A stretch of 31,072 nucleotides of DNA, from IMG/VR virus record IMGVR_UViG_3300025781_000038, positions 1 through 31,072 of that record, one strand, 5' to 3'. The first letter of the stretch is position 1. Each line of letters opens with the position of its first letter. The stretch is from a virus. The position numbers and the translations under genes were made by a program. Positions 1 to 31,072 of the stretch are shown here, in pieces. Below the pieces are notes generated by a model. It ran no database searches. It saw only the letters and a list, made by a program, of their open reading frames with translations, and was not told the origin of the DNA.

Positions 1-1
1 A

Positions 2-283
2 GAATGGCCAAATGCATTTATTAGAAACTCATATAATACCTACTATATTGAAAATAAATTTGTTGTAAAAATGCCAATCAGTATCCCTATGGTAAATGTA
101 GAACAGGGTAACGCAGCATACTTGTCATTTGTAACATCATATGTCAATCCACAAATTCAGGGAACTAATATTCCACAATATACACCTGCTATAAAGTGTT
201 ACATTCGCGGTAATATACCCTTTTATGAGGGGTGGGTTTATATGATTGCTGTAGATTCTACCACAATTAAACCCTGTCAGTAG
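2..283 (+). CDS. 3' end of an unrecognised gene, apparently frameshifted near its end
   Basis: The reading frame is open from base 2, so the gene begins upstream of the window and the ATG at 71 is probably internal. About 93 residues are visible and I do not recognise them. The stop at 281-283 looks premature. In the -1 frame, after a stop at 268, a plausible coding tail (SVAVDVNIQLTEPD...) runs to a stop at 340-342, just before the Shine-Dalgarno of the next gene. One extra A in the AAA run at 269-271 would join the two pieces as IKTLSVAVDV. The protein is rich in beta-prone residues, which would fit a virion component, but that is only an impression. Confidence 0.55.
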   Translation, partial: EWPNAFIRNSYNTYYIENKFVVKMPISIPMVNVEQGNAAYLSFVTSYVNPQIQGTNIPQYTPAIKCYIRGNIPFYEGWVYMIAVDSTTIKPCQ

Positions 284-352
284 CAGTTGATGTAAATATC
301 CAGTTGACAGAGCCAGATGTTTCTGCTACTGTACTACTATAGGAGTTGGTAA

Positions 353-574
353 ATGAAAAGTCATCACAATGCTCAGAGCACACAGTTTATAAAAGTAACT
401 TGTACTAATAATGGTAGAGTTATTGATGCAGAGTTATTTGACGTAAAACCCAATAAAATCACAGTAATTCTCCCTGGATTTCAAAAGCTTACTTTAAACA
501 AATCACTGGATAAGCCTAACATGTATATTGCTAACCAATTTGGCATGGAATTTTATGCCAATTATACCGCATGA
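353..574 (+). CDS. small unknown phage protein (73 aa)
   Basis: The ATG follows a good Shine-Dalgarno (AGGAG at 341-345, 7 bases before the start), which overlaps the end of the preceding coding region, so translation may be coupled. The product has no signal peptide or membrane segment. Its middle, from about residue 15 to 60, alternates hydrophobic and polar residues (VTCTNNGRVIDAELFDVKPN, then ITVILPGFQKLTL), which suggests a small beta-barrel or beta-sandwich. I do not recognise a family or assign a function. Confidence 0.6.
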   Translation: MKSHHNAQSTQFIKVTCTNNGRVIDAELFDVKPNKITVILPGFQKLTLNKSLDKPNMYIANQFGMEFYANYTA

Positions 575-582
575 TACTAGAG

Positions 583-612
583 TTGACGAGCTCGATAGCA
601 ACATGATACTAT
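583..612 (+). promoter_or_regulatory. possible sigma70-type promoter before the uvsE pair
   Basis: TTGACG at 583-588 and TACTAT at 607-612 are separated by 18 bases, in the short non-coding gap before the genes at 654 and 869. The -35 is good and the -10 is imperfect. This would be an early-type host promoter. Confidence 0.35.
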
Positions 613-653
613 CTTTGATTAAATAGTTGCGAGGATTTAACCCCCGCAGGTGT

Positions 654-884
654 ATGAGTAATCACAAAGGTCAGTACTACTTTAAACAAGTAATAGTTGG
701 ATACGACAGTAACTGGCCAGAGGATACGGATCTTATGGTAGTTTGGTGTGAAGATAATGCCGTAGGTCGTTGGTCATACGGCTTGCATCACGAAGGCATT
801 GATGGTAGTATATCTGTATATGCATTTTACTTTGAAGAAAATATTGATTACGTTTCATTTTCTCTAGTATGGGGACTAACTTGA
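654..884 (+). CDS. small unknown protein (76 aa) upstream of uvsE
   Basis: I prefer the ATG at 654 (MSNHKGQYYFKQVIVGYD) to an upstream TTG at 627, because it is preceded by GCAGG. The product is acidic and rich in aromatic residues (W, Y, F), soluble, with no recognisable motif. Its 3' end overlaps the start of uvsE by 16 bases, so the two are probably translationally coupled and co-transcribed. Function unknown. Confidence 0.55.
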   Translation: MSNHKGQYYFKQVIVGYDSNWPEDTDLMVVWCEDNAVGRWSYGLHHEGIDGSISVYAFYFEENIDYVSFSLVWGLT

Positions 885-1891
885 CTCAACGAATTGGCTA
901 CGCTTGCAAAACTGTTGACGAACATGCTAATACAATACCAGATTTAAATTACAAAAGCACTACAGTAGCATGGCTTAATCGTCAAACTCGAGATGCAGCA
1001 GTTGCAAGATTATGGGAAATCATGCAGCACAATGTTGCTGCTACTAGAGCAGCTATTGCCCATGTTGGCTCGTGGAACCCTGAGCTGCGTATGCTACGCC
1101 TAGGCTCTGACATGCTGCCTGTATACACAGAATCAAACTGGTCATGGTTTTGGCAACAATCAGATGTACGTGCATATTTAGAACGAGAACTTGCGCCGGT
1201 CGGCGACCTTGCTAGAAGATTAGATGTTAGACTCAGTTTCCACCCGGGCCAATTTACAGCTCTTGCAAGTGAAAATGACGATATAGTAAATAGAAGTATC
1301 GAGGAGTTTGAATATCATGTGGACATGGCGAGATATATGGGTTACGGTAAAACATGGCATGATCAAGGATTTAAAATTAATGTGCATATATCTGGTCGTC
1401 GCGGTCCTAGTGGCATTGTCAGCTGTCTTCCTAGACTTAGCCTGGAAGCTCGTAACCTCATCACCATAGAGAATGAAGAAAATAGTCACGGATTAGATGC
1501 TACACTAGAACTAGAAAAACATGTGGCTCTGGTGTTAGACATACATCACAACTGGATTAAGACTGGCGAATATATACAGCCCAAAGACGATCGCGTTAAA
1601 CGTGTAGTAGATAGTTGGCGTGGTATTCGACCGACCATGCACTATAGTTTGAGCAGAGAAGACTGTCTTGTAGATCATAGCCGCAGTCAATTCCCTGATA
1701 TGAATCAATTACTAGAGTCTGGGCATAAGAAACAAAAACTCAGAGCACACAGTGATATGATGTGGAATTCAGCTGCTAACTCCTGGGCATTGGAATTTCT
1801 GCCACAATTTGATATCATGTGCGAAGCCAAGAACAAGAATTTGGCCAGCTTTGCGCTGTATCAACAACACAAATCAAATTGTCATGATTAA
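869..1891 (+). CDS. uvsE: UV damage endonuclease UvsE/UvdE (TIM-barrel)
   Basis: This 340-aa protein nicks DNA 5' to UV photoproducts and other lesions, starting alternative excision repair. It starts with the family's RIGYAC strand (residues 8-13). It has the metal-site landmarks of the UvdE TIM barrel in order: SFHPGQF near residue 125, NVHISG near 173, ITIENEE near 197, LDIHHNW near 222 and MHYSLSRE near 257. Length and motif order match full-length bacterial UvsE. It overlaps the upstream small gene by 16 bases. T4 itself uses DenV for pyrimidine-dimer repair, so this phage carries a different enzyme for the same problem, useful in sunlit water. Family assignment is firm; activity is inferred. 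Confidence 0.92.
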   Translation: MGTNLTQRIGYACKTVDEHANTIPDLNYKSTTVAWLNRQTRDAAVARLWEIMQHNVAATRAAIAHVGSWNPELRMLRLGSDMLPVYTESNWSWFWQQSDVRAYLERELAPVGDLARRLDVRLSFHPGQFTALASENDDIVNRSIEEFEYHVDMARYMGYGKTWHDQGFKINVHISGRRGPSGIVSCLPRLSLEARNLITIENEENSHGLDATLELEKHVALVLDIHHNWIKTGEYIQPKDDRVKRVVDSWRGIRPTMHYSLSREDCLVDHSRSQFPDMNQLLESGHKKQKLRAHSDMMWNSAANSWALEFLPQFDIMCEAKNKNLASFALYQQHKSNCHD

Positions 1892-1901
1892 CTAGTTACA
1901 G

Positions 1902-1909
1902 AATAAATA
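1902..1909 (+). promoter_or_regulatory. T4-type late promoter octamer AATAAATA
   Basis: AATAAATA lies in the short gap after uvsE. The ATG at 1918 is only 8 bases after it. If this is the -10 element of a T4-like late promoter, a start at 1942, which has its own AGGTGA, becomes more likely for the next gene. Confidence 0.45.
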
Positions 1910-1917
1910 CTCTACAT

Positions 1918-3312
1918 ATGACAAAATCCACAGGTGAAAACATGAAATTACGTAACTTAAAAAACGTAGATGAAGCCATTTTAAGATTCGAGCCAGCTAA
2001 TCAAGAACGTAATCTAGCCACACCCGGACAGGCCGGATTAGATTTTAAACTATTCCATAATCTTGTTACAGACCATATAACAAGCCTACAAACAATCAAC
2101 AGTAAGCTGGGTAATGCGCCAGATCTAGTAAAGAAACTCAATCAGCTTAAACTTGCATATAGTAAGATATTCGGTGCACCCATAGTTGATTCTGAGAATT
2201 TGCTAGCAGAAGTTTATCAGGACAGAGTTCAGTTGGTTGCTGATGCAATCATCAACAAAAGCAAAACCAATCCAGTCAAAAAAGAAGAATTAGCTGGTAT
2301 GATTGAACGAGAAGCAATGCTGAATCATGTTTCTGAATTGGGATTCAAGGGTAAGCAATCGACAGCATGGCCAGATTTTGTCAAGGATGTATTACAAGCA
2401 CTTAAAGGCCATGTGGTTTTTGATCGTGGTCAAGCAGCAGCTAAGGCAAAACGCGACCAGCAAAAGCAATTGCTTGGTAAGATATCACAAATGATACATG
2501 ATGCGATCGGCTATACTTTCCCAGATGGTGACCCTACTGATTATCTAATACCTCGTATGACAAAAATAGGTATAGATCGCTATGATGCGATGGATTGGTT
2601 AGATCGTGCTGCAAGATTAGACGGTCATAAAGACTATCACAGTATGCTGGCAGACTTTTGGGACCAATTCAAAGGAGACAATCCAGAACTTGCAAAAGAT
2701 TACGGCATGGGCGATAATCCCTGGAATGAAAGCATGGTGCCAGGCGATGTTCTAATGCTTGAAGGTTTTAAAGAAGCTGTTGTTGGTACTGTGTTAAGTT
2801 TTGAAAATGACACAATCATAATAGAAGGTGCTGCATATCCGTTAAATGAACAGGAAGCTAGAACACATTATCATGATTTTGAAATAACACCTGACGAATT
2901 TGATACTTTAACCAAAGATGGTAGACTCAAAAAGTGGAAGCATAGTTACAATCCAAGCACACACAATCTAAGAGTATATGCTTCAAGTACCAGATCTGCT
3001 AGCGATCTAGCAAAAATAGGTCTTAACGAAGCTGAGTACCAAGGACGTGAAGTTAAACTTGGTAAGCCAATGGCCGGGGATATTAAAAAATTCAAAGTCT
3101 ATGTGAAAGATCCCAAGACTGGTAATGTTAAAAAGGTAAACTTCGGCGATAAAAATATGGAAATCAAGAGAGATGATCCAGAACGTCGCAAGAGTTTCCG
3201 TGCAAGACATGGTTGCGGAACACCTCGTGCAAGCGATCGTACCAAAGCAGCCTACTGGTCCTGCAGACTCTGGAGCAATAAAAAAGTTTCAGATATCTTA
3301 AAGGGCAAATAA
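1918..3312 (+). CDS. conserved phage protein with C-terminal RARHxC/YWSCRLW module
   Basis: The frame opens at 1918, but an ATG at 1942 (MKLRNLKNVDEAIL) follows a good AGGTGA and begins like the MR/MK leader family, so it may be the true start. Residues about 30-250 are mainly helical and charged. About 275-330 look like a small beta domain (PGDVLMLEGFKEAVVGTVL, then DTIIIEG). The last 85 residues (from AEYQGREVKLGKP to WSCRLW) form a compact basic module with Cys, Trp and His (KSFRARHGCG, YWSCRLW) that I recognise as recurrent at the C-terminus of tailed-phage proteins. Its function is not known to me. It sits at the head of a same-strand run of leader-bearing genes, which suggests a virion or packaged role. 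Confidence 0.75.
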   Translation: MTKSTGENMKLRNLKNVDEAILRFEPANQERNLATPGQAGLDFKLFHNLVTDHITSLQTINSKLGNAPDLVKKLNQLKLAYSKIFGAPIVDSENLLAEVYQDRVQLVADAIINKSKTNPVKKEELAGMIEREAMLNHVSELGFKGKQSTAWPDFVKDVLQALKGHVVFDRGQAAAKAKRDQQKQLLGKISQMIHDAIGYTFPDGDPTDYLIPRMTKIGIDRYDAMDWLDRAARLDGHKDYHSMLADFWDQFKGDNPELAKDYGMGDNPWNESMVPGDVLMLEGFKEAVVGTVLSFENDTIIIEGAAYPLNEQEARTHYHDFEITPDEFDTLTKDGRLKKWKHSYNPSTHNLRVYASSTRSASDLAKIGLNEAEYQGREVKLGKPMAGDIKKFKVYVKDPKTGNVKKVNFGDKNMEIKRDDPERRKSFRARHGCGTPRASDRTKAAYWSCRLWSNKKVSDILKGK

Positions 3313-3315
3313 TTT

Positions 3316-3672
3316 ATGAGATTTATTGTTTATAAAATTACTAATCTTATAAACGGCAGATATTACATCGGTAGGCACGCTACAAAAAATGTCAATGATA
3401 GTTATATGGGTAGTGGTATAGCTATTAGAAACGCCATAGAAAAATACGGAATAGAAAATTTTAAAAAGGAAATTATTGCAGAAGCTGAATCTAGAGAAGA
3501 GCTCTGGGAGTTAGAAAAACGTATTGTAAACGAAACAGTAGTATCTGACGAAAAATCATATAATATGGCATACGGTGGTAAGCACTACTTAGATGGATTA
3601 AAAAATATAACCGAGAGGCATTTATACAACATCAGAGTGAGGCTGGTAAAAAAGGTGGTAGAGCTTGCATAA
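3316..3672 (+). CDS. GIY-YIG homing endonuclease, N-terminal part (frameshifted)
   Basis: The start has the GIY-YIG fold signature: VYKITN at residues 5-10 and YYIGRH at 16-21, then YMGSG and the ELEKRIV helix carrying the likely catalytic Glu. This family cuts DNA at recognition sites and spreads between genomes as a free-standing gene. It begins 4 bases after the preceding stop, with AAAGGG inside that gene's end as Shine-Dalgarno. After GGKHYLDGLK the frame goes wrong: the run of six A at 3600-3605 appears one base short, and the C-terminal part continues in the -1 frame to 3929. The nuclease domain itself is intact in this frame, so a truncated product could still fold, but it would lack the DNA-binding tail. 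Confidence 0.8.
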   Translation: MRFIVYKITNLINGRYYIGRHATKNVNDSYMGSGIAIRNAIEKYGIENFKKEIIAEAESREELWELEKRIVNETVVSDEKSYNMAYGGKHYLDGLKNITERHLYNIRVRLVKKVVELA

Positions 3673-3929
3673 GTACTAAAGATAGAGAATGGCATGCTAA
3701 AGGTGGTTCAGTTTCTAGTCGTAAAAAAGCATCGTTTTATACATATAGGTTAACATTACCAAATGGTAATGAAATGATTTTAAATGGAAATGAATTAAAA
3801 GAATATTGTAAAACAAACGGATTAAATTATTGGACTCTTATTTGGACTAGACACAAAAATCGACCTGTTATGTCCGGTCCACTTAAAGATTATAGACTTG
3901 ATCAATTGACGAAATATACTAAAAGGTAA
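3606..3929 (+). pseudogene. out-of-frame C-terminal tail of the GIY-YIG endonuclease
   Basis: In the -1 frame the reading continues from the A run as YNREAFIQHQSEAGKKGGRA and on to a stop at 3927-3929. It includes a GKKGG/AKGGS basic segment typical of DNA-binding modules of GIY-YIG endonucleases, and a tail with an NGNEL..YCKTNGLNYWTL helix-turn-helix-like segment. With one more A the full protein would be about 204 aa. The junction heptamer reads A AAA AAT in the zero frame, which is a legal -1 slippery sequence. It could therefore be a mutation, a read error or programmed slippage. Confidence 0.7.
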
Positions 3930-3939
3930 ATAGTAAGTT

Positions 3940-4341
3940 ATGAAACTTACTGATCTATATCCCATGCTGAATGAGGAAGCTGACTCTAACATACCGCTTG
4001 ATACCAGGCATACTCTTCCTCATGCTGTGATAATTCCTGATATGGATCTGTACTATGAGTATTATAAGTTTGTGACTGCTATGGCCAGTCATCCAGAAGT
4101 TGATGCACAATATTTCCAGGATCAACCCATGCGAGATATTCCAGTTGCAGTAGCATATACTCCACAAGAGTATGATATGATTGTAGCCACAGCTAAAAGA
4201 ATGGGTAAACACCCAAAAGAAATAGCTTTTAAGAAGAGTCAGGAACCGCCGGGTGGAAATGTAACAAGTCCTGTTATGAAATTTAATATGTTTGAATCAG
4301 AATCTGACCAAATGCGTTTGATTATGGAAAGTATAAAATGA
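3940..4341 (+). CDS. unknown leader-bearing protein, paralogue of the next gene
   Basis: This 133-aa protein starts MKLTDLYPMLNEEAD, a member of the shared leader family with an LNE tripeptide. Its core has VAVAYTPQEYDMI and it ends with SPVMKFNMFESESDQMR, both of which recur in the downstream gene. Its stop overlaps the next start as ATGA at 4338-4341, so the pair is coupled. I know no function for the family. The conserved C-terminus is the best-kept part, while the N-terminal third differs strongly between the copies. It follows the frameshifted GIY-YIG gene directly. Confidence 0.7.
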   Translation: MKLTDLYPMLNEEADSNIPLDTRHTLPHAVIIPDMDLYYEYYKFVTAMASHPEVDAQYFQDQPMRDIPVAVAYTPQEYDMIVATAKRMGKHPKEIAFKKSQEPPGGNVTSPVMKFNMFESESDQMRLIMESIK

Positions 4342-4763
4342 GACTACGTGATCTAACAGAATCTAACACAAAACCCATACATACCAAAACTCCGGCACTA
4401 GCACCAGAGATCCGTAGCACAATCTCACCTACTATGACTATTCCAGATTTGGTTAATAGCGACACCTATAGACAATATAGATATTCTCTAGCACTAGCAT
4501 CAGCTGAAGCTGTAAAAGCTGGTGAAGTTGTATTTGATGCAGAAAGCACCTGGAATGAAAGTCTTGCTGCTATTGCATATACTCCACAAGAGTTAGAAAT
4601 ATTCAAACTGGCTAATAAAATGATGGGTGTTGACGGTGTAATGATATCTGATTCACCAAGTCAGGAACCAGAGAATACTCAAAAAGTTAGTCCGGTAATG
4701 AAGTTCAACATGTTTGAATCTGAATCTGATCAGATGCGTGATACTATTGAAAAGATAAAATAA
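4338..4763 (+). CDS. unknown leader-bearing protein, tandem paralogue
   Basis: This 141-aa protein starts MRLRDLTESN, with an LTE tripeptide at residues 6-8 that fits a T4 gp21-type cleavage site. It shares AIAYTPQELEIF and the C-terminal MKFNMFESESDQMR with its upstream neighbour and is clearly a tandem duplicate. Residues 45-70 form an extra helical stretch (TYRQYRYSLALASAEAV). No enzymatic motif is visible. It is the last gene before a non-coding gap holding a late-promoter-like octamer. Confidence 0.7.
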   Translation: MRLRDLTESNTKPIHTKTPALAPEIRSTISPTMTIPDLVNSDTYRQYRYSLALASAEAVKAGEVVFDAESTWNESLAAIAYTPQELEIFKLANKMMGVDGVMISDSPSQEPENTQKVSPVMKFNMFESESDQMRDTIEKIK

Positions 4764-4813
4764 TCAACCATAATCAACATAGCGTATACCCGGTCTACTC
4801 ATTCGCAAATGTA

Positions 4814-4821
4814 CATAAATA
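4814..4821 (+). promoter_or_regulatory. T4-type late promoter octamer CATAAATA
   Basis: This lies in the 120-base gap before the 908-aa gene, 62 bases from its ATG. A Shine-Dalgarno-like AAAAGG precedes that ATG. The rest of the gap holds nothing else I recognise. Confidence 0.4.
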
Positions 4822-4883
4822 ATCTAGACTTGTAATTTCTAGCAACAGGCACCGTCTGACTGTTAGAACAAAAAGGTATTAAT

Positions 4884-7610
4884 ATGCGTTTATTTGAAGT
4901 TTTTGATGCAACTCCGGTGAAGCTTATCAATGAAGGTGGTAATTTAGAATTACCAGGCGGTCATGTAGCTGATTCTATCAATTTAAAAGTTCACGACAGA
5001 TCATTCATTGTGCCTGTGCTTGAAAAACTGTTGAATAACATCAATGCTGCATATGCCAAAGCATATAATAAACCATTATGGTCATCTACTCTTCTAAAGA
5101 GTGGTAAGTTTCTAAGCGGTAGCAGTTTGCATTTCTTCAATACCAATATACCAGACAATGAGTTTGTCAAAGTAAAACCAAAGGTCGGTGATATTGATAC
5201 ACAAGTAAACAAAGCAGACGAAGAAAAGTTAGAAAAATTCCTAGAAAAAATTCAAGGTAAGAAATTGGGCAATGCTAAATTCTTGGGATTTAAAAGAGGT
5301 AATGAACAATTCAGTAGTTTATGGGAGTTATCAACCCCGCCTCTTAAAATTCAAATTGATTTAGAATTTGTTTCATACGAACGAGGTAAACCAACATCTT
5401 GGGCACAGTTTAGTCACAGCAGTAGTTGGGATGACATACAAGCGGGTATCAAAGGTGTATTTCACAAATATGTTATTCAAAGTTTCTCATCACTTACAAA
5501 ACAAGATTTTTTGTTAAGAAAGATGGTTGGTAGAGGCAAAGCAAGAACATTACAAGATGTACCTGCTACTGATAATATGGTTAGTTTTGCTGTGAGCAGC
5601 AAAGAAGGCGGCGGATTAAGACAAAAATATGAGCCTGTTATTGATCCTGTTACAAAAAAGCCGTTGATAAAAGACGGTTTACCAGTGTTAACAGCAAGAC
5701 CTACAGAGGGGTATGATCAAAGTCTAGCAGGTATATTCAGCAAACTATTTGGAAAAAAACTTAGTCATGCATTGTTTGAAAAACTCAGTGAAAAATTCTG
5801 GAGTTTTAAAGGCCTACTTGAAGTCATGAACTTGCTGTTGGATAACAACGAAAAACAACGTGTAGTTGATTCGTTCACAGACAAGCTATTTGGTAAAGGT
5901 GCACAGGGTTTATACAAAGGCGATCCTGATCGCGATATCAAGGAAAAAATAGTTGCTTTAAGAGTCATGTTAGAAACTCTAGACATGACAGAGCCAAGTG
6001 ATCTAAAACAAAAAGTAAAAGATTACAAAGCATCATATAAGGTATTAGATGAAGCTGATGCACCGAACTATGCTCGTCAAGGTATCAAACACATTTATAA
6101 TCCCGGTTCTAGCACTGAAATGAAGGATGCTGATTTTTTAGAGTTAGTAAATGAAATTCATGCCAATGGTGGTAACCTAGATGGTTTTCCTATCAGTCTC
6201 AAAGTAGATGGTGCTGGTATTAGATTTGGTAAAGATGAAAATGGTCGTGCTTTTTTGATGACTTCTCGAGTTATCAAACCTTTATATGCAGAAAATGTCG
6301 GCGACTTTGAGAAGTACGGGAAGAGTGTGGGTCAAACTGACGAACAACTTGCTAGAACACGCAATTACGATCGTGCGTTAGACACTATTGTAAACAGCGA
6401 TTGGATACAGAAACTACCTAAGGACACTATTGTACAAGCAGAAATGTTGTACAATCCCATGGCAGAAAAAACTGCAAATGGTTTAAAGTTTGTTAATATA
6501 TCATACGACCCGAAAAAACTAGGGTCAACTATGACACTTGTACCAATCAGCTTCCGTAGATACAGTACAGGTGATGTATTACCTAATGCAAATGAAATAA
6601 AAGACATGCTATTAAAGAGCAGCACTTCTGCAATTAAATTTGTCAATAGTGATCTTAAACAAGCTAAAATAGACGTTAGTAAAATTATAGATCCAGTTGT
6701 TAAAATGGGAACAGAATTAAGAACAGCATTAGGATCGCGTAAGAAAGATGATCCTCTTAAAGCAAAGGCAAAAGATATTCTTACACAAGTTAGGAAAGCA
6801 CTTTCGGATGCAATTATCCATAATCCAAATCTTGTGGGCAAAGAACAATTGGGTAAAAACCTAGAAGGCATAGTTATTAAAATGCCAAGTGGTATGTTAG
6901 TAAAAGTTACAAGTTCTGACATGCAAGATATTATGGCCGCAAAAAAGGCGGCAGCACCTAGAACGGGTAGCAATCGTATAAAGCCTGCAGTGGTTACAGT
7001 TGGTAGCTTTGTTGGTCATATCGGTCATCAACATTTGGTTAACCTAGTTCTACAAAAAGCCAAAAAGGTTGGTGGTGATCCCTACGTTTATATCAGTCCC
7101 AAAGTTGGTCCAGATGACCCATTCCCACCTCAGGTAAAATTAGAAACTTGGAAAAAACTATATCCAGAACATGCAAGTATGTTTCAAATTATAGCGGCTC
7201 CGGATGGCAGCCCATCCACTCCTATGAAAAAAATTGAAAAAGATTTAGTATTACCCAAAACCAGTCCCTACAATAAAATCATCCTTATGGTAGGGGAAGA
7301 TCGTTATGATAGTTTCAAGACATGGATAGAAACTCTTGAAAAGCGCATGAAAGATCCTGCTGCTCTAGCAAAGTTTGGTGGCACACAGGATCAAGTTAGT
7401 TATGAAGTAATAGGTATACCACGTAGCAAAGAAAACGGCGGCACTGATATGAGCTTTACTGAACTACGCAATGTTCTTAAAAATCCCAATGCAACGGACG
7501 GACAAAAACTAGCAGTATGGGAAAAAGGATTCGATGTTAAGAAACTGGGAGTTCCTTATATCAAACATTTAATGGCAATTGCTGAAAAAAACATGGGGAT
7601 AACAAAATGA
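4884..7610 (+). CDS. fusion: pol-beta-type nucleotidyltransferase + ATP-dependent ligase + NMNAT-like domain
   Basis: This 908-aa protein begins with the leader MRLFEVFDATPVKLINE. Residues about 60-170 fit a pol-beta nucleotidyltransferase: SGSS at 78-81, then GDIDTQV at 102-108 (two acidic residues) and QIDLEF at 157-162 (third). Residues about 400-680 fit a covalent nucleotidyltransferase of the DNA/RNA ligase family: K440 in SLKVDGAGIR (KxDG), E520 in VQAEML, EGIVIK at 661-666 and VKV at 673-675. Residues about 700-900 fit a HIGH-superfamily nucleotidylyltransferase like NMNAT: GHIGH at 711-715 and SFTELR at 857-862. All key residues seem present. The set suggests nucleic-acid end repair plus NAD or nucleotide metabolism. 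It overlaps the next gene by ATGA. Confidence 0.75.
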   Translation: MRLFEVFDATPVKLINEGGNLELPGGHVADSINLKVHDRSFIVPVLEKLLNNINAAYAKAYNKPLWSSTLLKSGKFLSGSSLHFFNTNIPDNEFVKVKPKVGDIDTQVNKADEEKLEKFLEKIQGKKLGNAKFLGFKRGNEQFSSLWELSTPPLKIQIDLEFVSYERGKPTSWAQFSHSSSWDDIQAGIKGVFHKYVIQSFSSLTKQDFLLRKMVGRGKARTLQDVPATDNMVSFAVSSKEGGGLRQKYEPVIDPVTKKPLIKDGLPVLTARPTEGYDQSLAGIFSKLFGKKLSHALFEKLSEKFWSFKGLLEVMNLLLDNNEKQRVVDSFTDKLFGKGAQGLYKGDPDRDIKEKIVALRVMLETLDMTEPSDLKQKVKDYKASYKVLDEADAPNYARQGIKHIYNPGSSTEMKDADFLELVNEIHANGGNLDGFPISLKVDGAGIRFGKDENGRAFLMTSRVIKPLYAENVGDFEKYGKSVGQTDEQLARTRNYDRALDTIVNSDWIQKLPKDTIVQAEMLYNPMAEKTANGLKFVNISYDPKKLGSTMTLVPISFRRYSTGDVLPNANEIKDMLLKSSTSAIKFVNSDLKQAKIDVSKIIDPVVKMGTELRTALGSRKKDDPLKAKAKDILTQVRKALSDAIIHNPNLVGKEQLGKNLEGIVIKMPSGMLVKVTSSDMQDIMAAKKAAAPRTGSNRIKPAVVTVGSFVGHIGHQHLVNLVLQKAKKVGGDPYVYISPKVGPDDPFPPQVKLETWKKLYPEHASMFQIIAAPDGSPSTPMKKIEKDLVLPKTSPYNKIILMVGEDRYDSFKTWIETLEKRMKDPAALAKFGGTQDQVSYEVIGIPRSKENGGTDMSFTELRNVLKNPNATDGQKLAVWEKGFDVKKLGVPYIKHLMAIAEKNMGITK

Positions 7611-8446
7611 GAATAGCAGAAATATTAGAATGGGGTGAATGGGGCGGACGTAATAAGAAAAAAAATCAGTCGCCATCTAGTAAAATAGAACAAGGTCCAG
7701 ACATGGGAAATTGGACTTTAGCACTTAGTAAATTGCCAACCAGAATCCCTGCTGTCACTGGCCCAGATCCTAAGTTTGTAGCAAAATTAACCCATAAACG
7801 TAAGAAAGACACTGTGTTATATGGTGTCGGTGATAGTCAAGAAGAAGCAAAAGCAAATGTAATTGCAAAAATATCTGGTGATAAAACAGCTCCCATAACC
7901 TACAGTTCGATTACTGCTGATATTAATGCTCCATTTACCAAAGAATATCTAACCGGCGACGCTACTCTTTATTTTAAATTTGATAAACACAGCAACGAAC
8001 CAGTAATGATTATGGCTAATAGAGATTATGTACGATCCTTTGGTTCTGATATAAAAGAATTAGGATTCAAAAAAGCCAGTGCAGGTAGAACTTCTGCAAA
8101 AGGTGATGCTACACCTATTTGGGGATTTCCCATATCAAAATCTTTAGTATCAGCAGTCGGTCTAATTCCAAATATGAGATATACTCTTGAATATACAACT
8201 GATGATAAAGATGGTAACTCTATTTTTGTCATGCATCCAGATAGTAAAACACAAGGACCCCAGGACAAGTATAGAATGGGTGTACCTGGCGTAACTATTG
8301 CCGCTACAGAATTAACCGAAGATGAGTTAGTATACGAAGATAAAATCAAAGGTGCAGACGGTAAAGCCTGTTGGGACGGGTATCGTTATGCTGGCACCGA
8401 GGATGGTAAAGACAAGTGTGTTAAGGTCAAGAAAGCCAAACGATGA
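7607..8446 (+). CDS. unknown leader-bearing protein with C-terminal GKACWxGYRYAGT module
   Basis: This 279-aa protein starts MRIAEILEWGEWG, a shared leader with an ILE tripeptide. Most of the protein (about 60-240) looks like mixed alpha/beta with no catalytic signature that I recognise. The last 35 residues (GADGKACWDGYRYAGTEDG, then KDKCVKVKKAKR) are a short two-Cys, Trp/Tyr-rich basic tag that I know as a recurring module at the end of various phage proteins. Start and stop both overlap neighbours (ATGA at 7607-7610, and the next start at 8443), so it is translated as one coupled unit with them. Function unknown. Confidence 0.7.
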   Translation: MRIAEILEWGEWGGRNKKKNQSPSSKIEQGPDMGNWTLALSKLPTRIPAVTGPDPKFVAKLTHKRKKDTVLYGVGDSQEEAKANVIAKISGDKTAPITYSSITADINAPFTKEYLTGDATLYFKFDKHSNEPVMIMANRDYVRSFGSDIKELGFKKASAGRTSAKGDATPIWGFPISKSLVSAVGLIPNMRYTLEYTTDDKDGNSIFVMHPDSKTQGPQDKYRMGVPGVTIAATELTEDELVYEDKIKGADGKACWDGYRYAGTEDGKDKCVKVKKAKR

Positions 8447-9723
8447 AGATTGACGAGATTCTACTAATTGAATATGATCGTGCTAGAGCTATACAAGCCA
8501 TAGGTCCTAATCTATGGCGAGCCATGCTCAGAGACATGTTGAATTTAAATATACCACTCAAGGATTTTGATAAACAATTCCAAGAACGATATCCAACATC
8601 ATTTAACATGTATAAAGACTCATTGACAGATAAAGAAACCCAGGAAAATCTAGCAAACAAAGCCATGATGGAACTGGAAAAAGCAGATCCTACCACTAAC
8701 AAAAAATATTCACAGTGGTTAGGTCGCATGTTTGCAAGTGATCCTCGCACTAAACTTGAAGATTTAGAAAGTACCGCAGCAGAATATCTCTACAAGTTTA
8801 ATAAACTTGGGTTGAAGAAAATGCTTAAAGGTACAGATAGTGATCTAAATCGTTATAAAACTCTAAAAGATTTTATGAATGTCATGGATCACTACGAGTT
8901 ACCCGTAGAAGACGAAAATCAAAAGGGCAAAGCTGAAAAGTTATATTCGGATGATACTGTAACAGTTGTACATCCTGAAGATGAAGCAGCCGCTTGTCAA
9001 TATGGTAGACAAACACGCTGGTGTACTGCTGCTGTCAGAGGTAGTAATTTCTTTGATCATTACGATAGGCAAGGACCACTTTATATTCTAATACCAAAGT
9101 CTCCCAAACATCAAGGAGAAAAATATCAACTGCATTTCCCAACTGATCAATTTATGAATGAGGATGATGAACAGATAGCATTAGTGCCACTTATTACCGA
9201 AAGATTTCCAGGATTATTAGAATTCTTTAGAGTTCGAGAGCCAGAAGCTTTAAAAGATTTAATCGAACTTGCACCAGATGATGTTCTCAAGCCAATATTA
9301 GATAAGATAGCAGATATAATGACTGATCACATCAATGACGTTATCCTGGATTGGGAAATCAGAGACGATTATTATTATCAGTGGTTAAAAGATGAGGGGT
9401 TTGTCAACAAAGATGGTGATATTGCAGACAATGCACCAGGGTATCTCGAATATAATGACGAAGCAGATAGATTCTATAATGAAGCAATTGATGCTGTTAC
9501 ACAATCGCCTGACAACATACGACATTTAGCAAGCGTATATAAGCATAATGAACCAGATGAACCAACCTCAATTGACCATATTGAAAATGTAATGATATGG
9601 AATATGCGTTCAGATTTAGATAGGGATTCTGCTGATTCATTAGCTGATTATATGCACAGACGTGTGCATGTTTATAAGGACAAAGAAGGCAATTGGCAAG
9701 TTAAACATACAGCTGAAAGATAA
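8443..9723 (+). CDS. leader-bearing protein with a TRWCTA (PcfJ-like?) domain
   Basis: This 426-aa protein starts MKIDEILLIEYD, a shared leader with an LIE tripeptide. The centre, about residues 175-240, holds ACQYGRQTRWCTAAVRGSN, then FFDHYDRQGPLYILIPK. This resembles the WC-centred core found in PcfJ-like proteins and in many large-phage proteins. The C-terminal half is acidic and helical (LIELAPDDVLKPILDKIAD). The activity of this family is not established to my knowledge, so the domain name is a similarity, not a function. It ends the coupled 4884-9723 run. The next gene has its own promoter and visibly different, more AT-rich sequence. Confidence 0.65.
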   Translation: MKIDEILLIEYDRARAIQAIGPNLWRAMLRDMLNLNIPLKDFDKQFQERYPTSFNMYKDSLTDKETQENLANKAMMELEKADPTTNKKYSQWLGRMFASDPRTKLEDLESTAAEYLYKFNKLGLKKMLKGTDSDLNRYKTLKDFMNVMDHYELPVEDENQKGKAEKLYSDDTVTVVHPEDEAAACQYGRQTRWCTAAVRGSNFFDHYDRQGPLYILIPKSPKHQGEKYQLHFPTDQFMNEDDEQIALVPLITERFPGLLEFFRVREPEALKDLIELAPDDVLKPILDKIADIMTDHINDVILDWEIRDDYYYQWLKDEGFVNKDGDIADNAPGYLEYNDEADRFYNEAIDAVTQSPDNIRHLASVYKHNEPDEPTSIDHIENVMIWNMRSDLDRDSADSLADYMHRRVHVYKDKEGNWQVKHTAER

Positions 9724-9771
9724 GAGTAGAACAGTTCTAATAAAAGTGAATGGTAAGTTAAGTAATATTAA

Positions 9772-9800
9772 TTGATAAGTTATACTGTATATTATATAAT
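9772..9800 (+). promoter_or_regulatory. strong sigma70-type promoter before the oxygenase pair
   Basis: TTGATA at 9772-9777 and a perfect TATAAT at 9795-9800 are spaced exactly 17 bases apart, 26 bases before the ATG at 9827. It marks an independently transcribed, AT-rich gene group. Confidence 0.6.
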
Positions 9801-9826
9801 TTACTATTAATGGACTTTTGTCAAAA

Positions 9827-10498
9827 ATGAGCGATGTTTTATTAAAAGATCAAATATTATTGGTTAAAAATCTTTTAACTGCTGATCAGTGCGATACATT
9901 GGTTAACGAATATAACAACTCAAAACAAAAGAAAACCATCGACTCCTATACTCATGCATTTACAGATAATGTTATTCAGTCAACTTCTCAATACATAGAT
10001 TTAAAACCAAACACAGAAACTTTTAAAATTGTTCATTCAGCTACAGAAATTTTAACCAACAAGTGGCTAACTTATCTAAAACAACGTAATGTTGCATTTT
10101 GTGAATTTTTAAAAATTCATTTAAAATACGCACAACACTATAGAATTGTATGTTTTAATACAAATGAACAATTAGAACCTCATATAGATTCTGAGGATTT
10201 CACCTATGCAACATGTATTTTAAATCTCAATGACAATTTCAAAGGAGGTGAGCACAGTTTTTTTAACGGAAATTATAATATAACGTTAAAAAAAGGTAGC
10301 GGATTAATATTTCCTACTGGATGGTATTGGGTACATGAAATTAAAAAAATTACATCTGGAAACAAATTATGTATACCTATTTTAATAACTCGACATCCTA
10401 AAAATTTGAATAAACAAATTCAAACCAAATTTTTCTTATTACAATCGGATATCAAATATAATCATCATTTATTTTATAAATCTAGCGAGAAAATATGA
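9827..10498 (+). CDS. 2-oxoglutarate/Fe(II) oxygenase, prolyl-4-hydroxylase-like (copy 1)
   Basis: I chose the ATG at 9827 (MSDVLLKDQILLV) over the upstream TTG. The 223-aa protein has the double-stranded beta-helix motifs of 2OG/Fe(II) dioxygenases: an HxD iron pair in EPHIDSED, the downstream ILNLNDNFKGGEHSFF strands, KKGSGLIFPTGWYWVHEI with the distal His, and basic residues further on for 2-oxoglutarate. Such enzymes hydroxylate proline or other residues, or nucleic-acid bases. Phage members often modify virion proteins, but the substrate is unknown. The gene is much more AT-rich than the upstream cluster and has its own promoter, suggesting later acquisition. Its stop overlaps the paralogue that follows. 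Confidence 0.8.
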   Translation: MSDVLLKDQILLVKNLLTADQCDTLVNEYNNSKQKKTIDSYTHAFTDNVIQSTSQYIDLKPNTETFKIVHSATEILTNKWLTYLKQRNVAFCEFLKIHLKYAQHYRIVCFNTNEQLEPHIDSEDFTYATCILNLNDNFKGGEHSFFNGNYNITLKKGSGLIFPTGWYWVHEIKKITSGNKLCIPILITRHPKNLNKQIQTKFFLLQSDIKYNHHLFYKSSEKI

Positions 10499-11163
10499 CC
10501 AATATTAAATTTAGCAATTTGATATTGCATGTTCCTGGTCTTGTTCCTTTTGAAGAATGCAACCTCATAATAAGAGAATTCGATAAACAAGATACGCCAT
10601 TGCAACACGAAATATTTCTTAATTCATTAACAAATACGACTGTAGATAAAACTTCTTATAATGCAATTAAAATAAATCCATTAAGAACTGCATTCGAAAT
10701 TACACATAACTATACAGAAACAATGATTAACAAATGGATAGACCATTTAAAATCTTTAAATTCATTTTCATGCAACTCATTGAAAAAAAACATACGATTC
10801 TCTAACACACATAGGATATTACGTTATCCCACTGGTGCTATCATCGAACCCCATGTTGATTGGAGCCCTGGTATTTTTGGTAGTTGTACTTTAAATTTAA
10901 ATGATGATTATGAGGGCGGCGAATTAAGTTTTTTTCATAGAAAGCATGATATAATATTAAAAAAAGGAGATGCAGTAATATTTCCAGCAGATTTCTTTTG
11001 GACACACGAAATTAAACCTATTACCAAGGGAGTTAGGTATTGTTCAAATACCTTATTACAAATGGTTGCTGATAAACATTTAAGATTGTTAGTTGATAAA
11101 TCTAACGAATATGTCTCGAATACCATACCAACTGAGTATTATCTACAATATAATAACGAATAG
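10495..11163 (+). CDS. 2-oxoglutarate/Fe(II) oxygenase, prolyl-4-hydroxylase-like (copy 2)
   Basis: This 222-aa tandem paralogue of the previous gene overlaps it by 4 bases (ATGA). It keeps the iron ligands: HxD in IEPHVDWSPG and the distal His in FFWTHEIKPI. The motif CTLNLNDDYEGGELSFFHRK aligns directly with copy 1. The arginine in KGVRYCSNTL is a candidate 2-oxoglutarate anchor. The copies differ enough to suggest different substrates rather than a recent duplication. A collagen-like G-P-T protein lies at the end of the window, which offers one candidate substrate for a prolyl hydroxylase. Confidence 0.8.
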   Translation: MTNIKFSNLILHVPGLVPFEECNLIIREFDKQDTPLQHEIFLNSLTNTTVDKTSYNAIKINPLRTAFEITHNYTETMINKWIDHLKSLNSFSCNSLKKNIRFSNTHRILRYPTGAIIEPHVDWSPGIFGSCTLNLNDDYEGGELSFFHRKHDIILKKGDAVIFPADFFWTHEIKPITKGVRYCSNTLLQMVADKHLRLLVDKSNEYVSNTIPTEYYLQYNNE

Positions 11164-11233
11164 TCTAGGCATATGCGCTAGAAAAATTTTAAATCAATTT
11201 GATATTATCATATACATTTAGTTACAATGTTGT

Positions 11234-11893
11234 ATGTTACATAGGAATAATCCGTTGACTACACAATCTCCTCTTTTAAATCAACTATTTTATCTATACA
11301 AAACTGATAAAGGTAGAAATGGATATTCTGGCATATACGAGTGTATGTTTCATGATAAACGAGATAAAATAACATCGATGTTAGAAATTGGAATTGGAAC
11401 CATGATCCCGGGTATGATATCATCAATGGTAGACTTTGGATTAGAAGGTTACAAACCCGGCGGCTCGTTAAGAGCCTGGCGAGATTATTTTCCAAATGCA
11501 AATATATATGGTTTTGATATTCAGTCTGATACACAGTTTACAGAAGAACGCATCTTCACCATGCAAGGTGATTCGAGAGTTTCAGAAGATGTTGATGCTA
11601 AATTATCTAAGTATGGATTAAGATCATTTGATATTATTATAGATGACGGTTCTCACAAGGCAAATGAACAAATAATAACATTACAAAACTTCTTCAAGTA
11701 TTTGAAACCAGGTGGTATGTATATAATAGAAGATGTTGGTTGGGGTAATTCTGGTAACTTATCATCTGTTAAAGACGTAGTCGGCGACTTACCAATGTTC
11801 TTTCTTGGACCACACAATAATATCATAGTTATTGCAAATCCGATAATAAATCCAAGTGAGTTAGAACGTGTCAGAGCTCGACAGTTTTTCTAA
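11234..11893 (+). CDS. class I SAM-dependent methyltransferase (macrocin O-methyltransferase-like)
   Basis: This 219-aa protein has Rossmann methyltransferase motifs in order: MLEIGIGT near residue 49, the acidic strand end NIYGFDIQS near 91, SFDIIIDDGSHK near 131 and LKPGGMYIIEDVGWG near 155. The segment PGGSLRAWRDYFP is typical of the sugar/macrolide O-methyltransferase group (MycE/TylF-like). The substrate may be a sugar, natural product or glycan; the gene after it encodes a fibre-like protein on the other strand. It is AT-rich like the two oxygenases before it and may belong to the same acquired cassette. Its last 33 bases overlap the end of the convergent gene. Confidence 0.75.
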   Translation: MLHRNNPLTTQSPLLNQLFYLYKTDKGRNGYSGIYECMFHDKRDKITSMLEIGIGTMIPGMISSMVDFGLEGYKPGGSLRAWRDYFPNANIYGFDIQSDTQFTEERIFTMQGDSRVSEDVDAKLSKYGLRSFDIIIDDGSHKANEQIITLQNFFKYLKPGGMYIIEDVGWGNSGNLSSVKDVVGDLPMFFLGPHNNIIVIANPIINPSELERVRARQFF

Positions 11894-12211
11894 TTTAGCT
11901 AGTTTGACTTCTAATTCAGCTATACGACTTTCTAACGTATTAGTGTGCGACTGCCGGTTGTTGCATGTTTTGGTTGATTTTTCAACATATGGTGTGATTG
12001 GAATGTTGTATTGATTTGCTATTATTGTTTGATAAAGATCTTTTCCGTGCTGTTCAGTATCATTTAATGATGCTGTAAATGGAATGGTCATTTTAAACGG
12101 TTCAACAAGTTCAACCTCAACATCTATTCTACTGCCGTCTTTGGTTACATACTGAGGATTTTGATAACCAGTCCATTTGAATGTTACATTCACTATGCTA
12201 TCCTCATCCAA
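11861..12211 (-). CDS. coiled-coil protein, probably the C-terminus of the fibre gene upstream
   Basis: This 116-aa frame starts at 12211, inside the end of the larger minus-strand gene. The first 80 residues form a beta-rich domain (VNVTFKWTGYQNPQYVTKDG). The end is a short coiled coil (LESRIAELEVKLAKLEKL) of the kind that closes trimeric fibres or anchors chaperone domains. One added base in the TTT of CTTTGG near 12206 would read ALALLDEDSIVNV and fuse it to the gene at 12193-12855. Either it is a separate overlapping gene or the pair is one gene of about 335 aa with a frameshift. It ends convergently, overlapping the methyltransferase by 33 bases. Confidence 0.55.
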   Translation of the reverse strand: MDEDSIVNVTFKWTGYQNPQYVTKDGSRIDVEVELVEPFKMTIPFTASLNDTEQHGKDLYQTIIANQYNIPITPYVEKSTKTCNNRQSHTNTLESRIAELEVKLAKLEKLSSSDTF

Positions 12212-12855
12212 AGTGCAAGAGCTGTTATTATAGCGTAACTATATGATCCGTCGCTAGCCGTATCAGTTCCAGTTTGAAATCTATGCAACCCGTGACATCT
12301 CCAGGCACCAGCTAATCCTAATTTTGGATTAAATGTATCTATAGTTGATCCATTTGCGATTAGACCGTACCAAGACTGTGAACTTGGATCACTGTACGGA
12401 GCAAATGGTGTTCCATAATAGTTTCCTTGTCCCTGTGTATCATCTCCGGTAATGCCAGCAAAGACGATGGATCCTATACCTCCTAATTCAGGTATAGGTA
12501 TACTCCAACTTGTTACACCGGTGCCGTCTGTTGTTAAACACTGTCCTTTAGATCCAGTGTCAGGAGGTAAAGTTATTGTTATGTTATCTGTCCCTGCATC
12601 AGACACAGATAATGTTACAGAATTACTAAATGAAGTGTCGCCTAATATTATATAACCGCCGTTAAAAGCACCATTGCCGCCAACGGTTAATAATTCAGTT
12701 GTTCCCGGTACTCCTATGCCTATATTCCCATTTAAATCTGCATAAAGTTTTGAAGATTTAACTAGCCATCCATCAGAATTTCTGGCAAAAACAAATCTGC
12801 CTCGCTCTGTGACTTTGTTTCCAGATGCATCAGTACCGCTATAATTTATAGTCAT
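12193..12855 (-). CDS. tail-fibre-like virion protein
   Basis: This 220-aa minus-strand protein has features common in phage fibres: GRFVFARNSDGWLVKSSKLY followed by ADLNGNIGIG, a repeating glycine-rich beta region, and LPPDTGSKGQCLTTDGTGV, a segment I recognise as frequent in tail-fibre and host-recognition proteins. The expected C-terminus (ALALWMRIA) is unusual and probably reflects the frameshift noted for the adjacent frame. It is transcribed alone on the minus strand from its own AATAAATA octamer, with GGG in AAGGG as Shine-Dalgarno, and faces the start of the second leader cluster. Confidence 0.65.
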   Translation of the reverse strand: MTINYSGTDASGNKVTERGRFVFARNSDGWLVKSSKLYADLNGNIGIGVPGTTELLTVGGNGAFNGGYIILGDTSFSNSVTLSVSDAGTDNITITLPPDTGSKGQCLTTDGTGVTSWSIPIPELGGIGSIVFAGITGDDTQGQGNYYGTPFAPYSDPSSQSWYGLIANGSTIDTFNPKLGLAGAWRCHGLHRFQTGTDTASDGSYSYAIITALALWMRIA

Positions 12856-12878
12856 TTATAACCCTTACAATAACTCTG

Positions 12879-12886
12879 TATTTATT
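12879..12886 (-). promoter_or_regulatory. T4-type late promoter octamer (minus strand)
   Basis: TATTTATT on the plus strand reads AATAAATA on the minus strand, 23 bases before the fibre gene start. AAGGG follows it as a Shine-Dalgarno. This spacing is what a normal late promoter should show. Confidence 0.55.
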
Positions 12887-12932
12887 GAATGTATTGTAGG
12901 TGTTAATAAACATATTTTTAGTTTGTTAATTT

Positions 12933-12940
12933 AATAAATA
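12933..12940 (+). promoter_or_regulatory. T4-type late promoter octamer AATAAATA
   Basis: It lies 19 bases before the ATG at 12960, with AAAGG between as Shine-Dalgarno. With the minus-strand octamer at 12879 it makes a divergent late promoter pair. Confidence 0.55.
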
Positions 12941-12959
12941 TGCTTAAAGGTATATATTA

Positions 12960-13184
12960 ATGAGAGCAAATGAATTCCTAACTGAAGGTTGTAATACACC
13001 TGTTATTGTCGTCGACGTTCAGACCGAATATTCAGGTATGCTAGATAGCGCAGAAAAAGTAGAATCAATTTTAAGGGAAAATAATATAAATCCGGGTATA
13101 CGTACTTGTCCACATTGTGGTAAAACAGGCCAAACAAGCAATATGCTACGTTGGCATTTTAATAACTGTAAATCAACGAAATAA
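12960..13184 (+). CDS. short leader protein fused to an endonuclease-type zinc finger (gene remnant)
   Basis: This 74-aa protein starts MRANEFLTEG, the best match in the window to the T4 capsid-targeting leader with an LTE|G site. It continues with TPVIVVDVQTEYSGML, which looks like the first beta-strand of an isochorismatase/cysteine-hydrolase-like fold, but this breaks off after about 45 residues. The end, TCPHCGKTGQTSNMLRWHF..C, is a C-x2-C-x13-H-x4-C finger of the type found on HNH and GIY-YIG homing endonucleases. The simplest reading is a longer leader gene damaged by an endonuclease insertion, leaving a fused remnant. The product is probably non-enzymatic. Confidence 0.6.
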   Translation: MRANEFLTEGCNTPVIVVDVQTEYSGMLDSAEKVESILRENNINPGIRTCPHCGKTGQTSNMLRWHFNNCKSTK

Positions 13185-13188
13185 ATTC

Positions 13189-13196
13189 TATAAATA
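13189..13196 (+). promoter_or_regulatory. canonical T4 late promoter octamer TATAAATA
   Basis: This is an exact T4 late consensus, but the ATG at 13202 is only 5 bases after it. In T4 geometry the transcript would start at or near the A of the ATG, giving a leaderless message, or the gene is read from the upstream promoter. Confidence 0.55.
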
Positions 13197-13201
13197 TCTT
13201 C

Positions 13202-13921
13202 ATGAGAGCCAGTGATTTAAATCCTGATGTTACTATAGATGCTCATCGCGCGGGCAATACCATATGGTTAGATTACTTCGAAGTACCTACTAGAGGCAAA
13301 GGGCACGGATCCAAAGAATATTTAAAATGGGAAAAAGGTCTACCCAAAGATATTAAAATAATACGTCTATATGCATCTGATGCCGGTTATGGTAAAAGTC
13401 ATGAATTTTGGGATCGTATGGGGTTTGATTACGAATTTCAAGATGACGATAATCAAATGATTAAGTATATCAATACAGAAACAAAGTTAGATGAGACATT
13501 AAGAAAATTCTATCATGGAAGTTTTGACAACCTACCAGTAGGTACGGTACTAACTCCCAGAGACAATTACGAAAGCAATTGGCAACATACGGATTTCTAT
13601 GCACCATTAGAAAAGTATCGTCCCGATAACATGTTAGCACATCGAAAAAGTGTGTTTATATGTGATAATCCAGATGATGTTGATCTGGCAGGTGGTGCTA
13701 CAGATTGGTTGTTTACAGTGGAACCACAAGGTCCTGTTCAACGTCATGATCTTAACTGGGGATCAGAAATAAGTATGCTAATAAGTGATGGTTATGATAT
13801 AGACAGTCCAGAAGTTAAACGTGCAGCCAAAAACTATTGGGCAGGTGTTCCGCACCATAATGAAAGTGTTTGGGAATATCTAACACCAGCTGCAAAGATA
13901 ACGCATGTGGAGCCTTACTGA
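13202..13921 (+). CDS. GNAT acetyltransferase-like domain fused to an Arr-like ADP-ribosyltransferase domain
   Basis: This 239-aa protein starts MRASDLNPD, a weaker member of the leader family. Residues 10-80 look like a short GNAT N-acetyltransferase: IWLDYFEVPTRGKGHG (acetyl-CoA loop RGKGHG at 31-36), then the FWDRMGFDYE strand. Residues about 103-190 resemble rifampin ADP-ribosyltransferase (Arr) and related ART folds: FYHGSFDNLPVGTVLTP at 103-119, SVFICDNPDDVDLAGG at 150-165 and WLFTVEPQGPVQRHDLNW at 169-186. An LDE tripeptide lies at the join (96-98). T4 packages the ADP-ribosyltransferase Alt in its head, so a packaged ART would fit. The ART call rests on motifs and needs structural comparison. 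It overlaps the next gene at 13921. Confidence 0.6.
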   Translation: MRASDLNPDVTIDAHRAGNTIWLDYFEVPTRGKGHGSKEYLKWEKGLPKDIKIIRLYASDAGYGKSHEFWDRMGFDYEFQDDDNQMIKYINTETKLDETLRKFYHGSFDNLPVGTVLTPRDNYESNWQHTDFYAPLEKYRPDNMLAHRKSVFICDNPDDVDLAGGATDWLFTVEPQGPVQRHDLNWGSEISMLISDGYDIDSPEVKRAAKNYWAGVPHHNESVWEYLTPAAKITHVEPY

Positions 13922-15477
13922 TGCGAGCTAGAGAATTTATTACAGAAAATTACTTAATTGATTTATCATTAAATGAATTAAAAGATATACAATACGCTGT
14001 TCAAACTGAAGCAGACGATATCAATGACAAAAGTATGATGTCCAATTTAACCAAGGAAAAAGTCAATGGATTAAAAAAAGATTATCAAGCATTAACTGCT
14101 ATACAAAAAGTCATTACAAACAATATCAAAGCTATAACCTATGCAAAAGAAGATCCTACTATATTTGATACCAATATATTCATGTACGATTGGGATGGTG
14201 ATGTGGACGGCGGTGTAGCTGCAATTCATATTGCATTAAAAGATAATCTAGCCGAGATCAAATGGTTAGGGAGTTATGATACATATGGTAGCAAACTCAT
14301 GAAGTCTGCACTTGAAGTTGCAAAGAGCCGTGGTGCAACACAAGTGAAAGTTGATGCAAAATGGAATAGTGAAGGCTTCTATCGTAAAATGGGATTAGCT
14401 GATGTACCCAATCAAGAGCCAGATACAGGAGAAGCATTCAGAGGCAGTAAGTTAACCACAATGGCAGGAACTCTTGAAGAAGGTGGTTGGGCCAGTACAA
14501 TAACACAAGGTACTGTTATACATCCCAGTACAGTTAAATTAGCACTAAAAGTTGTTGAAAAATTTATTAATAAATTCAATACTTGGTCAAAAACAAAAGG
14601 TATCCCACCTGTGCGTATTGGTCATCCCACCGGCAGTAGTGCATATCACGACGTAGATACAGAAGATAAAATCTACGGCGATATTGATTTACAAATCATT
14701 GTACCAGAACTAGAAGAACTACAAAGCAAGTCGACTGGACAAATTCAATATTTTTGGAATAAACTATTTGGTGAATTTGGCAAAACACTAAGCTGGGTCC
14801 ATCCAGACAGTGATCCCGGACATCCGATCCTACAAGTTGCACCAGATGCGTGGGTACAAATTGATTTTATGCCTCATCCAGAATCTCTTGCCACCTGGGG
14901 ACGTTTTCGTGCAACCCCGGAACGCGGTGTTAAAGGATTACTAAATGGTAACATATTTTCTATTATTGGTCTCATGCTCAAATTAAATCTACAACATAGT
15001 GGTGTGCAGTATAAAGAACGTGACGGCAAACGTATGCCTTATACAGACACTAAGAAAGACTTTGAACTTAAAACTCTAACAACTAATATAGAAACGTTTG
15101 TACGTGATATATTTGATCACGAATATCAAACAATAACTGGGAAAGATTCTAATACAGCTGAAGTAGATCCATTGTTACAAAAACATGCAGGAAGTGATTT
15201 AGAAACTGTTAAAATCAGTAACTTAGTAAATGCTGTTAAAGGTTTGGCACGTAGTTTTGAGTTGAACCACATGTACGGAAAGGGCATATTAAGTGATTAT
15301 AAAGATGCCAATGAGTGGTTGGCAAAATTTTGGGAAATGTATGAAGCTAAAGCTATTGGAGCAGTAAATGCCGTGAAGCGAGACAAAGCTGAAACACCAG
15401 AAGCTGTTGCTAGAGCAAAAGCAGATAGAGATGCTATCATATCTGGATTGGCCAGGATTAAGGAAATGTTTAAATGA
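13921..15477 (+). CDS. GNAT acetyltransferase-like domain fused to a pol-beta-type nucleotidyltransferase
   Basis: The start is the ATG at 13921 (MRAREFITENY), overlapping the preceding stop; an upstream ATG would add an out-of-family extension. The leader has ITE at residues 7-9, like T4 internal proteins. Residues about 85-165 are GNAT-like (GGVAAIHIALKDNLAEIKWL, then KLMKSALEVAKSRGATQVKV and GFYRKMGL). Residues about 195-400 match the nucleotidyltransferase seen at the start of the 908-aa protein: GSS at 238-240, GDIDLQI at 253-259 and VQIDF at 312-316. It probably transfers a nucleotide to RNA, protein or a small molecule, but the substrate is unknown. An LEE|G tripeptide at 185-188 separates the two domains. 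Confidence 0.65.
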   Translation: MRAREFITENYLIDLSLNELKDIQYAVQTEADDINDKSMMSNLTKEKVNGLKKDYQALTAIQKVITNNIKAITYAKEDPTIFDTNIFMYDWDGDVDGGVAAIHIALKDNLAEIKWLGSYDTYGSKLMKSALEVAKSRGATQVKVDAKWNSEGFYRKMGLADVPNQEPDTGEAFRGSKLTTMAGTLEEGGWASTITQGTVIHPSTVKLALKVVEKFINKFNTWSKTKGIPPVRIGHPTGSSAYHDVDTEDKIYGDIDLQIIVPELEELQSKSTGQIQYFWNKLFGEFGKTLSWVHPDSDPGHPILQVAPDAWVQIDFMPHPESLATWGRFRATPERGVKGLLNGNIFSIIGLMLKLNLQHSGVQYKERDGKRMPYTDTKKDFELKTLTTNIETFVRDIFDHEYQTITGKDSNTAEVDPLLQKHAGSDLETVKISNLVNAVKGLARSFELNHMYGKGILSDYKDANEWLAKFWEMYEAKAIGAVNAVKRDKAETPEAVARAKADRDAIISGLARIKEMFK

Positions 15478-15494
15478 GAATATACGAGATTTAA
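15474..15494 (+). pseudogene. six-codon leader minigene MRIYEI
   Basis: ATGAGAATATACGAGATTTAA encodes M-R-I-Y-E-I and then stops, and it overlaps the preceding stop as ATGA exactly as intact genes in this cluster do. It is the first six residues of the shared leader with no body. It may be the stump of a deleted gene or a very short coupled reading frame. The downstream 1016-aa gene, in another frame, lacks a leader of its own. Confidence 0.45.
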
Positions 15495-15537
15495 GTAAGT
15501 CATAGCCAGTAACTTATAATACAATCGCAAGAAAAAC

Positions 15538-15545
15538 AATAAATA
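15538..15545 (+). promoter_or_regulatory. T4-type late promoter octamer AATAAATA
   Basis: It lies 26 bases before the ATG of the 1016-aa gene, a normal late-promoter distance, in the only non-coding gap of this cluster. Confidence 0.5.
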
Positions 15546-15571
15546 TTCACGCAACAACTCTGAGCGATATT

Positions 15572-18500
15572 ATGAACATAGATAAAATGGTGGGTCAATT
15601 TCGAGAATTCTTGTTATTCTGTAAGGATCATTTAGAATTAGATAAACTACCTAAAATACATTGGTATACAAACGATGATGTAGGTGAATCACGTCCTAGT
15701 TTTGGATCATTTCATAATGAAGATCAAGTTATTAAAATTGGTATCAATAATCGCCATCCACTGGATATAATGAGAACACTGGCACATGAGCTTACTCATT
15801 ATAAACAATGGACCCAAAATAAACTGCATAGTGGTAGTGGCGAAACAGGCAGTCCTGAGGAAAACGAAGCCAATGCTGTAGCTGGTATTATCATGCGTGA
15901 CTGGAATGCTGCTCATGAAGAAATGTTCAAACAGACTGCAATTGACGAAGCAATAACTCTGGGTAAGAAAAAAGATGGTAGAGCAGCAAAATGGATTGAC
16001 CATATGTATGCTACCCTACCACGTAATCCAATGAATCCCGATCAAATTGCACTTGTGTATGGCGAGGGCGATGATCAAGGACTAGCATTAATAGAATTAG
16101 AACTAGACCACTACTATGCTGATACTGCTAATATCAAATGGATACAAGCATATCCACAACGTCAAGGTGTTGGTCGTAAAGCTCTAACAGACATACAACA
16201 TATGGCAGCAGAAGCAGGTGTAAGTCTTTCATTGGTTACGTGGAAATTGGGTAAAGTTTCGCCCAAGGCACTTGCCAAGTTTTATAAGAGCATGGGGTTC
16301 GGAAAAGATACTAAGAGCGGACAGTTAAAATGGACTGCACCTGTTAGTGAATCTGACGCAGATAGTGTCCCGCAGGAAGTTTGGGATTTTATAAAAGATC
16401 TTACAAGTGAGGACGTCGGTAAAGAACGTATAGACGACTATGTAGTCCACTTTGAAGGATTTAGTGACATGTGCCAAATTGCCGCAGCAGAACGTTGTAA
16501 GTTACCCAGCACAGATCCTCTACATTTAAACAAGTATGACGATGTGTATGATGAGGTACTTGCAGATTTTATTGGCAGAGAAGCAGGTGATAAACCTGTA
16601 GCAAGTGGTTTAGCAGGAGACGAATGGTATCCTATATTTTACGCAGTATTCTATAAACCAATTTTAGATGAATCAACATTAACACACATTGATCAACATC
16701 ACGATCACGGAGGAAGTTTAGAAGGTTATGTAGTAGATACAGATCAACCTCAGTTATACAACTATCTAACAGGACAAGGTGCTAGCCCAGAATTAGCCAA
16801 AAAGATAGCATCAAAATATCACCGCGTCGGTATTATACGTAACATGTGGGTTGATGAAGATTTACGCAACGGCGGAATAGGCAGCGAAATGCTAGAATCT
16901 GCAATCGATCAAGCATTTGGGCAAGGTGCAGATGCTATTATATTAGTAGCTGACATGGCAGAAGATAACTCACAACTTGGTAAACCTCTGGACAAATGGT
17001 ATGCGGGTTGGGGATTCGAGACTGTTGGTCGTGCCGGCAGTGATATTGTAATGGTTCTTGATAACGAACTACACGAAGTTTGGAGCAAAAAATACAAAAA
17101 AAGTATCAATTGTAGTCATCCAAAAGGCTTTTCACAGAAGGCTCACTGCGCCGGACGTCGTGCTAGACAAGCAGGCAAACACACAAAGAGCAAAAGCGTG
17201 AGTGAATCTGCTATTAATAAACTATATGATCGCAAACATTTGGATACGTGTTTAGTTAAACTTTGCAGTATGATAGTTGAGGGACAACAAACCGATCCGG
17301 ACTATCACGGTATGGTCGCTGCGGCTGTGTTAGATCCGGATCATAATAAAACTGCTAGTACCAGTACTAGAAAAGATGGTAAATGGAGACATGCTGAACG
17401 TAATGCTATAGACTTATACCTAGAAACATATGGCGAAATCCCTGAAGGTAGCATTATTGTAACAACATTAAGTCCGTGCGATAACGCAATGAGCAATCGT
17501 TATGGACATAGTTGTACTGACTTAATTAATGAATGTCCAGTAAACGAAGTCTACTGTGGATATATGGATCCAAGCCAACTTGACGAAGATTTTGAATTCA
17601 CTGTCGAAGATACTAAAAATACAAAAATACAAGAGCTATGTAAGAAGTTTGCTGCTACATTCCTGGTCAATGAGAACTTTGCAGACGGTAAGGGCCCGGG
17701 TAGACCAGGAGATAGTCAGCGTCATGGTATTCCCAAAGGTGCTACAATAGCACAATTAGAGAAGGCTGCTAAGGCACCAGGACGCAAAGGTCAACTAGCA
17801 CGTTGGCAGTTGAACATGCGTAGAGGTCGTGCTAAGAATGAAAGCATAGTAAGTGAAGGCACTACAGCGTTTCATAGCAGTGCAGTATCAACTATTTCTA
17901 AGTTTAATTCTTTCAGTCATTTTGGGACAGAAGCAGCAGCCGCGGATAGAATTAAAAATCTTATCAAACAAAAAAGACTAAGTCCCGATGCACTTATTAC
18001 AATCTATAGTGTTGATTTAAATATTAAGAATCCACTTATGATAAGAGACTATGCTAATGTGCAGCATTCAGCAGGAATCTATGCAGCAGCTCTTAAAGAT
18101 AAAAAGATAATTGATCAAGATATTATGGTTAGAATACGATCAAACAATCCATTTAGCGATGTCGACTCGGATCAATCCACTGAGGAAAAAAGCAAGTTAT
18201 GGCCTAAGTACGAAAAAAATAATCTAGCTACTATAAAGAAAATTCTTAAAAGCAAGGGATATGACGGATTAGTTTATAAGAACGCAGCAGAAGATAAAGG
18301 TAGTTTATCATATGTTATTCTTGATCCTAATCAAGTACGTATAACAGGAAAGAAACAAATTCCTGCTAAAGAATTGATCAAAACAAATAAACTTAAAGTT
18401 GCCGAAGATAGCAAATTATTAGACAAGCCAACACCAACTGTTGGTGAGCTAGCAGAAAAATATCATACCAGTTTGTTAGCAGTTGAACAACAAATGCGCA

Positions 18501-18622
18501 AGGGTATTAGAGTAGAGATGGAACATACTGGTAAGTATAGAGTTGCAAAGGAAATAGCATTAGATCATCTAGGGGAAGATTTATACTATTACGAAAAATT
18601 AGCTAAAGTTGAGAAAAAGTAA
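15572..18622 (+). CDS. polyvalent multi-domain protein: zincin, two GNATs, deaminase, ART-like, DUF5661-like
   Basis: This 1016-aa fusion can be read in blocks. 60-110: zincin metallopeptidase, HELTH at 72-76 with a possible third ligand in EENEAN. 125-255: GNAT 1 (QRQGVGRKAL, FYKSMGF). 380-500: GNAT 2 (NGGIGSEMLESA, WYAGWGFETVG). 505-535: basic two-Cys module (NCSHPKGFSQKAHCAGRRAR). 575-665: cytidine-deaminase-type domain with HAE at 608-610, PC at 635-636 and C648. 705-755: basic GRPGDSQRHGIPKGAT module. 765-930: ART-like domain of the polyvalent type (AFHSS, FSHFGTEAAAADRI, GYDGLVYKN, SYVILDPNQV). 955-1016: DUF5661-like end (MEHTGKYRVAKEIALDHLGE). Such proteins enter the host with the DNA. 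It has no MR leader itself. Confidence 0.7.
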   Translation: MNIDKMVGQFREFLLFCKDHLELDKLPKIHWYTNDDVGESRPSFGSFHNEDQVIKIGINNRHPLDIMRTLAHELTHYKQWTQNKLHSGSGETGSPEENEANAVAGIIMRDWNAAHEEMFKQTAIDEAITLGKKKDGRAAKWIDHMYATLPRNPMNPDQIALVYGEGDDQGLALIELELDHYYADTANIKWIQAYPQRQGVGRKALTDIQHMAAEAGVSLSLVTWKLGKVSPKALAKFYKSMGFGKDTKSGQLKWTAPVSESDADSVPQEVWDFIKDLTSEDVGKERIDDYVVHFEGFSDMCQIAAAERCKLPSTDPLHLNKYDDVYDEVLADFIGREAGDKPVASGLAGDEWYPIFYAVFYKPILDESTLTHIDQHHDHGGSLEGYVVDTDQPQLYNYLTGQGASPELAKKIASKYHRVGIIRNMWVDEDLRNGGIGSEMLESAIDQAFGQGADAIILVADMAEDNSQLGKPLDKWYAGWGFETVGRAGSDIVMVLDNELHEVWSKKYKKSINCSHPKGFSQKAHCAGRRARQAGKHTKSKSVSESAINKLYDRKHLDTCLVKLCSMIVEGQQTDPDYHGMVAAAVLDPDHNKTASTSTRKDGKWRHAERNAIDLYLETYGEIPEGSIIVTTLSPCDNAMSNRYGHSCTDLINECPVNEVYCGYMDPSQLDEDFEFTVEDTKNTKIQELCKKFAATFLVNENFADGKGPGRPGDSQRHGIPKGATIAQLEKAAKAPGRKGQLARWQLNMRRGRAKNESIVSEGTTAFHSSAVSTISKFNSFSHFGTEAAAADRIKNLIKQKRLSPDALITIYSVDLNIKNPLMIRDYANVQHSAGIYAAALKDKKIIDQDIMVRIRSNNPFSDVDSDQSTEEKSKLWPKYEKNNLATIKKILKSKGYDGLVYKNAAEDKGSLSYVILDPNQVRITGKKQIPAKELIKTNKLKVAEDSKLLDKPTPTVGELAEKYHTSLLAVEQQMRKGIRVEMEHTGKYRVAKEIALDHLGEDLYYYEKLAKVEKK

Positions 18623-19098
18623 TGAGACTGTATGAATTGTTCGACCTAGAAGAATTAAAGATTGATAATGTGCGCGGTGCAGGTGCTGTACCCGATAATC
18701 AAAATGTTGATTATCGCGGTCTACGTGTCCAAATGAAACCCAGCATGTTTCTCGAACTAGCACACAAACTGAGACATCCAGAATCAGTCGAAGGACTTGC
18801 TAAGCATATTGAACAAGGTGGTGCAATTGGAGCACCATTTCTCATAATTGAAATTCCCCGAGATTGGTGGGAAAAAGACAGCAAGTTTGCAAGTATTCCA
18901 ACAGTTGTTGGGCATGAAGGTCGTAATCGTATGATGGCTATTCAAAAAGTAGAAGGTGATCACTCTGTAGAAGTTCACTTGTTCTTCCGCGGAGAAGTTC
19001 GAGCAAGACATCTTACTCCAAAAATTATTGATAAACTCAACTGGATGATGCGTAGCCAAGATGGCAAGTTAATAGACGGTCCGCTATTTTACACTTGA
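18622..19098 (+). CDS. conserved phage protein with GHEGRNRM motif, leader-bearing
   Basis: This 158-aa protein starts MRLYELFDLEELKIDN, a shared leader with an LEE tripeptide, and its ATG overlaps the stop before it (TAATG). It is one I recognise as widespread in tailed phages: AGAVPDNQNVDYRGLRVQMK, then GAPFLIIEIPRDWW, VVGHEGRNRMMAIQ and HLFFRGEVRARHLTP. The pattern of a beta strand with IP and then G-x-E/G-R-N-R-M is reminiscent of the ParB/sulfiredoxin fold (GxxR), but I would not name an activity. It ends the second leader cluster, facing the minus-strand endonuclease 11 bases away. Confidence 0.7.
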   Translation: MRLYELFDLEELKIDNVRGAGAVPDNQNVDYRGLRVQMKPSMFLELAHKLRHPESVEGLAKHIEQGGAIGAPFLIIEIPRDWWEKDSKFASIPTVVGHEGRNRMMAIQKVEGDHSVEVHLFFRGEVRARHLTPKIIDKLNWMMRSQDGKLIDGPLFYT

Positions 19099-19109
19099 CA
19101 GATCGTTGA

Positions 19110-19739
19110 TTATCTTCTATGTTGTTTCGATAACATCCCAGAAACCCACTCATCTCCTAATGGTTTTTCTTTTGAAGATATATTAATAATTCCGTTATTA
19201 TACCATTTATTCCCAGTTGTTGTTGGTTTTTGATTAATTCTTCCTCTCACCCATTCAGGACCTAACGGTTCAATTAAAAATTTACTCACCATACCGTTAT
19301 TATACCAACGTCGTAATCTATTTGTTTCTGATCTTCTGATACTAGACGCTAATCTAACAGCTTCTGAGTGTTTTCTTCCAAACATATTATTTCTGGAGCC
19401 TTTACGGGACTCTGAAAAATGTTTTCTTAATTCAATTGAAGCTTTATAACCAGATAAACCGTCGCCGCCGTTTGTTCTATTTCTTAAAATGCCGGTACCT
19501 ATATCTTTTCGACCATACCATCTTATTAATCTACGTTCTATTGCTAATGCACCTAATTCTGTTAAATTTGATTCGATAATAATAATTTTGGTAGTATCTT
19601 TTGGAGTTGGCACATTTGTATGAGTTTCCCAAGCTCTGTTATCTTTTCCTTTTCCTATATAATATGGTGTGTTATTAGACTTTCTGATATAGGCGTAAAC
19701 ATAATACCCCACTGGGTATTTGGTTAGATAAGTAGTCAT
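19110..19739 (-). CDS. GIY-YIG homing endonuclease with NUMOD3-type DNA-binding motif
   Basis: The 209-aa minus-strand protein opens with the nuclease signature: YYVYAYIRKSN near residues 12-22, PYYIGKGKDNRAW near 25-37 and an RRLIRWYGR helix with the IER acidic residue near 88. It then has RNNMFGRKHSEA (about 116-127), a NUMOD3-type DNA-recognition motif seen in Seg-type endonucleases. The tail holds two copies of a WYNNG repeat (about 144 and 178), each followed by PLGxEWV (FLIEPLGPEWVRG and KEKPLGDEWVSG). Its AGGAG Shine-Dalgarno is well placed. It is inserted on the opposite strand between two phage genes and looks intact, unlike the GIY-YIG gene at 3.3 kb. Confidence 0.85.
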   Translation of the reverse strand: MTTYLTKYPVGYYVYAYIRKSNNTPYYIGKGKDNRAWETHTNVPTPKDTTKIIIIESNLTELGALAIERRLIRWYGRKDIGTGILRNRTNGGDGLSGYKASIELRKHFSESRKGSRNNMFGRKHSEAVRLASSIRRSETNRLRRWYNNGMVSKFLIEPLGPEWVRGRINQKPTTTGNKWYNNGIINISSKEKPLGDEWVSGMLSKQHRR

Positions 19740-19754
19740 GCTGTTGCTCCTATA

Positions 19755-19811
19755 AAGCGATAGAAAGGATGGATGTTAGTAGCATCGCGATCCTTGCTCT
19801 ATTTATCGCTT
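19755..19811. promoter_or_regulatory. long interrupted inverted repeat in a divergent promoter region
   Basis: AAGCGATA (19755-19762) pairs with TATCGCTT (19804-19811), and an inner AAGGAT (19765-19770) pairs with ATCCTT (19790-19795). It lies between the minus-strand endonuclease and the plus-strand promoter. In the endonuclease transcript it would fold in the 5' leader. Confidence 0.45.
19800..19807 (-). promoter_or_regulatory. late promoter-like octamer GATAAATA for the minus-strand endonuclease
   Basis: TATTTATC on the plus strand reads GATAAATA on the minus strand, 60 bases before the endonuclease start. It falls in the right arm of the inverted repeat. Confidence 0.35.
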
Positions 19812-19838
19812 GACAGGTATGCACATTTAAGGTATCAT
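19810..19838 (+). promoter_or_regulatory. strong sigma70-type promoter for the nucleotidase gene
   Basis: A perfect TTGACA (19810-19815), 17-base spacer and TATCAT (19833-19838) lie before AGAAAGGA and the ATG at 19864. This is among the clearest host-type (early) promoters in the window. Confidence 0.65.
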
Positions 19839-19863
19839 TTATTACTTAATAGAAAGGAATATC

Positions 19864-20397
19864 ATGAAAGAATCTGATTTGTTAAGTAAAAAACCTGTAA
19901 TATATGTTGATCTAGATGGTGTTTTAGCAGATCTATTTGCACACGCTACTAATGTTAATAAAGTAAAACATTGGTTAGATTTGGATAAGAAACAATGGGA
20001 TGAGTATTATCGGGGAGTTGATGCATATAAACTCTTTGCTAATTTAGATCCATTTCCAATTACTAATTCTATTATTAAAATGGTTATAAGTATGTTTGGA
20101 TCTTATCAGATTTTAAGTAGACCTTTAGAGTTTAATGCAAAAGAATGTATAGCTGGGAAAAATAAATGGATTGATACTTATTTAAATATTCAACCAGTTA
20201 AACGACATTTTACTCCAGATAAATGGAAATTTGCTATACAAGCAAACGGTACTCCAAATATTCTAATAGATGATCACAGACAAAACATACATTTATGGGA
20301 AGCTCATGGCGGAATTGGGATCAAATTTCAATCAGATGAGAATACTCTGAATGAGCTTGAAAATCAGTTGATTGCAGCTAAGGATAAATTCCAATAA
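19864..20397 (+). CDS. HAD-family 5'(3')-deoxyribonucleotidase-like phosphatase
   Basis: This 177-aa protein has the HAD nucleophile motif YVDLDGVLAD at residues 14-23 (D16 and D18), a serine-containing strand ILSRPLEFN near 79 for motif II, a lysine in the KWKFAIQ region for motif III, and the acidic motif NILIDDHRQNI near 135. This is the layout of small deoxyribonucleotidases and phage 5'-nucleotidase-like proteins, which remove phosphate from nucleoside monophosphates and may adjust nucleotide pools. A nucleic-acid 3'-phosphatase role cannot be excluded. It has its own strong promoter and AAGGA Shine-Dalgarno. The stop lies within the AATAAATA octamer of the next gene. Confidence 0.7.
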   Translation: MKESDLLSKKPVIYVDLDGVLADLFAHATNVNKVKHWLDLDKKQWDEYYRGVDAYKLFANLDPFPITNSIIKMVISMFGSYQILSRPLEFNAKECIAGKNKWIDTYLNIQPVKRHFTPDKWKFAIQANGTPNILIDDHRQNIHLWEAHGGIGIKFQSDENTLNELENQLIAAKDKFQ

Positions 20398-20400
20398 ATA
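20393..20400 (+). promoter_or_regulatory. T4-type late promoter octamer AATAAATA abutting a start codon
   Basis: The octamer overlaps the stop of the nucleotidase gene and ends 4 bases before the ATG at 20405. There is no room for a Shine-Dalgarno between them. Confidence 0.5.
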
Positions 20401-20404
20401 TCTC

Positions 20405-20632
20405 ATGCGATTGTATGAGCTATTAGAAGAGATAGACAAGTACGGTGTGTATGGCAAGCTTGCACCTAAACGTACAAAAGTTGACGGTACCCAGAGTCCT
20501 CTAACAGGACCTGGTGATGCATCATGGCAAAAGGCTAAGAAAAATACATATAATTGGTTTAAACGTCCATTTCTCACAAATGGCCCTCGAGGTAATTATA
20601 TGTTACCCGTAAAGAAAAAGAAGGCAAAATAA
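20405..20632 (+). CDS. small basic leader-bearing protein (75 aa)
   Basis: I start this at 20405 (MRLYELLEEIDKYG) because the leader matches the family exactly; the upstream ATG at 20372 lies inside the preceding gene. An LEE tripeptide at residues 7-9 could be a protease site. The rest is short, basic and low in hydrophobic residues (KLAPKRTKVDG, NTYNWFKRPFLTNGPRGNYM, then a KKKKAK end). This fits a DNA-associated internal protein better than an enzyme. Its ATG follows a late octamer by only 4 bases. Stop and next start overlap (TAATG). Confidence 0.65.
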   Translation: MRLYELLEEIDKYGVYGKLAPKRTKVDGTQSPLTGPGDASWQKAKKNTYNWFKRPFLTNGPRGNYMLPVKKKKAK

Positions 20633-21606
20633 TGATTGTTGCTGCCGGAGATAGATACGACAGATTGGTTAGTTGGGGTGCAATTACTACCAGTTTAGAC
20701 GGAATAGTATGGACTATCCCAAGTGAGCCATTTACTGTTCGAACTAAGGTATTAGGCGTAACAAACGGTCCTGATAAGATAGTTGTAGTTGGTGATGCTG
20801 GATGGGTTAGTTATAGCTACAACTCTAATGATTGGCTTTCTGACAAAATTTGGAATGGTAATTTCCAACCATTATCTATAAAATATGCCAATAATTTATA
20901 TATGACATGCGGTCAGGCTAGATTCTTACAAGATGAAGGACCTTATCCTGCAGGAAGCGAAGTTGGTATGATTTTTAGTAATGATTCAGGTGAAAATTGG
21001 GCTTGGAAAATAGCATATTGCGCATCCACTGACAGTAGATTTTATAATATAAGGTTTTTACAAAATGTTCAAATAGATCAAAACACAGTTGCAAATGTCT
21101 GGATAGCAGTTGGTTCGGGAACAACTAGTCCTACAGCAATATACAGTTTAGATAACGGGTTTACATGGAATGCTATACTATTTCCAACCTTATCATCTGT
21201 TAAGTATGCATATGATGTAGTCTGGAATAATAGAAAATTCTGGTTTACTACCAATGGATTTATATTAAATACACCAACGTTGGTAAATCCTGTTTGGGAA
21301 GCAAGCCAGGTGATAACTCCTACTTATGGTATCAATGATCTAGTAAAGATTGCATCTAATACAGTAGGACATATGGTTGCAGCTTGTAGTGGCGGCCTTG
21401 CATATACAACTGATCAACTGGGGTGGACCTTGTTTAGCCAACCAGGATACAGATTTCGTAGTGTTATCTGGTATCAGGCAAAACAAATATGGATAGCAAG
21501 TGCAGAAAGCAACTTAACACAGTATACCTACTGGACAAGTAGTGATACTATAAATTGGACCCCATATAACAATTCAGTTCAGGCTAGTGATTTTACAGTC
21601 ATCTGA
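20632..21606 (+). CDS. beta-propeller (BNR/Asp-box-like) virion or adhesin protein
   Basis: The 324-aa protein contains a series of S-x-D-x-G-x-x-W-type repeats: SLDGIVW near residue 21, SNDSGENW near 119, SLDNGFTW near 171, TTDQLGW near 257 and SSDTINW near 302. Each follows a hydrophobic strand (for example NVWIAVGSG and KQIWIASAES). This is the Asp-box/BNR pattern of beta-propellers found in sialidases, Ycf48-like proteins and phage receptor-binding proteins. No sialidase catalytic arginine triad is obvious. With no signal peptide and its place after the leader genes, a structural or host-binding role is the best guess. Confidence 0.65.
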   Translation: MIVAAGDRYDRLVSWGAITTSLDGIVWTIPSEPFTVRTKVLGVTNGPDKIVVVGDAGWVSYSYNSNDWLSDKIWNGNFQPLSIKYANNLYMTCGQARFLQDEGPYPAGSEVGMIFSNDSGENWAWKIAYCASTDSRFYNIRFLQNVQIDQNTVANVWIAVGSGTTSPTAIYSLDNGFTWNAILFPTLSSVKYAYDVVWNNRKFWFTTNGFILNTPTLVNPVWEASQVITPTYGINDLVKIASNTVGHMVAACSGGLAYTTDQLGWTLFSQPGYRFRSVIWYQAKQIWIASAESNLTQYTYWTSSDTINWTPYNNSVQASDFTVI

Positions 21607-21636
21607 TTGACTTTTGTATATAGCGGCCAGTAATCT
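21607..21636 (+). promoter_or_regulatory. possible sigma70-type promoter before dsbA
   Basis: TTGACT (21607-21612) and TAATCT (21631-21636) are 18 bases apart in the gap before the DsbA-like gene, which has a clear TAGGAG Shine-Dalgarno. Confidence 0.35.
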
Positions 21637-21666
21637 ATAAATTAGCATCTTAACTAGGAGAATACG

Positions 21667-21945
21667 ATGGGTATCGGAGCACTTAGCGATAACGACAAAG
21701 CACGTCTAAAAGATCTAATCAATGTCGGCGTTCAAACCATGAATGATATCAAGATCATGAAAGAAGGCCTAAGCGAAACGGTTGACAGTGTTAGCGAAGA
21801 ATTAGATATCAAAAAGAACGTGCTTAATAAAGCTATTAGAGTAGCTTTTAAAATGAGCGAAAACCGAGACGAACTTGCTGATGGTCGTGAAGAGCTAGAC
21901 GAAGTTGAGGAGATTCTATTAGCTACAGGAAAGGCTAAGCCTTGA
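21667..21945 (+). CDS. dsbA: DsbA-like double-stranded-DNA-binding late transcription protein
   Basis: This 92-aa helical, highly charged protein resembles the T4/cyanophage DsbA family: LSDNDKARLKDLINVGV at the start, a central EELDIKKNVLNKAIRVAF (a helix-turn-helix-like segment that matches the family's ELGxxxKxFNKLxxxYxK region) and an acidic tail. T4 DsbA binds DNA near late promoters and helps late transcription, which would fit the many xATAAATA octamers here. The similarity is by pattern at low identity. The stop overlaps the next start as TTGA. Confidence 0.55.
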   Translation: MGIGALSDNDKARLKDLINVGVQTMNDIKIMKEGLSETVDSVSEELDIKKNVLNKAIRVAFKMSENRDELADGREELDEVEEILLATGKAKP

Positions 21946-22937
21946 GCCATAAATGGGTTGCTGTTACAGGTGGGTGTGGCTACATAGGTAGCCACATTGC
22001 ATGTGAACTAAAAGAAAAAACTGATTATAAAGTATTAATTATAGACCGTAATGCATCAAACATGCATCATACGCACTGGTTAGCTGATGAGTTAATCAAC
22101 AATGATATAATAAGTTTTATATCAACATCAGCTTTAGCAACACTCAGACCAGAAGCTATTATACATTGTGCAGGTACTAGTTTAGTCGGGCCCAGTATCA
22201 CATATCCAGCCGAATACTATAATAATAATGTGGTAAAAACCATAAAACTATTAGATGTTATGCGATCAAATAACCTTAATAATATCATATTCAGTAGCAG
22301 TGCTAGTGTTTATGGTACTGGTTGGGCTAAGATCTGCACAGAACACGACATACCAAAACCAATAAATCCCTACGGCAATACCAAATTTATAACCGAATTA
22401 ACACTTAAAGATTATGCTACGGCATATAAAATCAACAGCATGAGTTTTAGATACTTCAATGCTGCTGGTGCAGATCCCAAATCAAGACTGGGTCAAGATG
22501 TGGGTGCTACACATCTTGTAGCAAGAATCATGGAAAGTCTGGTTAAAGGTGACCTATTAACTGTTTATAGTGATCAGTATCCAACCAAAGATGGAACTTG
22601 TGTTAGAGATTATGCACACGTTTGCGATATTGCTAGGGCACATGTATTAGGAATTGACTATCTAAAAGAAAACCCGGGTGCTCATGCCATAAATTTAGGC
22701 AGCGGTACAGGAACTACCGTACTGGAAATGATACATGCAGCAGAATTAGTTACAGGACAATCTGTAAATTATGAAATTGGGCCTGACAGAATAGGTGACC
22801 CTGCTATCTTGGTTGCTAATACAGAAAAAGCCAAACACCAATTGAATTGGGAACCAGAATACACAGTTGAAGATATTGTTAAACATGCGTGGGACTGGTA
22901 TCATAGCGATAGTTACACCAAATTGGCTGCAAATTAA
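21942..22937 (+). CDS. galE: UDP-glucose 4-epimerase-like NAD-dependent sugar epimerase
   Basis: The 331-aa short-chain dehydrogenase/epimerase begins with TTG at 21942, coupled to the DsbA stop; no in-frame ATG lies nearby. It has the NAD-binding GGCGYIGSH (about 9-17), IIDRNASN (about 33-40), IIHCAGTSLVGPS, the catalytic serine region FSSSASVYGTG and the YxxxK pair in NPYGNTKF, then SFRYFNAAGADP and GVRDYAHVCDIARAH-type substrate motifs (TCVRDYAHV). This is the full GalE motif set, converting UDP-glucose and UDP-galactose. In phages such enzymes feed glycosylation of DNA or virion proteins or alter host surface sugars. No glycosyltransferase was seen in the window. Confidence 0.88.
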   Translation: MSHKWVAVTGGCGYIGSHIACELKEKTDYKVLIIDRNASNMHHTHWLADELINNDIISFISTSALATLRPEAIIHCAGTSLVGPSITYPAEYYNNNVVKTIKLLDVMRSNNLNNIIFSSSASVYGTGWAKICTEHDIPKPINPYGNTKFITELTLKDYATAYKINSMSFRYFNAAGADPKSRLGQDVGATHLVARIMESLVKGDLLTVYSDQYPTKDGTCVRDYAHVCDIARAHVLGIDYLKENPGAHAINLGSGTGTTVLEMIHAAELVTGQSVNYEIGPDRIGDPAILVANTEKAKHQLNWEPEYTVEDIVKHAWDWYHSDSYTKLAAN

Positions 22938-23014
22938 ATAGAAAATTAACGGTACATTAGGTCGCACTTAGCCGTGTGATCGTGTAAACTTATACATCAT
23001 AGTGGAGTGTATTA

Positions 23015-26000
23015 ATGTATGTTGATGCAATTATAGAGAAAGATAAGAACCAGATTTTGGTATCAGAACGAAATGCGGCCGGTCAACGGGTTCTCGTAAC
23101 ACATCCGACTCGATATGTTGTATATTGGCCCAGCGAACGAGGCAAATACACCAGCATTTTTGGTACAAAACTTGAAAGATATCAAACATCTAAAGAAAAA
23201 GAATTTAAGCGAGAAGTCGCTTTATTACCCAGGGTAAAATTACACGAAAGTGATATAAATCCCATATTTAGATGCTTACACGATCACTATAAAGATGCAC
23301 CAACACCGGATCTACATGTTGGTTTTCTAGATATCGAAACTGACTTTGATCCGTTAAGAGGTTTTAGCAGTCCAGACGATGCATTCTCCCCTATTACAGC
23401 TATCAGCATCTATCTAAATTGGATAGAAAAGAATTTTACACTTGTGATCAAACCCAAAGGAATGAGTACAGCAGCAGCACAACAAATAATAGATCAATTT
23501 GAAGATACAGTATTGTGCGAAAACGAAAAAGAATTGCTCGAAGTTTTTCTAGCTTTGATAGACGATGTTGATGTGTTATCCGGATGGAACTGTATAAATC
23601 TAAACGAGTATGTACACTGTGAAGACCGATTATTGAGTCTCAAGAATATCACAACAAATCAAAAATTAAAAAATGGTCAAACAGTGATAGATACACATAA
23701 ATCTGGGTTAAAGAAGAACAATCATCTAATAACTATACACGGGCATAAACTAGAATTATCTGACGAACATGTTATACCTGTTTATTCAAAAGAGCCATTA
23801 AAATATAAATGCCCGTCAACCTTGTTTGAATCAAGACAAGAGTTGAACGTCAGAGACATTAAACAACTTATGAAAAAGAATCAAGATGTATTTGTTGAAT
23901 TGCACACTGTCAGAAATAATAATGAGGACTTGACTTATAAAAAATTAATACTAGAAAACCTTGATGTACTTATTAATTGTAACATTGATATTATCATTGA
24001 CGATCGAAAAATAAAAAAGAAATACCAAAAAGAGTTAGGATATAAATCTACTAATTATGTGTTAACTTACAAAAAAGTTAAACATCTTTTAACAAATGAT
24101 CAAATAAAAGATTATTTAAATAGTAAAAATATCCATGGATTTTATATTAATGCAAAGAGCAAAGCTTTTCGATTGGACATTACTCAAATTATTCAACACG
24201 ATGCACTTAAAATTTTAGGTTTTGTCTATACCGACGGATTTTATTCTAATTATGATAAATGTTTTGGCGCTTGTAATAAAAATGATGGAATTATTTCTAA
24301 TTATAATATTTTGTTAAAAAACTTAAATATTTACAACAAATGGAAATTAAAAAATCAAGATAAAATTTTTTATACCACTTTTAGTGGGCAAACTGTTATA
24401 GGTTTGTTATTACCGTTAATATATACTTTTAATCAAAAATATACAAAACAGTTAAACACTGAATTGTTATCACGGTTATCATTTGATCAATTTAATTCAT
24501 TTTATTCTGGCATGATCGATGGTGACGGATCTGTCGATAAAAAATCAATAACACTTTGCAATTATAACGACGATGCATATAGCCTGTCAGCACTTTTATC
24601 GTGGAACGGTATATATGCATCAGTTAGAAAAAATTATATTAGAATTCCTACAATTGTATCTAATTTAGATTTTATTAAAAATTTACAATTATCACACTCA
24701 CTTAAAAATAAAAAATTATCAAATATTTCAATAACCAATACATCTAATAACACCTCTCGTAAAAAGCTACACGCTTTTCATATGAATAACATACATTTGA
24801 TTAAAATTTCAAAAATTATAGAAACTGACGAATTAGTTGAAATGGGTGATATACAAACATCCGATCATTACTTTATTTGTAATGGTGTAAAAGTACATAA
24901 TTCAGAAGCATATGACTTGCCATACATACACAATCGTATTGTACAAGTCATGGGTAAGGATGAAACTCGTCGTCTTTGCTTGTGGAATAAACTGCCCAGA
25001 AAACGAGAGTACGAAAGTTACGGTCGCGAAACCATTACATATGATCTAGTAGGTCGAGTACATTTAGACTACTTGCAACTGTATCGCAAGCATACCTATC
25101 ACGAGATGCATAGTTATCGACTGGACTTTGTGGGCGAGTATGAAGTAGATGAAAAGAAAACACAGTATGAAGGCACACTAGACGCACTTTACAACAATGA
25201 TTTCCGTAAGTTTATTGAATATAACAAGCAAGATGTTATGTTGTTAGTCAAGATTGATAAGAAACTGAAGTTTATTGAACTTGCTAATAATCTTGCACAT
25301 ACCAATTGTGTGTTATTTCAAACAACTATGGGTGCAGTTGCACTGATCGATCAAGCCATTGTTAATGCTGCACATGACATGGATCTTATGGTTCCTACCA
25401 GAATCAGAGAAACGCAAGAAGAAAAAGAAGCACGTTGGGAAGAAGAAGAAAGCGTAGGAGGATCAGTTGTTGGTGCATATGTAGCAGATCCCAAACAGGG
25501 TATGCATGATTGGATTGGTGGTGTTGATATTAACTCACTGTATCCGTCAACAATTCGCGCACTGAACATGAGCCCTGAATCTATCGTCGGGCAAATAAGA
25601 CCTGAAATGACAGATAAACTGATTGCTAAACGTGTCAAAGAAGAAAAACGCAGTTTCGCTGACGCATGGAATAACATGTTTGGAACGCTGGAATATGAAG
25701 CAGTAATGGCACAGAATCAAACTCCTCTGCAAGTAGATTTTGAAGATGGTAGTGCTGTTACTGTTACCGGTAAGGAAGTATACGATCTTGTTTTTAAGAG
25801 TGGTAAGAAGCTTACTATCAGTGCCAATGGTACTATTTTTAGCTATGACAAGGCAGGATTGATACCAGGAGTTCTAGCACGTTGGTATGCTGAACGTAAG
25901 GATCTACAAAAAGAAGCCAGGAAGTGGGCATTAATGGCTGACGAAGCTGTTGGAGAAGAAAAGTCTGAATTCAAAAAGAAGGCTGTATTTTATGATCAAA

Positions 26001-26548
26001 GACAGTTGATCAAAAAGATTCTACTTAACAGCTTGTATGGCGCTGTTGGAAATCCTGGTTCGCGTTGGTTTGACCCTCGTGTTGCACAAAGCACTACACT
26101 AAGTGGTCGTTGTATTGTGCGTCATATGCAGGGTAAGATCAACGAGATCATTACCGGCAACTATGATTACATGGGAGAAAGTATTATATATGGTGACAGT
26201 GTAACTGGTGATACTAAAATATTAACAGACGACGGAGAAATAACTATTTCCCAAATGTTTAATCAATGCCTTGAAAAATCAATTGTAAATGAAAAGGAAT
26301 ACGGTTTATGGCCTCAACATAGAGTTCTAGGATTTAATGCATATGAAGACAATGCAGTTATATCAGTTCCATCTCATGTTATGAGACATAAAACAAAAAA
26401 GAAAATTTATGAAATAGAATTAGAAAACGGTAAATTGGTTAAAGTTACCGAAGACCATAGCATTATGGTTGACCGAGATGGATTCTTACTAGAAGTTAAA
26501 CCCACCGAAATAAAAGAAACTGATCAAATCATATGTCTAAAGAGATAA
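23015..26548 (+). CDS. 43: DNA polymerase family B (gp43), N-terminal polypeptide with a full intein and an N-intein
   Basis: This 1177-aa chain carries most of the replicative polymerase plus two intein pieces. Exonuclease: FLDIETDFDP (Exo I, D106/E108), then GWN, the intein 23591-24901, then SEAYDLPYIHNR (Exo II rejoined), then EYNKQDVMLLVKID (Exo III). Polymerase: VDINSLYPSTIRALN (motif A) and KKILLNSLYGAVGNPG (motif B). Motif C stops at IIYGD and the chain then runs into a 116-residue N-intein and a stop. The rest of motif C (TDS) is on the 27505 gene. Removing intein parts leaves 192 + 432 residues here and 295 there, 919 in all, close to T4 gp43. It cannot polymerise without trans-splicing. 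Confidence 0.92.
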   Translation: MYVDAIIEKDKNQILVSERNAAGQRVLVTHPTRYVVYWPSERGKYTSIFGTKLERYQTSKEKEFKREVALLPRVKLHESDINPIFRCLHDHYKDAPTPDLHVGFLDIETDFDPLRGFSSPDDAFSPITAISIYLNWIEKNFTLVIKPKGMSTAAAQQIIDQFEDTVLCENEKELLEVFLALIDDVDVLSGWNCINLNEYVHCEDRLLSLKNITTNQKLKNGQTVIDTHKSGLKKNNHLITIHGHKLELSDEHVIPVYSKEPLKYKCPSTLFESRQELNVRDIKQLMKKNQDVFVELHTVRNNNEDLTYKKLILENLDVLINCNIDIIIDDRKIKKKYQKELGYKSTNYVLTYKKVKHLLTNDQIKDYLNSKNIHGFYINAKSKAFRLDITQIIQHDALKILGFVYTDGFYSNYDKCFGACNKNDGIISNYNILLKNLNIYNKWKLKNQDKIFYTTFSGQTVIGLLLPLIYTFNQKYTKQLNTELLSRLSFDQFNSFYSGMIDGDGSVDKKSITLCNYNDDAYSLSALLSWNGIYASVRKNYIRIPTIVSNLDFIKNLQLSHSLKNKKLSNISITNTSNNTSRKKLHAFHMNNIHLIKISKIIETDELVEMGDIQTSDHYFICNGVKVHNSEAYDLPYIHNRIVQVMGKDETRRLCLWNKLPRKREYESYGRETITYDLVGRVHLDYLQLYRKHTYHEMHSYRLDFVGEYEVDEKKTQYEGTLDALYNNDFRKFIEYNKQDVMLLVKIDKKLKFIELANNLAHTNCVLFQTTMGAVALIDQAIVNAAHDMDLMVPTRIRETQEEKEARWEEEESVGGSVVGAYVADPKQGMHDWIGGVDINSLYPSTIRALNMSPESIVGQIRPEMTDKLIAKRVKEEKRSFADAWNNMFGTLEYEAVMAQNQTPLQVDFEDGSAVTVTGKEVYDLVFKSGKKLTISANGTIFSYDKAGLIPGVLARWYAERKDLQKEARKWALMADEAVGEEKSEFKKKAVFYDQRQLIKKILLNSLYGAVGNPGSRWFDPRVAQSTTLSGRCIVRHMQGKINEIITGNYDYMGESIIYGDSVTGDTKILTDDGEITISQMFNQCLEKSIVNEKEYGLWPQHRVLGFNAYEDNAVISVPSHVMRHKTKKKIYEIELENGKLVKVTEDHSIMVDRDGFLLEVKPTEIKETDQIICLKR
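23591..24901 (+). mobile_element. cis-splicing intein with LAGLIDADG homing endonuclease in the Exo II motif
   Basis: 437 residues interrupt GWN|SEAYDLPYIHNR. The intein starts with Cys (CINLNEYVHCEDRLLSLKN), has a block-B-like HKLELSDEHVIPV with the conserved His, two dodecapeptide motifs (ILGFVYTDGFY near intein residue 205 and FYSGMIDGDGSV near 305) and ends with YFICNGVKVHN before Ser+1. So Cys1, the penultimate His, the terminal Asn and Ser+1 are all present and splicing should work. The DOD endonuclease acidic residues also look intact. The segment is visibly more AT-rich than the exteins, as expected for an incoming mobile element. Confidence 0.93.
26198..26545 (+). mobile_element. N-terminal half of a split intein (IntN) inside polymerase motif C
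   Basis: Directly after IIYGD comes SVTGDTKILTDDGEIT, a standard intein block A with Ser1, and later KKIYEIELENGKLVKVTEDH, block B with the T-x-x-H pair. At 116 residues, ending ICLKR, it is the length of a complete N-intein without endonuclease. The matching C-part begins the gene at 27505. Confidence 0.9.
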
Positions 26549-26550
26549 TT

Positions 26551-26577
26551 ATATGGCAATAGGAGGTATTGCCATAT
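26551..26577 (+). promoter_or_regulatory. perfect RNA hairpin with the Shine-Dalgarno as its loop
   Basis: ATATGGCAATA (26551-26561) and TATTGCCATAT (26567-26577) are exact reverse complements, with the loop GGAGG (26562-26566). The loop is the ribosome-binding site of the endonuclease gene, and the A and T of its ATG (26576-26578) are in the stem. This should restrict translation of the endonuclease. Hairpins that sequester the ribosome site are known for T4-type homing endonuclease genes. Confidence 0.85.
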
Positions 26578-27529
26578 GCCAAAATGTAAAGAATGTGGAT
26601 TCGAAGCAAGTAGATTACAATGGACTCATTTTAGATATAATTGTTCAGGTCGTTTTAAAAATGGCACAGATTATTTAAAAAGTTATCCTAACGAAATTTT
26701 AGTTGATAAAGATTTATCTAAAAGAACGGCTGTAACTTTAAATAATTTTATTAAAAAATATGGAGAAAAAGAGGGTACAGATAAGTGGGAGGCATATAAG
26801 CAGAAACAAGCTTATAGTAACACATTTGAATATAAGAAAAACGTTCATGGGTGGAATGAAGAAAAATTCAGTGAATATAATAAATCAAGAGCAGTAACTC
26901 TTAATAATATGATATCCCGACACGGAGAAGAGGAAGGAATCAAACTATGGGATGAATACTGCGAAAGACAGGCATATACCAATTCTCTTGAATACTTAAT
27001 TGAAAAATATGGTAAAGTAAAAGGCTTATTAAAATTTAAAGAAATTAATAAGAAAAAATCTGAAAGTCATGATCCAGTTGCAATAGCTCACAAATCTAAC
27101 ATATCTATTGATGAAGCAGTAGAATTAATTTTAAACCGACAGAATTTAAAATATTTTAGTCAATTAGAACGAGAATTTGTTAATCTTATAGAATCTATTA
27201 CTGGAAAATTAGATCACACATCATTCAATAAACCTTTTGGAAAATGGTGTCACGAACTCGAAACGTACTTAATATATGATATTAAACATAATAACTGTAT
27301 AGTTGAATTCAATGGTAATTATTGGCATGCTGATCCTAAAATATACAATCATGATCATATGATAAGACACCGATCTGCTCAAGAAATTTGGAAAAGAGAT
27401 GAAATTAAAATAAAACTTGCTAAAGAGTTAGGGTACAATGTAATAGTCATATGGGAAGATGAATTTTTAAAAGATAAGGTTAATACCGCAAAAAAGGTGG
27501 CAGAATGGATATTGAAAGAACATTTATAA
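26576..27529 (+). CDS. free-standing Vsr-like (EDxHD-type) homing endonuclease in the polymerase gap
   Basis: This 317-aa protein begins with a zinc-finger-like segment (CKECG..QWTHFRYNC, residues 4-23). It has two clear repeats and a weaker third of a YGxxEGxxxWxxY..QAYxNSxEY unit (about 59-86, 113-140 and 142-163), probably DNA-binding NUMOD-type repeats. The nuclease domain (about 195-317) has CHELETYLIYD, then CIVEFNGNYWHADP (241-254), IWKRDEIKIKLAKELGYNVI and VIWEDEFL. This is the PD-(D/E)xK-like core of Vsr-related homing endonucleases known from fractured phage genes. It lies exactly between the two polymerase halves and overlaps the second by 25 bases. It presumably cuts intein-free polymerase genes. 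Confidence 0.85.
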   Translation: MPKCKECGFEASRLQWTHFRYNCSGRFKNGTDYLKSYPNEILVDKDLSKRTAVTLNNFIKKYGEKEGTDKWEAYKQKQAYSNTFEYKKNVHGWNEEKFSEYNKSRAVTLNNMISRHGEEEGIKLWDEYCERQAYTNSLEYLIEKYGKVKGLLKFKEINKKKSESHDPVAIAHKSNISIDEAVELILNRQNLKYFSQLEREFVNLIESITGKLDHTSFNKPFGKWCHELETYLIYDIKHNNCIVEFNGNYWHADPKIYNHDHMIRHRSAQEIWKRDEIKIKLAKELGYNVIVIWEDEFLKDKVNTAKKVAEWILKEHL

Positions 27530-27630
27530 AATCAGTTAAATGTTTGGGTGAGGTTGAAGATTATGTGTATGATATTAGCATAAACGACGGTGATCCATTC
27601 TTTTTTGCCAATGATATCCTGGTTCATAAT
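27505..27630 (+). mobile_element. C-terminal half of the split intein (IntC)
   Basis: 42 residues ending VYDISINDGDPFFFANDILV + HN before Thr+1. They contain block F (VYDIS) and block G (FFANDILVHN) with the penultimate His and terminal Asn. The +1 residue is Thr, a valid nucleophile with Ser1 on the N-half. Confidence 0.9.
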
Positions 27631-28518
27631 ACAGACTCTGGCTATTTCTCTGCCTATACTGTTATGAAAAATCAACCAGAATTCAAAGATTTTGAGTGGA
27701 GTAAAGAAAATATCACTGATTTATATGACAAGATTGCTGATATGACCAATGACAGTTTCCCTGGTTTTATGAATCAAGCATTTAATTGTTCTCTGGAAAG
27801 TGGTGCTATTATTCGAGCAGGTAGAGAACTTTGCGCAGTTAAAGGCTTGTTTATTACCAAAAAGCGTTATGCAGTGTTGATTTATGACTCTGAAGGTAAA
27901 CGAGTCGACGTCGATGGTAAACCCGGTAAGATCAAAGCCATGGGATTAGATCTCAAGCGATCTGATACACCAAAAACTGTGCAGGACTTCTTAAACGATG
28001 TACTAGTTGCTACACTTACAGGTAAACCCAAAGAAGAAATATTCCAACAAATAAGTGATTTTAGACGAGAATTCCGTAGTTGGGACAAGTGGTTACAAGG
28101 TTCACCTAAACGTGTTAATAATATGACACATTATGAGAACGTACGTAAAGCACAGGAAAGGATGAATTGGAGTGTAACCGCAGTAACCAAAAAGACCAGT
28201 ACCCCGGGTCATGTTGCTGCTAGCCTAAATTGGAACAAGTTACGCAGAGTTTATAATGATCATTATAGCATGGCTATTACAGATGGTACCAAGGTAGTTG
28301 TGTGTAAACTAAAGCCAAACCCAGCAGGCATTACCAGCATTGCATATCCCGTTGATGAAATGAATTTACCAAATTGGTTTAAGGAATTACCATTTGACAG
28401 CGATGCAATGGAACAAGCATTAATTGATAAGAAATTGCAAAATTTGCTTTCTGTCTTAAACTGGGATCTCAATGCTCATAAAGACAACGGTAGTTTCGAT
28501 GACTTATTCAGTTTCTAA
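27505..28518 (+). CDS. 43: DNA polymerase family B (gp43), C-terminal polypeptide preceded by a C-intein
   Basis: This 337-aa chain starts with a 42-residue C-intein (see separate entry), then TDSGYFSAYTVMK, which completes polymerase motif C (YGD|TDS). It continues with the thumb: KGLFITKKRYAVLIYDSEGK (the KKRY region that contacts the primer end) and PKRVNNMTHYENVRKAQERM. It ends with SLDDLFSF-like DDLFSF, which resembles the C-terminal clamp-binding tail of T4 gp43. The start ATG at 27505 lies inside the endonuclease gene and has AGGTGG at 27495-27500. Made separately, this chain is useless without its partner. Confidence 0.92.
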   Translation: MDIERTFIKSVKCLGEVEDYVYDISINDGDPFFFANDILVHNTDSGYFSAYTVMKNQPEFKDFEWSKENITDLYDKIADMTNDSFPGFMNQAFNCSLESGAIIRAGRELCAVKGLFITKKRYAVLIYDSEGKRVDVDGKPGKIKAMGLDLKRSDTPKTVQDFLNDVLVATLTGKPKEEIFQQISDFRREFRSWDKWLQGSPKRVNNMTHYENVRKAQERMNWSVTAVTKKTSTPGHVAASLNWNKLRRVYNDHYSMAITDGTKVVVCKLKPNPAGITSIAYPVDEMNLPNWFKELPFDSDAMEQALIDKKLQNLLSVLNWDLNAHKDNGSFDDLFSF

Positions 28519-28519
28519 T

Positions 28520-28548
28520 TTGTAAACACCAATTTTACAAGATATACT
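28520..28548 (+). promoter_or_regulatory. sigma70-type promoter before the clamp operon
   Basis: TTGTAA (28520-28525), a 17-base spacer and TATACT (28543-28548) precede an AGGAG Shine-Dalgarno and the ATG at 28569. Confidence 0.5.
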
Positions 28549-28568
28549 AACATATCAGGAGTAAGCAC

Positions 28569-28772
28569 ATGGCAGCTAAAGATAATATGTCACCGCAGGA
28601 CTTGAAAACTCTTTGCGAAGCACTTAATATTGCACCACAGTGGTTAAGCAAGAGATTTATTTTGAAAAAGTGTTGCGGTTGGACAGACGAAGATATTAAC
28701 ACTAATGCTAATATGCGATTAGAAGAAGATCAACAATCAAAAATTGGGAACAAGGCAGGAGGCTACAGATGA
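28569..28772 (+). CDS. small unknown protein between polymerase and clamp (67 aa)
   Basis: A well-placed CAGGAG precedes the ATG. The product is hydrophilic, with ALNIAPQWLSKRFILKKCCG as its most ordered part and a highly polar tail; no motif is recognised. The stop overlaps the clamp start as ATGA, so it is coupled to it. In T4 the small regulator RegA and the clamp-loader genes lie in this area, but I see no similarity to either. Confidence 0.65.
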   Translation: MAAKDNMSPQDLKTLCEALNIAPQWLSKRFILKKCCGWTDEDINTNANMRLEEDQQSKIGNKAGGYR

Positions 28773-29503
28773 GCACTTTGAAGGATTACACACAGGATTT
28801 AGTTAAGAATGTTATTAGCACAGGTTTTTTTGACAAAGTTAAGATCACTGCTACCAGCAAGGATATTGTTATCGAAGCACTGGAAAAAGACAAAGACGTT
28901 GTACTAAAAGGTAAATTTACAACACCACTTGATGATCTCAACGGTGAATTTGGACTAAGCAATCTGAGCCTACTAAGCCATATTACTAGCGATTCAGAGT
29001 TTAATAGCACTGATAGTCGATTAGAAGTTGTTTATAAGAACAAAGTTCCAGAAGAACTAACTTATGAGAACAAAAGCAAGAGTTTTATCAACTATCGCTT
29101 TATGAGCACCAAGTTGATTCCGGATCAACCAAAGTTTATTGAACCGGCTTGGGATGTTGTAATCAAGCCGACAAAGGCACACATTCAACAGTTTAGCTGG
29201 GCTGCTAACGGTTTAGGTGCATATGAACAGTATTTTACACCTAGTATTAAAGATGGTGATTTAAAGTTTTACATCGGAGAAGATGGTGCTGCTAATCAAC
29301 GTGGTAGTGTTACATTTGCAACAGATTTAAAAGAAAAGTTCGATAGCCAGCACAAGTGGAAGATTAGTCATATTCAAACAGTACTTAAACTAGCCGATAG
29401 TACTGAAACAGAAATGGCATTTAGCAGCAAGGGCGCTGTACAAATTACTGTAAGCACAGGAGTTGGTGTTTATAGATTTATATTCCCAGCAAAGGTGAAG
29501 TAA
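28769..29503 (+). CDS. 45: sliding clamp (gp45-like processivity factor)
   Basis: At 244 aa it is the length of T4 gp45 (about 228). It begins with a helix followed by alternating strands (FFDKVKITATSKDIVIEAL, then VVLKGKFTTPLDDLNGEFGL and SNLSLLSHIT), which fits the DLNxFLxxLSL pattern of the T4-type clamp's first domain. A second similar domain starts near AWDVVIKPTKAHIQQFSW, and it ends with a beta-rich VYRFIFPAK. It sits directly downstream of the polymerase, whose tail would bind it. Similarity is by pattern and context, not by a catalytic motif. Confidence 0.7.
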   Translation: MSTLKDYTQDLVKNVISTGFFDKVKITATSKDIVIEALEKDKDVVLKGKFTTPLDDLNGEFGLSNLSLLSHITSDSEFNSTDSRLEVVYKNKVPEELTYENKSKSFINYRFMSTKLIPDQPKFIEPAWDVVIKPTKAHIQQFSWAANGLGAYEQYFTPSIKDGDLKFYIGEDGAANQRGSVTFATDLKEKFDSQHKWKISHIQTVLKLADSTETEMAFSSKGAVQITVSTGVGVYRFIFPAKVK

Positions 29504-29504
29504 T

Positions 29505-29870
29505 ATGAACCCATTTAAGGATCAAAAAAAGTTTATGGAAGCATGTGATCAAACTGTGAGTGGGTTTAACTCCTCACAATATGCTTTATATAAAAGTCTT
29601 ATTGCAGAGGAAGTTACAGAGCTTGAAGAAGCAACTACTCAAGTTGACGAGCTTGATGCACTTATTGATATTCTAGTAGTAACAATTGGTGCTATTCACA
29701 GCATGGGTGCTGATGCAGAAGGTGCATGGAACGAAGTTATGATCACAAATTTTGCTAAAATTGATAGAGAAACTGGTAAAGTACGTAAACGTGAGGATGG
29801 GAAGGTGCTTAAACCCGAAGGCTGGAAGGCACCTGAATTAGAACAGTATCTTTCTGACAAAACCAGTTAG
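29505..29870 (+). CDS. MazG-like nucleoside triphosphate pyrophosphohydrolase
   Basis: This 121-aa all-alpha protein carries the metal-binding pattern of the MazG/PRA-PH superfamily: LIAEEVTELEEA (E-E-x-x-E, about residues 28-39), then DELDALIDILVVTIG (E/D pair, about 47-61) and WNEVMITNFAKI with N and K in the expected places. The end, RKREDGKVLKPEGWKAPELE, is usual for phage members. Such enzymes hydrolyse (d)NTPs to NMPs and may alter nucleotide or alarmone pools during infection. It starts 1 base after the clamp stop, so it is in the same operon. Confidence 0.75.
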   Translation: MNPFKDQKKFMEACDQTVSGFNSSQYALYKSLIAEEVTELEEATTQVDELDALIDILVVTIGAIHSMGADAEGAWNEVMITNFAKIDRETGKVRKREDGKVLKPEGWKAPELEQYLSDKTS

Positions 29871-29890
29871 TTATATTCAGTTGGTGCCAC

Positions 29891-29898
29891 TATAAATA
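29891..29898 (+). promoter_or_regulatory. canonical T4 late promoter octamer TATAAATA abutting a GTG start
   Basis: Exact consensus, 4 bases before the GTG at 29903. There is no Shine-Dalgarno between them. It is the third case in this window of an octamer lying right against a start codon. Confidence 0.5.
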
Positions 29899-29902
29899 TT
29901 TT

Positions 29903-30085
29903 GTGGGAAAAATATTATCATTCATTAAATCATCACTTATAAAATTTTTACAAAAAGACACAGCGTGGGTATTAATAATATCCACGTTTTTCGCATCTAG
30001 CTACACAGCACACCCCGAATACTGGGAATTGCTTGCTGGTTTATGTGCCGCATGGGCTGTATTATTGGCATTCTTAAGTAGTTAA
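29903..30085 (+). CDS. small two-helix membrane protein (60 aa)
   Basis: The start is a GTG and not certain. After an amphipathic basic N-terminus (KILSFIKSSLIKFLQKD) there are two hydrophobic segments, TAWVLIISTFFASSY (about residues 19-33) and ELLAGLCAAWAVLLAFLSS (about 42-60), separated by a short polar loop. A small inner-membrane protein is likely. A role in lysis (holin-like) is possible from size and topology alone, but nothing else supports it. Confidence 0.5.
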   Translation: MGKILSFIKSSLIKFLQKDTAWVLIISTFFASSYTAHPEYWELLAGLCAAWAVLLAFLSS

Positions 30086-30139
30086 CATGTTTTCTACTTT
30101 TAATACTAATATATAACAAACTTGCAAGTAACCACTATC

Positions 30140-30147
30140 GATAAATA
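30140..30147 (+). promoter_or_regulatory. late promoter-like octamer GATAAATA before the collagen-like gene
   Basis: It lies 63 bases before the ATG at 30211, with AAAGGA between as Shine-Dalgarno. The remaining gap (30086-30210) holds no other recognised feature. Confidence 0.4.
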
Positions 30148-30210
30148 GAAGAGCAGTTGCCTAATTGAATTCAGGCCTTATCACGTCGCTGGAAAGGATG
30201 CACTTTTACG

Positions 30211-31072
30211 ATGCGTAAGATAGACTTTAAACAAGTAGATGTAGTCTTTGATACCTACATCGGACCCGTTGGTGAATTAACCTTAGATGATGTTGCCATA
30301 TTACAAGGTAACGTAATTGTTCATGCACATGACGGTTTTACACCAGGTGGATTACCATTAACAGGTGTAGGCGGCAATAGTGGTACTGGTCCAACTGGTC
30401 CTCAAGGTCCGACTGGTCCGTTTGGTGGCCCAACTGGTCCAGCAGGTGACATTGGTCCAACTGGACCGGCAGGTGGTCCGACTGGTCCAGCAGGTAGTGT
30501 AGGTCCTACTGGACCAGCAAGTACAGTAACAGGTCCAACTGGTGCGACAGGTGCAACAGGTTATACAGGTCCGCAAGGATTGATAGGCAGTACAGGTCCT
30601 ACAGGACAGCAAGGACCAGCAGGTAGTATTGGACCAACAGGCTCACAAGGCTTAGTAGGTGCTACAGGTCCACAAGGATCGATAGGCAGTACGGGTCCAA
30701 CTGGTGCAGCAAGTACAGTTACAGGACCAACAGGTCATACAGGTTCTGCTGGTATAGCAGGTCCTACAGGTCCTCAAGGTACAGCAGGTAGTGCTGGACC
30801 AACGGGTCCAGCAGGTTCAAACGGCACAGCTGGTTCTACAGGTCCAACAGGTGCAGTGGGTGCAGCAAGTACAATAACAGGACCAACGGGTCCAGCAGGT
30901 TCAAACGGCACAGCTGGTTCTACAGGCCCCACTGGTCCCGCTGGTGCAGCAAGTGCAACCGGTGCAACTGGCCCAGCAGGCAGTGCAGGTCCAACAGGCC
31001 CTCAGGGTACAGCAGGCAGTGCAGGTCCAACAGGCCCTCAGGGTACAGCAGGCAGTGCAGGTCCAACAGGCC
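30211..31072 (+). CDS. collagen-like virion protein, 3' end beyond the window
   Basis: The frame from ATG 30211 stays open to the window end (287 residues and continuing). Residues 1-45 ([20 protein letters not shown]..) form a short beta-type head, probably the attachment domain. From about residue 58 the protein is almost pure Gly-X-Y triplets, mostly GPT, GPA, GPQ, GST and GSA, broken by short AASTVT-type interruptions. This is a collagen-like triple-helical shaft of the kind found in phage tail or head fibres. Prolines are mostly in the X position with Thr in Y, unlike animal collagen. The two prolyl-hydroxylase-like genes at 9.8-11.2 kb could act on such a substrate. It is transcribed from a late-type promoter. 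Confidence 0.85.
30796..30926 (+). repeat. two 47-bp identical direct repeats in the collagen-like gene
   Basis: The segment from GGACCAACGGGTCC to TTCTACAGG at 30796-30842 recurs exactly at 30880-30926, 84 bases later. It is a recent duplication or gene conversion inside the Gly-X-Y array. Confidence 0.75.
30985..31072 (+). repeat. exact 36-bp tandem repeat array running off the window
   Basis: The unit GCAGGTCCAACAGGCCCTCA.. occurs at 30985-31020 and 31021-31056 without a mismatch and begins again at 31057. Each unit encodes 12 residues (four Gly-X-Y triplets). The copy number in the genome is unknown because the window ends here. Confidence 0.85.

What the first reader, a model, noticed from the sequence alone, without database searches (positions are those of the whole stretch)
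23015..28518. Replicative DNA polymerase broken through its catalytic motif by a split intein with an endonuclease gene in the gap
Seen directly: the N-chain stops after IIYGD plus an intein N-half with block A and block B. Then comes a complete Vsr-like endonuclease gene. Then a chain beginning with an intein C-half (FFANDILVHN) continues TDSGYFSAY. The break divides the YGDTDS metal-binding motif, so neither chain can be active alone and polymerase activity must depend on protein trans-splicing. Known: 'fractured genes' with split inteins and this endonuclease family have been described for other phage genes (for example gp41 helicase and ribonucleotide reductase). Inference: this is the same arrangement in a T4-type polymerase, and it coexists with an ordinary intein in the same gene.
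Basis: partly seen in the sequence, partly recalled or inferred. Interest (0 to 1): 0.9.

Follow-up and report, generated by a model that had tools for sequence, protein, structure and literature searches.

The report
Phage polymerase split by trans-splicing intein
A phage DNA polymerase gene is cut in two inside its active site by a split, self-splicing protein insert with a homing-nuclease gene in the gap, an arrangement already known from other phages; its environmental relatives show that such inserts sometimes lose the nuclease and fuse back into one piece.

Summary
A family-B (T4 gp43-like) polymerase is encoded as an N-chain ending in a 116-aa Ser1 intein N-half (26198-26545), a 317-aa Vsr/EDxHD-type endonuclease gene (26576-27529), and a C-chain starting with a 42-aa intein C-half (27505-27630). 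The break is exactly YGD|TDS; removing the inteins leaves 919 residues, 89% identical to an uninterrupted relative (L015). A second, ordinary LAGLIDADG-type intein (23591-24901) sits at GWN|SEAYD in the exonuclease domain. The best explanation is protein trans-splicing plus homing.

The kind is known. Aeromonas phage Aes123 is annotated gp43B1/VSR/gp43B2 and its split intein is characterised; Campylobacter CP21, Tenacibaculum PTm1, Klebsiella KP13-7 and Pseudomonas MIJ3/PA5oct have the same or a sister arrangement. This window is a new member. Its insertion lies two codons upstream of Aes123's (Thr+1, not Ser+1), and it alone among about 150 loci carries the exonuclease-site intein.

A survey of 80 IMG/VR intein loci gave 52 split with full endonuclease, 12 with remnants, 3 with none, 4 re-fused into continuous mini-inteins, 9 cut by contig ends. 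One re-fused intein still carries the endonuclease's last codons and stop in another frame. Splicing itself is untested.

The parts
23015..26548 (+). N-chain ORF: PolB N-extein with internal cis intein, ending in split intein N-half
   Evidence: ORF; PF00136 and PHROG_262 DNA polymerase
23015..23590 (+). extein segment 1 (exonuclease domain, up to ...VLSGWN)
   Evidence: 88% aa identical to uninterrupted L015 polymerase
23591..24901 (+). continuous 437-aa intein at GWN|SEAYD: Cys1, terminal HN, Ser+1, LAGLIDADG-like motifs VYTDGFYS and GMIDGDGS
   Evidence: site empty in L015; C-terminal block matches intein C-half profile, P 82%, E 1e-5; weak LAGLIDADG_3 E 0.11 and I-MsoI E 0.008; no sequence relatives
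24902..26197 (+). extein segment 2 (to IIYGD)
   Evidence: 92% aa identical to L015, dN/dS about 0.03
26198..26545 (+). split intein N-half (116 aa, Ser1, block B TEDH, His64 = Aes123 block X His68)
   Evidence: best PDB match 9HTH, Aes123 PolB1 intein, E 1.6e-13
26551..26577 (+). perfect inverted repeat: RNA hairpin with Shine-Dalgarno GGAGG in the loop and endonuclease start codon at its base
   Evidence: fold z -3.8; strong also in L017, weak elsewhere
26576..27529 (+). free-standing Vsr/EDxHD-type homing endonuclease, 317 aa; conserved D235, E244, H251, D275; N-terminal Cys-rich motif and repeats
   Evidence: catalytic domain 193-317: Vsr 1CW0 Z 11.5, I-Bth0305I 3R3P Z 10.9
27505..28518 (+). 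C-chain ORF: split intein C-half plus PolB C-terminal extein; start overlaps endonuclease end by 25 nt
27505..27630 (+). split intein C-half (42 aa, ends VHN, Thr+1)
   Evidence: (intein_Cterm)
27631..28515 (+). extein segment 3 (TDSGYFSAY... palm/thumb C-terminal part)
   Evidence: 84% aa identical to L015, dN/dS about 0.05

Best explanation
A mobile 'fractured gene' element. The two polymerase chains are translated separately; IntN and IntC associate, Ser1 and Thr+1 drive class-1 protein trans-splicing, and YGD is ligated to TDS to rebuild the catalytic site. The cis intein at GWN|S excises itself in the same way within the N-chain, giving a 919-aa polymerase. The endonuclease in the gap probably cuts intein-less polymerase alleles around YGDTDS during co-infection, and repair copies IntN, endonuclease and IntC in (homing). 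Its expression may be held down by a ribosome-site hairpin. Shown: anatomy, conserved catalytic residues, empty-site relatives, patchy distribution, endonuclease fold. Inferred: splicing, cleavage, homing, hairpin control.
For: Exact junctions with all intein block residues present; IntN matches the Aes123 PolB1 intein structure 9HTH at E 1.6e-13, and that intein trans-splices in vitro (PMC11923092). Uninterrupted relative L015, 89% aa, with both sites empty. Low dN/dS (0.03-0.05) over all three extein segments relative to L015, though dS is saturated. Complete genomes KP13-7 and PA5oct and a 302-kb contig contain only the fractured PolB, no intact copy. Endonuclease invariant in the D/E/H/D residues and fold like Vsr and I-Bth0305I. 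The intein state is scattered over the polymerase tree: window next to empty L015 and L016, L017 next to empty L085; IntN 56-67% and IntC 71-81% identical to L017-L019, L096, L097 where exteins are 52-55%. Intein and endonuclease DNA is 26-31% GC against 38-40% in exteins. Many homologues with the same break.
Against: No splicing, cleavage or expression data. L015 is not very close (80% nt, dS above 1), so gain in the window lineage versus loss in L015 is not decided, and no co-conversion tract is visible. The window is a 31-kb fragment, so a second polymerase elsewhere in this phage cannot be excluded. Hairpin covariation is not significant. The cis intein's fold could not be modelled (pLDDT 33).
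Confidence: 0.93

Rival explanations
1. The two chains assemble non-covalently into an active polymerase without splicing, like gp43A/gp43B of Aeromonas phage 25.
For: Split PolB halves without inteins co-purify and are active in phage 25 (PMC2988022); the L020 relative has an additional non-intein break near residue 534.
Against: The break lies between the catalytic Asp and Thr-Asp of YGDTDS, both ends carry intact intein halves, and the splice-junction residues are kept across dozens of split homologues.
Confidence: 0.03
2. A decayed, non-functional polymerase (pseudogene).
For: Essential motif is interrupted; a second insert lies in the exonuclease domain; the phage is known only from a fragment.
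Against: All frames open, active-site residues intact, dN/dS 0.03-0.05 on both sides of the break; complete phages with the same break have no other PolB.
Confidence: 0.02
3. Assembly or sequencing artefact (chimeric contig).
For: Window comes from a metagenomic viral contig.
Against: Flanks are collinear with L015 and the arrangement recurs in isolates and many independent contigs.
Confidence: 0.01
4. RNA-level splicing (group I intron carrying an endonuclease) restores the gene.
For: A group I intron does interrupt the polymerase of relative L016.
Against: No Rfam intron match anywhere in the window; both sides of the gap encode intein halves.
Confidence: 0.01

Closest known systems
Aeromonas phage Aes123 gp43B1 / VSR endonuclease / gp43B2 (Aes123 PolB1 split intein, JN377899; PMC11923092)
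   Same: PolB broken in its catalytic motif by a Ser1 split intein with a Vsr-type endonuclease gene in the gap; IntN 120/IntC 39 aa versus 116/42 here; endonuclease 31% identical.
   Different: Insertion two codons later (YIDTD|S, Ser+1) versus YGD|TDS (Thr+1) here; Aes123 also has the gp43A/43B non-intein break; no exonuclease-site intein; Aes123 IntN has no Cys (here two non-catalytic Cys in IntN and one in IntC).
Pseudomonas phages MIJ3 / PA5oct split PolB intein (PMC6892783)
   Same: Split PolB with IntN and IntC on separate chains and an endonuclease gene between; among the closest isolated jumbo-phage polymerases.
   Different: YGDTD|S register; a different, larger endonuclease (annotated Hef-like or HNH).
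Klebsiella phage KP13-7 / phiKp_21 (OP617745, LC768491)
   Same: YGD|TDS, Thr+1, Vsr-type endonuclease 35% identical, no intact PolB in the complete genome.
   Different: Longer, diverged IntN; not annotated as split intein; no cis intein.
IMG/VR relatives L017, L019, L096, L097, L106-L183
   Same: Same site, same +1 Thr, same endonuclease (47-56% identical in the five aligned in full).
   Different: None testable has the exonuclease-site cis intein; several have lost the endonuclease or re-fused the intein.
Salicola phage SCTP-2 PolB mini-intein
   Same: Intein at YGD|TDS in a homologous polymerase.
   Different: Continuous, no endonuclease.

Membership tests
Fractured-gene arrangement (split intein plus endonuclease in the gap; Dassa et al. 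2009, paper not held, features from citing papers and own knowledge) | Host gene broken at a conserved motif by an intein split into two ORFs | tested here: met
   YGD|TDS, IntN 116 aa, IntC 42 aa on separate ORFs
Fractured-gene arrangement | Free-standing endonuclease gene lying between the two halves | tested here: met
   26576-27529
Fractured-gene arrangement | Trans-splicing and homing activity | not testable with these tools
   No wet-lab data
Cysteine-independent split PolB inteins (Aes123 PolB1 family) | Ser1 and Ser/Thr+1 nucleophiles | tested here: met
   Ser1, Thr+1; general definition in PMC13014065
Cysteine-independent split PolB inteins (Aes123 PolB1 family) | Block X histidine specific to cysteine-less inteins | tested here: met
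   His64 here aligns with Aes123 His68, invariant in 12 sequences
Cysteine-independent split PolB inteins (Aes123 PolB1 family) | Canonical split at endonuclease position (IntN about 100-120, IntC about 35-50 aa) | tested here: met
   116 and 42 aa
Aes123 PolB1 allele in the strict sense (same insertion site) | Insertion at YxDTD|S with Ser+1 | tested here: not met
   Insertion is YGD|TDS, two codons upstream, Thr+1. Not filed as the same allele; it is a homologous intein in a neighbouring register
Vsr/EDxHD homing endonucleases (I-Bth0305I) | Vsr-like catalytic fold | tested here: met
   AF2 pLDDT 84; VIA Z 11.5 to Vsr 1CW0, 10.9 to I-Bth0305I 3R3P over residues 193-317; Foldseek E only 0.12
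Vsr/EDxHD homing endonucleases (I-Bth0305I) | Conserved acidic/His active-site residues | tested here: met
   D235, E244, H251, D275 invariant in six homologues
Vsr/EDxHD homing endonucleases (I-Bth0305I) | Cuts the intein-less allele of its host gene | not testable with these tools
   Needs purified enzyme
LAGLIDADG full-length intein (23591-24901) | Cys/Ser1, terminal HN, +1 nucleophile, precise empty site in relatives | tested here: met
   Cys1, HN, Ser+1; L015 GWNSEGFD without gap
LAGLIDADG full-length intein (23591-24901) | LAGLIDADG domain and Hint fold | tested here: inconclusive
   Weak LAGLIDADG_3 and I-MsoI; no usable model; C-block profile match

The most novel reading that the evidence does not exclude
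In this phage polymerase site the split form is the ancestral, mobile state: the free-standing endonuclease is then lost by deletion, leaving endonuclease-less split inteins, and repeated deletions fuse IntN and IntC back in frame, creating continuous mini-inteins. This reverses the usual assumption that split inteins derive from continuous ones. Evidence: full, remnant, absent and fused states in one clade; four continuous inteins nested among split ones, parsimony 4 changes versus 22 without re-fusion (some nodes weakly supported); and continuous L115 retains the endonuclease tail KVKKWILKEQL* in the alternative frame across the fusion, a perfect 31-nt match to split relative L111.
Probability: 0.75. 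Interest if true: 0.55.

Novelty: new member of a known kind. Interest (0 to 1): 0.45.

Why it matters
The locus adds a Ser1/Thr+1 member to the small set of cysteine-independent, canonically split inteins that protein chemists want, with a large natural family (264 IMG/VR stretches) behind it, the best 80 all at the same site. The relatives lay out, in nature, steps of a split intein's life: invasion with an endonuclease, endonuclease loss, and re-fusion to a continuous mini-intein. That makes the question of which way continuous and split inteins interconvert directly testable by building the L111/L115 pair. Two inteins gating the exonuclease and polymerase centres of one enzyme also offer a natural test of combined cis- and trans-splicing.

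Tried and rejected
Cis intein: no relatives in phages, viral or genome contigs; single-sequence AF2 gave pLDDT 33 and was not used; its N-terminal block did not align to the IntN profile. Endonuclease by single-sequence phmmer: no PDB match, and no Pfam family above cut-off, so a profile and a model were used instead. Recent-gain argument from L015: dropped, because synonymous sites are saturated and no co-conversion tract shows. Late-promoter motif TATAAATA before the endonuclease: exact in L019 and L096 only, density in the loci not above chance in most, dropped. Hairpin covariation: not significant. RNA intron in the window: none. tRNA: none.

Full report
What is there. Three + strand ORFs encode one family-B DNA polymerase in pieces. 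The N-chain (23015-26548) reads polymerase up to IIYGD and continues into an intein N-half, SVTGDTKIL...TEDHSIMV...IICLKR (26198-26545). The C-chain (27505-28518) starts with an intein C-half ending DPFFFANDILVHN (27505-27630) and continues TDSGYFSAY. Between them lies a complete 317-aa gene (26576-27529) whose last 25 bases overlap the start of the C-chain. A second intein of 437 aa (23591-24901) interrupts the N-chain at GWN|SEAYD in the exonuclease domain. Removing both inteins gives 919 residues. Pfam, PHROGs and NCBIfam independently call DNA polymerase and intein splicing regions.

The empty sites exist. Viral contig L015 encodes a 920-aa uninterrupted polymerase that is 89% identical to the spliced window protein, with GWNSEGFD and YGDTDSGYFSAY intact, in the same gene neighbourhood. 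The three extein segments show dN/dS of 0.037, 0.030 and 0.051 against L015, so both sides of the break are under purifying selection; dS is saturated, so this says nothing on the date of the insertion.

The split intein. It has Ser1, block B TxxH, the block F/G residues and terminal HN, and Thr+1. The histidine that is specific to cysteine-less inteins (Aes123 His68; block X in PMC13014065) is His64 here and invariant in twelve homologues. By sequence its best solved match is 9HTH, the Aes123 PolB1 intein (E 1.6e-13), followed by the archaeal PI-PkoII intein.

The endonuclease. A profile of six homologues hits E. coli Vsr at E 0.013. An AlphaFold model from the same alignment has mean pLDDT 84, and its residues 193-317 align to Vsr (1CW0, Z 11.5, 113 residues, 3.0 A) and to the EDxHD homing endonuclease I-Bth0305I (3R3P, Z 10.9, 96 residues); Foldseek alone ranks Vsr first but only at E 0.12. 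D235, E244, H251 and D275 are invariant. Its ribosome site GGAGG sits in the loop of a perfect 11-bp inverted repeat that ends at the start codon, the only such repeat with a short loop in the window (fold z -3.8). Hairpins over the ribosome site restrain T4 homing endonucleases (PMC2988022). The hairpin is strong in L017 and weak or imperfect in the others, and covariation is not significant, so this is a lead only.

Known relatives. The endonuclease search recovers 40 phage records, among them Aeromonas Aes123, Campylobacter CP21, Prevotella Lak phages, Klebsiella KP13-7 and Tenacibaculum PTm1; in nine of the ten loci inspected it lies between PolB or intein halves, and in Caulobacter Cr30 it lies beside the terminase gene. 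Aes123 is annotated gp43B1 / putative VSR endonuclease / gp43B2 with N- and C-intein, and the intein is characterised in vitro and structurally (PMC11923092). Split inteins of CP21, LCGC14 and GOM-OPS-1 PolB were reported in 2025 (PMC12707363), MIJ3's in 2019 (PMC6892783). So the arrangement in a T4-type polymerase is known. In complete genomes of KP13-7 and PA5oct and in a 302-kb contig only the fractured polymerase is found.

What differs. Aes123, PA5oct, PTm1 and the Lak phages insert at YxDTD|S (in Lak, GDTD|S) with Ser+1; the window, KP13-7, SCTP-2 and all 80 best IMG/VR loci insert two codons earlier, at YGD|TDS, those with a readable C-side having Thr+1. The cysteine-less split inteins reported in PMC12707363 use Ser+1. 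No insert at the exonuclease site was found in any other locus that could be tested: 77 of the 80 IntN loci and nearly all of about 80 polymerase loci. The exonuclease-site intein therefore looks rare; whether that site is new to inteins in general I could not establish.

Mobility. On the polymerase tree the split state is scattered: the window pairs with empty L015, and L017 pairs with empty L085. IntN is 56-67% and IntC 71-81% identical between the window and L017-L019, L096 and L097, where exteins are only 52-55% identical. Intein and endonuclease DNA is 26-31% GC against 38-40% for the exteins. Gain by homing, with some loss, is the simplest reading; direct proof is lacking.

A decay series that goes beyond the finding. 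Among the 80 best IntN loci, 52 are split with a full endonuclease, 12 split with remnants, 3 split with none, 4 continuous, and 9 run off the contig (a few loci are near-duplicates from related metagenomes). The remnant in L018 begins abruptly inside the catalytic domain next to the IntN stop. The four continuous inteins (159-163 aa) are nested among split ones; parsimony needs 4 re-fusions, or 22 separate splits if re-fusion is forbidden, although some nodes are weakly supported. In the pair L111 (split, full endonuclease) and L115 (continuous, 1052-codon open frame) the joined sequence is explained by a deletion of about 950 nt between short repeats AAAA(C)GGTAAA, and L115 still reads KVKKWILKEQL* in the endonuclease frame, a perfect 31-nt match to the L111 endonuclease tail / IntC start. 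L132 keeps the same stretch with 6 mismatches against a best of 11 in shuffles; L112 (10) is borderline and L144 (14) shows nothing.

Verdict. The system is a new member of a known kind, with a different insertion register and an added exonuclease-site intein. The more surprising result is the evidence in its relatives that split inteins can turn back into continuous mini-inteins.

Noticed in passing
L111:4280-5340, L115:4800-4900, L132, L112, L144: Continuous mini-inteins nested among split ones; L115 keeps the endonuclease's last codons and stop in another frame, implying re-fusion of a split intein by deletion of the endonuclease gene.
   Followed up: yes
L018:6310-6525: Split intein intact but endonuclease reduced to a C-terminal remnant of about 70 codons; 12 of the 80 surveyed loci carry remnants and 3 have no endonuclease.
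   Followed up: yes
L005, L001, L010 versus window: Two insertion registers six nucleotides apart (YxDTD|S and YGD|TDS) occupied by homologous inteins and endonucleases.
   Followed up: partly
L016:6083-6297: A close relative's polymerase is interrupted instead by a group I intron (Rfam RF00028, 104 bits) with a preceding HNH-like ORF (4726-5928) near the KKILLNSLYG motif.
   Followed up: partly
L020:2938-4635: Extra non-intein break near polymerase residue 534 with a 565-aa endonuclease in the gap, so this polymerase is encoded in three pieces, as in Aes123 gp43A/B1/B2.
   Followed up: partly
26551-26577: Perfect hairpin with the endonuclease's Shine-Dalgarno in the loop, possibly a translational brake as in T4 homing endonucleases.
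   Followed up: partly
3316-3672 (+) and 19110-19739 (-): Further endonuclease-like genes in the window: SegE-type GIY-YIG and an HNH homing-endonuclease-like ORF.
   Followed up: no
869-1891: UvdE-like UV-endonuclease gene (E 8e-32).
   Followed up: no
15572-18622: 1016-aa ORF that combines GNAT acetyltransferase, dCMP/cytidine deaminase-like and DUF5661 regions.
   Followed up: no
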